A DNA stretch of 64,000 nucleotides, from NCBI RefSeq assembly GCF_002939305.1, contig NZ_MVDI01000003.1, positions 496,001-560,000 of the forward strand, written 5' to 3'. The position numbers and the translations under genes were made by a program. The stretch's first letter is position 1, and each line of letters begins with the position of its first letter. Under the pieces are notes generated by a model, which worked only from the letters and a program-made list of their open reading frames with translations, made no database searches and was not told the DNA's origin. Shown here in pieces: positions 1 to 64,000 of the stretch. The DNA is from Chroococcidiopsis sp. TS-821 (GTDB taxonomy: Bacteria > Cyanobacteriota > Cyanobacteriia > Cyanobacteriales > Chroococcidiopsidaceae).

Positions 1-1
1 A

Positions 2-364
<363 letters not shown>

Positions 365-401
365 AATAAAGAAATGTGTAAATAATAAATAGAGTATATC
401 T

Positions 402-1490
402 ATGTCAGTTTTGGCAGCGATCGCAGTTTTAGCGCTATTGATCGTGGTACACGAGCTGGGACACTTTATTGCAGCAAGATCCCAAGGTATCCACGTTAAC
501 CGTTTCTCGCTGGGCTTTGGTCCGGTTTTGTTAAAGTACCAGGGAAAGGAAACTGAGTATGCTGTCAGGGCATTTCCTTTAGGTGGGTATGTCGGATTTC
601 CTGATGACGATCCCGATAGCAAAATTCCGCCCAACGATCCCAATTTATTGCGCAACCGTCCTGTGCTCGATCGGGCAATAGTGATTAGTGCAGGCGTTAT
701 TGCCAACTTGATTTTTGCCTATTTATTACTCGTAGTTCAGATTGGGACGGTTGGCGCGCCACAACTCAACTTTGAACCTGGTGTTTTAGTTCCTGCAGTT
801 GTCACCGAACAAACAAGTGTAGCTGCCCAAGCTGGTATCAAACCAGGGGACATTATTATCAGTGTTGATGGGAAAGCGTTACCCGCTTCACAAGAAGCAT
901 TGCCTTATCTACGCCAGGTGATACAAGAACACCCAAATCAACCATTGCCACTCACAATTCAACGCAACGACGAAACTATTGTGTTGACTGTTACCCCCGA
1001 AGCTGGTGAAGATGGCAAAGGACGCATTGGCGTGCAGTTAGCGCCTAATGGCAAAGTAGAACGTCAGCGTGCAAGTAATATCATAGAAGCGTTTACGGCA
1101 GGTGCGACTGAATTTCAGCGGATTGTCTTGTTGACAGGGCAAGGTTTTGTGCAGTTACTCAGTAACTTTAGTCAAACAGCAGATCAAGTCGCAGGTCCTG
1201 TAAAAATTGTGGAAATTGGAGCAAGTATTGCCCAATCCGATGCAGGAAACTTATTTCAATTTGCAGCGTTGATCAGCGTTAACCTGGCTTTAATTAACAT
1301 TTTGCCACTACCCGCCTTAGATGGCGGACAACTCGCGTTTTTACTCATTGAAGGTTTGCGTGGTAAGCCGCTACCTACTCACATTCAGGACGGGGTTATG
1401 CAAACTGGACTCATGTTATTGTTAGGTTTAGGCATCTTTTTAATTGTGCGCGATACTGCCAACCTTGAGTGGGTACAGAATTTGTTCTAG
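402..1490 (+). CDS. rseP: RIP metalloprotease RseP (site-2 protease)
   Basis: This is an intramembrane zinc metalloprotease of the site-2 protease family (M50), which cleaves membrane-bound anti-sigma factors or signal-peptide remnants. The HELGH zinc motif lies at residues 17-21 in the first membrane segment. A PDZ domain occupies roughly residues 105-195. The C-terminal NILPLPALDGG motif near residue 299 supplies the third zinc ligand, followed by a last membrane helix. At 362 aa it has the one-PDZ length usual in cyanobacteria. The ATG at 402 puts HELGH in its usual place. The stop overlaps the probable GTG start of nth, so the two are probably cotranscribed. The substrate is unknown. Confidence 0.95.
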   Translation: MSVLAAIAVLALLIVVHELGHFIAARSQGIHVNRFSLGFGPVLLKYQGKETEYAVRAFPLGGYVGFPDDDPDSKIPPNDPNLLRNRPVLDRAIVISAGVIANLIFAYLLLVVQIGTVGAPQLNFEPGVLVPAVVTEQTSVAAQAGIKPGDIIISVDGKALPASQEALPYLRQVIQEHPNQPLPLTIQRNDETIVLTVTPEAGEDGKGRIGVQLAPNGKVERQRASNIIEAFTAGATEFQRIVLLTGQGFVQLLSNFSQTADQVAGPVKIVEIGASIAQSDAGNLFQFAALISVNLALINILPLPALDGGQLAFLLIEGLRGKPLPTHIQDGVMQTGLMLLLGLGIFLIVRDTANLEWVQNLF

Positions 1491-2200
1491 TGAGTATTGT
1501 TCGTAAATTGGCAAGTAAAAGGCAACGGGCGCTGGAAATTTTGATTCGCTTGAAGCGATTGTATCCAGAAGCCCCTTGCACGCTGAATTATGCAACGCCA
1601 GTACAACTTTTGGTAGCAACGATTCTTTCTGCGCAGTGTACTGATGAACGCGTAAATCAGGTGACACCAGAGTTGTTTCGGCGATTTCCCGACGCAGCGG
1701 CGATCGCAAATGCCGATCCTGCTGAGATAGAAACAATAATTCGTCCCACAGGCTTTTATCGCAATAAAGCCAAGAATATTCAAGCGGCTTGTCGAATATT
1801 GGTGCAAGAGTATGGCGGTAACGTGCCAGCACGGATGGAGAAATTGTTAACGTTACCAGGAGTCGCCCGCAAAACTGCCAATGTAGTTCTCGCTCATGCG
1901 TATGATATTCATGTTGGAGTAACAGTAGATACTCATGTCAAGCGGCTATCTTATCGTTTGGGATTAACAAAACATACCGATCCACTGCATATTGAGCGCG
2001 ACTTGATGCGCTTATTACCTCAAGAAGACTGGGAAAACTGGTCGATTCGATTAATCTATCACGGTCGAGCTATTTGCAAAGCCAGAAATCCCTTGTGCGA
2101 TGCTTGCGTACTAGCTGATTTATGTCCATCTGCTCATCTCAGCAATCCGCCACAGCAAGAATTACCTTCAGCCTTGCCAGCCCAAACACCTGCTAGTTAG
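1490..2200 (+). CDS. nth: Endonuclease III (DNA glycosylase/AP lyase)
   Basis: This base-excision repair enzyme removes oxidised pyrimidines and nicks the abasic site. The helix-hairpin-helix LLTLPGVARKTANVVLAHA contains the catalytic Lys (ARKTA), and the catalytic Asp is in VDTHVKRL. A 4Fe-4S cluster motif C-x6-C-x2-C-x5-C lies in CKARNPLCDACVLADLC. I chose the GTG at 1490, which overlaps the rseP stop (TAGTG) by one base. An in-frame GTG at 1469 is possible but would overlap rseP by 22 bases. The product of about 236 aa is a little longer than E. coli Nth because of a Pro/Ala-rich tail. Confidence 0.94.
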   Translation: MSIVRKLASKRQRALEILIRLKRLYPEAPCTLNYATPVQLLVATILSAQCTDERVNQVTPELFRRFPDAAAIANADPAEIETIIRPTGFYRNKAKNIQAACRILVQEYGGNVPARMEKLLTLPGVARKTANVVLAHAYDIHVGVTVDTHVKRLSYRLGLTKHTDPLHIERDLMRLLPQEDWENWSIRLIYHGRAICKARNPLCDACVLADLCPSAHLSNPPQQELPSALPAQTPAS

Positions 2201-2334
2201 CTATGGCTAAAAAACCGATCGCATTCAAGAGCAATTCTTAATAGATTATGTTCAAAATTGCTACCTTAAATTGTTGTCAATCCACTACAAAAAGTTAAAA
2301 TAGAGAATGCTGTCTTTAATTCAGGAAACTATAC

Positions 2335-2637
2335 ATGGCTAAAAAAAGTATGATAGAGCGCGAGAAAAAGCGCCAAAAACTTGTAGCAAAGTATGCGCAA
2401 AAGCGGGAAGCATTGCTTGAGCAATTTGAACAAGCAACTTCGCAACGCGAGAAGTTAGAAATTCATCGCCAAATTCAAAAGCTACCACGCAATAGTGCTC
2501 CGACACGCCTGCACAACCGCTGCTGGGTTACAGGACGTCCGAGAGGAGTCTATCGGGATTTCGGTTTATCTCGCCACGTACTGCGCGAATGGGCACACCA
2601 AGGACTACTTCCTGGAGTTGTCAAATCTAGCTGGTAA
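2335..2637 (+). CDS. rpsN: 30S ribosomal protein S14
   Basis: This is ribosomal protein S14 (uS14) of the small-subunit head, 100 aa, the usual long bacterial and chloroplast form. The N-terminal [16 protein letters not shown] and the C-terminal [20 protein letters not shown] and LPGVVKSSW blocks are diagnostic. It lacks the CxxC zinc motif and so is the zinc-independent type. It stands alone, outside the S10/spc operon, as in other cyanobacteria. The gap of about 130 bp after nth suggests its own promoter. Confidence 0.97.
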
Positions 2638-2729
2638 TAGCACAGGGGAATGACGAAGTGAGAGACAGGTTAAAGGTCAAAAACTACTCTTAACCCCTGA
2701 TCTCTGACCCCCAGTTCCCGACCTCTTCT

Positions 2730-3059
2730 TCATTGACCGCAACAGCGATCGATACCCAAACTATCTAAAAGTAAATCGCTAACTGCGTTGGCGATCGCAA
2801 ATTCGCCATAAAAGCTTTGCGAAAAATCAAAAGCTTGCATCTCAGTCACGATTGCAAGTACCAGCGATCCCAAGTCGTTTTCGCCTTCCATTCTTTGCCG
2901 CATGAAAATTTGGGCTGCGCGTTGCGCAATCTGCTGATTCACTGGTTCTGGCAGAAATTCTTCATCAAGCCACCGCTGCAAAACGTGTTGCAACCACTCG
3001 CCTTCGATTTGCGGGTTTTCTGCTGGAGGCAAAGTAATCGGTGGAATTGGCTCTGACAT
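2730..3059 (-). CDS. Conserved cyanobacterial hypothetical protein
   Basis: An acidic protein of about 109 aa with no domain I can name. After a Pro-rich N-terminus (SEPIPPITLPPAENPQIEG) it is predicted mainly helical, with LQHVLQRWLDEEF, QIAQRAAQIFMRQR and a C-terminal LLDSLGID segment. There is no signal peptide or membrane helix. I chose the ATG at 3059 (MSEPIPP). An in-frame start at 3101 would add 14 residues. It ends with two Cys (RCCGQ). It is convergent with rpsN and divergent from aat. Coding is supported by length and codon pattern. The function is unknown. Confidence 0.7.
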   Translation of the reverse strand: MSEPIPPITLPPAENPQIEGEWLQHVLQRWLDEEFLPEPVNQQIAQRAAQIFMRQRMEGENDLGSLVLAIVTEMQAFDFSQSFYGEFAIANAVSDLLLDSLGIDRCCGQ

Positions 3060-3268
3060 GATAACGCTCGGCTTCTCAGTAATAGCTCGCGACTTAATCA
3101 AGCATTATTTAGATTCTAAAGTAATATCAAATGCTTCGGCTTTTAATGTAACGCCAAGTTACTGATAGCTAACTGGATAAGAGTACAGATGCACTATTTC
3201 ACCTAGAATGTGCGATGTTTAAGTATATCCATTTATGTTAGTAAAAGCTAGCTTGCTGCTAAGGCTTC

Positions 3269-3844
3269 ATGAAATATGATATTTCTGCAATCGTTCAAGG
3301 TTACGCGCAAGGCTATTTTCTGATGGCTGATGACGCGAATGTCTTGGGGTGGTACACGAGTCGCGATCGCACGCTTATCCCTTTAGATGAACGCTTTTGT
3401 TATCCCAAGTCGCTAAGACGCGTGCTCAACTCTGGACGCTTTGCTGTTGCAGTGAATCGTGATTTCGCAGGTGTAGTGGCTGGGTGTGCGAATCGAGAAC
3501 CAACTTGGATTTCTCCAGAATTGCAGGAAATTTATTGGCAACTTTACCAATCAGGTTGGGCTTATAGCTTTGAAACATGGCAAGGCGATGAATTAGCAGG
3601 AGGAGTTTTAGGAATTGTTATTGGAGGAGCTTTTATTGGAGAATCAATGTTTTACCGCATCTCCGATGGCTCAAAAGTGGCACTCGTAAAGTTAGTAGAA
3701 AGATTACGCGAGCGCGCTTTTGTTTTTTTTGATGCGCAGATGATGAATCCTCATCTCGAACGATTTGGCGCGTATCGAGTTAATCAACGCGAGTATCGAT
3801 CTCTGTTGGCGCAAGCACTCCAGCGACAGTGTTCTTTATTTTAG
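3269..3844 (+). CDS. aat: Leucyl/phenylalanyl-tRNA--protein transferase
   Basis: Aat transfers Leu or Phe from aminoacyl-tRNA to N-terminal Arg or Lys of proteins, marking them for ClpS/ClpAP (N-degron pathway). Family signatures include the N-terminal [10 protein letters not shown], the central [23 protein letters not shown] and [18 protein letters not shown], and the C-terminal [16 protein letters not shown]. The 191-aa length fits cyanobacterial members. The ATG at 3269 places the GYFLMAD block correctly. A PAP2 phosphatase follows 64 bp downstream on the same strand. Confidence 0.93.
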
Positions 3845-3908
3845 TTACCACTTTTGTAGCAAACGTTGGATAATTGCTATACATTAGCGATTTGCTACTG
3901 ACAAAAAA

Positions 3909-4829
3909 GTGTTAATTGCAACATTTGGTTCGGTTGGAGACTTGTTATGGGGAACTGACCTTATTGTTAGAATACAAGAGGTTTTCAGCCCTAACTGGTA
4001 CTGGGTATTTGAGCTATTTAGCTACCTCGGCGATACTCAAGGTGTAGTATTACTAACAGCGTTGACATTTTGGCTTTCTGGTCGCCGACTTGCCTACAGT
4101 TTAGTTGGTATCGTTGTCTTTTCAATGACAATTGACTTAACGATTGGCACTTTAATCGGGCTACCGCGCCCAGAAGATCCGCGCATTATTGTCTGGAAAG
4201 ATGAATTTACATCATCATTTCCTAGCGGACACACTGCACTTGCTACCTCTATGTGGGGAATGTTGGCTACCTTAAATTGGATGCCAAAATTGAGCGCAGC
4301 GATCGCGGTTGCTGGTGTGATGCTGGCTCGCTTGTACTTTGGCGTGCATTATCTAGGAGATATTATTGGTGGCGCATTGATTGCTGTGGTGCTGATCGTT
4401 GCTTACTTGCGGATACTACCAGCACTTGAGGACTTTTTCGCAGCGCGATCGTTTCGGTTTTTTCAATTTTGGGGAGGTTTAATCTTCGCTGTTGTTCTTG
4501 TTGCAATTCCTTTTGCGGGAGATTCAGCAAGAGTTTGGCACGTGATGGGAACGGTTGCGGGTTTTATTGTTGGAGGTTTAATCGAATATCGTTACCTGCG
4601 ATACTCGCCTGCACCGCTTGCACATACAAGGCTAGCACTCAAGCTATTGATTGGACTCGGTATCTTAATTCCACTTTTGCTTATCCCGCTATTGCTTGAC
4701 GACGATCGACTTGCGCTGGAAGCTTTAGCATTCTTTTTGGCTGCATTGTGGACTTTACTATTTGCACCAATTGTCTTTACTCGGATGCGGCTATCGGCTA
4801 CACCTTTAACAAGCAGACGTTTTCGCTAA
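3909..4829 (+). CDS. PAP2-family membrane phosphatase
   Basis: This is an integral membrane phosphatase of the type 2 phosphatidic acid phosphatase family, which dephosphorylates lipid phosphates such as phosphatidate or undecaprenyl pyrophosphate. All three catalytic motifs are visible: LPRPEDP (motif 1), FPSGHT (motif 2) and RLYFGVHYLGD (motif 3) within residues about 85-155. Five to eight hydrophobic segments surround and follow them. The C-terminal half (about 130 aa of further membrane helices) goes beyond the minimal PAP2 domain, as in some cyanobacterial homologues. The start is GTG. The substrate cannot be told from sequence. The stop overlaps the convergent DUF3598 gene. Confidence 0.85.
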   Translation: MLIATFGSVGDLLWGTDLIVRIQEVFSPNWYWVFELFSYLGDTQGVVLLTALTFWLSGRRLAYSLVGIVVFSMTIDLTIGTLIGLPRPEDPRIIVWKDEFTSSFPSGHTALATSMWGMLATLNWMPKLSAAIAVAGVMLARLYFGVHYLGDIIGGALIAVVLIVAYLRILPALEDFFAARSFRFFQFWGGLIFAVVLVAIPFAGDSARVWHVMGTVAGFIVGGLIEYRYLRYSPAPLAHTRLALKLLIGLGILIPLLLIPLLLDDDRLALEALAFFLAALWTLLFAPIVFTRMRLSATPLTSRRFR

Positions 4830-5707
4830 CCGACTTTCGTCTCTGTCACTAACGTTAAGCTGGTCCATTCACCTTTTTCGTTATAGCGACGGATAATTCT
4901 TTGACGCATATTAGATTGAATTAGCCAACCGAGTTCTAAAAAAAAGGCTTGTCCAACTCGGACGTGTTGTGGTGAAGCAGCAGAAGCACCGTCAGGAAGT
5001 AATAACACTTGATTCCATTGCGAACCTGTTTCAAACGATAAAACTGAACCTATGATTCTTCCTGTTGAGCTAATAGTATGGTGGGAACCTTGCTGCATAA
5101 TGCTGAGGTGTTGCACAAGTTGCGTATCGTTAGTTTTTTCTACCCGTAGCTTTGTTGGATAAGTATCGACGGCTCGTCCATCGAGATAGCGCGTTACAGC
5201 TTCTCCTTGCCATTCTCCAACTAAATCTGCAACTTGCAACGCAGGGCGTTCTGGTGTTGTGCTACGAGGAAGTTTCTCGCGAATCAGCGTAATTCGGTCA
5301 AGCTTGCCAGTTTTATCAAACAACTGTACTAAACGTAGACGGCGATCGCCTGCAATTAATCCGTGTTCCGCACCAAACTCAGAATAAGGAGCAAGTTGAA
5401 TCGAGCCTTGGGAGAAAGCACCATTTTCAAAAAACAAAATCTGCTTTCCTAACGTGCTGTATTGTAAAACTTTCTCGTCTACAGTTTGATTGGGTAAAGT
5501 ACGCCGAATAATTTGGCGCATTGTTTGATTATTGTCGATCCCCTCTAAGGAAACAACGGTAGGAGTATCTTCGAGTAACTCCCCTTTCGGTGAGAAACGC
5601 GTAAATGACCCTTGCCATTCGCCAACATTTTGTAATAAACATTCCCACTGCGATCGCATACTTAAATTTGGTAATGTCTTCTCCTCCATGTTATCTTTGG
5701 CGGCCAT
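4826..5707 (-). CDS. DUF3598 family protein (calycin-like)
   Basis: A 293-aa soluble protein of the cyanobacterial and plastid DUF3598 family. Known members have a calycin/lipocalin-like fold related to the CpcS/CpeS bilin lyases. Two similar modules are visible. One begins at RSQWECLLQNVGEWQGSFTRF and the other around DLVGEWQGEAVTRYLDGR, each carrying the GEWQG motif. The conserved family start may be the internal Met at RSQWECL (position 5659). The longer ATG start is listed. It is convergent with the PAP2 gene with a 4-base overlap. Substrate binding is inferred from the fold only. Confidence 0.82.
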   Translation of the reverse strand: MAAKDNMEEKTLPNLSMRSQWECLLQNVGEWQGSFTRFSPKGELLEDTPTVVSLEGIDNNQTMRQIIRRTLPNQTVDEKVLQYSTLGKQILFFENGAFSQGSIQLAPYSEFGAEHGLIAGDRRLRLVQLFDKTGKLDRITLIREKLPRSTTPERPALQVADLVGEWQGEAVTRYLDGRAVDTYPTKLRVEKTNDTQLVQHLSIMQQGSHHTISSTGRIIGSVLSFETGSQWNQVLLLPDGASAASPQHVRVGQAFFLELGWLIQSNMRQRIIRRYNEKGEWTSLTLVTETKVG

Positions 5708-5982
5708 CTCACTGCATAATCTCAGAATTTCGAGAAAGGTGTCATTAACACATGACGTATACCTGTTTCTAGATGTAGCTAAATTCTGCGCTCTAGTAGT
5801 GGCTTGCTATCGTAAGCTCTAAAATTAATTTGCTATCACTCAATTTTCTAAGGCAAAGAACTTGATAAAAAAATCTTATTCTTCAAAAGACATTCAATTG
5901 TAGAACAAGCGCGAATTGAGAGAATCGAGGCTTGATAAAATGAAAAGGAGAAAGTTAACGGGATAAAGCGAGTCATAATTCC

Positions 5983-6546
5983 ATGCCTTCGGAAGTTGTT
6001 GTTGAAAAACAAAAGTTAAAAAACCCTCCGCTTGATATTCGCTACTTAGGCGACCGCGCTTTGCGCCAGCCAGCTAAGCGGGTTGCGAAAGTCGATCGAG
6101 AACTACGCCTCCTTGCTAAAGAAATGCTGCAAACGATGTACAGTGCTGATGGCATTGGTTTAGCCGCGCCACAAGTTGCAGTTCAAAAACAAGTGATTGT
6201 CATCGATTGCGAACCAGACAATCCAGCTAATCCACCGCTGATTTTAGTTAATCCAGCAATTAAACAAGTCAGCCGAGAATTGTGTGTCATGCAAGAAGGA
6301 TGTCTGAGTATTCCTGGTGTATATTTAGACGTTGTGCGTCCGCAAGTTGTCGAAATTAGCTATAAAGATGAAAACGGACGTCCGCAGACATTAAAAGCAA
6401 ACGAATTACTTGCGCGTTGCATTCAACACGAAATCGATCACCTCAATGGGATACTATTTGTAGATCGAGTAGAAAATCAAATCGCACTGAATGCTGAGCT
6501 ATCAAAGCATGGCTTCTCGGCAAAAGCTGTAAAACCAATCGCTTAG
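5983..6546 (+). CDS. def: Peptide deformylase
   Basis: This metalloenzyme removes the formyl group from nascent proteins. Its three signature motifs are GIGLAAPQV (motif 1), EGCLSIP with the metal-binding Cys (motif 2) and QHEIDHLNG with the HExxH ligands (motif 3). It is 187 aa with a cytoplasmic N-terminal extension of about 20 residues typical of cyanobacterial PDFs. The ATG at 5983 is the first in-frame start. A small membrane protein begins 12 bp after the stop and is probably cotranscribed. Confidence 0.95.
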   Translation: MPSEVVVEKQKLKNPPLDIRYLGDRALRQPAKRVAKVDRELRLLAKEMLQTMYSADGIGLAAPQVAVQKQVIVIDCEPDNPANPPLILVNPAIKQVSRELCVMQEGCLSIPGVYLDVVRPQVVEISYKDENGRPQTLKANELLARCIQHEIDHLNGILFVDRVENQIALNAELSKHGFSAKAVKPIA

Positions 6547-6558
6547 GAAAATTACAAA

Positions 6559-6765
6559 ATGACAACAATGACGCCCAAAAGCGGGCTGTTCCTCGGTGGC
6601 TCGTGCGTAGCAGCGATCGCCGCAGTCGGTTCGGTGTTTGAACTTTCTTCTGGACAACCAGATTTGGGAGTAACCGCTACTAGCGTTATTCTGGCAATTA
6701 GCATTCCCCTAACTGGCTTTCTCTTTTATGCAGCGGTACGCGATGCCAAAGCGGCGAATAAGTGA
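6559..6765 (+). CDS. Small conserved membrane protein
   Basis: A 68-aa protein with two hydrophobic segments: about residues 9-28 (GLFLGGSCVAAIAAVGSVF) and 39-60 (ATSVILAISIPLTGFLFYAA). It has a short charged C-terminus (RDAKAANK). Short spacing to def suggests one transcript. Similar small two-helix proteins next to def are seen in cyanobacteria as hypothetical proteins. No function can be assigned. Confidence 0.65.
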   Translation: MTTMTPKSGLFLGGSCVAAIAAVGSVFELSSGQPDLGVTATSVILAISIPLTGFLFYAAVRDAKAANK

Positions 6766-6932
6766 GTAGAAATTTAGGGCGATCGGGTAGCAAATTGATA
6801 CTTCTACCTGTTGCTGCCCTAGGTATTTTACCAGTAGGCATAGACTCGCTACTTGTGCAACGAAGTCATGGCAACCTCTATCGCAGCGAGGACTAACTGC
6901 TGTATGCTGTTGCCAACACAGTATTTTAACCC

Positions 6933-8300
6933 ATGACCGGACAAAATAACGCTGAGGGATTTTTGCAGCAATTACCTTCTACGAGTGCAGGGGAAACTAA
7001 TATTGTTCGCCGCTACCCCCTTTCTCGAACTCAAGAGGTAATTGTGGGACGCGATTCTAGTTGCCAAATCGTCCTAGATTCTAGTATTTATGGCACAGTT
7101 TCGCGTCGCCATGCAGTTTTTCGACCGATGTTAACGAGTGGAATTGGTCAGCGTTGGCTTGTCTGTGACTTAAATAGCGCAAATGGCACGTATGTCAATG
7201 GGCAACGGATAGCGCAATGTCAAGAGCTACGCGCAGGCGATCGCATTACACTTGGATGCAACGGCGCGGAGTTTGTCTTTGAGTATACAACACATCACGC
7301 AGTTACTCAACAATCTGCACCAAATGCAACATCTCACCTAATTGGGACTTCCAAATTTTCAGAGCGCGCCGTGAGCTTTACTCAGTTATTTCCCATCGCA
7401 GCAACAGCAAAAGACTTGACAAGCAAGGCGTATCTGATTCCAGGAGTCCTAACAGTGATCTTTGTGGTTTTGATGTTTGCCACTGTAGGTCGCCCTGAGA
7501 CGGCATACTTTAATCAAATACTTGTCGCAATTTATCTTGCTGGTGCGGCGTATTACTTTGTATATCAACTGTGTGGCAAGCCCAAACCTTGGTGGGCAAT
7601 TTTGGGAGTTGCGATCGCTTCTTTCCTGATGTTGCTCAGTCCAATTTTACCGTTATTTATTTTCGTGTTTCGCGGATTACTTCCTGGTCAAATTCCACTG
7701 ACAGCTGACTCTCTCAGCTTCCCTGAATTACTCATGCGGATGTTTTTTGGCGCTGGGTTGATGGAGGAATTGCTCAAGGCGTTACCTGTATTTTGTGCGT
7801 ATTTGATCGGGCAGCGTCTAAACTCGCCTTGGCGAGAACGCATCGGTATTGCAGAACCTTTAGATGGAATTTTGCTCGGAACGGCTTCAGCCATGAGTTT
7901 CACCTTGGTAGAAACACTGAGGCAGTATGTACCAGAAATTACTCGCGGTGCGGCTATTCAAGGTGGAATTGGGGTCGGTCAACTGCTCGGTTTTCAACTA
8001 TTGATTCCTCGCATCTTAGGCTCTGTAGCCGGACACATGGCATATAGTGGGTATTTTGGTTATTTTATCGGTTTGAGCGTGTTGAAGTCGCGTCAGCGAT
8101 GGCAAATTTTAGCAATAGGATATTTTAGTGCTGCGGTGCTTCATGCTTTGTGGAATGCTACGGGACTTTTGAGCGGTTTGCTTTTAGCCGTTGTTGGCGT
8201 CGTATCTTACGCGTTTTTAGCTGCTGCTATCTTAAAAGCACGCGTCCTCTCGCCGACGCGATCGCAGAACTTTGCGACTCGGTTTGGCAAACGACCGTAG
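6933..8300 (+). CDS. FHA domain-PrsW family intramembrane protease fusion
   Basis: A two-part protein of 455 aa. Residues about 25-110 form a forkhead-associated (phosphothreonine-binding) domain: IVGRDSSCQIVLD, SRRHAVF and NSANGTYVNGQ are the conserved loops. From about residue 165 there are eight or so membrane helices of the PrsW glutamic intramembrane protease type. These carry the EExxK signature at E278-E279-K282 and the TLVETLRQY and HALWNA segments expected of the family. PrsW cleaves an anti-sigma factor in Bacillus. Here the FHA domain suggests that cleavage or localisation responds to Ser/Thr phosphorylation, which is inference. Two Ser/Thr-signalling genes (a PP2C phosphatase and a kinase) lie in the same window. 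Confidence 0.85.
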   Translation: MTGQNNAEGFLQQLPSTSAGETNIVRRYPLSRTQEVIVGRDSSCQIVLDSSIYGTVSRRHAVFRPMLTSGIGQRWLVCDLNSANGTYVNGQRIAQCQELRAGDRITLGCNGAEFVFEYTTHHAVTQQSAPNATSHLIGTSKFSERAVSFTQLFPIAATAKDLTSKAYLIPGVLTVIFVVLMFATVGRPETAYFNQILVAIYLAGAAYYFVYQLCGKPKPWWAILGVAIASFLMLLSPILPLFIFVFRGLLPGQIPLTADSLSFPELLMRMFFGAGLMEELLKALPVFCAYLIGQRLNSPWRERIGIAEPLDGILLGTASAMSFTLVETLRQYVPEITRGAAIQGGIGVGQLLGFQLLIPRILGSVAGHMAYSGYFGYFIGLSVLKSRQRWQILAIGYFSAAVLHALWNATGLLSGLLLAVVGVVSYAFLAAAILKARVLSPTRSQNFATRFGKRP

Positions 8301-8316
8301 AATGTGCAGCGAAGAT

Positions 8317-8973
8317 TTAAATCATTTCGTTATGTTGATGCCCGTTGTAGTGAGGAGTATCTGTTACAGTGATTTGGGCTAAAGCGTATCGCGCGACTGC
8401 CAAACTTGCTTTGGCTTGTTCGATGTCCGATAAATCATCCCAGTGATGGCGATGAAGGCGACTGATCGCCGCTTGCGATTCTTGCTTAGCACTACAGACT
8501 GGTTGCGCGAAAGGACGTGCTAGAGTTAGCAAGTCTGCTTCTACGAAATTTGGGAGTAACCCACGAACGCATTGTACTAATTTTTCTGTCAGTGAATTTG
8601 GTGCCGGGAAAACTTGTTTTGCCCGATCGGCGATCGCTTCAAGCCAAGCATGAGGTATATAGTTGGCAAAGTCATGTTGCCAGTCAGGAAGACAATCAAC
8701 GTCAGAAGACGAGTTCTTCTTACTTGGCGTTACCGCAGACCACAATTCGGTAAGCTTTGAATAGAAGTGTTGCGATTGCGCTGGCGATTCTACTGACGCC
8801 ACTTCGGATACAAGTGCATCTTGTTGCTCAAAATAAATATCTGCTTCTGGATCGGCAGGATTCCATGGGTAGGTAGCATCTTCTGATGATAAAAGTGCTG
8901 CTAATAAGTCCAATTGCGCTGGTGAAGGAGGTGATGTACTACCGTCTTGCGCCCGATTGAATTCTTGTGCCAT
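8317..8973 (-). CDS. Conserved cyanobacterial hypothetical protein
   Basis: An acidic, soluble protein of 218 aa with no recognised domain. The N-terminal half is low complexity (Ser/Pro/Ala-rich). The C-terminal half is helical, with WQHDFANYIPHAWLEAI and ISRLHRHHWDDLSDIEQAK. The ATG at 8973 is preceded by a good CAGGAG ribosome site, so it is preferred to the in-frame TTG two codons upstream. It is convergent with the FHA-PrsW gene, and the stops lie 17 bp apart. Function unknown. Confidence 0.68.
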   Translation of the reverse strand: MAQEFNRAQDGSTSPPSPAQLDLLAALLSSEDATYPWNPADPEADIYFEQQDALVSEVASVESPAQSQHFYSKLTELWSAVTPSKKNSSSDVDCLPDWQHDFANYIPHAWLEAIADRAKQVFPAPNSLTEKLVQCVRGLLPNFVEADLLTLARPFAQPVCSAKQESQAAISRLHRHHWDDLSDIEQAKASLAVARYALAQITVTDTPHYNGHQHNEMI

Positions 8974-9270
8974 GGTCAAACTCCTGAAATACGCTGACAG
9001 AAAAACGCTGGTATGAGTAGCTACACCTGCTTTGCTGCTATTTCCGTAACTAGAAAAGTTGTGCTAGCACTTGTCTTCAAAAATTTTCGCGCTTTGATTG
9101 TAAACCCAAAAGAATGCCTGGGAAACTCTCAAACTTTAACTACATTTTAGCTATGAAAGGTACTTCCTGATGATGGATTTTCGCGACCATTCGGCAGATC
9201 AAAACAGCGTATCAAAATGAGAATTCTTTCATAAAAAAACAAAATGCTAAAAGCTGAGTAACCGTTTTTC

Positions 9271-11538
9271 CTAATTTTCGCTACCTGTATGAGGAGACGG
9301 GAGAGGACTGTTGAGCGGAGATGTTGAAGTTGGTAGTGATTCGGTTGAAATTGGACAAGAGTTGCTTTTTGTTTGTCCTAGCGTTTTTTCGATATTTGGT
9401 AGCAAGTTGGCTTGCTCAATCCAGCCTTCTTGTCCTAGTTGTATTTGTGCCGTTGCATTGAAGTTATCTGGAGGATTGATCGCACAAAGAAATTTTAGTC
9501 TTAGTAAGTCACCCTGCTGAAGATTTTCTTTTTTGCCGGTAACTTTCAAGATGCCATTTGTTGGAACTTGCGCGAGTTGAGATTGTGACGTAACATTTGT
9601 TGCGATTGCATTTGGATTTTGCTCAAGATTAATTTGGCGATTGATCTGAACTAAAGTCCCAACGGTTAGTGTCGCTGGTGTTGGGCTAGGTGATGCGAGT
9701 GGTGATGGCAAGGTTGTCGGATTATTCAGCGGCTGTCGGCGATGAAATTGTGGTAAAAAATAAGCAAGCAATCCGCCACCGACGCTTAATAACAAAATCG
9801 TTCCTAGTAAAATTGGTAGCAAACGACGCGAGTTTGAGCGTTGCGCTGGTAGCAAAACTGTTTTACGACTTGAAGGATCGGGGCATTCTTGTTGATTTAA
9901 ATCGCGGTGTGATGCGATCGCTGCATGCTGGCGATCGTCGAATTGAGATTCTTGGAGTAAAGCGATATTTAGTGGTGTGGTTGGCTCAGAATATTTAACT
10001 GTACAGCGTACGAGTGCAACCGTAACGTTATCGTGTCCGTTTTGAGAGTTGCCAATTTCGACTAATCGAGTAACGGCATCAGCTTCTTTAAGACTGCCAT
10101 TCACTGCTGGTAAAAGCACCGTATCCCAATACTCTTCAACGCGATCGTAGTCGCTTAAACCATCCGAACAAAGAAGAAAGATGCAATCTTCATCAAGAAT
10201 AAACCGCTGCACGGTTGGATGCAATGCTGTTGAGGAACTCGTTCCTAGTGCTTGTACAAGCGATCCTGACGAGACTTGTTCTAACGCATTACGATACAGC
10301 GAATAGCCTAAACGAACCTCGCGCGAAGCAACATCATCGTCTAATGTCAATTGATGGCAGCCTGTGCGGGTAATCCAATAAGCACGACTATCGCCTACGT
10401 GCGTAATATACATTTCGTGCGCGCGTTCGACTGCCATAACTAGGGTAGTACCCATGCGTTGGCGACCAAAGCGCTGTTCGTTATCGTTGCGTTGATTGAT
10501 GCGATCGTTGGCAATCCGGACAAAGCGTTCTAACTCGCTCGTGAGGGTTGTTGCGTCTAAATAGATGTCGTTTAGCGGCAGTTGCTTGACTTGTTGTAGC
10601 GTATCGATGGCAAGCTGCGAAGCAACATTACCTCCTTCATGACCGCCAATTCCATCACAGACAATTGCTATTGCAGGTGCTGATGTCATTGTGGTAGTTC
10701 CACTCGGAGGATAGCACGCATCTTCATTGCGTTGTCGCGTGGGTCCTGTATCGGTCAAGGTACTGATGACTATTTTGCGTACTTGCGATCGCCCCAATTC
10801 GGTCAGACCTCGATCTAGTGCTGTTGTCAATGAATCTGCACTGAGATCGCCTGCAAGCATCGAATCGCACAACTGCACGAGAAATTCCGCGATGCTTGGC
10901 TGTGCTCGATTGACTAACTCTAGCCATACCCTTCCTAAGTCAGCAATTGTCGGTTGTGGTGGTTGCGATCGCAGTTGTAATAGCCGCACTAAGGAACCTT
11001 CCACTCGCACTAGCTGTAGGTCGAGTAAGCTCGACGCAACTCCTTCGCTACTAAGTGGTTGCCATAGTTGAGCGATTTGCCATAGCCAATTCAACTGCCG
11101 CAGTGATGTTGCACTTTGCCATGCTTCAGCGAGTGTTGGCAGTAACTGTCCTGCCAACGGCGTTCCTTCTGCATAAATTGGTGCTTCTAATAATAAAACA
11201 TCACAATCAGCGCGTCCTGGCAAAAATCCGTAGACTTGCGGAACTTGGAGGCGGTAAGGAATTAATCTTAAATAAGGTTTTGTTTTCGCTGTAATTTCAC
11301 ACGCTTGTGCTTCGAGTGGCAAACCTGGCTTTGTGTCAAGAACGATGTATTCGCTTTTGAGTAAATACCGTTGCGCGATAACTTCCCCAATTTGGTAATC
11401 TTTGATGCCCGATCCTACTGCCCATAGGTAACGTTTTGGCAGAAACGTACCGCATTGCTGGCAATACTTGTCGCGTTCGTCATTGACAGCTTTGCAGTAC
11501 TCGTTTGGACACTGGAGCATTGCTGCTTCATTCTGCAT
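9271..11538 (-). CDS. PP2C-type Ser/Thr protein phosphatase with zinc ribbon and membrane anchor
   Basis: A 755-aa regulatory phosphatase. Residues about 9-32 hold a four-Cys zinc ribbon (CPNEYC...YCQQCG). Residues about 40-250 form a kinase-like or regulatory region without the catalytic motifs of a kinase. About 256-500 is a PPM/PP2C domain with the metal-binding motifs TDTGPTRQRNEDA, CDGIGGHEGG, THVGDSRAYW, LLCSDGLSDYD and DNVTVALVRC. A transmembrane helix follows (LLPILLGTILLLSVGGGLLAYF, about 575-597), then a Pro/Ser/Thr-rich stretch and a C-terminal domain of about 110 aa. The phosphatase is probably cytoplasmic with the tail outside. It may oppose the Hanks-type kinase at 36.8 kb, but that is speculation. 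Confidence 0.88.
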   Translation of the reverse strand: MQNEAAMLQCPNEYCKAVNDERDKYCQQCGTFLPKRYLWAVGSGIKDYQIGEVIAQRYLLKSEYIVLDTKPGLPLEAQACEITAKTKPYLRLIPYRLQVPQVYGFLPGRADCDVLLLEAPIYAEGTPLAGQLLPTLAEAWQSATSLRQLNWLWQIAQLWQPLSSEGVASSLLDLQLVRVEGSLVRLLQLRSQPPQPTIADLGRVWLELVNRAQPSIAEFLVQLCDSMLAGDLSADSLTTALDRGLTELGRSQVRKIVISTLTDTGPTRQRNEDACYPPSGTTTMTSAPAIAIVCDGIGGHEGGNVASQLAIDTLQQVKQLPLNDIYLDATTLTSELERFVRIANDRINQRNDNEQRFGRQRMGTTLVMAVERAHEMYITHVGDSRAYWITRTGCHQLTLDDDVASREVRLGYSLYRNALEQVSSGSLVQALGTSSSTALHPTVQRFILDEDCIFLLCSDGLSDYDRVEEYWDTVLLPAVNGSLKEADAVTRLVEIGNSQNGHDNVTVALVRCTVKYSEPTTPLNIALLQESQFDDRQHAAIASHRDLNQQECPDPSSRKTVLLPAQRSNSRRLLPILLGTILLLSVGGGLLAYFLPQFHRRQPLNNPTTLPSPLASPSPTPATLTVGTLVQINRQINLEQNPNAIATNVTSQSQLAQVPTNGILKVTGKKENLQQGDLLRLKFLCAINPPDNFNATAQIQLGQEGWIEQANLLPNIEKTLGQTKSNSCPISTESLPTSTSPLNSPLPSPHTGSEN

Positions 11539-12374
11539 AGTTTTCGCACCGATCAGCCATTAGGAATTGAATTTTGTACAGCCATAGATCGTACAAACTG
11601 ATTAGCTTCTAAGTTGCCATATTGAGCACTTTGTGCAAAAGTTTCGTTGTTTCCTCTGCTGTTAAGACGCATTCCATGAAGTTAATTTTTGCTATTCTGA
11701 GCCAAACTATCTAGTTTTATAATAATGTTCCCTTATCGTAATGCTGCTACTCTGCTACTCGCAATTGATTGTAAGTATGTTTAATGATGACTTTACATCG
11801 AGTGAAGTTTAAACGTCTTACTCTTAGAAAGAGATCTATTTTTACCTGTCATGGTTCCCTTCCTTCGGCTAATCGGTTAAGAGCCAAACATATTAGTTTT
11901 TCAACAATATATCTATTAATCGAATAGTTGTCTATTTTTAAAAGTAAATATTTATTTCGATAACTGACCAAACTGCCTGTTATTAAATTCGAATTTGTAA
12001 TATTTAATATTGATTGTAGCGCAATTTTAAAATAATCTGCGGGTTACCTATACTGCTTCATAGCAGAACTTGGCAATTGTAGCTTTTACGAACAGCAGGC
12101 TCGTTGCCAAAAAAATACTTTAGCAACAGTTGTACGTAGTGTTTTTTTCAGACATTGACGCTCGGCAACTCAATCAAAATAAATGCAATAACTCAAAAGT
12201 CTGTCATTGTAATGAATAGTCTCAGTGCTGAATAATTAGTTAACAAATAACAACCTCAAGTTAGCTGAAACGCGACGCTGATAAAAATATCAAATTACGC
12301 CATTGGAAAGATGCGATCGCCCTTAGTGTTCTTTAATCTGTAGAAATTAGTCAGTAAAATTACCATTTAAATTT
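11539..12374. other. Long AT-rich intergenic region (836 bp)
   Basis: The gap lies between the divergent phosphatase gene and a small acidic protein gene. No ORF with coding character, tRNA or convincing terminator was seen. It is AT-rich with one HIP1-type site near 12313. It should hold the promoters of both flanking genes and is long enough for a small RNA, but I can identify none. Confidence 0.4.
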
Positions 12375-12647
12375 ATGGCAAGCGAACAAGAAAAAAATAC
12401 TCATCGGGCAGTGAATCCTGGCGATGTTATTTCCGATGAACCTCAATCCATCGAAGAAAAAGCGCAGCAACTCGCAGTAGACTCTCCTGATATTACTGGC
12501 GATCATATCGAGGTTCCTGCCTATTTTGTTGTAGAGGAGCCAGACGGAGAGGAAAAAGCGCTACATCACGTGAAAGATGCTGAAGAAATCTCAGATGTTA
12601 TCAGACAAGCACGCGTTGATGAAGACGGCGAGCGTAAGTGGTGGTAG
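12375..12647 (+). CDS. Small acidic conserved hypothetical protein
   Basis: A 90-aa strongly acidic, soluble protein, beginning MASEQEKNTHRAVNPGDV and ending VDEDGERKWW, with no Cys and no membrane segment. Proteins of this type are found in many cyanobacteria without assigned function. A hairpin followed by a T-rich tract lies about 60 bp downstream. The gene is convergent with ndhM. Coding confidence comes from composition and conserved appearance rather than a known domain. Confidence 0.65.
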   Translation: MASEQEKNTHRAVNPGDVISDEPQSIEEKAQQLAVDSPDITGDHIEVPAYFVVEEPDGEEKALHHVKDAEEISDVIRQARVDEDGERKWW

Positions 12648-12704
12648 CATTTGGTCTGTGTTAATACAAAAGCTAGATGTACCAATACAGCAATATTAGA
12701 ACTG

Positions 12705-12746
12705 TCCAGGGGTTTAATGCTATCCCTGGATATTAATTTTATTTTT
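12705..12746 (+). terminator. Rho-independent terminator
   Basis: A 7-bp perfect stem (TCCAGGG/CCCTGGA, 12705-12711 with 12724-12730) is followed by a T-rich run (TTTTATTTTTTTAT). It is placed to end transcription of the small acidic protein gene. It lies between convergent genes and may also slow transcription from ndhM. Confidence 0.7.
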
Positions 12747-12770
12747 TTATAAAAATCCAGTTATTGATAA

Positions 12771-13151
12771 CTAATTTTTACTTTCTTCAGTGGCGGCAAC
12801 TTGAGGGATACCCATACTGTAGTTAACGACGCGCCCGCGCAGATTGTAGCTAATTTGACCGCTTTGTAAGAGATGGCGGATAAAATGTTCTAAATCTGAG
12901 CCAATCCGGCGGAGATTATAATCAGTTAAATCTGCACCGCTATAAGACTCGACTAATTCATCAAACTTACGATACACCTGCTGAAGAGCATCTTCGTTCC
13001 AGTTGAATTCATTATCCGGGTCTACATCCAGCGTGAGAACTTGGTTGCTAGGAACTAACTCACCATCTTTGTCAACTTCAGCAGAAAAGATGCGTATATG
13101 GCGAGTTGTGGACTTAAGAAGCTGATCTTCCATAGGTGGATGATTTAACAT
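12771..13151 (-). CDS. ndhM: NAD(P)H-quinone oxidoreductase subunit M
   Basis: NdhM is an oxygenic-photosynthesis-specific peripheral subunit of the NDH-1 complex (cyclic electron flow, respiration, CO2 uptake), located on the cytoplasmic arm. The sequence matches the family almost throughout: [51 protein letters not shown] and [18 protein letters not shown]. The usual start may be the internal Met at residue 7, giving about 120 aa. It stands alone near leuD, not next to other ndh genes. The NDH-1 CO2-uptake genes at 47-52 kb would act in the same complexes. Confidence 0.95.
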
Positions 13152-13216
13152 AAGGAATCACACTGAACTCATTCTAGACTTAATCTGCATCAGTTTTTCA
13201 AGTTCAACGCGATCGC

Positions 13217-13759
13217 TCAACGCGAAATCATTCCTGTTTGACGCGCATAGGCAAAAATACCGCCAGCATCAATTACAGGTCTGACCTCACCCAAAGGCTT
13301 GAGTGCATAAACCTTATTCAACGCATGATTCACAATTTGGTTTTGGTCAAAATCAATCGTGACTTCTTGTCCCGTTTGAAATTCATCGCACAGACGTTCT
13401 ACTGATTCCCAAGGGTAAAGTTCGCCTGTTGCTGCGCAGTTCCGGAAGAAGATCCGTGCATACGATTGAGCGACAACAGCTTCTACTCCTGATGCACCTA
13501 ATGCGATCGGTGCGTGTTCGCGCGAAGAACCACAGCCGAAGTTTTCTCCCGCCACAATGATTGGATAGGTAGTCTTCATCTGTCCTGGAGCAATAAATTT
13601 CCCGTACCTATCAGGTAATCCAATTAAAGCATAGCTGCCTAACTTCTCGTACTCATCAGGCTTTGAGGGAACGAGCGTCAAATACTCGGCAGGAATAATC
13701 TGGTCGGTATCAATGTTATCATCTACAACAAAAATTTTACCTTGAATCACTTTACTCAT
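13217..13759 (-). CDS. leuD: 3-isopropylmalate dehydratase small subunit
   Basis: This is the small (swivel-domain) subunit of isopropylmalate isomerase, which works with LeuC in leucine biosynthesis. The characteristic DDNIDTDQIIPAEYL, GENFGCGSSREHAP and SYARIFFRNC motifs are present. I chose the ATG at 13759 (MSKVIQGKIF), which has GGAGGA upstream. The longer frame to 13825 adds 22 residues not seen in the family. The product of 180 aa fits the bacterial small-subunit type. No leuC is in the window, as is common in cyanobacteria, where leuC and leuD are dispersed. Confidence 0.94.
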   Translation of the reverse strand: MSKVIQGKIFVVDDNIDTDQIIPAEYLTLVPSKPDEYEKLGSYALIGLPDRYGKFIAPGQMKTTYPIIVAGENFGCGSSREHAPIALGASGVEAVVAQSYARIFFRNCAATGELYPWESVERLCDEFQTGQEVTIDFDQNQIVNHALNKVYALKPLGEVRPVIDAGGIFAYARQTGMISR

Positions 13760-14320
13760 GAGTAGTCTCCTCCAATCAATGCTAGGTAGTCTTACGCTTG
13801 TTTTTAAATTGACTAATCGCAACAAAGTAAAAATTCAGTATAAGTGTCTCCGTGCCATTCCGTGACGTCTTTGTAAGTAAATTTTTAACATTATACATTT
13901 TCAATTTCAGTTTTTCTTCTAAAGTTAACTTGCAAGTACAGCGTTCTTTTTCTGGTTGTAAAAATTTTCCTAAATTTTACTCTTTTCGAACGTTCATGTG
14001 TCAATCAATACAAGTAAGCCAAACATTACTTATATCTCAACTGAAACTTATAAACATCGCCAACCGTCATTAATCAAAAGCTTAGAAAAGTCTCACAAAC
14101 TCCTTACAGAAACTTTATTGTATTTCATCTGAAAGGCTGAATAATAGTGATTGACCACATTGCTCCTACCTTCGCGGATTTATCCACAATGTAAAGAAAA
14201 GTTAAAGATATATACGTTAAGATCTCCCGTTCAGATTGAAACACAAACGTTTAAAAATTAGCTTAAGCTCAATTAACAGTTATCTACTTAATTACTACAA
14301 AAATCAAAATTTTTAAAAAT
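13760..14320. other. AT-rich intergenic region (561 bp)
   Basis: This stretch separates leuD from the divergent Npun_R1517-type gene. An open frame at 13852-14073 has Phe/Ser-rich composition unlike a protein and is not annotated. I see no RNA gene. It probably carries both promoters and a long 5' leader for the downstream regulator. Confidence 0.4.
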
Positions 14321-14599
14321 ATGAAATCTGACGCCATCACACCCCAACAAAACAAAGTCGAAGTCAGCGTTTATGAGTGTAACATTCAACTCAAGTTTCG
14401 CCTCATAGAAGAGAAATGTGCTTTACGCAATCGCGAAGACTTACTAGAGTTGCTGATCGATGCATTTACTAACGGGGCTGACGAGTATATGGAACCCCTA
14501 CACGCGCACGTAGAAGCGCAGGAGATTTCCGAGCTAGAAGCTTCTCCCCAAATGCGCCGTCAACTGATGCGGTTGCGGAATTCCTCTGATTTGGTCTAG
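14321..14599 (+). CDS. Npun_R1517-family putative transcriptional regulator
   Basis: A 92-aa protein closely resembling the small cyanobacterial family annotated from Nostoc punctiforme Npun_R1517, described there as a regulator connected with heterocyst differentiation genes. The conserved core is visible: YECNIQLKFRLIEEK, DLLELLIDAFTNGADEY and ISELEASPQMRRQLMRLRN. Members also occur in cyanobacteria without heterocysts, so the role here is unknown. The gene lies just upstream of tRNA-Glu. The name is recalled from family annotation and not verified by a search. Confidence 0.75.
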   Translation: MKSDAITPQQNKVEVSVYECNIQLKFRLIEEKCALRNREDLLELLIDAFTNGADEYMEPLHAHVEAQEISELEASPQMRRQLMRLRNSSDLV

Positions 14600-14733
14600 A
14601 GCGAACAACGCTACACTGCCGACAAGTAGCACTACCGGCGTTCGCCACATAAACGCGGTCAGCAAAAATATTTGGTTAAGGTATTGACAAAACTGAAAAG
14701 AGGTAGCTATCCTAATAAAAGTGCAAATCAGAC

Positions 14734-14806
14734 GCCCCCATCGTCTAGAGGCCTAGGACACCTCCCTTTCACGGAGGCGACGGGGATTCGAATTCCCCTG
14801 GGGGTA
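14734..14806 (+). tRNA. trnE: tRNA-Glu (anticodon UUC)
   Basis: A complete cloverleaf is present. The acceptor stem GCCCCCA pairs with UGGGGGU, with a G-U pair at the end. The anticodon stem CUCC/GGAG holds the loop CUUUCAC with anticodon UUC. The T arm is GGGGA-UUCGAAU-UCCCC, and the discriminator is A. No CCA is encoded. In cyanobacteria this tRNA also feeds 5-aminolevulinate and chlorophyll synthesis through glutamyl-tRNA reductase. Its last 20 bases form the left attachment core of an integrated element, which keeps the gene intact. Confidence 0.97.
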
Positions 14807-14807
14807 T
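14787..14807 (+). repeat. attL core, direct repeat of tRNA-Glu 3' end
   Basis: These 21 bases (TTCGAATTCCCCTGGGGGTA plus T) comprise the T-loop and 3' acceptor strand of tRNA-Glu. They recur exactly at 21188-21208 in the same orientation. The flanks differ at once on both sides, as expected for a site-specific recombination core. Confidence 0.93.
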
Positions 14808-14833
14808 AAAATCAACACGTTTTGAAGTAATTA

Positions 14834-14858
14834 AAGGAAGGCTCAAATTGCCTTCCTT
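14834..14858. terminator. Hairpin just inside the left end, probable bidirectional terminator
   Basis: A perfect 9-bp stem (AAGGAAGGC/GCCTTCCTT) with an 8-14 base distance to a T-rich stretch lies between tRNA-Glu and the 3' end of the integrase gene. It could end the tRNA transcript from the left and the integrase transcript from the right. Because it lies inside the element, the tRNA now uses an element-borne 3' flank. Confidence 0.6.
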
Positions 14859-14931
14859 GACTGCTTTTGGGGAATTGTCACTTTTGGACAATACCGTTAA
14901 TAGCCGTTGATAACCGCTTAATCCCTGCTGT

Positions 14932-14961
14932 TTTTTAGTCAGATTTTAGTCGGAAATTTCT
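14932..14961 (+). repeat. Left copy of 30-bp end repeat (candidate integrase arm site)
   Basis: The sequence TTTTTAGTCAGATTTTAG and the following bases to AAATTTCT match 21106-21135 at 27 of 30 positions in the same orientation. Sub-terminal repeats of this kind at both ends of a tRNA-integrated element are what arm-type binding sites of a tyrosine integrase look like. The left copy overlaps the integrase stop codon. Confidence 0.65.
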
Positions 14962-16078
14962 AATCAAGTTTTGGCGGTCTGGGACGCTCTGGTCTGAGCA
15001 TAAGGACATTGAAAGCTCTCTGATGTACATCTTCAGTAATCCAGTGATGGTAGGTATTTGAATGAACCTGAACGCTATGACCCATTTGTTGGGCTGCCAA
15101 GCTGATATCTAGCCCAAATTCCAATGTCCTTACTGCCCAACGGTGTCTCATGTCATAAAGTTTGAAGGGTAACTTGAAGTCTCCAAAGTAGTGACTACAG
15201 CTTTCCCCGATCGCGGTATTGGGTCGGTCTAATCTAATGTTGGGTAGTCTGACATCTTGGAGTTGAAACTCATCAAACCATTCTGGGTAACAAGCCCAAA
15301 CTAACCGCGCTCCTGTCTTAGTATTTTCTAAAACTGACACAATATTAGAGCCGTTTGCCAGCCGCTCTAAGTCAAGTCTGAAAACTTCATGTGGTCTTAA
15401 GCCATAGGTTGCAATCATCCCATAGACCCACCGCCAACCAGGATTAGTAATTTTGTACCACCACTGAGCAATTGTTAGATCGTCAGGTAAATCTCTGGGA
15501 GATACCCGATTAGGTGAATAGACACCAACTAAGTTTGAGGGGTCGTAGTCTATTTGAGCAAACTTAGCTAGGGCAGCGATCGCCATACAAGCCCGCTTTC
15601 TGGTTTTGGTATTGGGTGGGGTTGAGAGAATTACCTGTTCTAAAACCTCAACACTTAGTGTTACATCTTGAGGTAATCGCTTAAATATCTTCCAGTAATC
15701 AGTTTTCCATGAAGTTTCACTTTTACCTTCATTAAAAAACTGCACTTTATATTGCTCTATATATTCTGAAACTGAAATTGATTCAGGTGACTTCTCATAT
15801 AAGTAAGGCTGCCAGTCAAATTCTTTACGTGCTACCAGCGCACTAATCTTCCGAGCTTCTTTCTCTGCCTCAGCAATTCCTGCTGGGTTGGCACGGATAC
15901 CCAAGCGCTTTAAAGATACCCGTTGTTGGTAAGGTTGAGAATTCTTAGTTCCTGGTTTAGGTGGTAGCGTTCCCCGCAGATATAAGCTACTACCATCTAG
16001 TTCAATACTGATACCGACGTTTGCGGCTTTGAGCCTGCCATTGGTTTGAGCGATCCGCCCTTCAAGAGTAACAGCCAT
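14960..16078 (-). CDS. int: Tyrosine recombinase/integrase of the tRNA-Glu element
   Basis: A 372-aa tyrosine site-specific recombinase that should catalyse integration and excision at the tRNA-Glu core. Catalytic positions can be placed (ATG at 16078): Arg228 (TYGLRPHEV), Lys254 (NTKTGA), Arg311 (LYDMRHRW), His334 (QQMGHS) and Tyr343 (SNTYHHW). The usual His of the HxxR box is Tyr308. The N-terminal 120 residues hold an arm-binding region and then a SAM-like core-binding domain. The start codon overlaps the stop of the Xis-like gene (TAATG), so translation is probably coupled. A longer frame from 16120 exists but overlaps that gene by 43 bases. Confidence 0.92.
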   Translation of the reverse strand: MAVTLEGRIAQTNGRLKAANVGISIELDGSSLYLRGTLPPKPGTKNSQPYQQRVSLKRLGIRANPAGIAEAEKEARKISALVARKEFDWQPYLYEKSPESISVSEYIEQYKVQFFNEGKSETSWKTDYWKIFKRLPQDVTLSVEVLEQVILSTPPNTKTRKRACMAIAALAKFAQIDYDPSNLVGVYSPNRVSPRDLPDDLTIAQWWYKITNPGWRWVYGMIATYGLRPHEVFRLDLERLANGSNIVSVLENTKTGARLVWACYPEWFDEFQLQDVRLPNIRLDRPNTAIGESCSHYFGDFKLPFKLYDMRHRWAVRTLEFGLDISLAAQQMGHSVQVHSNTYHHWITEDVHQRAFNVLMLRPERPRPPKLD

Positions 16079-16290
16079 TAACTGATTCCCATAACTTGTT
16101 CTACTCGCTTTCTGTGCCAACGGTAAGTAGGACGCGCTGCTTTCTCATTGAGACAGTACCAGTGAGTACCTTTCTTTAACTCTCCAATATCACGCAATCG
16201 GTACAAATGATCTACTGAGCAGCCCAGAGTATCAGCCATTGCGCTGGTGGCGATCCAATCTTTGGGGTTACGTGTTCGTGCCATTGTCAT
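16078..16290 (-). CDS. Excisionase-like winged-helix/HTH protein
   Basis: A 70-aa basic protein with a MerR/Xis-like helix-turn-helix: WIATSAMADTLGCSVDHLYRLRDIG, then a wing-like GTHWYCLN and a terminal RWHRKRVEQVMGIS. Position directly upstream of the integrase gene with TAATG overlap, small size and basic charge fit a recombination directionality factor. Related small HTH proteins can also be transcription regulators, so excisionase is inferred. The likely start is one of the first two Met residues. Confidence 0.75.
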   Translation of the reverse strand: MTMARTRNPKDWIATSAMADTLGCSVDHLYRLRDIGELKKGTHWYCLNEKAARPTYRWHRKRVEQVMGIS

Positions 16291-16316
16291 ACCTCAAAGG
16301 ATTTTCAAAGCAAGCA

Positions 16317-16814
16317 TTAATAATCATTTGGATTAATAGGTCGCTTTCTCTCTCGCCTCTGGGCATCTTCTGCTCTCTCTTGCCTGCGTCTTTGATACAT
16401 TTCACTTGCGAGTGATTCTCCTAAAATATTTTCAAAATATTCATTCCCCTCTACTTTGAAGCCCGACCTTTCAATAGCCTCAAGATTGAGAAAACCTCGT
16501 TCTTTGAGAATATTGACCGCTTCAATACTGATTGAATCGTAGGGTTCAGTAAACATAGCATCGGGATGATCCAATGCACCATGATAAGCAGAATCAGGAA
16601 GTGTTAACACTCCGAGAAATGCAACCTTAGCCATTGGGTCAACCTTTTCAAAGCCTTCTGCTAGTCTCTCAACAACATCCCAAGTTGATGACTGTAGTTC
16701 ATTTCTGATTAGCTTGCCAATAGTTGATTGACCAACACCAGAAGCTTTAGAGAGAGCATAGTGACTCATATTCCATCTGGCCAAAACAAGCCTTAGCGCT
16801 TTGCCAAGTTTCAT
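16317..16814 (-). CDS. XRE-family HTH repressor of the element
   Basis: A protein of 165 aa with an N-terminal XRE/Cro-type helix-turn-helix (LRLVLARWNMSHYALSKASGVGQSTIGKLIRNE, residues about 7-40) and a charged C-terminal region ending in RRRQERAEDAQRRERKRP. I chose the ATG at 16814, because the frame to 16883 adds 23 hydrophobic residues before the HTH and overlaps the divergent RHH gene. It lies upstream of the xis-int pair on the same strand and head to head with the RHH-primase transcript. This is the layout of a lysogeny-type switch. Its operator is not proven. Confidence 0.8.
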   Translation of the reverse strand: MKLGKALRLVLARWNMSHYALSKASGVGQSTIGKLIRNELQSSTWDVVERLAEGFEKVDPMAKVAFLGVLTLPDSAYHGALDHPDAMFTEPYDSISIEAVNILKERGFLNLEAIERSGFKVEGNEYFENILGESLASEMYQRRRQERAEDAQRRERKRPINPNDY

Positions 16815-16876
16815 GCTATTAATAATACTATCGATTTTGATAACTATAATATCACTAAAGATATTATTTATATCAC

Positions 16877-17044
16877 ATGCCAAAATACCCTAGCACTTTA
16901 TCACCAATCAAACTCAAGCCCGAACAACATCAAGCTTTGAAGCGGGTTGCTGAAATTGAACAAACCAGTATTGGCACGATAGTACGTAAAGCAATTTCTG
17001 ACTATCTAGAGAAACGCGGTATATCCCTTAGCTCGGAACAATAA
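16877..17044 (+). CDS. Small ribbon-helix-helix (CopG/Arc-type) protein
   Basis: A 55-aa ORF starting ATG at 16877, beginning MPKYPSTLSPIKLKPEQHQA. It has a ribbon strand (SPIKLKP), helix A (EQHQALKRVAEIEQ), the turn TS and helix B (IGTIVRKAISDYLEKRG), which is the complete RHH DNA-binding fold. It is the first gene of the rightward transcript and ends 18 bp before the first of four 33-bp-spaced palindromic motifs. It may bind them as repressor or copy-number regulator, which is inference. A second RHH gene at 20252-20542 also lies next to copies of the same motif. Confidence 0.78.
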   Translation: MPKYPSTLSPIKLKPEQHQALKRVAEIEQTSIGTIVRKAISDYLEKRGISLSSEQ

Positions 17045-17061
17045 AGTGAACCACAAAAAAA

Positions 17062-17176
17062 GATACTGTACAGAATCAATTACTAGTTTTTATAGATACT
17101 GTACAGAATCAATTACTAGTCTTTATAGATACTGTACAGAATCATAATTCACATAGTTGTGATAATGTACAAAACC
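17062..17176 (+). promoter_or_regulatory. Four 16-bp near-palindromes at exact 33-bp spacing (iteron/operator array)
   Basis: GATACTGTACAGAATC occurs at 17062, 17095 and 17128, and the variant GATAATGTACAAAACC at 17161, so each start is exactly 33 bp after the last. The motif is a 14/16 palindrome centred on TGTACA. The first two spacers are nearly identical (AATTACTAGT plus T-rich tract), while the third differs, which suggests selection on the 16-mer and its phase. Three helical turns between sites would put bound proteins on one face. The array lies 57 bp before the primase ATG. It may be operator, plasmid-type iteron, or both. Confidence 0.85.
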
Positions 17177-17232
17177 TAAAGTATGCATCCAAAGCACTAA
17201 CACACTGACTTCTAATAAAAGCAAGAGGTTTT

Positions 17233-18444
17233 ATGAACAAAAAAACAAACGGCTCCTTGGAGAAAGTGAGCCGTGACAAAAACTTATACCCAGATTCTAA
17301 CAACAAACAGTTTCAAAATATACAAGCTCGCTTAAATGAGTCAGCATCTAAGCTCAATTCCAATGGTAATGGAAAATATACATATTCAGGTCGGCACAAC
17401 CCGTGTCCAATTTGTGGACGGACTAAAGACCAAGATTGCCACTGGAATGCGGAAGTAGTATTTTGCCACACTTACATAGATCAGGATGCTGGCGTTTCAG
17501 AATACGTGTATCGGGGAGCTAAAGATATTTGGGGTCTATACTTCCCGCAAGAGACATCCCAGAAGCCAATTAGACCTAAAAGTAAAAAAAGCTTTATCTA
17601 CAAAAACATTGACGGTCAACCATTGGTTAAAGTTACTCGCACTGATAGGGGTGACGGTAACAAGTCTTTCTACCAATCACATTGGAACGGTACAACGTGG
17701 GTTAAAGGATTAAATGAGCAAGTAAAATCTGAAATTCATTTGTATCAGATTCAAGACCCGATTAATCAGGATGCGATCGCCACGGGTAAACCCATCCTAA
17801 TTGTTGAGGGTGAGGGCAAAGTAGACCTGCTGCTAAAAATGGGCATAGCAGCAACGTGTTCTATTGGCGGCGCGCTTAAGTGGAGGCACTACGGTTATCC
17901 TAACTATCTTGACGACTTGGCAGGCGCGAACGTGGTTCTGTGTCCTGACCGAGATAAAGCAGGACTAAAGCATTGTGAGGACATAGCGCTTGACTTCCCC
18001 GCTGCTAAATGGCTTTATGTTCTCCCCAATTCCCCACTATGGCAACGAGTACCCGATAAAGGCGGGTTAGATATTGCGGACTGGATAAATGATGACGGTG
18101 CTACCCGTGAGGATATTTTGGGGGCAATTGGTGATAAGCGCCAGGAGTTAGAGAAACTCATGAAGCCAACCTTAGACACTAACCGTCCTAGTCAACAGAG
18201 AAAGGCTAAACTAGCGGTCAAGTATGAGCAGGTAGAAGCGGCAATTGGTCATAACATTAGGCTTAATACTCTAGCTCAGGCAATTGAGATAGCAGGAGAA
18301 CCTAAAACAATTGATCAAATTCAGATTGACCTTGCCCTGAAATACAATATTGACCTCTCTGACAATGCAGCCAGTAAAATTATCTTGACTTTGGCTGAAA
18401 AGAACCGCTACAGTCCTGCTGCTGAATATCTAGAGCGTGTTTAA
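17233..18444 (+). CDS. Zinc-finger/TOPRIM primase of the element
   Basis: A 403-aa replication protein. A CHC2-like zinc-binding region is seen at Cys58, Cys61, Cys69 and Cys78 (CPICGRTKDQDC, then VVFCH). A TOPRIM-type fold spans about residues 186-265, with the Glu in PILIVEGEGKVD and the Asp-x-Asp in VVLCPDRDKAG. Residues about 300-403 are helical and end in the segment NRYSPAAEYLERV, which in VapE-family proteins normally begins the helicase domain. The next ORF overlaps by 8 bases in the +1 frame. Primer synthesis for element replication is the inferred role. The start ATG has an AGAGG site upstream. Confidence 0.82.
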   Translation: MNKKTNGSLEKVSRDKNLYPDSNNKQFQNIQARLNESASKLNSNGNGKYTYSGRHNPCPICGRTKDQDCHWNAEVVFCHTYIDQDAGVSEYVYRGAKDIWGLYFPQETSQKPIRPKSKKSFIYKNIDGQPLVKVTRTDRGDGNKSFYQSHWNGTTWVKGLNEQVKSEIHLYQIQDPINQDAIATGKPILIVEGEGKVDLLLKMGIAATCSIGGALKWRHYGYPNYLDDLAGANVVLCPDRDKAGLKHCEDIALDFPAAKWLYVLPNSPLWQRVPDKGGLDIADWINDDGATREDILGAIGDKRQELEKLMKPTLDTNRPSQQRKAKLAVKYEQVEAAIGHNIRLNTLAQAIEIAGEPKTIDQIQIDLALKYNIDLSDNAASKIILTLAEKNRYSPAAEYLERV

Positions 18445-19321
18445 CGCACTGTACGGTGCAAACGATGCTCTGCTTAATGAAGCAGCAGCAAGATATCTAG
18501 GAACCGAAAAAGCATTTGACGGGCTGTTATTAAAGCGCTGCTTAATTAGTATTGTTGCTAGAGTTATACAGCCTGGTTGTCAAGTTGACACTTGCTTAAT
18601 TCTTAAAGGAGAGCAGGGAACGTTTAAAAGCTCTTTCTTTCGGGAACTGTTACCCGAACTGTCCTGGTTTGACGACTCCCTTGGTAAAGACGTAACTAAC
18701 AAAGACGAGCTAGCGAAATTACATCGCTGCGTGCTGATGGAGTGGGGAGAAATTGAAAAAGCCTTCTCCAAGAAACAAGCTGCTGATATCAAGCATTTCT
18801 TAACTCAGAGAATTGATCGGTTTCGCCCTGCATACCGTAGAGACATTCTTCTTTTTCCCAGAGCCAGCGTAATTGTAGGTACGACAAACAAAGAGGAGTT
18901 TCTGACCGATGAAACAGGCGATCGCCGTTTCTGGATTATAGAACCTAAGCGCATTGATTTACATAGACTCAAAACCGAACGCGATCGGCTTTGGGCTGCT
19001 GCAATGGCTGCTTACAAATCTGGTGAACGTTGGTGGTTGACCAAACAAGAGGAACAGATTGCTAACCAAAACAATGAGCAGTACAGAGATACCCATCCTT
19101 GGCAACCTACTGTTGAGGCATACTTGGAAGCTGCTGAAAAGACTGGAGGAATGGTCATAGCAACGGACATTCTATCCAAAATTAAACCTGAGCGAGACAA
19201 ACAGACAAAGAATGACCTGATGGAAGTGACTGCCATTATGCGGAAGTTGGGCTGGGTAAAAGGTAGTCGGGCACGGGTTGACAACGAACGGGTTTACCCT
19301 TGGCACAAACCATTACAGTAA
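18437..19321 (+). CDS. VapE/VirE-family (SF3-like) replication helicase
   Basis: A 294-aa P-loop ATPase of the virulence-associated protein E family (PF05272 type). Walker A is GEQGTFKSS (58-66), the Walker B region is CVLMEWGEIE (98-106), the sensor is GTTNKEEF (about 148-155) and the Arg-rich GDRRFW is at 161-166. These proteins act with a primase in satellites, plasmids and prophage remnants. The start is a GTG at 18437 inside the last codons of the primase ORF. The product lacks the first conserved block of the domain, which is found at the end of the preceding ORF, so the pair may be a split or frameshifted primase-helicase. The candidate origin begins 38 bp after the stop. Confidence 0.88.
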   Translation: MFNALYGANDALLNEAAARYLGTEKAFDGLLLKRCLISIVARVIQPGCQVDTCLILKGEQGTFKSSFFRELLPELSWFDDSLGKDVTNKDELAKLHRCVLMEWGEIEKAFSKKQAADIKHFLTQRIDRFRPAYRRDILLFPRASVIVGTTNKEEFLTDETGDRRFWIIEPKRIDLHRLKTERDRLWAAAMAAYKSGERWWLTKQEEQIANQNNEQYRDTHPWQPTVEAYLEAAEKTGGMVIATDILSKIKPERDKQTKNDLMEVTAIMRKLGWVKGSRARVDNERVYPWHKPLQ

Positions 19322-19358
19322 AATAGTTTATTTTCTCGGTAGCGGATAAGAACCTAAT

Positions 19359-19759
19359 AAAAAAAAAGTTTTTAGGCAAAAAAGGTTGGGACGGTTGGGA
19401 CAAATCCTTGAAATGCTCTCCCAGAAAGCTTTCTAGCTGTCCCAACCCCCTTAAAAAGGTTGGGACAGGGTTGGGACAAAAATTGAGTAAAACGCTGAAT
19501 GTTAATTAGGGAAAGCTTTCTAGCTGTCCCAACCTCCAAGCTGCATCCCTAAACCACATTTGTCCCAACCTTAACATAAGTATACAAAAAGGTAGGGACA
19601 GCCTATAAGCTATATACAGTATGGGTTATAGAGTTTTATATATATAATTTTGTCCCTACCCCTCTAAAGAGGTTAGGACAGCTAGGAGTACTGCAAATAG
19701 GTCATTACGCGGATTTGTCCCAACCGTCCCAACCTTTTTTGCCTAAAAACTTTTTTTTT
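19359..19759. other. Candidate replication origin: 49-bp inverted repeats enclosing GGTTGGGAC iterons
   Basis: Bases 19359-19407 and 19711-19759 are perfect inverted repeats of 49 bp. Inside and within them GGTTGGGAC occurs nine times: top strand at 19384, 19393, 19458 and 19469, and bottom strand at 19439, 19526, 19562, 19717 and 19726. Three one-base variants are at 19591, 19652 and 19671. A 24-bp direct repeat (19424-19447 and 19511-19534) carries two of these. The centre (about 19571-19660) is AT-rich with TTTTATATATATAATTTT. The region directly follows the primase and helicase genes, the position of the origin in SaPI-type islands. No coding potential is seen. Confidence 0.8.
19424..19534 (+). 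repeat. 24-bp direct repeat pair within the origin region
   Basis: The 24 bases beginning GAAAGCTTTCTAGCTG at 19424-19447 are repeated exactly at 19511-19534, an 87-bp period. Each copy ends in an inverted GGTTGGGAC iteron. The first copy forms a hairpin with the iteron at 19458 (GTCCCAACC/GGTTGGGAC, 19439-19466). Confidence 0.85.
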
Positions 19760-20251
19760 TGCGTTCTCGTCAAGAAGTGGAAATTACCCAAGAATTTGTT
19801 TTGGGTGACTCAACACACAACCGCTGCTTAAGGCTTAAGCAGCAAGGCTTTTAGTTGTTAGTGTTTCGCGTGTATTAATAGCCTGCATCACTAAATAACA
19901 GATACAGTTGGCGCAAGAAATTTTAAGGTACGGGTATTAATACCCGTACCTCACTAGAACATCAAATTAAGTGTTTACTAATCAACTTTTGGTCTTTTTA
20001 CCACTTGCAGCTGCCGCCCATAAATGGATGCCCACACTAAATGCTAACGAGTTGATTTTAGGCGCTCTTTTACGCTATGGAACTGGATGCAAAGCTATGC
20101 TTTCGCGCTTGACTACTTGCTCTAACCAACACTTGCACCGCGTAGTAGTCTGCTAGCAAACTATATAGTTTTGAAAGAGTATCCCAGCGTTGTTGTGCTT
20201 CGCTCCACACAGACAACTTTTGATTAAAACTGATTAGAAATTACAGGATGC
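19760..20251. other. Non-coding right shoulder of the origin with two perfect palindromes
   Basis: No credible gene is seen in this stretch. The open frame at 19971-20156 lacks any recognisable feature and starts GTG without a ribosome site. Two strong dyads occur. One is at 19823-19843 (GCTGCTTAAG/CTTAAGCAGC with one central base). The other is the 26-bp perfect palindrome at 19926-19951 (AGGTACGGGTATT and its complement). Neither is followed by a T-run, so they look more like protein-binding or origin structures than terminators. Confidence 0.6.
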
Positions 20252-20542
20252 CTATTGATTTTGTACATTTTCCATAATTGATACTACTTCCTTGATAATG
20301 GTTTTACCTTTCCCAAAATTATTGGTTGGGTAATTAAGTGTCTCCTTCAGCATATCTAGGACTTTCTGATTGTGTACGTTATCTATATTGTTAGTAGTAT
20401 CACCCCGATCCAAACGTCTTGCGTAGTTTAGTAACTCTTGGGCAAAACATTCAGGTACTCGGATAGCAACAGTCTTTTTATGATTCCAGGGTGAGGGTCT
20501 ACCTGACCCTTCACGCGATCCACCACGACCAGACATAGACAT
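20252..20542 (-). CDS. Ribbon-helix-helix-like DNA-binding protein
   Basis: A 96-aa basic protein. After a Gly/Ser-rich basic start (GRGGSREGSGRPSPW) comes a probable RHH fold: ribbon KTVAIRVPE, helix FAQELLNYARRLDRG and a second helix around HNQKVLDMLKETLN. Similar proteins with the GSGRP start are common on cyanobacterial plasmids. It is transcribed leftward, head to head with hicAB. Two copies of the TGTACA near-palindrome lie in its upstream region (20554 and 20589) and two degenerate copies lie in its own coding sequence. Autoregulation is likely but unproven. Confidence 0.72.
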   Translation of the reverse strand: MSMSGRGGSREGSGRPSPWNHKKTVAIRVPECFAQELLNYARRLDRGDTTNNIDNVHNQKVLDMLKETLNYPTNNFGKGKTIIKEVVSIMENVQNQ

Positions 20543-20553
20543 GAATTACTTGA

Positions 20554-20604
20554 TAGGTTATGTACATTATCATAATAAGGCAAGTAATGATTCTGTACAA
20601 TATC
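20554..20604 (-). promoter_or_regulatory. Two inverted copies of the TGTACA near-palindrome before the RHH gene and hicAB
   Basis: On the bottom strand, GATATTGTACAGAATC (20604-20589) and GATAATGTACATAACC (20569-20554) match the array at 17062-17176 with one to three changes. They lie in the divergent promoter region of the RHH gene (start 20542) and hicA (20652). The same operator family at both control regions of the element suggests a shared regulator. Confidence 0.8.
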
Positions 20605-20651
20605 TATACAATGTGATATTGTGGCAATATTCAAGATAGGAGAATATGTAG

Positions 20652-20840
20652 TTGAAGGTACGTGAGGTCATCAAGCTGATAGAAGCTGATGGTTGGGTAC
20701 TAGTACGTACCAGAGGTAGTCACCGACAGTACCACCATTCAAATAAGCCTGGGACGGTCACGATACCTGGAAAGCCATCTGATGATTTATCCCCTGGATT
20801 GCTCAACAGTATTTTGAGACAAGCTGGATTAAAAGGTTGA
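20652..20840 (+). CDS. hicA: HicA-type mRNA interferase toxin
   Basis: A 62-aa protein with the HicA dsRBD-like fold. It has KVREVIKLIEADGWVLVRTRGSHRQYHH, which contains the catalytic His in GSHRQY, then GTVTIPGKPSDDLSPGLLNSILRQAGL. HicA toxins cleave mRNA and are neutralised by HicB, encoded 4 bp downstream. The start is unusual: an in-frame ATG at 20646 with a good TAGGAG site is followed at once by a TAG stop, and the next codon is the TTG at 20652 used here. Translation may therefore be weak. Toxin function is inferred from the family. Confidence 0.85.
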   Translation: MKVREVIKLIEADGWVLVRTRGSHRQYHHSNKPGTVTIPGKPSDDLSPGLLNSILRQAGLKG

Positions 20841-20844
20841 AGTT

Positions 20845-21102
20845 ATGAAATACGCAATCGTGATTGAAAAAGCAGAGAGTAACTACGGGGCTTACGTTCC
20901 TGATTTACCTGGATGTGTAGCGACAGGTCAAACCGTAGAGGAGACTTTAGAGCAGATACAAGAGGCGATCGCATTTCATTTGGAGGGAATGCTGCTGCAT
21001 GGTGAGGTCATTCCTGAGCCTACTAGCTTATGCCAATACGTAGATGTTCAAGCACCATCGGTTGAGCAAGCTGCTGGTACGTCAACAAGGGTAATCTCTT
21101 AG
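20845..21102 (+). CDS. hicB: HicB-type antitoxin
   Basis: An 85-aa HicB protein with the partial RNase H-like fold: MKYAIVIEKAESNYGAYVPDLPGCVATGQTVEE, then TLEQIQEAIAFHLEGMLLHGEVIPEP. It neutralises HicA and usually autoregulates the operon. It lacks a clear C-terminal HTH or RHH DNA-binding domain, so operon control may rest on another protein such as the adjacent RHH gene. The pair sits at the right end of the element, a typical place for a stabilising module. Confidence 0.9.
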   Translation: MKYAIVIEKAESNYGAYVPDLPGCVATGQTVEETLEQIQEAIAFHLEGMLLHGEVIPEPTSLCQYVDVQAPSVEQAAGTSTRVIS

Positions 21103-21105
21103 TAC

Positions 21106-21135
21106 TTTTTAGTCAGATTTTAGGCACAAATTTCT
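21106..21135 (+). repeat. Right copy of 30-bp end repeat (candidate integrase arm site)
   Basis: This matches 14932-14961 at 27 of 30 positions, with 18 identical bases (TTTTTAGTCAGATTTTAG) first. It lies 52 bp inside the right attachment core, directly after the hicB stop. Confidence 0.65.
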
Positions 21136-21187
21136 TCAGAATTCTCTAATGCTGTTACCACGGGGATTTTACTGACTTGCTAGGAGG

Positions 21188-21208
21188 TTCGAATTCCCCT
21201 GGGGGTAT
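21188..21208 (+). repeat. attR core, direct repeat of tRNA-Glu 3' end
   Basis: An exact 21-base copy of 14787-14807. The rest of the tRNA is absent here, so this is a tRNA 3' fragment and not a gene. Host chromosome resumes to its right. Confidence 0.93.
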
Positions 21209-21365
21209 TATAAAACCAACCTGTTAAGGTACTGTAGCAACTAAGAAGTGATTCAGTACTTGATTTATCTTACATATACGTAAGAGATTTGTAGAGGTAA
21301 AGTTAAGAGGCAAGAGGGTCAGAAAAAGCTTTGCTCAAAGAGTTTACCTCCTGCCTTTCACGTTG

Positions 21366-21953
21366 TTAGCTAAAGACTTCTGCTACGCGCTGACGAATAG
21401 CAACTAAGTTTATTTGCATATCTTTACTAAGGCGGCGCTCTATAATCGAGACAGGCATAGTACGCTTTGGTAAAACACAAACGATATATTCTAAATTTGT
21501 TCCAACGCGCTCGGCTAAACAGTACGGCTCTAAGCACCAGCTACCAGAAAAATCCTTAAAGTCACCCTCAACCATCTGAAAATCAATTTTTTGCGGAAAC
21601 TTCTCTTCTAAGTCAAGGATGACGCGTGCAGAGAAATTGAAATTCAGTAAACGCTGAGTGCCGACTTGTTCCAAGCGGATACCACCTGTGGGATGTTCAA
21701 GGCGCTGACTGCGAGCCAGGTTCGGGATAAAGTCAGCTAACGTCTCATAGTCGGTGAGGACTTGCCATACTTGCTCGATTTCATGAGGAATTTGGATGCG
21801 TGCAGAAATACGGCGATATCGCTCAGCTAAGCGCTCAGTTTGGACTTCTACTGCCTGTAACAGCGCAGTCGTTGCAGAGGTATTAGACAATTCTACTTCT
21901 AAATTAGGGTTGTAGTCTTGAGTCACAGTTGTACTAAGTTTGAGCTTGGTCAA
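21366..21953 (-). CDS. SRPBCC-family (cyclase/START-like) protein
   Basis: A 195-aa protein with the SRPBCC/START-like fold: RIQIPHEIEQVWQVLTDYETLADFIPNLARSQ (residues about 50-82) and later strands including GSWCLEPY. The family binds hydrophobic ligands such as lipids, quinones or polyketides. The first 40 residues are an extra extension. The reading frame overlaps the end of the upstream histidine kinase gene by 20 bases, so the two are cotranscribed. A ligand cannot be predicted. Confidence 0.82.
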   Translation of the reverse strand: MTKLKLSTTVTQDYNPNLEVELSNTSATTALLQAVEVQTERLAERYRRISARIQIPHEIEQVWQVLTDYETLADFIPNLARSQRLEHPTGGIRLEQVGTQRLLNFNFSARVILDLEEKFPQKIDFQMVEGDFKDFSGSWCLEPYCLAERVGTNLEYIVCVLPKRTMPVSIIERRLSKDMQINLVAIRQRVAEVFS

Positions 21954-24030
21954 AAGTTAAGGGTAGCGTAAGTTTAAAACAAACTTCACTACTGCCATCA
22001 CTTGTCGTACTAGAAACAGCGATCGCACCGTTGATGTGTTGTACTAAACACTTTACCAAAGCTAAACCCAATCCAGTGCCTTGAATCGCCTGTTGAGTTA
22101 CACCCTTACCGCGACGAAATTTATCAAAGATATGCGCGACGTCTTCGGCTGAAATCCCAGAACCGCGATTTTTAATTTGCAAAACAATTTGATCGTTGTA
22201 GTGTCGGACTTGAATATCAATCCTAGAGTTAGGTTCGGAATATTTACCAGCATTCGTCAATAGTTCTTGAAGAATGCGATTCAAACTTTCTGCATCCGTT
22301 TGTAAGACTAAAGGCGTTTTTGGCATATCGACAACAAAAGTCAGTCCTTTTTCCGTCCATTTGTCTTCAAACGAACGAGCTATATTCTGCAGTTGCGCGG
22401 TGAGATTAACAGATTCTACGTTTAAAAGTGCTTTATGCGACTCGAGTTCTTGGAGCTTCAGGAGATCGTTGATCAGATTGATCTCTTGCGAACACTGCTG
22501 CTCTAGAATATCTAAATACTTAGCTTGTCGCTCTGCAGATATTCCCGGTTGACGTAGCATCCGAATTGCGAGGCTCATGCTTGTCAGTGGTGTCCGCAGT
22601 TCGTGATTCATCGTACTTACGAATTCGTCTTTCAACTGATTGAGTTGTCGTAGCTGATCGATTTGCTGGCGTGTTTTTTCGTAGAGTTTAGCTTGGACTT
22701 CTAGGCTGCGCTGTAGTTGTGCTGTGCGTTCGTCTACTAAAGATTGCACTTGCCGCAAAGTCTGACTTTGAATAATCGCCGTACTGACTTGAGTCCCGAC
22801 GAGTTCGAGTAAAGCTAGCTCATCAGCTTGCCAAGGATGAGGGCAAGAATGTTGTAGTACAATAAATCCCAACACCATGCCTTGATTTTCTAGCGGAAGC
22901 ATGGCTAAAGCAGGCCAAGCTTGAAAATCAAAAATCGGATGAGTTTCTTGCGCTAAGTTAAGTTGAGATAAATCTTCCTGGTTGTTAATAACAATAGGTT
23001 GAGGGAAGTTGAGGAGTGCTTGCTGACATAACCAACTTTCAGAGATTGAAAATTGGCGGGTACGAATATAATTATTAACTTCTGAGTTAGAACACTGCCA
23101 TTCGCAAGCAACTGTAGCTGTTGCTTTAGGTACTTTATTCTGCTGCTGGCGTACTTTGAAGCGAAGATCGGTGTATTTTAGGGTAATGATGAAGCCGCGC
23201 TCGATTTTGAGTGCTTGTGCTGTGCGAGAGAGTGCTAGCTGAAAAATTTGATTTAAGTCTAAAGAACTACGGCTAGCCATTGTTATCTGGTTGATCAATG
23301 TTTGATATTGCGCTGAAGTCTCGACTTGCTGCTGCAAAGAAGCGATCAACCGATTTTGGGTAATTTGAGCAATGGCGATCGCCACAGATGTCGCCACAGC
23401 CAAGGCGCTTTCTATTTCTTCCTCACTCCAACAATGAGGCTGTGCGCGTAGAAAACTGACAACTCCGCTGATTTTCCCGTCGTACCATAGCGGAACCCCC
23501 AAAATAGCTCCTACCTCTAGTGGCAACTGTACAGTTAACTCCTGAGCGGGAGTCGCCTGCACATTATCAAATGCAAACTTCTGAGACTCTGCGTATGCAA
23601 GTGTGAGTTGTTGTAGCGAAAGCAATAAAGGTTGTAGGGGAAGTGTGATGTCCCTATTCGCACACCAATGACCCACCGCTTGAGCAGAGGTGTGCTGCGG
23701 TGATGTCATAACAATAATCGTGCACCAGTCTACCTGGAAAGCTTCTCCAAGGATCTGTGCTATTTCGCGTAGGCGTGTTTGGTCATCACAAGCATTTAAG
23801 ATAATTTGATTGATTTGATACCCCAGATGGGCGGATTCTTGCTGGTGCTGCATCAATCTAACCGAATATTTTGGCGAGCAATTAGTTTCACCTGGGCAAG
23901 GGGATGTCGACGATAAAAGCGGCTTCATCTTTGATATGCTTGGTTGTAGTAGTCGCATAGTTGGAAAGAACGATGCTTGAAGAAGCATCCAATTGCTAAG
24001 CTCGACCGTATTTTGTTGTATATTGCCCAA
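21934..24030 (-). CDS. GAF-domain sensor histidine kinase
   Basis: A 698-aa cytoplasmic histidine kinase. Residues about 75-215 and 235-415 are two GAF domains. The second has Cys residues but no clear CBCR DXCF motif. A coiled coil follows (about 415-460). HisKA has the H-box DEFVSTMNHELRTPLTSM near 465, and the HATPase domain has N-box NAGKYSE, the GSGISAEDVAHIFDKF region and GTGLGLALV. There is no membrane helix and no response regulator beside it, so it is an orphan kinase. The first 35 residues are weakly conserved and the start may be an internal Met. It overlaps the SRPBCC gene. Confidence 0.9.
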   Translation of the reverse strand: MGNIQQNTVELSNWMLLQASFFPTMRLLQPSISKMKPLLSSTSPCPGETNCSPKYSVRLMQHQQESAHLGYQINQIILNACDDQTRLREIAQILGEAFQVDWCTIIVMTSPQHTSAQAVGHWCANRDITLPLQPLLLSLQQLTLAYAESQKFAFDNVQATPAQELTVQLPLEVGAILGVPLWYDGKISGVVSFLRAQPHCWSEEEIESALAVATSVAIAIAQITQNRLIASLQQQVETSAQYQTLINQITMASRSSLDLNQIFQLALSRTAQALKIERGFIITLKYTDLRFKVRQQQNKVPKATATVACEWQCSNSEVNNYIRTRQFSISESWLCQQALLNFPQPIVINNQEDLSQLNLAQETHPIFDFQAWPALAMLPLENQGMVLGFIVLQHSCPHPWQADELALLELVGTQVSTAIIQSQTLRQVQSLVDERTAQLQRSLEVQAKLYEKTRQQIDQLRQLNQLKDEFVSTMNHELRTPLTSMSLAIRMLRQPGISAERQAKYLDILEQQCSQEINLINDLLKLQELESHKALLNVESVNLTAQLQNIARSFEDKWTEKGLTFVVDMPKTPLVLQTDAESLNRILQELLTNAGKYSEPNSRIDIQVRHYNDQIVLQIKNRGSGISAEDVAHIFDKFRRGKGVTQQAIQGTGLGLALVKCLVQHINGAIAVSSTTSDGSSEVCFKLTLPLTFDQAQT

Positions 24031-24383
24031 GGACTAGTGGACATAACTGCTCACTTTCTGGTTAATACCTTTTCACTTAAGATGCCCTAATTCAGCGAGA
24101 GTTGTATAATAGAATTTTGAAAAAATATAAAAGCCTTCATAAGCACGAATATTGGTGATTTCTTGCTCCACATTATCCTGCTTGTAGCTATATAGAATCA
24201 GTAGATTCGCTGATTATAAGCAGTTTTTTTTGATGAAGAAGAAGTTGCAAAAACAGCTTGTACGCTACCGTTTTTTCGCTCAGAAGACTTCAGTTTTTGC
24301 GTAAAAATCTGAGGGTAGCGAGAATAGGTTACCCGCTACTCTCCACAAGCTACTGAAAAGCTTGAAAAATTTTCACTAAGGTG
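24031..24383. other. Intergenic region (353 bp)
   Basis: The gap lies between the histidine kinase start and the small RHH-like gene, both leftward. It should contain the kinase promoter. A weak inverted repeat with GTAGCG/CGCTAC arms (about 24313-24341) is visible. No gene is recognised. Confidence 0.35.
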
Positions 24384-24713
24384 CTACTTTGATAGGCTGT
24401 TTATACTCAAGGGAACTAAATCTCCGTAGGTAGTTAACCCCAACAGCATCGATTCTTGTGGTCGAATTAATTGTCCTGTAATGGCACAGTATTCTTCTTT
24501 CTGGGCTGTAGCGGGAATACTGGCACGAATGTCAGTTGACAGGTGAATGCGATCGCCCGATTTATGCTGTACGTATTTCCACAGAATATCGCGGATTAAT
24601 GCTTGATAACCTTGATTTCCAGCAAGTTCTTTTAATCGCTCTTTGAGTTCTCTTTCCAAGCGGATGCTGGTAACTTCCATTTCCGTCGTTGTGGTACGTG
24701 TCAGTGTATGCAT
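24384..24713 (-). CDS. Conserved RHH-like cyanobacterial protein
   Basis: A 109-aa protein whose first half looks like a ribbon-helix-helix domain: EVTSIRLERELKERLKELAGNQGYQALIRDILWKYVQ. The second half is a conserved cyanobacterial tail including CAITGQLIRPQESMLLGL. The ATG at 24713 has AGGAG seven bases upstream. DNA binding is inferred. The gene stands alone, and no target is evident. Confidence 0.7.
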   Translation of the reverse strand: MHTLTRTTTTEMEVTSIRLERELKERLKELAGNQGYQALIRDILWKYVQHKSGDRIHLSTDIRASIPATAQKEEYCAITGQLIRPQESMLLGLTTYGDLVPLSINSLSK

Positions 24714-24872
24714 TTTTTCTCCTGAAGTATCTAGACAGGTTAGTAATACAAGTGTAGTATGTTTAAAGTAATGTTCAAGTAACTCGATTAACCGTTAGCG
24801 TTCAACTTGTCGTTTTGAGGCAAGGCGCTAATCGGTATTAAGCAAACTACTCCTAACGCAAGAGAAAATTCT

Positions 24873-25133
24873 GTGACTGTAAACTTTACTTCGATTTCAG
24901 CAATTTTTCCTCAAAGAACAACCCTTTGGGAATTAGGAGCTATAGAAGTAGAGATTGAGAAAGCTAGCAATGCTGTACAACACACAAGTCGCGACACAAG
25001 CGAAAATAACCTAGTTAGCGAAAAGAGATATGAAAATTTAGCAGATTTGCTTGATAATGTGCTGCCGGCTGCACTAAAACCAAAGAAGCCAAGCGGGAGG
25101 TATAGATGGCGTGCTATACCTAAACCAAGATAG
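24873..25133 (+). CDS. Hypothetical protein
   Basis: An 86-aa protein beginning VNFTSISAIFPQRTTLWELG and ending in a Lys/Pro/Arg-rich tail (KPKKPSGRYRWRAIPKPR). No domain is recognised. A strong terminator 20 bp after the stop supports a real transcript. The start is the GTG or a nearby codon at 24873. Function unknown. Confidence 0.5.
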   Translation: MTVNFTSISAIFPQRTTLWELGAIEVEIEKASNAVQHTSRDTSENNLVSEKRYENLADLLDNVLPAALKPKKPSGRYRWRAIPKPR

Positions 25134-25153
25134 AATTCAAAGTCTTTATCCAG

Positions 25154-25188
25154 CCCCCGCTTCTGGCGTATAGAAGAGGGGGTTTTTT
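25154..25188 (+). terminator. Rho-independent terminator
   Basis: An 11-bp stem with one mismatch (CCCCCGCTTCT/AGAAGAGGGGG, 25154-25182) is followed by TTTTTT. It ends the small gene at 24873-25133 and insulates the HNH gene. Confidence 0.85.
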
Positions 25189-25212
25189 ATATAGATTAGG
25201 AGACGAGTTGTC

Positions 25213-25767
25213 ATGATCGCAAGTCAAGTATTAGAGCAATCGGTGGTTGTATTTTCGAAAAATTACCTGCCGATCAGTAAAATCAATGTACGACGCGCTA
25301 TTCAATTGTTGATTGCAGGTAAAGCGGAAGCACTCGATTTGACTCAAGAAAGCTGGTTGGTGCGATCGCCGAGTATGGTGCTTGTCGTTCCAGCATATAT
25401 TCGGTTAACCGTCACAAGTGTCGAACGGATTTGGAAAGTTCCACCAGTCAATCGACGCGAAGTCTTGCGGCGCGATAACTATACTTGTCAATACTGCGGT
25501 AGCCATAAACATTTGACGCTCGATCATGTCATTCCCGTGTCGAGAGGTGGTTTACACACCTGGGATAACGTCGTCACAGCTTGCGAACGGTGTAACCAAC
25601 GCAAAAGCGATCGCACTCCGATTGAAGCAAGTATGCCCTTACACACCAAACCAAAAGCCCCGATGCATCCCACAGTGGCTTTTGCCGAGCAGTTTTGGCG
25701 ATCCGAGCCATTTCCACCTGAAATAGGAGGAACTTCAAAGCACAATGCTGAAACTAACATATCTTAA
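25213..25767 (+). CDS. HNH endonuclease family protein
   Basis: A 184-aa protein. After an N-terminal region of about 75 aa (VVFSKNYLPISKINVRRAIQLLIAGKAEA) comes an HNH domain: two CxxC zinc pairs (CQYCG and CERCN) around LTLDHVIPVSRGG and WDNVV. This is the common chromosomal cyanobacterial HNH protein, not an intron-borne enzyme. Substrate and role are unknown. The ATG at 25213 has AGGAG upstream. Its last 23 bases overlap the next gene, implying coupling. Confidence 0.88.
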   Translation: MIASQVLEQSVVVFSKNYLPISKINVRRAIQLLIAGKAEALDLTQESWLVRSPSMVLVVPAYIRLTVTSVERIWKVPPVNRREVLRRDNYTCQYCGSHKHLTLDHVIPVSRGGLHTWDNVVTACERCNQRKSDRTPIEASMPLHTKPKAPMHPTVAFAEQFWRSEPFPPEIGGTSKHNAETNIS

Positions 25768-26134
25768 TAATGGCTTCGATTTAGAGCATTTAACGCAACC
25801 ATTAGAGGAATGGGTCGCATTCCGAGTTATTTTGGCACTGAGCGTAGGTCAGCACGTCAGTGTCGAACCTAGCACGGCTTCATTTTTATTACCCGCTGAT
25901 TTACCAGGATTAAATTCACTTGCAGTCGAGGCACAACGCTTAGGCGAGGATATCATGACAGTGTGTGCTTGTGACGCAGAGTATATCGAAGTTTCCCTGT
26001 ACGGAACTTGGCTTGCAGTCAACAGCGAAACGGAAGAAGGTATCTTTGTAACTAATCTGTATTATGTTGTTGAGTTTTTACTGTTTAAGCTATGGCAAGC
26101 AGCCCAAGTAGGTGCAACAGTAGTTGGCGAGTAA
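25745..26134 (+). CDS. alr0857-type conserved cyanobacterial protein
   Basis: A 129-aa protein beginning MLKLTYLNNGFDLEHLTQ, with the conserved SVEPSTASFLLPADLPGL, CACDAEYIEVSLYGTW and LFKLWQAAQVGA segments of a cyanobacteria-only family that I recall as alr0857. The ATG lies in the HNH gene, and the 23-base overlap suggests joint expression. No function is known. Confidence 0.72.
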   Translation: MLKLTYLNNGFDLEHLTQPLEEWVAFRVILALSVGQHVSVEPSTASFLLPADLPGLNSLAVEAQRLGEDIMTVCACDAEYIEVSLYGTWLAVNSETEEGIFVTNLYYVVEFLLFKLWQAAQVGATVVGE

Positions 26135-26242
26135 AAGTATTTGAGCATTGCGCCCATCGGATTTAAGCCCTTAGATAGGGTATACACTCTATTTTTCGAT
26201 CCTAAGCTGAATGTGTGTTCAGTTATCTCATGCGAGGTAGAT

Positions 26243-26443
26243 ATGTCTAGCGGTCATGCCGATCGTAAAGGTACTTCTGACAAACCTAATACAAATGCTG
26301 AAGGTGTCATGGATATTGCAGCGGATAAAACCGTCGATCCAGAAGAACTTCTACCTGAAGGAGCTACTACCAATACAACAAGAACGCAAGAATTTGTTGA
26401 TTATCCTCCTGCAACACAACGCCCCACCGAAGAACCACAATAA
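26243..26443 (+). CDS. Small acidic hypothetical protein
   Basis: A 66-aa protein beginning MSSGHADRKGTSDKPNTNAE and rich in Asp/Glu/Thr/Pro, probably disordered. I chose the ATG at 26243, which follows GAGGTAG, instead of the TTG at 26141 that would add 34 residues. Compositionally it resembles the small acidic protein at 12375-12647. Function unknown. Confidence 0.5.
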   Translation: MSSGHADRKGTSDKPNTNAEGVMDIAADKTVDPEELLPEGATTNTTRTQEFVDYPPATQRPTEEPQ

Positions 26444-26670
26444 GATTTAATATTGCATTCGCGAGCAAGCTAGTAATAACTTTAGCAGTCCTAAAATAGT
26501 TGTAAAACCTCTATATCTTTTCTTTTCGTGAATGTACCTTCTGAAAGAAGAGTTCTGTAATTATAAAACTGTTGCTCTACCTTTAGTTAAAATCGCCAAT
26601 AAATTTTCACGTTCTGTAATATTCAGACATAAATTTCATTGAAATTACTTTTCAAGTTGTTTGCTAAAAA

Positions 26671-28131
26671 ATGGCTGATATTCAATCATTAAAACAAATT
26701 TCAGATACGATTTGGGAAATTCCAATTTCATATAAAGAAGGAATGCGCGTTCCAGCACGTATTTATGGAACGGAAAAATTAATTCAAGAAATGGACGACG
26801 CGGTTTATGACCAAGTCACTAATGTAGCAACACTTCCAGGAATAACTCAATATGCCTTGTGTATGCCAGATGGACACTTTGGCTACGGTTTCCCGATTGG
26901 TGGAGTTGCAGCAATGGATGTAGAAAATGGCGGTGTTATTTCTCCGGGAGGCATTGGGTTTGATATTAACTGTGGAATGCGCTTAGTAGTTACAAATCTG
27001 ACATACGATGAGGTAAAACCATATATTAAAAAAGTTGTCGATCGCCTTTATGAGCGAGTTCCGGCTGGAGTGGGAAGCACTGGCTTCGTCAAAATATCGC
27101 GAGATGAATTTCGCAAAGTTGTTGAACAAGGTGCGCACTGGTGCATTGCTCATGGCTATGGTTGGGATGAAGATTTAGAACTCACAGAAGAAAACGGCTG
27201 CATTGCTGGTGCCGATGCTGCCAAAATTAGTGAAAAAGCAATTGATCGTGGTTTTAATCAAATTGGAACTTTAGGTTCGGGAAACCATTATTTAGAAATT
27301 CAAGTTGCTAAGAAAGAGAATATTTTCGATACCGAATTAGCAGCCAAAATGGGCATTACACAACCAAATCAAGTTGTTGTGATGTTCCACTGCGGAAGTC
27401 GTGGCTTTGGACATCAAGTTGCTACAGACTATTTGCAAGTGTTCCTCAAGGTGATGGAAAGCAAGTATGGCATTAAGATATTAGACCGCGAGTTAGCATG
27501 TGCGCCATTTAATTCACCAGAAGGACAAGCGTACTTTTCGGCAATGAAGTGTGGTTTAAATATGTCGTTTGCGAATCGTCAAGTGATTTTACACCGCATT
27601 CGCGAGGTTTTCTCAGAAATTTTTGGGCGTTCTGCCGAAGAGTTGGGAATGCATATGGTGTATGACGTTGCGCATAATACAGCTAAATTAGAACATCATA
27701 TTGTCGATGGCATAGAGCGATCGCTTTTAGTTCATCGTAAAGGGGCAACTCGTGCATTTGCACCAGGAATGAGCGGTCTTCCTGCAAAGTACCAACCGAT
27801 CGGTCAACCAGTGATTATCGGTGGCAGTATGGAAACAGGATCTTACTTACTTGTTGGCGTACCCAGTGGCGCCCAAAGTTTCTTTAGCACGGCACATGGA
27901 AGTGGACGCACCATGAGTCGAACTAAGGCGCGAAAAACATTTCGTGGGGAAAAACTGCAAAAAGAGATGCAAACGCGGGGTATTTACGTTCGCAGTACCT
28001 CGTGGGCTGGTTTAGCCGAAGAAGCTGGAGGTGCTTATAAAGATGTTGATGAAGTAATTGAAGCTGCAGAATTAGCAGGAATTAGCAAAAGAGTTGTGCG
28101 TTTTACACCTATTGGGAATATCAAAGGATAA
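26671..28131 (+). CDS. rtcB: RNA-splicing ligase RtcB
   Basis: RtcB joins RNA 2',3'-cyclic phosphate or 3'-phosphate ends to 5'-OH ends using GTP and Mn2+. The full-length 486-aa protein shows the metal site around GGIGFDINCGMRLV (Asp98, Cys101), FHCGSRGFGHQV and VYDVAHNTAKLEHH, and the guanylylated His409 in FSTAHGSGRTMSR. An archease, its usual activator, is encoded 1.7 kb downstream on the same strand, and a KptA 2'-phosphotransferase lies 3 kb downstream. Together these suggest repair of cleaved tRNA or other RNA. Confidence 0.95.
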   Translation: MADIQSLKQISDTIWEIPISYKEGMRVPARIYGTEKLIQEMDDAVYDQVTNVATLPGITQYALCMPDGHFGYGFPIGGVAAMDVENGGVISPGGIGFDINCGMRLVVTNLTYDEVKPYIKKVVDRLYERVPAGVGSTGFVKISRDEFRKVVEQGAHWCIAHGYGWDEDLELTEENGCIAGADAAKISEKAIDRGFNQIGTLGSGNHYLEIQVAKKENIFDTELAAKMGITQPNQVVVMFHCGSRGFGHQVATDYLQVFLKVMESKYGIKILDRELACAPFNSPEGQAYFSAMKCGLNMSFANRQVILHRIREVFSEIFGRSAEELGMHMVYDVAHNTAKLEHHIVDGIERSLLVHRKGATRAFAPGMSGLPAKYQPIGQPVIIGGSMETGSYLLVGVPSGAQSFFSTAHGSGRTMSRTKARKTFRGEKLQKEMQTRGIYVRSTSWAGLAEEAGGAYKDVDEVIEAAELAGISKRVVRFTPIGNIKG

Positions 28132-28177
28132 TTTATGCTTTTGGCGATCGCCCATCAATAATTTGTAAGGAGAATAT

Positions 28178-28936
28178 ATGTGGGTTTTCTGTTGTGGAAT
28201 GTATCGTTCTGCTTCAACCCTGCAGTTTCAAATCGTCAGTCAGCTTGTTAAAGAGACTCGTATAGGTCAGCAAGTAGGATGGATAGATGCACAACGCTTT
28301 TCAGAGGTACGTAATTCGTATCAAAGTTGTCAACAATTAAAAGTTGTCAAAGTCCACCAATTTACAGATGCAATAGGCGAGGAGTTTAACCAAAACAATG
28401 CAATAGGTATCTATACATTCAGAGATATTCGAGATGTTTATGTATCAATGATGCAGCAGCAACAGAAATCTTTTGATGCTATTTGGAATTGGCACGGGCA
28501 AGACTTTATTCAAACTTGTCTAAATAATTACAAACAGTGGACAAGTTTACCAAGAGTTCTTGTTTCTCGCTATGAAAATATTTGTCAAAACATAGCAGAA
28601 GAAGTTCAGCGTATTGCTATGCACCTTGGCATTGACATTGACGCAGATAAATATCAAAACATAGCATCACTTTTTACACTAGAAAAACAACAAAACCGAA
28701 TCAAAAAATTTCGAGAGCAATTAATGCAAACCCCTCTGAATCCTGACGACCATAGAGCACTGGTCGATTATCATGATGAAGGTAGTTTGTTACACATAAA
28801 CCATATTACTTCCGCTAAAACAGGTATATGGCAAAAGCATTTAGCTCCAAACGAAATAGCTAAGATTGAAACTAAAGTCAAAGATTGGTGCAGAAATAAC
28901 ATGTACGATTACATTATGTTTTTACAGTCAATATAG
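28178..28936 (+). CDS. Sulfotransferase-like protein
   Basis: A 252-aa soluble protein of the PAPS-dependent sulfotransferase fold. The 5'-phosphosulfate-binding loop is seen as CCGMYRSASTLQFQIV (residues 5-20), and the 3'-phosphate-binding strand-helix as IYTFRDIRDVYVSMM (about 85-99). The C-terminal WQKHLAPNEIAKIE resembles the conserved end of such enzymes. It has a clear GTAAGGAG ribosome site before the ATG. It sits between rtcB and the CobW-type GTPase on one strand, with a 2-bp gap to the next frame. Acceptor substrate unknown. Confidence 0.75.
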   Translation: MWVFCCGMYRSASTLQFQIVSQLVKETRIGQQVGWIDAQRFSEVRNSYQSCQQLKVVKVHQFTDAIGEEFNQNNAIGIYTFRDIRDVYVSMMQQQQKSFDAIWNWHGQDFIQTCLNNYKQWTSLPRVLVSRYENICQNIAEEVQRIAMHLGIDIDADKYQNIASLFTLEKQQNRIKKFREQLMQTPLNPDDHRALVDYHDEGSLLHINHITSAKTGIWQKHLAPNEIAKIETKVKDWCRNNMYDYIMFLQSI

Positions 28937-28959
28937 TTTTGTTGCAATACCAGGAAGTT

Positions 28960-29847
28960 ATGCAGACACGCACGCCACTCACAGTTATTACAGGTTCTCT
29001 TGGTAGCGGTAAGACAACATTGCTGCGTCATATTCTCAGTTCAATTCCTCAAAAAATTGCTATTTTGATGAACGAATTTGGCGAAATTGCGATTGATACC
29101 AAGATTATTCAAGGGAAAAATGTCGCAATGGCGGATTTGGGTGGTGGCTGTGTTTGTTGTTCGCTACTCGGAGAATTTGAAGCAGCAGTTGATGAAATCA
29201 TTGACACAGTAAACCCAGATATTATTGTGGTAGAAACAACAGGTGTAGCAGAACCTGACGCGTTAGTATTTGATATTCAAGAAAGTTTAACTAAAGTTCG
29301 GTTAGATGGTGTAATTACTGTTGTTGATGCTGATGCAATGGTGAAATATCCAAGTATTGGTCACACGACACGAATGCAGATTGAAGCCGCAGATATAATT
29401 TTACTCAATAAAGTTGATTTAGTAACAGAAGAGCAATTGCAAGCAATTGAAGCAAAGTTACAATCGTTTAATGAAGTTGCTGAGATTGTACGAACTCAAC
29501 GCTGTCAAGTTGATCTAGATTTACTATTTGGAATTGCAAGGGAGCGACTCCAGCCAGAGCCACATCACGTTCATCAACCTGAATTTGAGTCGTTTAGTTA
29601 TACAACACAGGCTATCTTAAAAAGAGAATGTTTTGAGGGTTTTGCTGATAAATTGCTAGAAAAAGATGTGTATCGGGCAAAAGGATTTATAAGGTTTACC
29701 GATCGAGTTTATTTATTTAATTTTGTGGCTGGAAGATGGGAGTTAGAACCGTTTGATCGAGATGCTACCGAGTTAGTTTTTATTGGTAAACAGGTCAAAA
29801 AATATCAACAAGAAATTATCGATCATTTAAAAAAGTGCGAGCAGTAA
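28960..29847 (+). CDS. CobW/COG0523-family GTPase (putative metallochaperone)
   Basis: A G3E-family P-loop GTPase of 295 aa. Walker A is GSLGSGKTT (12-20), the CxCC metal-binding motif is GGCVCC at Cys64-Cys67, the switch region is ETTGVAEPDAL and the base motif is NKVD. The C-terminal CobW domain includes AKGFIRF. Such proteins deliver zinc or other metals. I chose the ATG at 28960 over a TTG at 28939. It is packed 1 bp before archease, so the two are cotranslated, which suggests a link to metal-dependent RNA repair by inference. Confidence 0.88.
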   Translation: MQTRTPLTVITGSLGSGKTTLLRHILSSIPQKIAILMNEFGEIAIDTKIIQGKNVAMADLGGGCVCCSLLGEFEAAVDEIIDTVNPDIIVVETTGVAEPDALVFDIQESLTKVRLDGVITVVDADAMVKYPSIGHTTRMQIEAADIILLNKVDLVTEEQLQAIEAKLQSFNEVAEIVRTQRCQVDLDLLFGIARERLQPEPHHVHQPEFESFSYTTQAILKRECFEGFADKLLEKDVYRAKGFIRFTDRVYLFNFVAGRWELEPFDRDATELVFIGKQVKKYQQEIIDHLKKCEQ

Positions 29848-29848
29848 T

Positions 29849-30280
29849 ATGCCTTATGAATATTTGGAAGATCTTGCGATCGCAGACATTGCTTTTCGAG
29901 CTTGGGGAGAAAGCTTAGAAGAATTATTCATCGCAGCAGGTGATGCAACGATTAATACAATGATTGATAATATTGATGCGATCGCACTTCAAGAAACTCG
30001 CACATTCCACTTGGAGAATGACTCGCTAGATATGTTACTATTCAACTTTCTTCAAGAATTTATTTACTATAAAGATAGCGAATTACTACTGTTGCGTCCG
30101 CAACAAGTGAAGTTAGAAGAAAAATCAGAAATATACCACCTTCAAGCAGTTACCCAAGGAGAAAAGCTTGATCCGAAGAAGCATCATCAGCGCGTAGATG
30201 TGAAAGCTGTAACTTTACATCGTTTCCAATTAGAAAAAACTGCTAATGGTTGGCAAGCTATAGTAATTTTGGACATTTAA
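29849..30280 (+). CDS. Archease (RtcB activator)
   Basis: A 143-aa archease. Features include the N-terminal YEYLEDLAIADIAFRAWGESLEELFIAAGDA, the central LDMLLFNFLQEFIYYKDSE and the C-terminal DVKAVTLHRFQLEK with the Ca/metal-binding acidic residues at the ends. It speeds RtcB guanylylation and allows multiple turnover. It lies in the same cluster as rtcB with short intergenic distances. Confidence 0.93.
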   Translation: MPYEYLEDLAIADIAFRAWGESLEELFIAAGDATINTMIDNIDAIALQETRTFHLENDSLDMLLFNFLQEFIYYKDSELLLLRPQQVKLEEKSEIYHLQAVTQGEKLDPKKHHQRVDVKAVTLHRFQLEKTANGWQAIVILDI

Positions 30281-30319
30281 TAAGAGGTAGTAATTATAAT
30301 TCTTTTGTAGTAAGCGATC

Positions 30320-30553
30320 AATGAAGTAGGCTGTGTTTTTGATACAAATGTAATTATCAGTAGGCTTCAGTTTGAAAATAGCAAACCTGGGCAGGTTCTG
30401 TATTCTTTAGTAGATGGCGAAGTATTACTATAGCTTGAACGGAGAAGCCCATTACATAATTACTGGCGACAAAGATTTGCTTGTATTACTCCATGTCGGA
30501 GTGTGGTTATAGTTACAGCAGAAGAGTTCTTAACGACAATTGAGCATGAGTAG
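30320..30553 (+). pseudogene. PIN-domain toxin remnant
   Basis: Conceptual translation across three frames gives a broken PIN-domain (VapC-like/COG1569) toxin. From 30341 it reads FDTNVIISRLQFENSKPGQ then VLYSLVDGEVLL and a stop. From about 30430 it reads AHYIITGDKDLLVLL with the conserved late Asp. It ends VTAEEFLTTIEHE with a stop at 30553. The middle of the domain is missing and at least two stops or frame changes interrupt it. No antitoxin gene is left beside it. Loss of function is clear from the stops. Confidence 0.8.
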
Positions 30554-30626
30554 CAACGGCATATTGGGAAATACATAACTAAATAAATTTATAACTCCAC
30601 AAAAAGACAGAGATATATTTCAAGCT

Positions 30627-31022
30627 TTGTGGGGAGCATCTTGGGATTTATCTTATATTCAACTAATTCATCAGTATAATGGTGTTCGACAAGAGGGAAA
30701 TTCTTATCCTCAATATATTTTAGTTACAGATGATGAAACATGCTCTACTATAGGTAATTCAGCCAAAGGTACTTCTGGTTTCGACTACGGAAATAATATT
30801 TATAATGGAGTTATGATGGATTGTGATTTTCCTCACACAGACGATGTTAACGACTATTTATCTGAAATAACTTTCCAGATGAATATTGACGTACTAGACC
30901 GAGCAAGAAAGCGGGCATCAATGTCTAATGAAGAATGCCAAAAGGAGATTGAAACAATAATTAGTAATGCTGAATCGCTTATTTCTAATTTAACCAATCA
31001 ACTACAAACTTATAGTAAATAA
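30627..31022 (+). CDS. Hypothetical protein, possibly N-terminally truncated
   Basis: A 131-aa acidic protein with no recognised family. It contains DYGNNIYNGVMMDCDFPHTDD and a C-terminal helix with coiled-coil character (KEIETIISNAESLISNLTNQL). The open frame extends upstream to 30579 and reads TPQKDRDIFQALWGASWD without any ATG, so the gene either starts at the TTG at 30627 or has lost its 5' end. It lies between a dead PIN gene and kptA in a decaying stretch. Confidence 0.5.
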   Translation: MWGASWDLSYIQLIHQYNGVRQEGNSYPQYILVTDDETCSTIGNSAKGTSGFDYGNNIYNGVMMDCDFPHTDDVNDYLSEITFQMNIDVLDRARKRASMSNEECQKEIETIISNAESLISNLTNQLQTYSK

Positions 31023-31131
31023 AGATTGAGTTAATCATTTTTTTAAGAAATGCTAAAAGCTCCTTGTGTAAAAATTTTTATTGATGAGGTCGGAGTTATT
31101 CATACTACATAGTTTAGTTACTCTACTTCTA

Positions 31132-31677
31132 ATGAATAATAATCGTCAAGTCAAAATTAGTAAATATCTCAGTAAGCATCTGCGTCATCAACCAGAACGT
31201 CTTGGTTTAAAATTAGCTCCTGGTGGTTGGGTGAAAGTAGATGAATTATTAACAGCGTGCAATAAAAATGCCTTCCCGATTAGCCGTTGTGAATTAGACG
31301 AAGTTGTTGCTAAAAACGACAAAAAACGCTTTTCTTTTGATGTTACTGGTAATTTAATTCGAGCCAATCAGGGGCATAGTGTAGAAATTGATTTACAACT
31401 AGAACCAGCCATTCCTCCAAAGGTGTTATATCACGGAACTGGGCACAAAGCTGTAGATTTAATTCAGCAACATGGATTAAATAGAATGTCGCGACATCAC
31501 GTACATTTATCGCCAGATATTGAAACAGCGCGAAGAGTTGGTGCTAGACACGGACATCCAGTTGTATTTGCAATAGATGCAACTGCAATGCAGCAAGCAG
31601 GTTATACTTTTTACTGTTCTGAGAATGGTGTTTGGTTAGTAGATAGCGTACCAACTGATTATCTACACCGCATCTAA
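31132..31677 (+). CDS. kptA: RNA 2'-phosphotransferase (Tpt1/KptA)
   Basis: A 181-aa enzyme that removes an internal RNA 2'-phosphate using NAD+. Signatures include the N-terminal ISKYLSKHLRHQPERLGL and GGWVKVDELL, then LYHGTGHKAVDLI, HHVHLSP and GRHG-like GARHGHPVVFAID with ENGVWLVDSVP. I chose the ATG at 31132 (MNNNRQVK); the frame from 31081 adds 17 residues. It belongs to the RNA-repair neighbourhood with rtcB and archease, although its substrate (2'-phosphate) is made by a different ligase chemistry. Confidence 0.92.
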   Translation: MNNNRQVKISKYLSKHLRHQPERLGLKLAPGGWVKVDELLTACNKNAFPISRCELDEVVAKNDKKRFSFDVTGNLIRANQGHSVEIDLQLEPAIPPKVLYHGTGHKAVDLIQQHGLNRMSRHHVHLSPDIETARRVGARHGHPVVFAIDATAMQQAGYTFYCSENGVWLVDSVPTDYLHRI

Positions 31678-31690
31678 AGACTTAAAATGT

Positions 31691-32464
31691 TTAATACCCT
31701 CCTAAAATTCCTCGGCGCTTTGCTTCAATTTCTGCACGACGAAATACTATTAGACCTAAGACTAAATATGCTAAGCCGTTAAAAAAGGCTAGTGAAATTT
31801 CAACAAAATTTAAACTTAAATTGCGTGCCATTAAATCGCGGAGAATTCCTGCACCCATTGTCATTGGTAACACAAGCCGCACAATCCATAATGTTCCACT
31901 CCAAGTTTCGCTTGGAACCGCTAATAAAAATAATAAAGCAAATTGTGTCAATCCAAGTAATTGCTGAATGCGTTTAAATAGTAAAGCTAATGAAGCCATG
32001 AGGAATGCTAAACCGTAAGCACCGAATAAAACTGTCAGCAGCGGCAAAATTAAAGTTGGGGGAAAATATAACTGTCGTCCTGTTAGTAAGAGAATGAGTA
32101 GTAAAATTCCTGTAATTATGACAATATTGATAGTTAAACTGGCGATCGCACGTGCTAAAAAAACTCGCGGTACACCATAGGGTGTCAGCATGACTTGCTC
32201 TAAAGTCCCTGTTTGTGCTTCAATTTGCAGGATACTGACAATACTTGTAACAACAAAGATTACCAAAGTCCACAGCACGTACCCAACAACGATCGCATCC
32301 AGGCGATCGCCAAATTGTAAATTGGGACCTGCAATGTAACGCGCGCTGAGAAATAAACCGTAAAATACAGATGTAATAATAACAACTCCGGCAACAGCAT
32401 CAACAGGATAGCGCGTAAACTCAATCCAACTGCGTTTGAGTTCAGCTAAAAATAATTCAAGCAT
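31691..32464 (-). CDS. ABC-2 type transporter permease
   Basis: A 257-aa integral membrane protein with six hydrophobic segments and the ABC-2 permease pattern. EAQTGTLEQVMLTP is the conserved cytoplasmic motif, and later helices include LPLLTVLFGAYGLAFLMASLALLF. I chose the ATG at 32464 (MLELFLAELKRSW). It overlaps the ATPase gene upstream by 8 bases and forms an exporter with it. The substrate is unknown. It is convergent with kptA. Confidence 0.88.
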   Translation of the reverse strand: MLELFLAELKRSWIEFTRYPVDAVAGVVIITSVFYGLFLSARYIAGPNLQFGDRLDAIVVGYVLWTLVIFVVTSIVSILQIEAQTGTLEQVMLTPYGVPRVFLARAIASLTINIVIITGILLLILLLTGRQLYFPPTLILPLLTVLFGAYGLAFLMASLALLFKRIQQLLGLTQFALLFLLAVPSETWSGTLWIVRLVLPMTMGAGILRDLMARNLSLNFVEISLAFFNGLAYLVLGLIVFRRAEIEAKRRGILGGY

Positions 32465-33377
32465 TGCGGTTATCTCGGACAATTTTGAGGAAAACTTGCG
32501 TCAAGTCAGCTTGTTGTTTGACTTGGATTAAAGGTAGAGGGTTGAGAACAGCTAAAACTTGGTATAAACCTGCTGAGGTTCCCTCATAAATAATTCTATC
32601 GGCTTGGATGATGACACCTAGAGATTCAAGTTTACTCGTTTGTACAGAATCTAATTCACCTGCTATCTCAATAACGTAAGTAGAACCAGAAAAACGCCGA
32701 ATAATTTCGCGCGTTCGTTCCTCAGCTAAAATTTTGCCTTGTTGAATAATTGCGACGCGATCTGATATTTCTTCTGCAACATCAAGTTGGTGTGTTGTGA
32801 GTAAAATCGCACAACCTTCACGCGCAATTTCGCGTACTAAAACTTTGACATTTTGACTCGCTTCTACATCTAAACCTAACGTTGGTTCATCGAGTAACAA
32901 TAAGCGTGGATTGTGAACTAAGGCGACAGCGATCGCCAACTTTTGCTGCATCCCGCGTGAGAGTGTTTGTACTGGGGCGCGGCGTTTTGATATCAAGTCG
33001 AACCTTTCTAATAATTGCAGTCCGTTTTTATGCGCTACACGGCGATTTAGCCCGCGTAATGTGCCAAAATACTCTAAGTTCTCTTCGGGAGTTAGTCGCC
33101 AATAGAGATTGCGATTTCCTTCTAAAACTGCACCAACTAAGCGTAGCGACTTCGGATTGCGATGCGGATCAGAACCGGCAATTTTGACTGAACCTACGTC
33201 AGGTTTGATTAAACCCGCAATCATTTTGATGCAAGTCGTTTTTCCGGCGCCGTTGGGACCTAAAAATGCGAGAATTTCACCAGAATTGATGTTTAAAGAG
33301 ACACCGCGTACAGCTTCAATTAGCTTTTTGCGTTGCTTGTATGTTTTGTGTAAGTTGTGAACTTCGAGGGCGATCAA
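32457..33377 (-). CDS. ABC transporter ATP-binding protein
   Basis: A 306-aa ABC-2 exporter ATPase. Walker A is GPNGAGKTT, the Q-loop region is AVLEGNRNLYWRLTPEEN, the signature is LSRGMQQKLAIA, Walker B is LLLLDEPTLGLD and the switch His is LLTTHQ. The C-terminal 80 residues are the extra domain typical of drug or polysaccharide export types. The start is TTG (IALEVHNLHKTYK) with no closer ATG. It overlaps the permease gene. Confidence 0.9.
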   Translation of the reverse strand: MIALEVHNLHKTYKQRKKLIEAVRGVSLNINSGEILAFLGPNGAGKTTCIKMIAGLIKPDVGSVKIAGSDPHRNPKSLRLVGAVLEGNRNLYWRLTPEENLEYFGTLRGLNRRVAHKNGLQLLERFDLISKRRAPVQTLSRGMQQKLAIAVALVHNPRLLLLDEPTLGLDVEASQNVKVLVREIAREGCAILLTTHQLDVAEEISDRVAIIQQGKILAEERTREIIRRFSGSTYVIEIAGELDSVQTSKLESLGVIIQADRIIYEGTSAGLYQVLAVLNPLPLIQVKQQADLTQVFLKIVRDNRNA

Positions 33378-33452
33378 GAGAGGGGTAAGGTGTGAGGGAA
33401 TGTCTGAGGCTTTACCTTCTGTAATATATTGTAGAAGGTATCTTTTGATTGT

Positions 33453-34706
33453 TTATTCGGGTAGCCAGCCAAATTGTTGAACTAAGCATTCGGCGATGCG
33501 ACGGGCTGCGCCTGGTTTTCCCATACGTTGGTAGCCATTTTTGGCGATTTGTTCGAGTTTTTGAGGATCTTGAAGTAGCGATCGCACTGTATCCGCAACT
33601 TGTTTTGGATGTTCGAGTAAAATCAATGAGGAACCAAGATGGCGGCTTTGGGCTTCAGCAAAGGCATAAGTGTATTGTGGTCCATTTCCTGGAAAGGCGA
33701 TCGCACATTTTCCTAAACCAATAAATTGTTCGGTGGCTGTTCCCGCCATTGCTATTGCTAAATCGGCTTGGTGTAAGCAATCGTTGTAAGCATTTTGAGT
33801 TAGAATCACAGATGCATTTTTGTATTTAAATGTCAAGCCTTCCTGAGGAAAACCTGAGTTAATAAGACTTTGAATCAATGGTTCTAGAGTTAATGTCGGG
33901 GCGATCGCACCCAAAAAAACAAGCGATCGTGTCGGAAACGCGGCGATTAATTCGGTAACAGCAACGAGAATTTTTCGCCAATTTTCGTAAGCTTCAGGAG
34001 GGCGCGAACCAGGAAGTAAGAGAATTGTTAACCGCTGCGGATCGCGTTCTAACTTTAATACATTCTGCGCCTCTAATCGATCCATCATGGGGTTTCCCAA
34101 ATCGAACGCGGGAATTGCCAATTTTTGTAGAGTTTTAGTTGTTAACGTGTCTCGCGGAAAAACCGCTTTGCAACGTGGGTGCCTCATTAAATAGCGGTCG
34201 AAAGGATGATAAACTGAAGCTGACAAATTTTCTAAACGCGAGAGTAGCGATCGCCTAGGATGCCATCCAAACTCATCTTGTCGGTAATATTCTGATTTTG
34301 CTGTACCGATAAAAGCGTAATTCGCCCCACTGCTCCACGCAAAAAGTAACGGTACAATATCACCGACAGCTAAAATCGTTCCACCTTGTTTTGCCCAGCT
34401 ACGAACGACCTTCATTTGAGACAAAGTAAGTTTTAGCAAACCTCCTTGTAAATCTCGTAAAACTTGTCGACCATCCATATAGATAAATCCACCAGAAGGC
34501 ATTGTTTGCACTTTCCCAATAATGGGAATACTAAATTGAGTGTAAGCGCGTCCTTCGCCAACGATGGGTAAAGCGGCGATGTCAATTGCACTTAACTGCT
34601 GTAATTCTTGGAGAATTCGCACAGCGATAACATCTTCGCCGTGACCATTACTAAGGCAAAGTAACTTTATCGGAGAACTTGGGGAAAATGCTGATAAATT
34701 ATTCAT
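33453..34706 (-). CDS. Lipid-A-disaccharide synthase-related protein
   Basis: A 417-aa protein of the cyanobacterial LpxB-like family (TIGR03492 type), distinct from true LpxB. It has a glycosyltransferase-B-like layout with N-terminal LLCLSNGHGEDVIAVRIL, the central FPRDTLTTKTLQK and LTILLLPGSRPPEA, and the C-terminal ADLAIAMAGTATEQFIGLGK and FPGNGPQYTYAFAEAQ nucleotide-sugar region. The sugar acceptor is unknown. Divergent from the Omp85 gene, with 115 bp between. Confidence 0.88.
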   Translation of the reverse strand: MNNLSAFSPSSPIKLLCLSNGHGEDVIAVRILQELQQLSAIDIAALPIVGEGRAYTQFSIPIIGKVQTMPSGGFIYMDGRQVLRDLQGGLLKLTLSQMKVVRSWAKQGGTILAVGDIVPLLFAWSSGANYAFIGTAKSEYYRQDEFGWHPRRSLLSRLENLSASVYHPFDRYLMRHPRCKAVFPRDTLTTKTLQKLAIPAFDLGNPMMDRLEAQNVLKLERDPQRLTILLLPGSRPPEAYENWRKILVAVTELIAAFPTRSLVFLGAIAPTLTLEPLIQSLINSGFPQEGLTFKYKNASVILTQNAYNDCLHQADLAIAMAGTATEQFIGLGKCAIAFPGNGPQYTYAFAEAQSRHLGSSLILLEHPKQVADTVRSLLQDPQKLEQIAKNGYQRMGKPGAARRIAECLVQQFGWLPE

Positions 34707-34821
34707 TCAGAAACAAAATAACACCAGTATGTGTCTGTTAGTTCATAAATATAAGTTTGGTAATAGGTAATGGAATACGAACCATTAGCTACTAACCCCT
34801 ATAGATAGATGAATTAAACTA

Positions 34822-36780
34822 ATGATTATGCGTTTTTGTACTGCAATTTGTACCTTGGCTGGGTTGACTGCCATTGAGTTAATTTATACATCCTTAGCGA
34901 CGGCTAGCCCTCAAGTGTTAGTTCCTAGTAGCGATGTGCAGTATTATCAAGAATATCAAAACGCGTTTATTATTCCCACAAAAGAACCGACATCAAATCC
35001 AGCACGCGTAGCAACGACTTCGCAGCAGTTACCCGCAGCGCGTAACGAGTTATTTGTAACTGCAACAGATGTGCAAATCGTCGGTGCAAGCGAAGAATTA
35101 CAGCAAATTGTACGCAATGCGATTAAAACTCGTGTCGGAGGAGAAACGAGTGAAAGTCAGTTACAACAAGATGTCGCAGCAATTTTAGCGACAAATTTAT
35201 TTAGCAATGCCACAGTAAGTAGTAACCCAACGACAACAGGATTAAATGTCGTGTTTCAGGTGGAACCTGTCATTGTGCGATCGCTACAACTGGCAAATGC
35301 CAAAGTACTACCACAAAACATTGCAATAGAACGCATAAAACCACAAATTGGCAATCCCATAAGCCCGACAGCGCTCAGTCAAAGCGTCGAGCAAATCAAC
35401 GAGTGGTATGCTCAAAATGGCTATACTTTAGCGCGGGTCATCGCGATTCGTCCTAACCCACAAGGCGTACTCGCGCTAGAAGTCGCGGAAGGATTAATTA
35501 ATGATGTCAAATTCCGCTTTTCTGATGAAGATGGGCGATTTATTGACGATCGAGGTAAACCAATTCAAGGACGAACGCAACTTGATTTCCTTCGCCGCGA
35601 ATTGAATGTCAAACCTGGGCAAGTTTTTCGCGAAGAAACAGTTAAACAAGACTTACAAAAACTGTATCAGTTGGGATTATTTCAAAACGTCCGCGTCGCG
35701 TTAGAAGGCGATGCAACAAAAGTTGATGTCATTTATGATTTGACAGAAGCGCCTGCACGTGCTGCTAATTTTGGTGGTGGTTACAGTGATGATAGCGGAC
35801 TATTTGCCACAGTCAGCTACAAAGATTTTAATTTTGGCGGCGTAAATGATTCGATCGGGGCTGATATCCAAATTAGTCGCCGCGATATTCAATTCGATGG
35901 AAGTTTCACAAGTCCCTATCGCGCGAGTAACCCCGATCGCTTCGGGTATCAAGTTAATGCATTTCGGCGTCGCGGGATATCCTCAACCTTTGATGGTGAT
36001 GTTTCGTTACCCAACGACGATCGCCCGCGCGAAGCGCAATTTGGTGGAAGCGTTACCTTACAACGTCCGATTGATGATTGGCAAGCGTCAATGGGGTTAA
36101 ACTACAAGCGTACCAGTATCCGCGATCGCGCCGGTAATATTTCTCCTGAAGATGAGTTAGGAAATCCGCTAACTTTAAGCGGTACGGGAATCGACGATTT
36201 GACGACAATCTCATTTACAGCAACGCGCGATTTTCGCAATAACTTTGTTAATCCTACCGACGGTTCGGTACTCAGCCTCAGCGCAGAACAGTCAATTCCC
36301 ATCGGTCAAGGTGCAATCTCAATGAGTCGCCTACGCGCAAATTATAGTCAGTATATTCCAGTCGATCTCGTGGGTGGCAAAGACGATCCCGAAGTTTTCG
36401 CCTTTAACGTTCAAGGTGGGACAACGATTGGCGATTTACCACCGTACGAAGCCTTCAATTTGGGTGGTTTGAACTCAGTACGCGGGTACGGTAGTGGGGA
36501 AGTTGGCAGTGGGCGATCGTTTGTGTTAGCTTCGGCAGAATACCGCTTTCCGATCCTCGATTTTTTGGGAGGAGTTGTTTTTGCTGATTTTGCTTCCGAT
36601 TTAGGTTCGGGAGACACTGTCCTTGGAGAACCAGCGGTAGTCCGCGATAAACCAGGAACAGGCTTTGGCTATGGTGCTGGCGTGCGGGTAAATTCGCCGA
36701 TTGGTTTAATTCGTGCTGATTTTGGATTCAACGATCGAGGAGAAAGTCGCTTACAATTCGGATTCGGTCATCGCTTTTAA
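34822..36780 (+). CDS. Omp85/BamA-family outer membrane protein
   Basis: A 652-aa outer membrane assembly or transport protein. A signal peptide occupies about residues 1-28. POTRA domains follow between about 80 and 310 (the [19 protein letters not shown] and [13 protein letters not shown] strands). The 16-strand barrel spans about 320-652, with the [21 protein letters not shown] loop (RGY motif) and a C-terminal Phe in [10 protein letters not shown]. It is one of the cyanobacterial Omp85/Toc75 homologues. It could be BamA or a TamA-like paralogue, and the sequence alone does not decide. Confidence 0.9.
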
Positions 36781-36787
36781 GAAGGAG

Positions 36788-36828
36788 CGATAAAGTAGAA
36801 GTCGAGATTTATACTTCATACTTTATCG
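36788..36828 (+). promoter_or_regulatory. Inverted repeat between Omp85 and kinase genes
   Basis: Perfect 10-bp arms CGATAAAGTA (36788-36797) and TACTTTATCG (36819-36828), extendable with GAAGT/ACTTC, form a stable hairpin 20 bp before the kinase gene. No T-run follows, so it is more likely an mRNA processing or stability element than a terminator. Confidence 0.5.
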
Positions 36829-36848
36829 TTCTTGTAAGAGGAGTGGTC

Positions 36849-38294
36849 ATGTTAGTTGGAAAAAAATTGCAACGCGGGAAGTATACCTTAGACCAGGAAA
36901 TTGGGCGCGGTGGCTTCGGAATTACGTTTAAAGCGACTCACCACTACTTAGGTCAAGTTGTCGTTATTAAAACAATCAACGAAGAACTGCGCCAGCATCC
37001 TGATTTTGTCAGTTTCTATCGGCAATTTCAGGATGAAGCCCGCAGATTAGCAACTTGCGTCCATCCTAATATTGTCCGCGTGAGCGATTTTTTTGTAGAG
37101 GACGCATTACCTTACATGGTGATGGACTACGTTCCTGGTCAAACGCTGGATCAAGTTGTTTTTCCTAACAATCCGCTTCCAGAAGCAACGGCAATTCACT
37201 ACATTCGCCAAATTGCAGCAGCTTTACAAGTAGTACATAAAAATAATTTATTACATCGCGACGTTAAACCACAAAATATTATCTTACGCCAAGGTACGCA
37301 AGAAGTTGTCTTAATTGACTTTGGCATCGCCCGCGAATTTACCCCAGGTCATACACAAACGCATACAAATATTGTTTCCGAAGGCTACGCACCAATCGAA
37401 CAGTATTTACCTCACGCACCGCGGACACCAGCATCTGACGTGTACGGTTTAGCCGCGACATTGTATTCGTTATTAACTGCGAAAGTTCCTGTTGCAGCAA
37501 GTTTACGCGATCGCGTCCCGATGCAAACACCCCGCGATCTCCAACCGCAACTGAGTATTGCGATTAACCAAGCTGTCATGCGTGGAATGGCGGTAGAAGC
37601 GAAGTTTCGCCCTGCGACTGTTGCAGAATGGCTGGCTTTATTACCTTCCGAGTCCTTCAATGCAGCGGAGATGCAAACACAACCAGCATCGACTCATACT
37701 GCTAGTACGGTTGCGGTAATTCCCCAGCCACAATCGATAGAACCGCCACGACAGGTTGTTGTCCCTCAGCGTAAGCGAGGATTATCTGGAATTGTACTTG
37801 GTCTTGGAGCCGCAGCGATCGCAGGAGTGGCAGCAGTTGCAGTTGCTAGCGTGATGTCTGAAGATGATAGTTCTCAACCAACGGCGCCGGCGATCGTCCC
37901 ACCTAGTAATCTTCAACAAACGGGTGAAAACAACACCCAAGTTACGCCATCGCCACAACCCGAAACGACAACACCGCCAGAAGAACCAGCACCTTTTCGT
38001 TGGCGTCCGCGTACCCCTGTTGAATCAGAAGAATCAGCAACACCAACAGAAACACCCTCACCATCTCCCACGGAATCTCCTACCCCAGATCCAGCACCCG
38101 AATCGCCTTCGGTGGTAGACACGCCACAACCTACACCTGAACAACCATCTGAACAACCTTCACCGACAGAAGAAGCACCATCAATCGTAGTTCCAACACA
38201 GCCTGCTCCTCCAACACCGCCAGCAACTGAAGAACCGCAAACGGGTGATAACTTAAATGCACCAATTCAATCGCCAGAACCTCTGTCAGAATAA
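36849..38294 (+). CDS. Hanks-type Ser/Thr protein kinase with membrane anchor
   Basis: A 481-aa kinase. Residues about 1-270 are the catalytic domain: glycine loop [11 protein letters not shown], Lys in [15 protein letters not shown] catalytic loop, DFGIARE metal motif and the [10 protein letters not shown] activation segment. A membrane helix at about 310-332 ([18 protein letters not shown]) is followed by about 150 residues rich in Pro/Thr/Glu, probably outside the cytoplasm. I chose the ATG at 36849, two codons after a GTG. Targets are unknown. It and the PP2C at 9.3-11.5 kb could be partners, which is speculation. Confidence 0.92.
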
Positions 38295-38468
38295 GAAAGA
38301 TGAGGTGCGGTCGCGTTAAGTGTTGATGGTCAAGGCGATCGCGCACCGATCGCCAGAGTCTTAAGTGCGATAAATTGATGTTGTTGAGTACTTTCAACTC
38401 AATAACTAAATTTTCAGTTGTTTAACAACTAGGTATTGTTTCTCAAACCGTTATCATCAAATCTTTAA

Positions 38469-39140
38469 ATGTTTTTTAAAAAACTTTTATTTTACTCTTT
38501 AACTCTTTCTGCTGGTCTTTTGTCTTTACTCCTGATTGTCTCATTACTTCCTAAAAGATTGGGAATTTCTGCACAAGCGAATGAGGTAACAATCTGCGTA
38601 AATCAAGTTGGTATTCATACTAATATTATTGTGCCTGTAAAAAATGAGCTACATAATTGGCAACAATTTTTAAATCTTAAAGAAATTGGTACAGATCCTC
38701 TAGGAAATTATCAATACTTAGGTTTTGGTTGGGGCGATCGCGATTTTTATCCAAGAAATCCTAGCGAAATTCAGGAAATCGTTCCTTTGGGAATACAAGC
38801 CTTATTCTTCTCTCGTGGCTCTGTCATGCGAGTCCAAGGCTATCCAGAAATACCTCAACATCACGATATTCACTGCGTAGGAGTAAATACTTCAAACTAT
38901 TTAAACACTGTACAATTTATTCAAAACTCTTTCGAATTAACTCCTCAAGGACAAACAATATTGTTCGTGCGCAGTGAGGAATCAGAAGCTAGCTATTACG
39001 AGGCAAGAGGTCACTATTCAATTTTAAGAAATAGTAATAATTGGACTGCTGAGGGATTAAGACAAGCAAACATCAACACCCCCCTATGGGCAGGAATTCC
39101 GCAAGCCGTCATGTTTCACGTAAGTCGAACTCCTACCTAA
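38469..39140 (+). CDS. DUF2459/TIGR02117 family protein
   Basis: A 223-aa protein with an N-terminal membrane helix or signal anchor (LLFYSLTLSAGLLSLLLIVSLL, residues 6-27). The body follows the TIGR02117 pattern: VGIHTNIIVP, YLGFGWGDRDFY, GSVMRVQGYP and a late RGHYSILRNSNNWTAEGL that resembles a Cys/His-type hydrolase layout. The family includes urease-associated and lipoprotein-like members. Its activity is unproven. It probably faces the periplasm. Confidence 0.82.
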   Translation: MFFKKLLFYSLTLSAGLLSLLLIVSLLPKRLGISAQANEVTICVNQVGIHTNIIVPVKNELHNWQQFLNLKEIGTDPLGNYQYLGFGWGDRDFYPRNPSEIQEIVPLGIQALFFSRGSVMRVQGYPEIPQHHDIHCVGVNTSNYLNTVQFIQNSFELTPQGQTILFVRSEESEASYYEARGHYSILRNSNNWTAEGLRQANINTPLWAGIPQAVMFHVSRTPT

Positions 39141-39244
39141 TATCATCTTCGGCTAAATCACCAGAATATTGGTATCGTTACGCTGTTATTAGGGGATAGT
39201 TACTATTTACTAATCTCTTGGAGAACTTTTCAAAAAACTTATAC

Positions 39245-39604
39245 TTACATGCGACTAATATAAGGCGATCGCTCGCGTAAACTTTGCAATGCAGCAATTT
39301 GTTTGGCTTGCTCATTGAGGCGAATCGAAAGGCGATCGCACACTAATTCACACAACTCAAACGCGATCGGATCGGCAATTTGGTAATAAACATTACCCCC
39401 TTGGGGAGTACGAGTGACAATACCCGCTTGTAGCAAGACTTTCAAATGCTTCGAGACATTCGCTTGTCCGAGTCCAGTTATAGCAATAATTTCAGTGACA
39501 TTTTTTGCGCCTGAAGTCAAACTACTCAAGACAGTTAATCGACTCACTTCAGATAAGACTTTGAAATATTCTGCAACAGGGGCAAGAGCTTGAGGAGATT
39601 GCAT
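39245..39604 (-). CDS. ArsR-family HTH transcriptional regulator
   Basis: A 119-aa winged-helix regulator: LSEVSRLTVLSSLTSGAKNVTEI, then recognition helix GLGQANVSKHLKVLLQAGIV and wing PQGGNVYYQIAD. Two Cys (ELCELVC) near the C-terminus could be a sensing site. I chose the ATG at 39604 (MQSPQALAPVAEYF); the longer frame adds a hydrophobic N-terminus foreign to the family. It follows nrtD on the same strand with 115 bp between and may be a separate unit. The ligand is unknown. Confidence 0.85.
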   Translation of the reverse strand: MQSPQALAPVAEYFKVLSEVSRLTVLSSLTSGAKNVTEIIAITGLGQANVSKHLKVLLQAGIVTRTPQGGNVYYQIADPIAFELCELVCDRLSIRLNEQAKQIAALQSLRERSPYISRM

Positions 39605-39719
39605 GAATATCCTTAAAACAGCATAAGATTGAAGAAATGCCACTATATCGCGCATAAGTAATATAATGGCGGTAAAAAAACGCACAAAGCATATTTGAGC
39701 GAAGATCCTAAGTTACACT

Positions 39720-40568
39720 CTATTCATCATGGGCAAAACGATGATAGAGGAAATCAAGTGCGTAGTTACGCAGTTTGTAGTATTGCGGATCTTCCATAAT
39801 GCGGGCGCGATCGCGGGGGCGGGGAAACGGAATTTCCATGATTTCTCCAATTTTTGCGTGAGGACCATTCGTCATCATCACCAAGCGATCGGCTAAGAAC
39901 AAAGCTTCATCAATATCGTGCGTAATCATCAACACTGTACAGCGATGGTCGTTCCAGATCTTCAACAGTTCTTCTTGTAATTCTTCTTTAGTAATCGCAT
40001 CCAATGCCCCAAAAGGTTCATCTAAAATTAATACTTGCGGACGAATTGCTAAAGCTCGTGCGATGCTTACCCGCTGTTTCATTCCTCCTGAAAGTTGCGG
40101 TGGTTTTTTATCCGCAGCTTCCGCGAGTCCTACCATTGCTAAATGTTCGCGGACAATGGCTCTTTTTTCCGCTTGCGGTTTATTCGGGTAAACGGCATTA
40201 ACCGCTAAGTAGATATTTTCAAACGCAGTCCGCCAAGGAAGCAAAGCATAGTTTTGGAAGACAACCATGCGATCGGGACCTGGTTTTGTAATCGGTTTAG
40301 AACCTAGCCGCACTTCTCCCGAAGTCGGGTGATTAAACCCTGCAACCATGTTGAGGAGTGTTGACTTACCACAACCAGAGTGACCGATAACACAAATAAA
40401 TTCACCTTCAGCAACCGTGAGATTAACTCCCTCTAAAACTGTGTAGGGACCTTTTGATGTCGGATAAACCTTCGAGACATTTTCCATCACCAAAAAAGGT
40501 TCGCGTTGCGTTGCAACTGACACGGTTTGTCTTGCTGTCTCGGTATAAGCAAAAGTGCGATTAAACAT
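39720..40568 (-). CDS. nrtD: Nitrate/nitrite ABC transporter ATP-binding protein NrtD
   Basis: A 282-aa ATPase of the nitrate/sulfonate/taurine class. Walker A is GHSGCGKST, the Q-loop is VVFQNYALLPWRT, the signature is LSGGMKQRVSIARAL, Walker B is VLILDEPFGALD and the switch His is MITHDIDEAL. It is about 60 bp after nrtC on the same strand and is the last gene of nrtABCD. It pairs with NrtC to power NrtB. Confidence 0.93.
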   Translation of the reverse strand: MFNRTFAYTETARQTVSVATQREPFLVMENVSKVYPTSKGPYTVLEGVNLTVAEGEFICVIGHSGCGKSTLLNMVAGFNHPTSGEVRLGSKPITKPGPDRMVVFQNYALLPWRTAFENIYLAVNAVYPNKPQAEKRAIVREHLAMVGLAEAADKKPPQLSGGMKQRVSIARALAIRPQVLILDEPFGALDAITKEELQEELLKIWNDHRCTVLMITHDIDEALFLADRLVMMTNGPHAKIGEIMEIPFPRPRDRARIMEDPQYYKLRNYALDFLYHRFAHDE

Positions 40569-40627
40569 TGCAATTCCAAATTCTAAATTTCAGTTGAATG
40601 AACGTAGTAATGTCTTTCCCTTACCCC

Positions 40628-42634
40628 TTACGCCGCCACAAGCGGACGTCGCGCATCAAGCACAACTTCAGCGATCGAGAAATCGCGCTTGATCGCTAAG
40701 CTGTTAAGATAACCAATCGGATCGTCCGCATTAAACACCGTTCCGTCAAATAACTTAATCGGCTGACGAGTATAACTAATATCTAATCCCAGTTCCCTGG
40801 CAGCAGTACTAAAGACACCAACCTTGCAAATGCGTTCGACAATTTCTACCCAGTTTCTCGGAAACGGAGTATCACCCCACCGCGCGAGTTGTGTCATAAT
40901 CCACAGTTGTTCGGTACGACTCGGACGATTGATTGCCGAATCTGCATAAAACTGGTGATGTGCGTACTCTCGCATCGGACGATCCAAACTACACGTTGCG
41001 GTATTCGGATCTTCGATTTGGATATAAGCAAGATCTGTGCTGACGTACTCGCGCCGTGCAACGATTTCGCGCACTTCTTCAGAATTTGCCGGCTCTGCGC
41101 AGTAACGACATGCTTCTAAGAGTGCTTTCACTAACGCAATATGCGTGTTAGGATACGCTGCTGCCCAATCTTCACGCACGCCGAGAACTTTACCAGGATG
41201 TCCTAACCAAATTTCCAAGTCTGTCGCTATGGTAAAACCAACACCTTCTTCCGCAGCGCGGATATTCCAAGGTTCTCCAACGCAGTAACCGTCGATTGTT
41301 CCGGCTTGTAAGTCTACAATCATTTGTGCGGGAGGAATCGTTTTAAGCGAAACATCGCGATCGGGATCGATACCACCTGCGGCTAGCCAGTAACGCAGGA
41401 GTAAATTGTGCATCGAACTTGGATGTACCATACCCATGCGATGCTGTTTATTGGCAGTAGAATGCAGATAGGCTTTGAAGTCAGATAGTGTATAAATGCC
41501 TTGTTCGTAAAAGCGTTTGTCGAGCGTGATCGCGTTACCGTTACGCGTCATTGTTAGCGACGTTACAACAGGTAACGGACGGTTATCGTATCCTCCCAAA
41601 GTTAACCACATAGGCATCCCTGAAGGCATTTGCGCAGCATCTAAATATCCGCCAGTCATGCCATCGACAATTCCCCGCCAACTTGTTTCGCGTACGAGAG
41701 TCACTTCATCCAAACCATGCTTTGTAAAAAAGCCTTTTTCTTTAGCAACTGCTAAGGGAGCGCAAGCTGTGAGAGGAACAAAGCCGATCTCTAAATTGAC
41801 TTTTTCTAAGCCGTGACGCGAAATTGCTGCCGTTTTCCGTGCCCGAATTTTTTTGATGCGCTTCTGCTGATTGAGGAAGTAAATCATCTCACTGCGCAAG
41901 CTGTAGTAACTAGGGTGTTCGACAACTTCCATGCGCTTGCGCGGACGCGGAATATCTACTTCGAGAATTTGACCGATTTTTGATTCGGGTCCATTGGTTA
42001 ACATGACAATGCGATCCGATAGCAATACAGCTTCATCGACATCGTGCGTCACCATAATTGCAGTAACGTGGTTTTCCTCACAAATCCGCATCAGTTGTTC
42101 TTGCAAGTTACCCCGTGTTAAAGCATCTAACGCCCCAAAAGGTTCGTCGAGTAGAAGTAATTTCGGACGAATGGCTAAAGCGCGGGCGATCGCAACGCGT
42201 TGTTTTTGTCCGCCGGATAGCATCTCTGGGGGTTTATCGGCGTGAGGACGCAACCCGACCATATCAATATGTTGTTCGACGATCGCGCGGCGTTCGCCTG
42301 CGGGTAAATCTTTCATCGTGGCATTCACAGCCAAGGCAATATTTTCGCGGACGGTACGCCAAGGTAGCAGCGAATAATTTTGAAAGACGACCATGCGATC
42401 GGGTCCTGGTTTGGTAATTCGCTGTCCTTCAAGGGTGACGACGCCTTCTGTGGGTAAATCTAAACCTGCCACCATATTTAATAATGTTGATTTACCGCAA
42501 CCAGAGTGACCAATTAAGGAAACAAATTCGCCTTTTTTGATTTGGAGATCGATGCCTTTGAGAGCTACGTATTGCCCACCACCGGCTAAATCAAAGACTT
42601 TATCAATGTTATCAACAGCAACGAATACAGACAT
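40628..42634 (-). CDS. nrtC: Nitrate ABC transporter NrtC (ATPase fused to NrtA-like domain)
   Basis: A 668-aa two-domain protein. Residues about 1-260 are an ABC ATPase (GHSGCGKST, LSGGQKQRVAIARAL, LLLLDEPFGALD). The rest is a NrtA-like nitrate-binding domain (LEIGFVPLTACAPLAVAKEKGFF, GTIDGYCVGEPWNIRA). In Synechococcus this second domain mediates inhibition of transport by ammonium. I chose the ATG at 42634; the longer frame to 42745 starts inside nrtB and reads through a heptamer repeat. Confidence 0.94.
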   Translation of the reverse strand: MSVFVAVDNIDKVFDLAGGGQYVALKGIDLQIKKGEFVSLIGHSGCGKSTLLNMVAGLDLPTEGVVTLEGQRITKPGPDRMVVFQNYSLLPWRTVRENIALAVNATMKDLPAGERRAIVEQHIDMVGLRPHADKPPEMLSGGQKQRVAIARALAIRPKLLLLDEPFGALDALTRGNLQEQLMRICEENHVTAIMVTHDVDEAVLLSDRIVMLTNGPESKIGQILEVDIPRPRKRMEVVEHPSYYSLRSEMIYFLNQQKRIKKIRARKTAAISRHGLEKVNLEIGFVPLTACAPLAVAKEKGFFTKHGLDEVTLVRETSWRGIVDGMTGGYLDAAQMPSGMPMWLTLGGYDNRPLPVVTSLTMTRNGNAITLDKRFYEQGIYTLSDFKAYLHSTANKQHRMGMVHPSSMHNLLLRYWLAAGGIDPDRDVSLKTIPPAQMIVDLQAGTIDGYCVGEPWNIRAAEEGVGFTIATDLEIWLGHPGKVLGVREDWAAAYPNTHIALVKALLEACRYCAEPANSEEVREIVARREYVSTDLAYIQIEDPNTATCSLDRPMREYAHHQFYADSAINRPSRTEQLWIMTQLARWGDTPFPRNWVEIVERICKVGVFSTAARELGLDISYTRQPIKLFDGTVFNADDPIGYLNSLAIKRDFSIAEVVLDARRPLVAA

Positions 42635-42640
42635 AGTGGT

Positions 42641-42673
42641 TTGGTAATTGGTAATTGGTGATTGGTAATTGGG
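42641..42673. repeat. Heptanucleotide tandem repeat between nrtB and nrtC
   Basis: Imperfect tandem copies of TTGGTAA (TTGGTAATTGGTAATTGG and onward) fill the nrtB-nrtC spacer. Repeats of the same unit occur at 43530-43560, 48494-48517 and 59053-59107. They are of the short tandem repeat (STRR) type long known in cyanobacterial genomes. Confidence 0.85.
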
Positions 42674-42674
42674 A

Positions 42675-43514
42675 TTAAGTTTTTTGTCCCTGAGGTACGA
42701 TGAGGGTTTCGATCCATGCCATGAGTTTGTCGAGGAGTAAGCCAACGATACCGATGTAGATGAGGGCTAAAATGACTTCGCTGACGTTGTTGTTTTGGTA
42801 TGCTTCCCAGATGAAGAAGCCGATGCCAACGATACCGGACATAACGATTTCTGCGGCGATAATAGCTAACCATGCTAAACCGATCGCAATTCTCAATCCA
42901 GTGAAAATGTAGGGTAAGGCAGCGGGAATGAGAATGTTGAAGAAATACTCTTTGCGGGTTAGTTGCAATACTTTGGCAACGTTGTTGTAGTCTTGGGGAA
43001 TCTGTTTAACGCCTACGGCAGTGTTGATTAAAATGGGCCATATTGCAGTGATGAAGATTACAAATAATGCTGCGGGTTCGTTTTGGCGTAATGCAGCAAG
43101 GGAAATGGGAACCCAAGCCAGAGGTGGTACGGTTCGTAGTAGTTGAAAGATCGGGTCTAAAGCTTTGGACATGACTCTGCTTGTACCGATCAAAATACCT
43201 AAACCAATACCAATAATTGCCGCTAAAATATAACTAATGGCGACGCGCTGTAAACTAGCTAAAATTTGCCAGAATAAACCTACATTTGTGCCGCCTAAGT
43301 TAAAGAAAGGCCAAAAAATTAGTATCCAGGTGTCTTGAACAACTTGAATTGGTCCAGGTAAGGTTGCACCAGGTGTCAAAGAGAAGAGTTGCCAAATAAC
43401 TAGAAAAATGGCGATCGCTACGATTGGCGGTACAAGGTCGGGAAATCGTTTATTGATCCTTGAAAACCACGGACTTTGTAAGCCTCTAGCAGGACGGGTG
43501 CGTAACGTTGTCAT
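42675..43514 (-). CDS. nrtB: Nitrate ABC transporter permease NrtB
   Basis: A 279-aa inner membrane permease with six to seven helices. The BPD inner-membrane signature is LPAALPYIFTGLRIAIGLAWLAIIAAE with the EAA-type loop, and the start region is RTRPARGLQSPWF. The AWVPISLAAL and PILINTAVGVKQIP segments are typical of NrtB/SsuC. It lies between nrtA and nrtC in one operon. Confidence 0.94.
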   Translation of the reverse strand: MTTLRTRPARGLQSPWFSRINKRFPDLVPPIVAIAIFLVIWQLFSLTPGATLPGPIQVVQDTWILIFWPFFNLGGTNVGLFWQILASLQRVAISYILAAIIGIGLGILIGTSRVMSKALDPIFQLLRTVPPLAWVPISLAALRQNEPAALFVIFITAIWPILINTAVGVKQIPQDYNNVAKVLQLTRKEYFFNILIPAALPYIFTGLRIAIGLAWLAIIAAEIVMSGIVGIGFFIWEAYQNNNVSEVILALIYIGIVGLLLDKLMAWIETLIVPQGQKT

Positions 43515-43529
43515 TAACTTGGTTCTCCT

Positions 43530-43560
43530 AATTGGTGATTGGGAATTGGTAATTGGTTGC
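43530..43560. repeat. Heptanucleotide tandem repeat between nrtA and nrtB
   Basis: AATTGGTGATTGGGAATTGG and the following AATTGGTTGC repeat the same seven-base unit as the nrtB-nrtC spacer. It lies in the leader of nrtB. Confidence 0.8.
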
Positions 43561-43590
43561 TGAAACCTTGAAGCTATTACCCATTACCGC

Positions 43591-44955
43591 TTAAATATTG
43601 ACTCGCTTGATTTTTAAACTCTGGAGATAAGCGGTGGGATTGGCTGGGTCGAATCTGATACCATCAAAAAATTCTTCGACACCGCGTGAAGTGCTAGTAG
43701 GAATATCTGCGGCGGGAACACCAAGTTCTTGTGCTGCTTGTTTCCACAAATCTTCGCGGTTGACTTTATCGATCAAAGCATTGGCATTTGTTAATGTATC
43801 GGGCGGTAAAAAGCCCCAACGAACGCTTTCGGTTAAGAACCAAAGGTCGTGACTCTTGTAAGGATAGGAAACACTTCCCTTTTCGTCTTTCCAGTAAAGT
43901 GTTGCCATTGATCGGTCATCGATAACGCGATCGCCCATATCGATCTTGCCCATAAACGGATCTAAAAGCACCTCCTCTGGTACGTTAAAGTAGTTTCTGC
44001 TCGAAAGAATTTGCGTTAGTTCTTGGCGGTTATCAAAGTTGTCGCACCACTGTTGGGCTTCCATAATTCCTTTTAATAAAGCTTTTGTTGCTCTGGGATG
44101 TTGATCTACCCATTCCGCCCGAATTGCTAGATATTCTTCGGGGTGGTTTTTCCACATCTCTGCAGTTAACGCCGCCATGTAACCGATACCATCTGTGACA
44201 ATGCGGTAAGGCCAAGGATCGCCGGTGCTAAATGCATCCATTGTCCCTGTTTTCATGTTGGCAACAGTTTGCGCGGCGGGAACTGTAAGTAATTTCACTT
44301 CACTATCAGGATCGATACCACCTGCGGCTAGCCAATAGCGAATCCACAAATCTTGATTGGCTTGTGGAAAAGTATATGCCGCTGTAAATTGCGTTCCTGC
44401 TGATTTTAATTGAGCAAATAATGATTCTTTACCGGCAAGGTTTAGTCCAATACCTTGGGCTCGATGTTTATTGGCGATCGCAATTCCATTGCCTTGTGTA
44501 TTTAGCTGACACAAAACATACATCGGAATTCGGACATTGCCTTTAGTAATTCTGCCTTCAGAAATGAGATAAGGCATCGGCATTTGCCATTGTCCGCCAT
44601 CAATACCACCACCAGCTGAACCAATCTCAACGTTATCTCGTGCTGCACCCCAGTTTGCTTGTTTTGATATTTCAACTTCGGTCATCCCATACTTAGCAAA
44701 AAAACCTTTTTCTTGTGCCACAATTAAGGGAGCCGCTTCCACAATTGGAATATAGCCTAACTTGATTCTGGGAGTTTCTGGAGCTTGTGCTGGATTAGTA
44801 TTGGTAGCTGCAACTGGTTGGACTTGATTTGTGCTACCGCTACCCGCTGTTCCGGGTGGGTTTCCTAAGCATCCTTTAAGAAAAACTGACCCCAACGCAG
44901 ATGCTCCAGCCGTTAATAAAAACTTACGACGAGATTGCTTTGTAAATTCGTTCAT
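43591..44955 (-). CDS. nrtA: Nitrate-binding lipoprotein NrtA
   Basis: A 454-aa periplasmic solute-binding lipoprotein. The N-terminus has a twin-Arg-like [22 protein letters not shown] signal with a lipobox Cys. A Thr/Pro-rich linker follows, then the NrtA domain from about residue 62 ([23 protein letters not shown]) with [19 protein letters not shown] and [16 protein letters not shown]. These match the nitrate/nitrite type (the [13 protein letters not shown] loop). A GGAGAG site precedes the ATG. First gene of nrtABCD. Confidence 0.95.
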
Positions 44956-45584
44956 GTTCTCTCCAAGAAAACTTTATGACTTCAATAAGTTATTCATTGA
45001 AAATCCCAATTATTAGGAAGTCCTAAAAATTTATTACTTCTAACTGAGTAGTGAGATGCGACCACTAGAAAACCGCTGCAACTCTTGTTAAAAAACTTGC
45101 AGCTAATATTTTGGTTGATGTCAAAACATTTGCTAGCTGTTCTTTCTCGCAGTTAGCTGTGCGTTAATTGTAACTTTATCATCTTTAATTAATAATTGGT
45201 TCACCTAAAACCACAAATTATTAATGAAAAATTAAATGCTAGGTATAGGGATTTTTATAGGTGATTCTTCTTGTCCTTTTTCCGCAAATACTACCCTTAA
45301 GTTTTATTTATCAATACTCCTCAAACAACGTAATAATGTAGTTTTATTACAAAATTGGTTGGCGATCGCTATTAGGTGCTGTGAGGGTCATAAGTACGCC
45401 AAATACTTGTGTTTTAGGCTGGTAATTAGCTAAAACATTGAACTACAAAGGCTTTTATGTTTTCTAATGAGAAATATAAATTAATTCCTTAGGCAAAGTT
45501 GATACATTACGAATACTGTCATAACAAGTAAGCTAAATTAATTACTAAGACAAAAGATAAAATAGTTCTGAGCGAGGTAAATTC
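44956..45584. other. Divergent promoter region (629 bp)
   Basis: The AT-rich gap lies between nrtA and the fasciclin gene. It should contain the nrt promoter. I looked for an NtcA site (GTA-N8-TAC) and found no convincing one. The open frame at 45236-45433 has no protein-like features. Confidence 0.4.
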
Positions 45585-45986
45585 ATGGCAGACATTGTTG
45601 ATATTGCGGTAAGTGCAGGTTCGTTTAATACCCTAGTAACAGCCGTACAAGCAGCTGGTTTAGTCGAAACGCTTAAAAGCCCTGGTCCTTTCACGGTTTT
45701 TGCACCGAATGATGACGCTTTTGCGAAACTTCCACCCGGTACGGTACAAACATTGGTACAAAATATTCCCCAACTCACGCGGATTCTGACGTTTCATGTT
45801 GTTCCAGGAAAACTGATGAAGGCTGATTTAGCAAAAGTTGATTCGGTGACTTCTGTTGAAGGTTCACCTATTAGGATTGATTGTTCAGATGGGTTTGAGG
45901 TGAAAAATGCTACGGTAATCGCGCCTGATATTGAAGCTGATAATGGCGTCATTCACGTCATTGATACCGTTATTCTGATGGGATAA
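45585..45986 (+). CDS. Fasciclin-domain protein (possible CupS-like)
   Basis: A 133-aa protein that is almost entirely one FAS1 domain: [35 protein letters not shown] (motif H1), [10 protein letters not shown], then [12 protein letters not shown] (motif H2). There is no signal peptide, so it is probably cytoplasmic or peripheral. In Synechocystis the ndhF3-ndhD3-cupA operon carries cupS, whose product has a fasciclin-like fold. Here a FAS1 gene lies 1.2 kb beyond the 3' end of cupA but on the opposite strand. Whether it is CupS or a general FAS1 protein is undecided. Confidence 0.88.
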
Positions 45987-46062
45987 ATTGTGAGGGTGGG
46001 TAATACTCACCCTTTTGGGGTAATTTTTGCACCAACAAAAGCACAACCTGAAGCAAGGCAAT

Positions 46063-46488
46063 ATGGAAGAATTATTAGAACTTAAAGAACTTCTGATTCA
46101 TAAAGATTTTGAAGGTGCTTTTGCTTTGGTTGAAGACTTGGAAGAAATGGGAAAAAAAGGCATTGCTCGAAACGTTCGTTCTTATGCTAAGGTTTTACTT
46201 CTGCACCTGATCGAACAACAAGTTGAGCAGCGCACTACCAAGTCTTGGGATATCTCGATTCGCAACAGTATCAGAGAAATTAAAGATCTTAATACACGTC
46301 CATCAGGTAAAGGAACGTACCTGAACAACAAAGAGTTGTACGATGCGATCGCAGGTGTGGTAGATAGTGCTGATCAAGCCTCAATTGAAGCCGCAGAAGG
46401 GATATATGAAGCGCGACAGATTGAGCAAAAGATAGATCGAAGTGAAGTTATTGAACGTGCGATCGCGCTAATCCAAGAAGGTAATTAA
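46063..46488 (+). CDS. DUF29-like family protein
   Basis: A 141-aa helical protein beginning MEELLELKELLIHKDFEGAF. The segment VLLLHLIEQQVEQRTTKSWDISIRNSIREI resembles the DUF29 core (HLLK...R..SW..SIRN). A second helical part follows. Many cyanobacteria carry several such genes next to Uma2-type genes, as here. I chose the ATG at 46063; a longer frame from 46027 has no ribosome site. Function unknown. Confidence 0.75.
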   Translation: MEELLELKELLIHKDFEGAFALVEDLEEMGKKGIARNVRSYAKVLLLHLIEQQVEQRTTKSWDISIRNSIREIKDLNTRPSGKGTYLNNKELYDAIAGVVDSADQASIEAAEGIYEARQIEQKIDRSEVIERAIALIQEGN

Positions 46489-46745
46489 GCAAATATTTGT
46501 CTCACAGGAATTTGTAAATTGGCAAGTAGTGGAGAAGTTAATTCATCATTTGCAAACAGTGTTACTTTCAAATGCAAAGCAGCTTTTTCGCGACGATAAA
46601 CTTCAATTTGTTGTTTTTGCCAATCAACTATCCAATATTCTTGTACGCCTCTAGACGAGTAGAGTTTAAGCTTGACTTCTTTGTCACGGCGTTCGTTTTC
46701 ACCACCACTAGACAAAACTTCTACAACTATAAATAGTAAACGGAC
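46485..46745 (-). pseudogene. Uma2-family endonuclease, N-terminally truncated
   Basis: The frame reads LLFIVVEVLSSGGENERRD and KLKLYSSRGVQEYWIVDWQ, the C-terminal half of a Uma2 (DUF820) PD-(D/E)XK protein with the active-site VVEVLS and YWIVD motifs. About 100 N-terminal residues are missing, and homology stops abruptly near 46745 where stops appear. It overlaps the convergent DUF29-like gene by 4 bases. It is probably dead. Confidence 0.72.
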
Positions 46746-47132
46746 AATTTCTAATTCAAGCTAATAATACCTGAAATTAGAACGTTTACTACATTACTCG
46801 TTGTGGGATTTGGATTTGTTCTTCCTATTGTATTGGAACATACAGAAAACAAAAAATACACTTATTGGATAACCGTATCGTTTTTTTTTCATTGCCTTGA
46901 TTTTTTCCTGAAATAAGAAATAATCTTGAGCAAATTGCTGTAGAATTCGGAGGTTCTCTTTTTTGTTCCTAAGCTTATAAAGATTGGCAAGAGCGGCGAC
47001 GGCTTCTCCCTAGCTTAACGCTTTTTACAGGTTATTTTTTAGTTATTTATGTATATTTTAAAGCGTGTTTTCTCTGTAATCTTGAATCTTACATCATTAA
47101 CAACTACACGCGATAGTTTTAAGTAGCTAAAT
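46746..47132. other. AT-rich intergenic region (about 390 bp)
   Basis: No gene or RNA is recognised. It lies between the truncated Uma2 remnant and the cupA terminator. Material here may be decayed, since the Uma2 N-terminus should have lain at its left side. Confidence 0.35.
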
Positions 47133-47155
47133 AAAAAGCCCCCTTAGTAAGGGGG
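47133..47155 (-). terminator. Rho-independent terminator of the ndhF3-ndhD3-cupA operon
   Basis: On the bottom strand a 7-bp GC-rich stem (CCCCCTT/AAGGGGG) is followed by CTTTTTAT. It starts 10 bp beyond the cupA stop and fits the end of this operon. Confidence 0.88.
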
Positions 47156-47164
47156 TGGAAAAGA

Positions 47165-48490
47165 CTACCGATAATCTTGCCGCTGAATATACCGTAAACG
47201 CGCAGCGTCGCGGATACCGTATTCTGGGCGCGTGAAGCGATTTAATTGGGCTTCAAAAAACTCGCGATTGGCTTGTAAATGTTTTGGATTTGGGTCATCT
47301 AAAGGATACAACAATGCAGTTCGCAATGCTTGAATAACCGCAGAAGTGACGCAATACATCGAGCGTTGAAAAGTAATACCTAATTGAATGAGCATATCGT
47401 CTTCACCGCGACAGTGTTGCCGATAGTAATCAACCAAATATTGCGGTAGAAAATGCAACATATCTTGCATTAACAATGTAGGAGGAATACCCGCAGTACC
47501 AACAGGGAAGACATCCGCATATAGGATACCGTAGTGAAAATCTTTTTGATCGTCGGGGATTTGTCGTGCTTGCGCGTTGTATGACTTTGTTCCTCGGAAA
47601 GGTGAAGTGCGGTAGAAAACTGCTTCGACATAAGGTAATGCAGCTTCGTACAACCACATAAAGCCTTTTGATTTAGGAATAATTTCGTAACATTCACCGC
47701 GAATGTAGACATGGTGATAAATGGGACGCCCTGCGACTGCAAAGATGCCGTTGACCAAGAAATTCATTGCATCAGGTACACTCTTAAAATCACCAGCATC
47801 GTAGCGATCGCTCATTTCAAAAAATACTGGTGCCATCACTTCCCAGAACAAACCCAGATTGCTGTAATACGACATCTGGCGACATTGTTCCAAAAACATG
47901 TCAGGAAACAGTTTATACATCCCCAGCATTAAGGGATTGCCCTTAAAGTAAGCTTTAATAGCTCGATCTGCATTTGCTTTGTACTCGTCGCTGTCTAAGT
48001 ACGAGTCAAACTTATTGTACGGCGCATACATTCCGCGATGCCACAACATTGCCCGCATACATTCTTCAGCAAATTCCATATTGATGCGATCGTGGAACCA
48101 ATGATGCAGCAGTTTAGGCATTTTGAAGGTTTCGCCCTTCTCTATAAACTCTAAAAGTTCAGGATGCGCTGTCGCTTCGCCTTTTTGCCAAATTCTTAAA
48201 TCAGCATCGTCACCTGCATAGTGATTGTGCAGTTCCAGATACTCTTTGGGGATGAAGTATTTAAAAAAAGGAAAAGGATCGAGAAAGACGCGTTCAGCAA
48301 TATACAGCAAGTCGCGCCAATAAAAATCCATTGGTACGGCGTAAGCTTTATAGATGCCAATAATTTGCATCAAGTTTTCTGGGGTATCGGGTAACATTGC
48401 CCCACCAGCTTCTAGACGGTGAACAACATCAGCGAATTCGTGCTGTGATGGTGGTAATTTAGCGACTGGAGGTTGAATCGTTGCGGTCAT
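47165..48490 (-). CDS. cupA: CO2 hydration protein CupA (ChpY)
   Basis: A 441-aa protein of the ChpX/ChpY family that couples NDH-1 to CO2 hydration on the thylakoid cytoplasmic face. Family blocks include YKAYAVPMDFYWRDLLYIAERVF, FPFFKYFIPKEYLELHNHYAGDDAD, HWFHDRINMEFAEECMRAMLWHRGMYAPYN and the late GIPPTLLMQDMLHFLPQYLVDYYRQH. The length (CupA about 440, CupB shorter) and the operon with ndhF3 and ndhD3 favour the inducible high-affinity CupA type. It is 74 bp after ndhD3. Confidence 0.88.
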   Translation of the reverse strand: MTATIQPPVAKLPPSQHEFADVVHRLEAGGAMLPDTPENLMQIIGIYKAYAVPMDFYWRDLLYIAERVFLDPFPFFKYFIPKEYLELHNHYAGDDADLRIWQKGEATAHPELLEFIEKGETFKMPKLLHHWFHDRINMEFAEECMRAMLWHRGMYAPYNKFDSYLDSDEYKANADRAIKAYFKGNPLMLGMYKLFPDMFLEQCRQMSYYSNLGLFWEVMAPVFFEMSDRYDAGDFKSVPDAMNFLVNGIFAVAGRPIYHHVYIRGECYEIIPKSKGFMWLYEAALPYVEAVFYRTSPFRGTKSYNAQARQIPDDQKDFHYGILYADVFPVGTAGIPPTLLMQDMLHFLPQYLVDYYRQHCRGEDDMLIQLGITFQRSMYCVTSAVIQALRTALLYPLDDPNPKHLQANREFFEAQLNRFTRPEYGIRDAARLRYIQRQDYR

Positions 48491-48493
48491 AGT

Positions 48494-48517
48494 AACTGGT
48501 AATTGATAATTGGTAAT
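48494..48517. repeat. Heptanucleotide repeat between ndhD3 and cupA
   Basis: AACTGGTAATTGATAATTGG and TAAT form about three imperfect units of the TTGGTAA repeat, just upstream of the cupA start in the intra-operon gap. Confidence 0.65.
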
Positions 48518-48553
48518 AAAGAAAAGTTAGAGGTCAATCCATCCATCTAAAAT

Positions 48554-48579
48554 GCAGCTAGTCACTATTCACTAGCTGC
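48554..48579 (-). promoter_or_regulatory. Hairpin at the end of ndhD3
   Basis: Perfect 9-bp arms GCAGCTAGT (48554-48562) and ACTAGCTGC (48571-48579) span the ndhD3 stop codon. On the bottom strand no T-run follows, so processing or differential stability of the operon mRNA is more likely than termination. Confidence 0.45.
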
Positions 48580-50091
48580 GAGCCACTTACTGACTCCTCG
48601 CTCACCACTTTTAACCCCTACATTTTCTATTGCAGGAATCGTTGCTACCATTGCAGTTGTTGTTGGTTCGCTCCAACGCACTAACCAAGTTGGTTGTACT
48701 CCCAAAAAGAGAATTAAACCTGCTAAAACGAAAGCGGGAATTTTTTCAGACCAAACTACTTTGGGATAGTATGCGAGATTGTTGTCGAGTTTTCCAAAGC
48801 AAGTGCGATTGAGTAGAATCACAAAGTAAACTGCGGTTAAACCTGTTGCAACAACGCATAAAAGAGTTTGAACCGGAAAAACCGAGAAGCTGCCCTGAAA
48901 GACAATAAATTCGGCAATAAATCCCGTCATTCCAGGAATACCTGCGCTAGCCATACCACTTAAGACAAGGAGGGCGCTAATCACTGGTAAACCGCGAATT
49001 GGACTCATTAACCCATTCAGCTTATCTAATTCACGAGTACCGACTTTAGTTTCTACGACTCCAACTAGGTGGAATAAGATCGCCAAGATGATACCATGAC
49101 TGACCATTTGCGAAACTGCACCAACAAGCGCCAAAGCAGTGCTAGCAGCAGATGCTAAAAGTACGTAGCCCATATGACCGATTGAACTAAAGGCTACCAT
49201 GCGTTTGATATCCTTTTGCGCGATCGCCGCTAATGCCCCATAAATCGCACTCACTGCACCCCAAATGGCGAGTGTTGGTGCAACAGTTGCCCAAGCTTCG
49301 GGAAATAAACCCATACCAAAGCGCAAAATACCATAAGTTCCTAACTTTGCTAAAACTCCACCCAACAGAATTGCGATCGGTGCAGAAGCTTCGACATAAG
49401 CATCGGGTAGCCACGTATGGAAGGGAACTAAAGGAATTTTGATTCCAAAACCGAGAACAATACCTGCTAGCAGTATAAGTTGTAACGTTATCGATAAAGT
49501 TTGCGTTGCTAGCGTATCGTAAGCAAAACTAGAAGCACCAGTTAGCCATACTATACCTAAAAATGCGGCTAGAATTAGCGCGCCAGATACGGCAGTGTAA
49601 ATCAAAAACTTAATTGCAGCATAGGCACGTTTTTCTCCACCCCAGATTGAAATGAGTAGATAGAAAGGAATTAATTCAAGTTCGTAGAACAAGAAAAACA
49701 GTAAAAGGTTTTGAGCAGCAAATGCACCTGCTACCCCACCGCTCACAAGCAAAACAAGTGAGTAGAAAAGTCGCGGACGTTCGGTTTGCTTAGCACTACT
49801 GTAGATTGCAATCCAAGTTAGCAAACTATTCAGTACCAGCATCAGAATAGATAAGCCATCAGTTCCGAGTTGATAGCTTAATCCTAAAGTTTCATTCCAA
49901 GGAATGTTTTCTAAAAACTGCATTCCTGGATTCAGAAGGTCAAACTTGATTAGAAGAAAAATATTCCATGCAAAAGTAAAACCAGCAATGAGGAGTGCTG
50001 CCAGGCGAATGCGTTCTGAGGGAATACTTTTAGGAAAGAGCGCTATAAGTGTTGCGCCTAAAATAGGCAACCAAATCAAAACACTGAGCAT
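48565..50091 (-). CDS. ndhD3: NDH-1 subunit D3 (CO2-uptake type proton-pumping subunit)
   Basis: A 508-aa antiporter-like membrane subunit (NuoM/NdhD family) with about 14 helices. Family motifs include LFYELELIPFYLLISIWGGEKR (the Glu channel residue), FGIKIPLVPFHTWLPDAYVEA with the broken helix and Lys, and KDIKRMVAFSSIGHMGYVLLA. The operon with ndhF3 and cupA identifies it as the D3 isoform of the CO2-uptake complex rather than D1/D2. ATG at 50091. Confidence 0.9.
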   Translation of the reverse strand: MLSVLIWLPILGATLIALFPKSIPSERIRLAALLIAGFTFAWNIFLLIKFDLLNPGMQFLENIPWNETLGLSYQLGTDGLSILMLVLNSLLTWIAIYSSAKQTERPRLFYSLVLLVSGGVAGAFAAQNLLLFFLFYELELIPFYLLISIWGGEKRAYAAIKFLIYTAVSGALILAAFLGIVWLTGASSFAYDTLATQTLSITLQLILLAGIVLGFGIKIPLVPFHTWLPDAYVEASAPIAILLGGVLAKLGTYGILRFGMGLFPEAWATVAPTLAIWGAVSAIYGALAAIAQKDIKRMVAFSSIGHMGYVLLASAASTALALVGAVSQMVSHGIILAILFHLVGVVETKVGTRELDKLNGLMSPIRGLPVISALLVLSGMASAGIPGMTGFIAEFIVFQGSFSVFPVQTLLCVVATGLTAVYFVILLNRTCFGKLDNNLAYYPKVVWSEKIPAFVLAGLILFLGVQPTWLVRWSEPTTTAMVATIPAIENVGVKSGERGVSKWLAASE

Positions 50092-50195
50092 AAAATCTAT
50101 CTACCTAACATTTTTAATGATGTGTTTCTTCTGTTGTCCGAGTATCTTCAAGTGAATAATCTGGCTGTCGATATTGTTACTAGCAGTTAGTTGTT

Positions 50196-50223
50196 AGTTA
50201 ATAGTCACTAGCGACTATTAACT
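50196..50223 (-). promoter_or_regulatory. Perfect hairpin between ndhF3 and ndhD3
   Basis: 11-bp perfect arms AGTTAATAGTC (50196-50206) and GACTATTAACT (50213-50223) with a 6-base loop lie in the 157-bp intra-operon gap. No T-run follows on the bottom strand. Confidence 0.5.
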
Positions 50224-50248
50224 CTTCTGTCTTTCTTCAATATAGAAA

Positions 50249-52135
50249 TTAGGAATTGAGGATGACAGAAATGTATGAGTACATCAAATCTAAAAACTGA
50301 TCTCCCCAAAACTGCCAACTCATTAAAACTCCGAATAACCCTACGCCCAGTAACACGGTGAAAGCATAAAATTGTGTTTGACCAGAAGTACTATACTTCA
50401 ATCCTTCTCCACCAAAAATTGAAATCAAACCAACCAAATTAACGATACCATCAACAACAAAGCGGTCAACAATATCGGTAACTTTGGAAATGATATCTAC
50501 ACTAAAAACGATACTTAGGCGATACAGATTTGGCGTGTAAAAATCATAAGCAATGAGGTCTTGCAATCCTTTCCATGGAAGACGTACTGGTTTAGCAATT
50601 GCATTACCTAGGTAAATAACGCCACTTATACTGCAACCAAAGATACTTGACCAAATTAATAGTAAAGCCACATCTTTGTTGAGCATTTCCCAACTAGGTA
50701 ATAGGGCTAAACTTTGCAACACCAATGGTAGGTGTAATGTGAAAGCAAGTAATATAACCATCGGCAATGCCATCGGCCAATGAATTTCTGGCGATCGCTC
50801 GCTCATTTGCTTCGGCTTACCGCCAAACACTAAACTAAATTCTCGCGTTAAACTGAACGCAGTCAAAGCATTGACAACAATAATTACTCCTACTAACCAA
50901 GGTTGCGTTTCCCATAGCGCTGATGCAAGTTTGAGTAATGCCCAAAAACTACCCAACGGCGGAAAACCAATTAATCCCAACGTACCGACGATAAATGCAA
51001 TACCAGACACCGGACGACGCGACCACAATCCACCGAGTAGTGTTACGTCTTGGGTAATACTATTCCAAACAATCGCACCGGTACTCATCACCAAAAGCGC
51101 AGCAGCAACAGCATGAGTCAGTACTAATAACAACGCCGCTTCATCCTGTTGCGTACCAACAGCGATAAACACCAAACCCATGTAAGCACTCACCGAATAC
51201 GATAAACAGCGTTTGATATCAATTTGAGCGATCGCAATCAAAGAACCACCCACCGCAGTCACTGCACCAATTCCTACCAACACAGACATGACAATTGGAG
51301 ATAGTGCCAACACGGGTTGCAATTTAATTAATACCCATGCACCACTCACAACAACGACAGAATTCCGCAAAATTGTACTAGGAATGGGACCTTCCATTGC
51401 TTCATCTAACCACAGATGCAATGGAAACTGCGCGCATTTACCCATTGGTCCTGCAATTAATGCTAAACCAATGGGTGTTATCACTTTTAGATCGACGTTT
51501 GCCGTCGCCGCCCACTCTGCAAGTTCAGTAAAGTTCCAAGTTCCTGCTAGCGGTAATAACGCCAACACTCCCATCAATAGAAATAAGTCACCAACACGCT
51601 TTGTTAAGAAAGCATCTCTTGCACCTGTGACTACTAAAGGTTGACTAAACCATAACCCTACTAATAAATAAGTGCCCAACGTGAGGATTTCCAGAATTAC
51701 ATAGCTGAAAAACAGCGAGTTGCACAACGCCAGTGCACACAATCCAGCTTCAAATAAACCGAGTAGGGAATAAAACCTTGCCCAACCCCAGTCCATTTCC
51801 ATGTAGCCAAAGCCGTAAACTTGTGCGAGCAAATTTATACCAGTAATAACAACGAGTGCAGCAACACTAACCGAAGATACTTCGATGGCGATCGTGAGAT
51901 CTAAACCCGCAGTATTTAACCAAGGAATAAATATCTGTTGCGGTGGTTGATGCCAAGTTGCTGGTAAGCTCAGTACGCTATGTAAAAATGCCAGAAAAGT
52001 CATTATAAAATTGACGTATCCTGCGGGTCTTGGTCCTGTACGCCGTATGATTCCTGGCGACCAAGGTACAGCTAAAAGCCCACCAATTAAGGCATAGCAA
52101 GGTACAAGCCAGACACTCTGGATGAGAAACTCCAT
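50249..52135 (-). CDS. ndhF3: NDH-1 subunit F3 (CO2-uptake type)
   Basis: A 628-aa NuoL/NdhF-family membrane subunit. It begins MEFLIQSVWLVPCYALIGGL. Conserved parts include YGFGYMEMDWGWARFYSLLGLFEAG, GKCAQFPLHLWLDEAMEGPIPSTILRNSVVVVSGAWVL and IAQIDIKRCLSYSVSAYMGLVF, and the C-terminal lateral-helix region is about 130 aa. The low-identity F3/F4 type (LHLWLDEAMEGP) differs from NdhF1. First gene of the operon. Confidence 0.9.
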   Translation of the reverse strand: MEFLIQSVWLVPCYALIGGLLAVPWSPGIIRRTGPRPAGYVNFIMTFLAFLHSVLSLPATWHQPPQQIFIPWLNTAGLDLTIAIEVSSVSVAALVVITGINLLAQVYGFGYMEMDWGWARFYSLLGLFEAGLCALALCNSLFFSYVILEILTLGTYLLVGLWFSQPLVVTGARDAFLTKRVGDLFLLMGVLALLPLAGTWNFTELAEWAATANVDLKVITPIGLALIAGPMGKCAQFPLHLWLDEAMEGPIPSTILRNSVVVVSGAWVLIKLQPVLALSPIVMSVLVGIGAVTAVGGSLIAIAQIDIKRCLSYSVSAYMGLVFIAVGTQQDEAALLLVLTHAVAAALLVMSTGAIVWNSITQDVTLLGGLWSRRPVSGIAFIVGTLGLIGFPPLGSFWALLKLASALWETQPWLVGVIIVVNALTAFSLTREFSLVFGGKPKQMSERSPEIHWPMALPMVILLAFTLHLPLVLQSLALLPSWEMLNKDVALLLIWSSIFGCSISGVIYLGNAIAKPVRLPWKGLQDLIAYDFYTPNLYRLSIVFSVDIISKVTDIVDRFVVDGIVNLVGLISIFGGEGLKYSTSGQTQFYAFTVLLGVGLFGVLMSWQFWGDQFLDLMYSYISVILNS

Positions 52136-52782
52136 CAGAATTGCCTCTAAATCTCGACACGACTAAAAAATTTTCATACTAAGGCATGAGACTTACGAAA
52201 CTGGAATAGTACCAACTCACGCTTTAGTTATTTAGTTATTTGATTTAAATAAAAGTTTAACTTTTTGAGTGTTAAAAATAAATTATTGCTCTAATGGAAT
52301 CTACGATGGTTTCTATAATTTTTATTTATTAGTAACGCCTATCGCCGAGTTTACTAATAGTAATCATTGATTTTTACTTATGCTAATCACAATCCCTAAG
52401 TTATATTCAATGTCACGGATAGACGATTATCTATAGTAAAAGCTGAGTGTGTTGGGAAGCGATCGCTTGAATTGAATCATACCATCAGCACTAAGGAATA
52501 AATGAGTGAGTTTAAGCTACTGGGATGACTAGACGCAAGCGAGCATTGCGAATCACTTTCACAGTCCGCGTTTCTCCCGTTAGAGTTTTGCGATTTCTAT
52601 AACACCTGGGATTAGTGTTAAAACTTGTTACAAACAACAGGCTAACAAAGCGCCGATCTGGTACAACTGCGGCGATCGCTAATGGTTTCCGATGTTTCTG
52701 CTGCGAAAAGCGCAGTTAAGAGTACCATCGTTGAACAGTAGCAGCGATAGTACTGTCAACAGTGCTCCTGGTGTGAGGTTTT
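52136..52782. other. Divergent promoter region (647 bp)
   Basis: The gap lies between ndhF3 and the SLH protein gene and is AT-rich near ndhF3. The ndhF3 promoter and any CcmR/NdhR operator should lie in its first 200 bp, but I cannot identify one. The short open frames here (such as 52692-52904) overlap the real gene and are not credible. No ccmR gene is adjacent. Confidence 0.4.
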
Positions 52783-53967
52783 ATGAGATTTGGAAAGATA
52801 GTTACTCTTGCAATTCAACGTCATGTAGCGATACTTGCTGCTATGGGAACAATGAGTGTATTGAGTCCTGCACTTGCTGCGACGTTCAGTCAAGAAGAAG
52901 TTGAGCAAAATAAATTTATTGCGATCGCTGCACCAGTAGGTAACGGTGGTCGTCAACTACTCATCCTAGAACAACAGTCTGATGAACGAGCCTGCTGGAG
53001 TGAGAGTGGTACCGATCCTGTTGTTGTAGAGCCACTGCTATTGCAATTTGATTTCACAGGAATTTGCGGGCGCAGTACAGATAGCAATGGTTACTCGATT
53101 CGCATGGCAGAACAAGATCTTGGTTTACACTACAGGTTGAGTATCATTGAGCGCGATGGCGAGTTCGTGCTGGTTGGAGTTTCTAATCGCGATCGCCAAA
53201 CTCCTCCTATTGAAATTGGCAGAACTCGCGGTATCCACTCAGGCTTTACAAAAATTCATCTACAACCTGGTTGGCAGTTTACGAAAAGAACATTTCGAGG
53301 CAAGAGTGTAGGTCATGTCTATCTTAGTAGCAGCCTTGCACCTCCCGCTGACGTTCCACCTTCTTTTGCTTTTCCAGATATTGCTAACAATGTTTATGCC
53401 AAAGAAATCCAACAAGCTGTCGCATTAGGTTTTGTAGCTGGATTTGCGCAAGACAATACTTTTCGACCAGAAGTCGCCTTAACGAGAGAGCAACTGGTTT
53501 CGTTAGTGTTAGGAGCCTTAGATACAGTCCCAAATGCGAATCTTAACTTACCTACTGCGACCGCAACTTCACCCTATCCTGATGTAGAGGCTACGCGTTG
53601 GAGTGCTGCCAAAATTGGCTGGGCAAAAGATAACCAAATTATTAGCGGCTATGCAGATGGAACTTTCCGCCCCACTCAGACAGTTACGCGTGCTGAATTG
53701 ATGGCGGTATTGCGTCGGGCAGCAGAATTTGCTAAGTCTACTCGCGGGCTTGGGACAACACTCACGCTACAACAGCCAGCAACAGCCTTTTCCGATACAA
53801 CAGGACACTGGGCATCTGAGACTATTTCCCAAATGTCCTCCTATTGCCGCGTCGCTTCTCCACCTAACGAAGTGGGAACTGCCTTTGCACCAGATTCGGA
53901 GACGCACAGAAGTTATGCTGCGGCAGCAACTGTGCGCATGCTCGACTGCGTCAAACAAGAGTCGTAA
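52783..53967 (+). CDS. DUF3747 and SLH-domain exported protein
   Basis: A 394-aa exported protein. A signal peptide covers about residues 1-36 (MSVLSPALAATFSQ cleavage region). Residues about 37-185 match DUF3747 (FSQEEVEQNKFIAIAAPVG, LLILEQQSDERACW). Three S-layer homology repeats follow (FPDIANNVYAKEIQQAVALGFV, YPDVEATRWSAAKIGWAK and FSDTTGHWASETISQM) with FRPEVALTREQL-type motifs. SLH repeats bind peptidoglycan polymers, so it probably links cell wall and outer membrane. An upstream frame within 52692-52904 is rejected. Confidence 0.85.
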   Translation: MRFGKIVTLAIQRHVAILAAMGTMSVLSPALAATFSQEEVEQNKFIAIAAPVGNGGRQLLILEQQSDERACWSESGTDPVVVEPLLLQFDFTGICGRSTDSNGYSIRMAEQDLGLHYRLSIIERDGEFVLVGVSNRDRQTPPIEIGRTRGIHSGFTKIHLQPGWQFTKRTFRGKSVGHVYLSSSLAPPADVPPSFAFPDIANNVYAKEIQQAVALGFVAGFAQDNTFRPEVALTREQLVSLVLGALDTVPNANLNLPTATATSPYPDVEATRWSAAKIGWAKDNQIISGYADGTFRPTQTVTRAELMAVLRRAAEFAKSTRGLGTTLTLQQPATAFSDTTGHWASETISQMSSYCRVASPPNEVGTAFAPDSETHRSYAAAATVRMLDCVKQES

Positions 53968-54165
53968 TAGCATTTCTTAACTAGAAGGCAGTCAAGTCCG
54001 CGATCGCATTGTTACTGAATATTATGCGATCGCGCCTACTTGTTTGATGTCAACACCGGTCAACAAATGGCTTATCATACCAATTCTTTAAAAAAGAGCC
54101 ACAAATAATTTCTCCCCTGCTTCCTGAAGCTGCCTTTTTGTAACAACTTTAAAGTAATATGGTAG

Positions 54166-54861
54166 TCAGGTCATATATAATCGCGCAACTCCTTCCTTAA
54201 TGACCTCTACAAGTTGCTCTTGTCGCAAGCTCACATGAGCGGACATACAATTTATAGCCGCTTCCACATTGCGTTCTTGTATAGCTGTTAAGATGAGTTG
54301 ATGTTCGTCGCAAGTGTTGTGACGATAATGCGCTTTTTCCATCGAAATCAGGCGCAGGTAATGAGCGCGAGCATTGATCGCTTGCAGGGAGTGTAATAGT
54401 TCGGTGTTTTGTGACAACATCGCGATCTGCTCGTGAAAGCGTTCGTCGCATCGAGCGCACTCCAGCGGTGACAACTCGCTAAAGTTTTGTGCGGCTTTTT
54501 TCCAAAACGTCACTAACTTGTCTACTTCCGCATCGGTAGCCCGCTCTGTAGCTAGTTTTGCACTCATCATCTCTAGCCCACACCGCACCTCATACAAATC
54601 GAAAATCATTTTGGTGTCAAGTGCTCGACAAGAAAAGCCGCGTCGCGGTACGAAATCTAACAACCCTTCTGCGACTAAACGGTTCAGCACTTCTCGCAGT
54701 GGCGTACGACTCACCCCAAACGAGGCTGCAAGTTCTACTTCGTTGAGCGGTTCTCCTGGACGAAATTTATAATTCATCGCCATTTGCTTTAGTTGCTCGT
54801 AGATGCGATCGACGCTGCTGTTGCTGGTACGAGTTGTAGATCTTGAACTTTTCATCATCAA
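54166..54861 (-). CDS. GntR-family transcriptional regulator (FCD/FadR type)
   Basis: A 231-aa regulator. The N-terminal winged HTH spans residues about 15-85 (YEQLKQMAMNYKFRPGEPLNEVELAASFGVSRTPLREVLNRLVAEGLLDFVPRRG). The FCD ligand-binding domain follows with metal-type His residues (DERFHEQIAML, DEHQLILTAI). It is divergent from the solute-binding protein gene, the usual place for the local repressor of a catabolic cluster. The effector is unknown. Confidence 0.9.
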   Translation of the reverse strand: MMMKSSRSTTRTSNSSVDRIYEQLKQMAMNYKFRPGEPLNEVELAASFGVSRTPLREVLNRLVAEGLLDFVPRRGFSCRALDTKMIFDLYEVRCGLEMMSAKLATERATDAEVDKLVTFWKKAAQNFSELSPLECARCDERFHEQIAMLSQNTELLHSLQAINARAHYLRLISMEKAHYRHNTCDEHQLILTAIQERNVEAAINCMSAHVSLRQEQLVEVIKEGVARLYMT

Positions 54862-55074
54862 TTCCTGACAAAGGTAATCGTTAACGGTAGTCAGTGATAC
54901 GGAAAACTCTTTTATAAGCTTTTAGTCTTTTGTATACAAAGCTGAATACAACAATGTATTTCGAGCTGTATATCTAGAATACTCGAATATTTAGCCATGT
55001 AGCTTTAGTCATTGAGCATCATTGCTGGTACTTGCCGGAAATACCCGATTTAAGAACTCTTTTACCAAAAAATC

Positions 55075-56148
55075 ATGTACAACACTAAATCATCTTTCCA
55101 AGCTTTAAATCGTCGTAAGTTTCTCAAGTATGGATCGCTAGCATTAGGAACTGGACTTCTCTCAGCTTGCGTTGGAAACTCAACTAACACAACGAATGCA
55201 GAAACTACGAGTTCTACAACATCGGGTAAATTAGACAAAGTTAGTCTGGGGACAAGTTGGTTTGCGCAGGCTGAACACGGCGGCTTCTATCAAGCAGTTG
55301 CCACAGGACTTTATCAAGAACATGGACTCGATGTATCCATTAGAATGGGTGGTCCTCAAGTCAATGGCAATCAACTACTAATGGCGGGAACCGTTGACTT
55401 TAAGATGGGCTACGCGATTGATGCTATCAAGGCAATTGAATCAGGGATTCCTAAAATCACGGTAGCGGCTATGTTCCAAAAAGATCCGCAAGCATTGCTA
55501 GCACATCCTAATGCTGGTAACGATAGTTTTGAGGATCTCAAAGGGAAAAAGATTTTACTTTCTACGAGCGCTCATACGACTTTTTGGCCTTTCCTCAAGC
55601 AAAAATATGGCTACAGCGACAGTCAAATTGGCGTTTATACCTTTAACGTAGGTCCGTTTGTCGCAGATAAAAACTTAGTTCAACAGGGATACATTACTTC
55701 AGAACCACACAAAATTGAGCAAGAAGGCGGTTTTAAGCCAGTAGAACTGTTAATGGCAGACCACGGCTACACGCCCTACAGTTCTACGATTGAAGCAAAA
55801 CGCGAGTTAGTAGAACGCAATCCTGACTTGGTACAGCGGTTCGTGGATGCTTCGATCAAAGGTTGGTACAGCTATCTCGAAGATCCGGCTCCTGCAAATG
55901 TACTCATTAAACAAGACAACCCTGAAATGACCGATGAACAGCTTGCTTATAGTTTGAGCAAGATTAATGAATACGGCATTGTCAAAAGTGGTGATGCTGA
56001 AACGTTAGGCATTGGTGCAATGACACAAAAACGCTGGACAGAAATTTATACCAGCATGGTTGAGGCAGGAGTATTTCAGCCAAACTTAAACTACCAAGAA
56101 GCCTTTACGCTTGATTTTGTCAATAAAGGCGTGAATGCATACGTATAG
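55075..56148 (+). CDS. ABC transporter solute-binding lipoprotein (SsuA/THI5-like)
   Basis: A 357-aa periplasmic binding protein. The N-terminus has a twin-Arg-like NRRKFLKYGSLALGTGLLSAC with lipobox Cys, then a Thr/Ser-rich linker. The NMT1/THI5-like fold starts at VSLGTSWFAQAEHGGFYQAVATGLYQEHGLDV. Such proteins bind sulfonates, pyrimidine precursors, aromatic acids and other small organics. The ABC ATPase and permease genes that should serve it are deleted in part just downstream, so transport through this system is probably lost. Confidence 0.88.
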   Translation: MYNTKSSFQALNRRKFLKYGSLALGTGLLSACVGNSTNTTNAETTSSTTSGKLDKVSLGTSWFAQAEHGGFYQAVATGLYQEHGLDVSIRMGGPQVNGNQLLMAGTVDFKMGYAIDAIKAIESGIPKITVAAMFQKDPQALLAHPNAGNDSFEDLKGKKILLSTSAHTTFWPFLKQKYGYSDSQIGVYTFNVGPFVADKNLVQQGYITSEPHKIEQEGGFKPVELLMADHGYTPYSSTIEAKRELVERNPDLVQRFVDASIKGWYSYLEDPAPANVLIKQDNPEMTDEQLAYSLSKINEYGIVKSGDAETLGIGAMTQKRWTEIYTSMVEAGVFQPNLNYQEAFTLDFVNKGVNAYV

Positions 56149-56201
56149 AACTCAATGCAACTAATCTGAATTTACCAAAATTTATCTCTGCAATAATCAC
56201 T

Positions 56202-56545
56202 ATGCACGCGTCGCCGATCATTTCCCTGGAAAACGTTTCTAAAGCCTATAGCAACGGCACGATCGCACTTCAGAATTTGAATTTAGAAATTGCACCCGCA
56301 ACACTTGTGAGTTTAGTAGGACCTTCGGGGTGCGGTAAAAGTACCGTATTACGCCTGATTGCTGGGTTAGGCAATATGACAACAGGTACAATTACCTGGA
56401 ATCGTCATCACGCTCAGCACAAGTTAGCCTACGTGTTTCAAGAAGCAGCATTGTTGCCTTGGGCTACTGTACTGGATAACGTGCGATTGCCGCTAAAACT
56501 CGCGAAAATGCCGCAGCGGCAAACTCTACTCGCAGCGTCAGAAGC
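56202..56545 (+). pseudogene. ABC transporter ATPase, C-terminally deleted
   Basis: The frame reads an intact start (ISLENVSKAYSNGTIALQNLN), Walker A GPSGCGKST and the Q-loop FQEAALLPWATVLDNV, then loses homology near residue 115 (about 56530-56550). The signature LSGG, Walker B and H-loop are absent. The frame continues to a stop at 56642 only by reading the permease sequence in a wrong frame. An internal deletion is inferred. Confidence 0.85.
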
Positions 56546-56880
56546 GATCGCTTCTGTTTTATCGTGCCTCGCGGTGGCAAACGTTGCTGTATATGCGGCT
56601 GCCGCATGGATTACCCTACTTCTTGGCAGGGTTACGTATTAGCGGTGGCTTAGCACTGATTGGTGCAGTGGTTGCAGAGTTTGTGGCTGGCACAGGAGGC
56701 ACTAGTTCGGGATTAGCCTATCAGATTTTGATGTCTGGATATAACTTGCAAATTCCACGCATGTTTGCGGCATTGCTGTTAATCACCTTGTCAGGAATTG
56801 CCATATTTACCTTGCTAACTTGGCTCTCAAATGCTTTTTTGAAAAACTGGCACGAGAGTGCAGTAATACACGAAAACTAA
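56546..56880 (+). pseudogene. ABC transporter permease, N-terminally deleted
   Basis: In the frame running through about 56546-56880 the sequence reads LLFYRASRWQTLLYMRLP, then FLAGLRISGGLALIGAVVAEFVAG and MSGYNLQIPRMFAALLLI, the last 100 or so residues of an SsuC-like permease. The first 150 residues are missing. It abuts the broken ATPase, so one deletion of roughly 0.8-1 kb explains both. It is probably non-functional. Confidence 0.83.
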
Positions 56881-56927
56881 GACTTTTTCCCTCTGCCTTC
56901 TTTTATATTCAACTTGGAGAACAACTC

Positions 56928-57983
56928 ATGCTCGTGACTCAACAACCTGTTCTACGGCGTTTTTGGTATCCAGTCGTACCGATCGCTCAACTTTCTACTG
57001 AACATCCCTATCCCTTTCAACTACTTGGTCAAAAGATTGTGCTGTGGTTGAATTCATCAAAACAGCCTGTTGCTGTTGCAGACAAATGCTGTCATCGTTC
57101 GGCACAGTTATCAAAGGGCGCGATCGCCAACGGTTGCATCCGCTGTCCTTATCACGGTTGGGCTTTTAACGGAGAAGGTAAGTGTGTTAACGTGCCACAA
57201 TTCAAGCCAGAGCAACCAATTCCTGCAAGTTATCGAGTAGCAGCTTTTCAATGTGTAGAACGCTATGACTACGCTTGGGTATGCTTGGGCGATCCTTTAC
57301 ACCCGATTCCTGATATTCCTGAAGCGGATGATTCCAGCTTTCGCATGATTCACGAGTTCTATGAAACTTGGCAAGTGAGTGGACTGCGGGTGATTGAAAA
57401 CTCTTTCGACAGTGCGCACGGACACTTTGTTCATGCAAGTTCCTGGGGCGATCAAGGCAATCCAGTTCCACCGCCAATCGATGAAATTACCGAAACTGAG
57501 ACGGGTTTTGTGATGAAGCATTGGCTAGAAGTGTTAAACCCCGAACTGCAAAAGAAAAATTTAGGCATTGCTACTGAAAAAACAATCCGCACAAATGAAC
57601 GACGCTGGTTTATGCCGTTTGCGCGTACTCTGAAAATTCAGTACCCCAATGGGCTAAATCACTTAATTTTTACCGCCTACACCCCAATTGACGATCGCAC
57701 TTCACAACTGGTGCAATTTTGCTTGCGAAATGATACCGAAGCGGAGGCGAAAGCAGCAGATATTATTGCTTTTGACCGTCAGGTAACACAAGAAGACCGC
57801 GACATTCTAGAAACCACCGAATACGACGCACCGCTTTCTTTAGCAGAAGAACAGCACATGGCATCGGATAGACCAGGGATAATCATTCGCCACCGCTTAG
57901 CGGCACTATTACGGCAACATGGCGAGGTCGAACAACGCCGCTTGCAGCAGCAACCCACCTTGCAAGCTCAAGGAGTAAGCTAA
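56928..57983 (+). CDS. Rieske non-heme iron oxygenase, alpha subunit (paralogue 1)
   Basis: A 351-aa oxygenase. The Rieske 2Fe-2S ligands are Cys54, His56, Cys73 and His76 (CCHRSAQL, CIRCPYHGW). The mononuclear iron ligands are in ENSFDSAHGHFVH (DxxHxxxxH) near residue 165. I chose the ATG at 56928; a longer frame begins inside the permease remnant. It is of the small single-component-alpha type (VanA/N-demethylase/phthalate group), acting on an aromatic or N-methyl heterocycle. No ferredoxin reductase is adjacent. It overlaps its paralogue by TAATG. Confidence 0.88.
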   Translation: MLVTQQPVLRRFWYPVVPIAQLSTEHPYPFQLLGQKIVLWLNSSKQPVAVADKCCHRSAQLSKGAIANGCIRCPYHGWAFNGEGKCVNVPQFKPEQPIPASYRVAAFQCVERYDYAWVCLGDPLHPIPDIPEADDSSFRMIHEFYETWQVSGLRVIENSFDSAHGHFVHASSWGDQGNPVPPPIDEITETETGFVMKHWLEVLNPELQKKNLGIATEKTIRTNERRWFMPFARTLKIQYPNGLNHLIFTAYTPIDDRTSQLVQFCLRNDTEAEAKAADIIAFDRQVTQEDRDILETTEYDAPLSLAEEQHMASDRPGIIIRHRLAALLRQHGEVEQRRLQQQPTLQAQGVS

Positions 57984-59023
57984 TGTTAGTCACGCAACAA
58001 CCTGTTCTCAAACGCTTTTGGTATCCTGTCATGCCAATGGCTCAACTATCCAGCCAGCCGCAATCGTTTGTGTTATTAGGACAAGCGATCGCGCTTTGGC
58101 TTGATGAAAAAGGGCAACCTGCTGCTGTAGCAGATCGATGCTGCCATCGTTCCGCACAACTCTCCAAAGGAGATATTATCGATGGTTGCGTGCGCTGTCC
58201 CTATCACGGTTGGTTCTTTGACCGCCAAGGAACTTGTGTGGCGGTTCCGCAACTGAAACCTGAGCAAAGCATTCCCGCTAGCTATCGAGTGCCGTCGTAC
58301 AAGTGCGCTGAACGTTATGGCTATGTATGGGTGTGCCTGCATGACGATCCACTGCTGCCTATTCCTTATATTCCCGAAGCAGAAGATCCTGCGATGCGGC
58401 TCATTCCGCAATTTTATGAACCTTGGCAGTGCAGCGGATTGCGTTTAATGGAGAACTCCTTCGACAATGCTCACTTTAGCTTTGTTCATGCAGAATCCTT
58501 CGGCAATCAACAACAGCCCGAACCCGCTTCCTCGGAAATAAGTTCTCTCGAATATGGTTTGCAAGTTCAAGCAACGATTCCTGTCGTTAATCCACCCACA
58601 CAACGCAAAAACCTCAATATTGAGGATGAAGTTACCGTGCGTTATGTAGTTTCAACTTGGTATATGCCTTTTAGCCGCACGTTGAAAATTACTTATCCCA
58701 ACGGATTGATGCATCTCATCTTTACTGCTGCAACTCCGGTAAGCGATCGCATTTCGCAAGTTGTGCAATTTTGTATTCGTAATGATACCGAAGCGGATGC
58801 CAAAGCTGCTGATATTGTTGCGTTCGACCGACAGGTGACGCAAGAAGATAAACTCGTGCTAGAAACGACAGATTATGATACGCCCCTAGATATCAATGCC
58901 GAACAGCATATGCCTTCAGATCAGCCAGGTATTATCATGCGACGCAAGCTAGCCGCTTTACTCAAAGCACACGGTGAAGTAGAACAACGCTTAGAAATGC
59001 TGGTGTCATCTCGTTCGATTTGA
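57983..59023 (+). CDS. Rieske non-heme iron oxygenase, alpha subunit (paralogue 2)
   Basis: A 346-aa close paralogue of the preceding gene, both starting MLVTQQPVL(K/R)RFWYPV. Rieske ligands are Cys53, His55, Cys72 and His75 (CCHRSAQL, CVRCPYHGW). The iron site is ENSFDNAHFSFVH. It starts in the TAATG overlap with paralogue 1, so the two are translationally coupled and may form a hetero-oligomer or act in sequence. It arose by tandem duplication. Substrate unknown. Confidence 0.88.
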   Translation: MLVTQQPVLKRFWYPVMPMAQLSSQPQSFVLLGQAIALWLDEKGQPAAVADRCCHRSAQLSKGDIIDGCVRCPYHGWFFDRQGTCVAVPQLKPEQSIPASYRVPSYKCAERYGYVWVCLHDDPLLPIPYIPEAEDPAMRLIPQFYEPWQCSGLRLMENSFDNAHFSFVHAESFGNQQQPEPASSEISSLEYGLQVQATIPVVNPPTQRKNLNIEDEVTVRYVVSTWYMPFSRTLKITYPNGLMHLIFTAATPVSDRISQVVQFCIRNDTEADAKAADIVAFDRQVTQEDKLVLETTDYDTPLDINAEQHMPSDQPGIIMRRKLAALLKAHGEVEQRLEMLVSSRSI

Positions 59024-59052
59024 GCGAATATCCAGATTCGTAGATCGAGGCT

Positions 59053-59107
59053 GGTAACTGGTCATTGGTAATAGTATCTCATCCCCAATTACCGATTACC
59101 AATTACC
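59053..59107. repeat. Inverted heptamer-type repeat (hairpin)
   Basis: GGTAACTGGTCATTGGTAAT (59053-59072) and ATTACCGATTACCAATTACC (59088-59107) pair at 17 of 20 positions, forming a hairpin from the TTGGTAA unit in the oxygenase-amidohydrolase gap. It has no T-run. Confidence 0.7.
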
Positions 59108-59144
59108 TCTCACCAGACATATCGCAATTACCAATAATTAAATC

Positions 59145-60545
59145 ATGTCTGTCTTAATTCATAACGTTTTGATTCCTGATGGAGGTTCGACAACTTCGGC
59201 TTCTGTGCATTTGAAGGGCGATCGCATTCACCAAGTCTATTTTGCCAGCGCTTCAATTCCTGTGTCTGATGATACTTGGATTGATGGACGCGATAAGTTG
59301 TTGCTACCAGGCTTTGTCAATGCTCATACGCATTCATCGCAAGTATGGCAACGCGGGTTGATTCCGCAACTACCTTTAGAATTATGGCTAGCAGATGTCT
59401 TTGATTCGACTCCTACTAACCTAGAGCAGTTTTATCTAGGGGCAGTCAGTACAGCAGTAGATACACTGTTATCTGGAGGTACTTGTCTAATCGACCACGC
59501 CTATGTCGTGCCAGGACAAGAATTAGAAACCGTCGCAGCGCTCGTTAAAGGTTATAAACAAGTTGGTATTCGTGCTTTTATTGCACCATTAATTCAAGAC
59601 CTACCGTTTGTGGCTGGGTTGCCAAAAGGTTGCACGCTGCCTCATCATCCCTATCCTCGCTCCACAACTGACATTTTGTCACTGATGGAAGCGATTATCA
59701 AACAGTTTCACGACCCCGATTCAGGTATTTATATTGCCTTGGGTCCAACTGGCTTTCATCGTTGTAGTGACGAACTGCTAGTAGGTTGCGCTGACTTGGG
59801 CAATCGATTTAACTTGTGTTTTCACACTCACTTGCTAGAGACACGGGCACAACAGCAGCTAGCACAGGAACGCTACGGCGAAACGGCTGTGCAACATTTA
59901 CAACGTCTGGGTGTTTTAGGCGATCGCACAACTTTAGCACACAGCGTCTGGCTCACCGCAGATGATATCGCTATCCTTGCACAAACAGGGGCAACAGTGG
60001 TACACAATCCCGTCAGTAACTTGCGTTTGGGTAGTGGAATTGCACCTATTTTAAAATGCTTGCAAGCAGGAGTTAATGTTGCATTTGGTTGTGATGGAGC
60101 CGCAAGTAATGACGCGCAAAGTCTCTTAGAAGTCGTGAAGTTGAGTACTATTTTGCATACTATCACTGACCCAGATTATCAGCACTGGCTATCTCCGCAT
60201 ACCGTATTGCAAATGGCGGCTCAAAATGGTGCTCGTGGTGTGGGATTAGAGCAACTTGGAATGATTTCTTCTGGTAATATTGCTGATGTAGTATTGTATA
60301 ATTTGGCGCATCCTTCATTGTTACCTTGTAACGATCCATTGCAATTGCTAGTGTTAGGTAGACCAACAGATGTTGTCGAGCGAGTGTGGGTTAATGGCAA
60401 GCTGATTGTCGAGGAAGGTAGTGTGAAGACGGTAGATGTAGCAGCACTACACCAAGAATTACGCGATCGCACTCGCTATGCTCAGTCGCATCAATCTCTT
60501 TTGCTGAACCAAATTGAGACACATTACCGACAAATGCTTCTTTAG
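59145..60545 (+). CDS. Amidohydrolase (deaminase/chlorohydrolase-type, COG0402)
   Basis: A 466-aa metal-dependent hydrolase of the TrzN/AtzB/guanine and 8-oxoguanine deaminase superfamily. Its metal ligands are His61-x-His63 (GFVNAHTHSS), a later His in FHTHLLE, a His in LAHSVW and an Asp in GCDGAASND. It hydrolyses C-N bonds (deamination or dechlorination) of N-heterocycles. It follows the Rieske pair with 120 bp between, in the same direction as the solute-binding protein. Together they suggest uptake and breakdown of an N-heterocyclic compound, which is inference. Confidence 0.85.
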   Translation: MSVLIHNVLIPDGGSTTSASVHLKGDRIHQVYFASASIPVSDDTWIDGRDKLLLPGFVNAHTHSSQVWQRGLIPQLPLELWLADVFDSTPTNLEQFYLGAVSTAVDTLLSGGTCLIDHAYVVPGQELETVAALVKGYKQVGIRAFIAPLIQDLPFVAGLPKGCTLPHHPYPRSTTDILSLMEAIIKQFHDPDSGIYIALGPTGFHRCSDELLVGCADLGNRFNLCFHTHLLETRAQQQLAQERYGETAVQHLQRLGVLGDRTTLAHSVWLTADDIAILAQTGATVVHNPVSNLRLGSGIAPILKCLQAGVNVAFGCDGAASNDAQSLLEVVKLSTILHTITDPDYQHWLSPHTVLQMAAQNGARGVGLEQLGMISSGNIADVVLYNLAHPSLLPCNDPLQLLVLGRPTDVVERVWVNGKLIVEEGSVKTVDVAALHQELRDRTRYAQSHQSLLLNQIETHYRQMLL

Positions 60546-60649
60546 CTCTCAAAATCAAACAGTAATACTGTACATTTGAATTTTATTAACATTGACTTAC
60601 TAACCGCGCTTATGCAGCAAACGCAAGCGATCGGTAAATGACCGTTCAC

Positions 60650-61291
60650 TTAAAACCGCACCTGGCTTAACCGAAAGATGAGAAACAACACGAGTAGATG
60701 CAATGGATAAAAGCTGTAAAACCAACGTGCGGAAGCTCCTTTTTGTTGATTTGCAAAATGGATAAATACTGGAGTGACAATCGCCGGAAGTTGAAAAACA
60801 TTTGACACTGCGATCGCATCAAATAAATGCAACCCCATCCACGCTAACCACCAATGAATTGTTGGTGTAAATATTGACAGCAAGCACATCGCCGCCACAC
60901 CATAAGCACCATACTCGACGCGGAGTAATTCTGCTGCGATAATTCCCAAAACCCAAATTAAATATTTATACTCTCGCCACTTGCGACTCAAGCGCAAGGT
61001 AATCAACCCCAGCGACAATGTAAACAGAATATTCGGACGTGTCCCTGAAAGCGTGAGGACATATAAAGGCTGACTCAACAAACCCAAAAGCACAAGTCTT
61101 TGTAAGTATCGCGGAAAACTGCGAGTATATCTTTCGCCTTGGGCTAATAGCCACGCAAACAGCGGAAAACTCAGACGCCCAATCACGCGAAACATGAAAA
61201 CTTGGGGAAAAAAGACAATACCCACATGGTCGATTACCATGAAAATCGCAGCTAGCAATTTGATTTGATAGTTGTTAAGCTGCAATTTCAA
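60650..61291 (-). CDS. TraX-family membrane protein
   Basis: A 213-aa protein with six or seven membrane helices. It matches the TraX acyltransferase-like family: start LNNYQIKLLAAIFMVIDHVGIVFFP, then RVIGRLSFPLFAWLLAQGERYTRS and RLVLLGLLSQPLYVL. Despite its name (F-pilin acetylation) this family is widespread on chromosomes and unconnected with conjugation. The role here is unknown. No plasmid gene is nearby. Confidence 0.85.
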   Translation of the reverse strand: MKLQLNNYQIKLLAAIFMVIDHVGIVFFPQVFMFRVIGRLSFPLFAWLLAQGERYTRSFPRYLQRLVLLGLLSQPLYVLTLSGTRPNILFTLSLGLITLRLSRKWREYKYLIWVLGIIAAELLRVEYGAYGVAAMCLLSIFTPTIHWWLAWMGLHLFDAIAVSNVFQLPAIVTPVFIHFANQQKGASARWFYSFYPLHLLVLFLIFRLSQVRF

Positions 61292-61410
61292 CGTTCTAGT
61301 ACCACCATGATGATAAACACACTATACGTAACCGCAGCCTCTCACGAAAGTTACTAGCACTTAACGGCACTTCCTAACTTCATTCTAAACAACTTCAATA
61401 AACCGTAGAT

Positions 61411-61683
61411 ATGACGCTGTGCTTTAAAGCAAATGGCAAACCTGACTTGAACGCAATTCCTGATTGGCTAGCGGTAGAATTTTCGTTTGCAGCCAAAGAA
61501 TCTTACTTTTATAGTGTGTGTGTTGTACCAGAAATTGCTAATGTTGCCTTAATTTTAGGAACGCTAGAACACGATGGTACACCCGCAGGCTGGATTGCAC
61601 ATTTGCAAAATTTAGGCTTTGAAGAGGTTATGCAAGTATCTTGTAGCGAATTTTTTAGTCCGAGGGCGGATCGCGATCGCTAG
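61411..61683 (+). CDS. Conserved hypothetical protein
   Basis: A 90-aa protein beginning MTLCFKANGKPDLNAIPDWL with a hydrophobic centre (VCVVPEIANVALILGTLEHDG) that is too short and polar to span a membrane. It ends in Asp/Arg. No family is recognised. The frame and codon pattern are consistent with coding. It lies 93 bp before mutY, on the same strand. Confidence 0.6.
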   Translation: MTLCFKANGKPDLNAIPDWLAVEFSFAAKESYFYSVCVVPEIANVALILGTLEHDGTPAGWIAHLQNLGFEEVMQVSCSEFFSPRADRDR

Positions 61684-61775
61684 TCCTATTCAATTCGGTT
61701 GATTAATGGTGATAAAAAGAGTGAAGGGTGACTAGTGGCTAATCTGGTTATTCAACCGGAGACGATAATTACATT

Positions 61776-62840
61776 ATGCATTTTTGCGTAGAGAAACTTC
61801 TGCAATGGTACGACAATCACCAGCGATACTTACCCTGGCGTCAGGAAATTAATATTTATCACACCTGGGTGAGTGAAGTGATGAGTCAACAAACTGTGTT
61901 GGCTGCGGTTGTTCCTAAATTTTCCAAATTTATCGAACAGCTACCTACAGTGTACGACCTTGCCAAGTGTGATGAAGAAACATTACGTCAACTCTGGTCA
62001 GGATTAGGCTACTACGCACGGGCGCGGAACTTGCAAAAAGGCGCAAAAATGATTATCGAACAGCTTGACGGTTGTTTTCCGCAATCGTACGATGAATGGT
62101 TGAAAATTCCTGGATGTGGTGCTTATACCGCAGCAGCGATCGCTAGTATCTGTTATCAAGAAAAAGTTGCGTGTGTTGATGGTAACGTCATCCGCGTTGT
62201 CAGTCGTTTACTCGCTTTATCCGACGTTTGGAGTCAATCAGGACAATCTGCAATTCAAGCATATGTTAATGACATCATTCCTGCCGAACGTCCTGGCGAT
62301 TTCAATCAAGCAATGATGGAATTAGGCGCGACAATTTGTCGGAAATCAAACCCGTTATGCGATCGCTGTCCTTTTCAACAATCTTGTCTCGCATTTACGC
62401 ATAATTGCGTTACCCAGTATCCGCTCAAAAAACCGCGACGCACTTCAATTAATATTGAGTTGTTTGCATTAATTATTTGGTATAAAAAAAATGATACATT
62501 TGCCTTTGTCAAGCGAACAAAAGGATTTTTAAAAAATACTATCGGTTTCCCTTTAGTAAGTACAGATGAAGTAGCAGAACTAGAAAGCACTCTACACTCA
62601 TTGCCAGTGCAAATCTTTCAATCTACCAACAGATTTTCTCATACCATCACTCATCATCGTATTTCTGGCAGAATTGCGATCGTGCAAGTGACACAACAGA
62701 CTACTGATGTTGCATTGATTCTACAGAAACTTGGATTTTTAGCACCTATTGATTGGGTAAAGAGAAGCGATATCATCGCAAAACTCGCGACTACATTAGA
62801 TAAAAAAGCTTTTCAACTGTTTTCAATGCAGAATCAGTAG
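61776..62840 (+). CDS. mutY: A/G-specific adenine glycosylase MutY
   Basis: This 354-aa base-excision repair enzyme removes adenine opposite 8-oxoguanine. Signatures include the start LLQWYDNHQRYLPWRQ, VSEVMSQQTVLAAVVPKF, the HhH LKIPGCGAYTAAAIASI, the catalytic Asp in VDGNVIRV, and a 4Fe-4S motif C-x6-C-x2-C-x5-C in CRKSNPLCDRCPFQQSC. The C-terminal NUDIX-like 8-oxoG recognition domain (from about residue 225) is present (GFPLVSTDEVAEL, FSHTITHHRISG). ATG at 61776. Confidence 0.94.
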   Translation: MHFCVEKLLQWYDNHQRYLPWRQEINIYHTWVSEVMSQQTVLAAVVPKFSKFIEQLPTVYDLAKCDEETLRQLWSGLGYYARARNLQKGAKMIIEQLDGCFPQSYDEWLKIPGCGAYTAAAIASICYQEKVACVDGNVIRVVSRLLALSDVWSQSGQSAIQAYVNDIIPAERPGDFNQAMMELGATICRKSNPLCDRCPFQQSCLAFTHNCVTQYPLKKPRRTSINIELFALIIWYKKNDTFAFVKRTKGFLKNTIGFPLVSTDEVAELESTLHSLPVQIFQSTNRFSHTITHHRISGRIAIVQVTQQTTDVALILQKLGFLAPIDWVKRSDIIAKLATTLDKKAFQLFSMQNQ

Positions 62841-62940
62841 CGATCGCACCCTTTGCGTTCTTTGTGTCCTTCGTGGTTCGGTTCCGTATTTGTACTTATA
62901 GATAATAATAAAACTATACAAGCTTTGTTCTTTTGATTGT

Positions 62941-63387
62941 ATGCTGAAGAAAGTCGATGGAAATTGGCATTTTGCAAGTGAGAATAATTTAGAAGATTTC
63001 GCTTGGAGTAAGTTAAATAACCTGTTTGGGCTGTCCCCGTTAAAACGACAATACAGAGTGTATGGTGATGTTTGCGATATCTTGGCACGAGATGAAAATT
63101 CTAGATTAGTAATTATAGAACTTAAAAATGCTGAAGACAGGTACATCGTTCAACAACTCACGCGCTATTACCACAGCGTGTTAGAGGAAAAACCTCTTCA
63201 GCCGCATATCAATTATCAACTTCCTATTCGACTTCTTGCGATCGCTCCTAGTTTTCATCGCCACAACTGGATAAACCGCAAATACTATAAATTAAAACTT
63301 GATATCTCTTTTACACTCAATCCGCAACAGCATCATATTTACATACAGCTAACAGATTTAGATACAAAGAAAGCTACAACAGAATAA
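62941..63387 (+). CDS. PD-(D/E)XK nuclease-like hypothetical protein
   Basis: A 148-aa protein with a possible restriction-endonuclease-like core: YGDVCDILARDENSRLVIIELKN gives the D-x(n)-ExK pattern, preceded by a helix (NNLEDFAWSKLNNLF). It resembles NucS/RecB-type minimal nucleases. The rest is basic and unremarkable. No partner gene is adjacent. Activity is inferred only from the motif. Confidence 0.7.
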   Translation: MLKKVDGNWHFASENNLEDFAWSKLNNLFGLSPLKRQYRVYGDVCDILARDENSRLVIIELKNAEDRYIVQQLTRYYHSVLEEKPLQPHINYQLPIRLLAIAPSFHRHNWINRKYYKLKLDISFTLNPQQHHIYIQLTDLDTKKATTE

Positions 63388-63952
63388 GTTACGAATATAT
63401 CAGCTATTAAAAAAGTCAAAATCTCGCAATCAAACAATACAATATTTACCGAAACAGGCGGAATCACTTATTCTAAATCAGTTGTGCTTGTTAAGAACGC
63501 TTAACTGCTATCGGAGTTGTTAGTCGATTGGGTGGTAGATACCTATGTTGGCACATCTACCGAAAGGAGTAACTATAAATACAAGATAAGTACAGTTTGG
63601 CGATCGCTCAATGCGAGCCTAAGTTCTTGAGGAATCCATCTCCATCCAAGCACCATACAACCGCAACAACCCAACGTTCTCTCTGTGCCCGACAATACAT
63701 GTTTGATGTTCTAACTGTAAATTCTAGGGACGTAGAAATTTCAAACTTCATGGAATACCACAAATACTGGGTTAACAGCATCTTAATGCTGCACAAATTC
63801 CCCTAGCAACAATCACTCAAAAAGTATGCATGAATTGCACAAAATGTCAATGACGATTCCTCAGTAGCTAATCAACACTGAACTTAAACGCCATTCAGTT
63901 AATTGCGGTCTACAATAGTAGCCTAATAAGAATATAGCTGCTTAGTTTGATT
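63388..63952. other. Intergenic region before gatB (565 bp)
   Basis: No gene is recognised. A weak hairpin (GGTAGAT/ATCTACC, about 63534-63562) and a GAAAGGAG sequence near 63559 are present without an ORF behind them. The open frame at 63597-63806 has no protein-like features. The gatB promoter should lie in the last 150 bp. Confidence 0.4.
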
Positions 63953-64000
63953 ATGACTACTGCTACTGCGGTAAAAACCGAGTATGAAGCGATTATTGGT
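63953..64000 (+). CDS. gatB: Asp-tRNA(Asn)/Glu-tRNA(Gln) amidotransferase subunit B, first codons
   Basis: The last 48 bases encode MTTATAVKTEYEAIIG, the start of GatB in cyanobacteria (continuing to the LETHCQLST motif outside the window). GatCAB converts misacylated Glu-tRNA(Gln) or Asp-tRNA(Asn) to the correct amide. The 3' part lies beyond the window. The identification rests on 16 residues and is good but not certain. Confidence 0.8.
   Translation, partial: MTTATAVKTEYEAIIG

Follow-up and report, generated by a model that had tools for sequence, protein, structure and literature searches.

The window, the whole 64-kb stretch of DNA analyzed here, contains an insertion of 6,401 bp bounded by copies of the tRNA-Glu 3' end. 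It is probably an integrative plasmid-like element of ~6.4 kb, whose attachment site is the only tRNA-Glu gene found in the host, and it looks nearer to an integrating plasmid than to a proven virus satellite. A preliminary description of this DNA had listed, among others, an integrase, a xis-like protein, a repressor, an RHH protein, a primase, a VapE-type helicase, and hicAB in this order, as parts of a satellite or integrative replicon of ~6.4 kb. The observed features are confirmed, and the interpretation is partly supported. The integrase, divergent regulators, primase-helicase, and candidate origin are present (Table 1), and the core gene order is common to this element and two siblings.

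Table 1. Positions of the element's genes and sites in the window.
Feature	Position	Strand	Remarks
tRNA-Glu (TTC)	14734..14806	+	integration target; sole match found in host genome
attL core	14787..14807	+	exact 21-bp repeat; final 20 bases of tRNA-Glu plus one
Tyrosine integrase	14960..16120	-	PHROG_1 2e-15; Pfam 1e-3, below cut-off
Xis-like small HTH protein	16078..16290	-	HTH_17 2e-3 (weak); PHROG_66 excisionase 1e-3
Cro/C1-type HTH protein, putative repressor	16317..16883	-	HTH_26 3e-4, slightly below cut-off; PHROG_3 4e-5
Small RHH (Arc/CopG-like) protein	16877..17044	+	Pfam RHH_3 4e-3; PHROG_3180 2e-4
Operator array before primase	17061..17178		33-bp repeats, TGTACA centres
Primase half (Toprim-type) of primase-helicase	17233..18444	+	PHROG_6088 9e-12
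VapE-like helicase half	18437..19321	+	PF05272 1e-70; frame separate from primase
Candidate replication origin	19359..19759		9 GGTTGGGAC iterons, nested inverted repeat
96-aa plasmid-type RHH-like regulator	20252..20542	-	75% DNA identity over 360 columns to pCHRO.02
Inverted copy of TGTACA operators	20554..20608		upstream of 96-aa regulator; 82%
HicA toxin	20652..20840	+	PF07927 3e-25
HicB-like antitoxin	20845..21102	+	PF15919 6e-17
attR core	21188..21208	+	exact 21-bp repeat

Insertion at tRNA-Glu

The 21-bp core repeat, TTCGAATTCCCCTGGGGGTAT, is present in two exact copies with a spacing of 6,401 bp, which confirms at both ends the direct repeats of the tRNA 3' end reported earlier. The insertion is clean at this core and tRNA-Glu is rebuilt. 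The sequence 3' of attR is the same as that directly 3' of tRNA-Glu in the empty site of a genome of the same genus (G002), and the regeneration of the tRNA claimed in the preliminary description is supported. Among 19 genomes of the family, including its own, 14 have an empty tRNA-Glu locus and three an occupied one, with two uncalled. The element has an integrase of the site-specific kind and att sites in the form of direct repeats, and the site is empty in relatives. Genes in place without the second core, which would have argued against insertion, were not seen; in the 14 genomes of the family that have no second core, the genes are likewise missing from this place. This makes an assembly artefact very unlikely as the source of the repeat, as do the sibling copies. 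The Rfam scan detected only the tRNA, and the promoter and terminator scans gave results at chance level.

The integrase probably starts at the ATG at 16078, near the start of the relatives' proteins. R242, K268, R325, H348, and Y357 are invariant in an alignment of eight sequences, and the integrase looks intact as far as its residues indicate. The xis-like protein, 82% identical to its counterpart in the sibling in tRNA-Met, is presumably the directionality factor. The small RHH gene is divergent from the repressor gene, and similar proteins are encoded in L077 and L150.

Decayed copies are present at this tRNA in two relatives. Their integrase is fragmented or gone, their primase is gone or cut, and the frame of hicA is broken in each of them; hicB and the gene of the 96-aa regulator are mostly open. 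The idea that HicAB holds the decayed copies in place was dropped, because with hicA broken their retention is not enforced by the toxin. PADLOC, applied to eight proteins from the window and two from L077, reported only a weak HicA-like match.

Replication genes, candidate origin, and control region

The primase shows 45% identity over 87% to a protein of the Nostoc plasmid pNsp_l, versus 32% over 50% to phage proteins; by these alignments, it is nearer to plasmid than to phage proteins. The helicase is about equally similar to phage (40%, S-LBS1) and plasmid proteins (42%). VapE relatives were found in 632 phage records, with S-LBS1 as the best match, and plasmids as small as 3.1 kb encode VapE.

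Primase and helicase occupy two frames in the 6.4-kb element, and they constitute a single gene in all eight relatives inspected, either as an in-frame reading (L059, L061, L077, and L082) or as a single CDS or ORF (L145, L146, L147, and L207). Because of the different frames, the copy in the 6.4-kb element may be partly impaired. The stop context suggested a programmed +1 frameshift, which is disfavored as the split is seen in none of the eight relatives; our preferred explanation is a change that arose in this copy alone. The helicase ORF begins at a GTG of its own, which overlaps with the stop codon of the primase ORF. Loss of the ATPase through an unusual P-loop was rejected: the P-loop is within the range of relatives, many of which likewise lack the glycine (present in 22 of 47 rows, a count that includes duplicates). 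In some distant VapE genes (G015:C133, G056, and G019:C101), the open frame spans 326-421 aa, too short to include a primase, and the loci with a separate primase (L328-L331) do not have the split of the 6.4-kb element.

The iteron origin of the preliminary description was borne out as a sequence feature. GGTTGGGAC occurs nine times within 19384-19734 (~350 bp) and nowhere else in the window, against an expectation of 0.16; this count was reached in none of 100 shuffles. The iterons are inside a nested inverted repeat with a fold z of -14.4. In a chosen list of 42 primase-helicase loci, the window included, iteron arrays located at the primase-helicase gene or shortly after it were observed in 16, among them that of the 6.4-kb element, and none in 26; the GCGATCGC repeat, which we take to be HIP1, was masked. 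The control windows overlap, and the associated Fisher value is approximate. S-LBS1 has its own array with the repeat GGTTAGGCA. At the sequence level, the element appears to have its own initiator and an iteron origin, with the initiator split in this copy.

The 96-aa regulator had been described as a second RHH protein. The gene is present, and it is also found in a plasmid, but no RHH family match was obtained with Pfam, PHROGs, or NCBIfam. The plasmid is pCHRO.02 (2,779 bp) of Chroococcidiopsis thermalis PCC 7203, whose likeness to the element consists of this gene and the TGTACA operator region. There, the regulator gene adjoins rep, and the interval between rep and the regulator matches part of the operator array before the primase (74% over 66 columns). 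The TGTACA operators of the 96-aa regulator resemble those before the primase gene, and the regulator is likely to serve copy control. The differences are that the rep of pCHRO.02 is another protein, with no reported similarity to the primase in the window, and that the plasmid has three annotated genes and no integrase. In the two record collections searched, the DNA matches of the element are on plasmids.

Relatives and known systems

Both siblings are complete: one in tRNA-Met (L077) is 6.80 kb with a 47-bp core, and one in tRNA-Trp is 5.34 kb with a 78-bp core. With the integrase of the window as the sole query and eight duplicates removed, 48 distinct loci have an integrase at least 45% identical. 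A tRNA is at most 700 bp away in 27 of them, and there the distance between the integrase gene and the tRNA 3' end is 66-178 bp. Of 35 tRNA-adjacent loci, a set defined by the better of two query integrases with reversed duplicates included, five have a second core copy on the same strand and two on the opposite strand; L194, one of the five, has two mismatches, is upstream, and is probably due to chance. Circular plasmids of 13 and 17 kb carry an integrase of the same family, ~40% identical. In IMG/VR, a single integrase sequence as query gave no match, and the integrase alignment gave 76 loci, all at most 43%. The primase gave two distant loci, of which L026 has terminase, portal, and head genes.

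The integrase family is shared with an undescribed virus-like, tRNA-integrating family of cyanobacteria. Its two bounded cases, of ~15 and 19 kb, both have an endolysin; terminase and capsid were not recognized in the proteins scanned. At least two genes of its conserved block are present in 15 of 92 loci, a count in which the element of G002 is divided into two pieces and reversed duplicates were kept. Of 368 cyanobacterial genomes sampled, 88 have one particular protein of the family. The predicted model of a 525-aa protein (pLDDT 54.6) was too poor to search with. The sibling in tRNA-Met keeps one conserved gene of this family. Small and large element types are mixed in a quick tree of the integrases, and five small elements do not form one clade (four changes, a value as small in 191 of 500 shuffles). 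As far as such a tree allows, this speaks against a single satellite lineage.

Plasmids with primase and VapE are found in cyanobacteria. In Nostoc plasmids (~34-49 kb), the primase is 40-45% and VapE 40-42% identical, and in C. aponinum plasmids (5.8 and 6.3 kb) 27% and 35%, respectively. Primase-VapE is one gene in pNsp_l and in C. aponinum AL20115, unlike in the 6.4-kb element; pNsp_l is also larger and has a relaxase. Divergent regulators are part of the SaPI layout. The element resembles PICI/SaPI in its integrase, regulators, primase, and an origin behind the primase, as far as the excerpted text describes it (PMC10111431), and differs in that no packaging module was found and no helper is proven; packaging or capsid interference genes and late genes of the PICI kind were not detected in the nine element proteins. 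PICMI, satellites in Vibrio, are defined by int, AlpA, and prim with integration at fis, and PICMI115 is 6,110 bp with 17-bp repeats and no packaging genes found (PMC10803314). By description, the element is similar to them in its ~6 kb size, integrase, HTH regulator, primase, short direct repeats, and unfound packaging genes; the differences are the site (tRNA-Glu instead of fis), the AlpA regulator, for which Pfam and PHROGs gave no family match, and the proven helper phage of PICMI. The profile list for P4-like satellites, as excerpted from PMC8628076, includes Psu, delta, epsilon, alpha (PF03288), and AlpA (PF05930), none of which was detected with Pfam at E ≤ 0.1. No relaxase or conjugation genes of the IME/ICE type were found in the nine proteins. 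Tycheposons and VEIMEs, according to excerpts of their descriptions, are satellite types from marine settings, cyanobacteria included; tycheposons also combine a tyrosine recombinase with a tRNA, but are 4-200 kb and contain cargo. The earlier statement that such elements are little described in cyanobacteria is fair within the limited literature searched, apart from these published types.

Nature of the element

An integrative plasmid is favored by the exact core and the empty site in the same genus, the siblings, the tRNA-adjacent integrases, the iterons, the primase matches, the integrase family and VapE on plasmids, and the control region common to pCHRO.02. What counts against it is the lack of a partition or relaxase gene, which leaves the spread unexplained, as well as the split primase-helicase, the gene order that also fits phage satellites, the helicase's equal likeness to phage and plasmid proteins, the broken hicA of the decayed relatives, and the virus-like family gene in the tRNA-Met sibling. 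The preliminary description had proposed a satellite or an integrative replicon, and the satellite reading is unproven. A PICI/PICMI-like satellite would reside in tRNA-Glu, be induced by an infecting or resident phage, replicate with its own primase-helicase, and, like PICMIs, be packaged in phage particles without packaging genes of its own. Although the size and minimal gene set resemble PICMI115, PICIs are described in the excerpted source as having their origin behind the primase, VapE relatives occur in phages including S-LBS1 with its own array, and L077 retains the virus-like family gene, we consider a satellite unlikely. Pfam, PHROGs, and NCBIfam revealed no structural, packaging, capsid, late, or relaxase genes in the nine element proteins, in agreement with the earlier claim of no structural genes; none of 50,697 phage records matched at the DNA level; the IMG/VR integrase matches are distant and came from the alignment only; the control region is plasmid-like; and the host has no PF03354 terminase, the single family searched, and no known helper phage. 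It is quite improbable that the element is a satellite of the virus-like family, carried by its particles.

A replicon that was once mobile but has become fixed, its replication gene broken, is a possibility of some weight, short of an even chance, and is compatible with the other readings. The split frames and the two clearly decayed relatives at the same tRNA fit such a dying element, against which stand the open state of all other genes, hicA included, the intact catalytic residues of the integrase, the GTG start of the helicase ORF, and its P-loop, which is within the range of relatives. Descent from a larger prophage or virus-like element through loss of the structural genes is very improbable: the integrase family is common to larger elements with conserved unknown genes, some with endolysin, and the quick tree does not separate the small from the large types, but distant hosts have the same compact core between exact att sites, a sign that the small form is maintained as such, and the block genes of the larger elements have no match inside the 6.4-kb element.

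As an integrative plasmid, the element would be kept quiet by the repressor. When repression is lifted, the integrase and the xis-like protein would excise a circle, and the primase-helicase would unwind and prime at the iterons. The 96-aa regulator, the RHH protein, or both could limit the copy number at the TGTACA sites, HicAB could help retention, and the circle would re-enter tRNA-Glu. Movement between cells would depend on an outside carrier, such as transformation, conjugation of another plasmid, or phage particles.

The element provides a minimal, well-delimited integrative replicon for cyanobacteria: its ends are exact, empty sites and siblings are at hand for comparison, and an origin is predicted, so that excision, copy control, and transfer become directly testable. 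Origins could be sought by the element-specific iteron pattern, and the integrase is a lead to the virus-like family. The joining of plasmid-type control to a VapE initiator and an integrase that uses a tRNA site suggests how plasmids may become satellites and satellites plasmids.

Insertion at tRNA-Glu and its state in relatives

The genome (5.23 Mb, in 72 contigs) contains only one match to the tRNA-Glu(TTC) gene, that of the window, where it is the sole tRNA. The final 20 bases of this tRNA plus one are exactly repeated 6,401 bp downstream, and the stretch between the repeats is an insertion. Its G+C content of 42.0% is similar to that of the remaining window (42.8%).

The site was surveyed in 19 genomes of the family, the own genome included. 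It is empty in 14, where the right-hand gene lies within 300 bp of tRNA-Glu, and occupied in three (the own genome, G001, and G010). Two genomes were not judged, as the tRNA was uncalled in one and the genes were on separate contigs in the other. In G002, a genome of the same genus, a single alignment with 82% identity spans the joined flanks. The preliminary description had proposed a comparison with relatives lacking the insert, and the empty tRNA-Glu site with directly joined flanks in G002 bears out its reading of an insertion.

The copies in G001 and G010 are decayed. In G010, from a different genus, the version at tRNA-Glu spans ~3 kb; its integrase is split in two pieces, and the whole genome has no VapE match. 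Its regulator-hicAB stretch is 94% identical to the window DNA. By our own ORF reading, BrnT/BrnA-like toxin-antitoxin ORFs occupy the place of the replication genes. In G001, the left end directly adjoins the central part of the primase gene, primase and helicase are fused in one gene interrupted by a stop, and the right copy of the direct repeat sits on a separate contig; the regulator and the hicAB stretch are 90% and 95% identical to the window DNA. The hicA gene is frame-broken at differing points in the two copies. The hicB gene is open in G010 and almost complete in G001, and the 96-aa regulator is largely open in both. Because hicA is lost in the decayed copies, the idea of addiction is weakened.

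Features of the window element, its neighbours and related loci
Feature	Location	Remark
tRNA-Glu(TTC)	window, 14734-14806	
Npun_R1517 family gene		neighbour of tRNA-Glu on one side; profile match
Integrase, xis-like HTH protein, repressor	window element	leftward
Small RHH protein, primase, VapE-type helicase	window element	rightward
Frame shift between primase and helicase	window, 18437-18444	
Region 3' of helicase	window element	~930 bp without recognised gene, initial 430 repeat-rich
96-aa regulator, then hicAB	window element, right end	regulator on minus strand
Right-hand neighbour gene	window, 21366-21953	SRPBCC-like by our own reading, without family call
Broken hicA, G001	L141, 90-276	
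Broken hicA, G010	L142, 1816-2002	
BrnT/BrnA-like ORFs, G010	L142, 2858-3329	
Plasmid pNsp_l	stretch of L145, 23555-24637	
Distant integrase homologue	G000:C2:362568-363740	
Distant integrase homologue	G002:C1:2667775-2668947	
Distant integrase homologue	G010:C2:366240-367406	
Distant integrase homologue	G060:C2:249388-250533	
Distant integrase homologue	G101:C1:363730-364818	
Larger element, G002	L343, 9603 to L344, 12829	
Larger element, G222	L066, 1028-16402	
Further larger-element loci	L174, L182, L189, L215	

Siblings and the integrase family

Two complete related elements were found. The sibling in G015 (same family, other genus) is 6.80 kb long and lies in tRNA-Met with a 47-bp core; its identities to the window element are 44% (helicase), 45% (primase), 49% (RHH), 41% (repressor), 82% (xis), and 50% (integrase). 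It has an additional gene between xis and int and is oriented opposite to its tRNA. The 5.34-kb sibling in G150 (other family, same class) lies in tRNA-Trp with a 78-bp core. Its integrase (45%), xis (46%), repressor (31%), RHH (37%), and primase (38%) are related to those of the window, and its helicase domain differs. The int-xis-repressor set opposed to RHH-primase is kept in all three elements.

Residues R242, K268, R325, H348, and Y357, which we take to be catalytic, are invariant across 8 aligned integrases. Integrase matches at E 1e-10 or better were observed in at least 296 of 388 sampled cyanobacterial genomes, a count including a distant chromosomal-looking copy. A tRNA lies within 700 bp of the integrase at 27 of 48 distinct loci (at least 45% identity to the window's integrase). 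At those 27 loci, the integrase is always 66-178 bp from the tRNA 3' end, and the tRNAs are Glu, Ala, Leu, Phe, Thr, Lys, Met, and Trp. A quick tree joins the window's integrase as a pair with a tRNA-Ala integrase (support 95); both belong to a 15-row group (support 93) that contains seven other rows at tRNA-Glu. The tRNA-Phe integrases are split over two groups.

A distant homologue (36-40%) is present as one copy in five of six genomes compared, a 1.7-Mb genome included. The distant homologues are perhaps housekeeping Xer-like recombinases; the four placed in the quick tree form no single group. Two circular plasmids, L325 (Picosynechococcus PCC 8807, 13,153 bp) and L326 (Microcystis NIES-298, 17,272 bp), encode an integrase of the window's family (~40%). 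They also carry DUF3987 or VapE replication genes, with an endolysin in L325, and are candidate phage-plasmids.

Replication, copy control and the satellite alternative

The window primase is 45% identical over 87% to that of the Nostoc plasmid pNsp_l, versus at most 32% over 50% to phage proteins (17 phage records matched). These poorer matches in the phage control strengthen the plasmid reading, about offsetting the loss of hicA. The best primase relative in the sampled genomes shows ~60% identity over two thirds, and 53 of 388 genomes have matches at E 1e-20. The helicase is 42% identical to plasmid proteins and 40% to phage S-LBS1. Plasmid pNsp_l, the best primase match among plasmids, also bears psbA and a MobC/relaxase pair.

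At least three TGTACA-centred operators are predicted ahead of the primase, and an inverted copy ahead of the 96-aa regulator. The regulator with its operator region shows 75% DNA identity to pCHRO.02, a 2,779-bp plasmid of Chroococcidiopsis thermalis in which the regulator gene adjoins rep. The pCHRO.02 operator interval matches the array before the window primase weakly (74% over 66 columns). No other observation points as strongly to plasmid-type copy control as this likeness, which is also consistent with a host in Chroococcidiopsidaceae.

Alternatively, a helper phage may mobilise the window element. Its compact gene set resembles PICMIs, and PMC10803314 describes one of 6,110 bp with 17-bp repeats, int, alpA, and prim, carried by a virulent phage and without packaging genes found. 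However, PICMIs integrate at fis and have AlpA, whereas the window element is at tRNA-Glu and has no AlpA-family match. P4 markers are absent among the Pfam matches of its nine proteins, the 50,697 phage records include no DNA match to it, and PF03354, the single terminase family searched, was not found in the host genome. A relaxase match is likewise absent among the nine proteins (Pfam, PHROGs, and NCBIfam). Among the titles listed in the literature on cyanobacterial satellites, VapE, and tRNA islands, there is no account of such an element. Related papers include PMC9239245, on tRNA-site prophages of S. elongatus, as well as PMC11389934, PMC8628076, PMC10872708, and PMC8262856.

Primase and helicase are in one frame in eight relatives (L059, L061, L077, L082, L145, L146, L147, and L207). 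In the window copy, the frame shifts by one and a GTG start overlaps the stop; therefore, it yields two proteins or a truncated one. The iteron GGTTGGGAC occurs 3' of the helicase in 9 copies in both orientations, within a nested inverted repeat whose predicted fold is far more stable than those of shuffled sequences. Arrays, defined as four or more repeated 9-mers from -300 to +700 around the primase-helicase gene end, were found at 16 of 42 primase-helicase loci (window counted). Of 1,162 control windows, 34 had such arrays (approximate Fisher value 5e-13). The unit differs by element: GGTTGTGAC in G015, GGTTGTAAC in G013, GGTTAGGCA in phage S-LBS1, and CGGTAGACA in two genomes of family f45. 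Units often share a GGT core, with arrays at or just behind the gene. The array behind the window helicase is a candidate replication origin, since some satellites have an origin 3' of the primase, as PMC10111431 describes.

Larger elements sharing the integrase family

Larger virus-like elements share the integrase family. That of G002 (~19.2 kb) occupies tRNA-Phe and has a candidate core of 24 bp, and that of G222 (15,374 bp) lies in tRNA-Leu. On contig C1 of G222, two copies (L066 and L345) form a head-to-tail tandem pair, 100% identical over the 14,850 bp compared, which is a sign of recent activity.

Common to the larger elements are three longer proteins (one beta-rich, 230-260 aa; one coiled-coil, 650-730 aa; and one of 486-525 aa, which G002 encodes as two genes) as well as small proteins. 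Family scans named endolysins, of M15 type in G222 and peptidoglycan-binding in G002; similar endolysins are at only three loci in the similarity comparison. The only other scan results were a hit of the coiled-coil protein to Baculo_PEP_C (2e-13), one hit to a PHROG of unknown function, and weak coiled-coil matches. The model of the beta-rich protein (pLDDT 73) gave weak matches to jelly-roll capsid-like structures, with TM below 0.5.

Relatives of the 525-aa protein are present in 88 of 368 sampled cyanobacterial genomes, and at least 28 of these sites are no more than 20 kb from an integrase site (pairs picked by eye, then checked). Four plasmids of 15-37 kb show partial matches. None of the 50,697 phage records matched, and none was confirmed in IMG/VR by a single-pattern scan. 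The window's host genome has no match to this protein or its C-terminal part. The tRNA-Met sibling retains one conserved gene of the larger elements, 49% identical to that of G002. It is possible that these larger elements represent an undescribed virus family.
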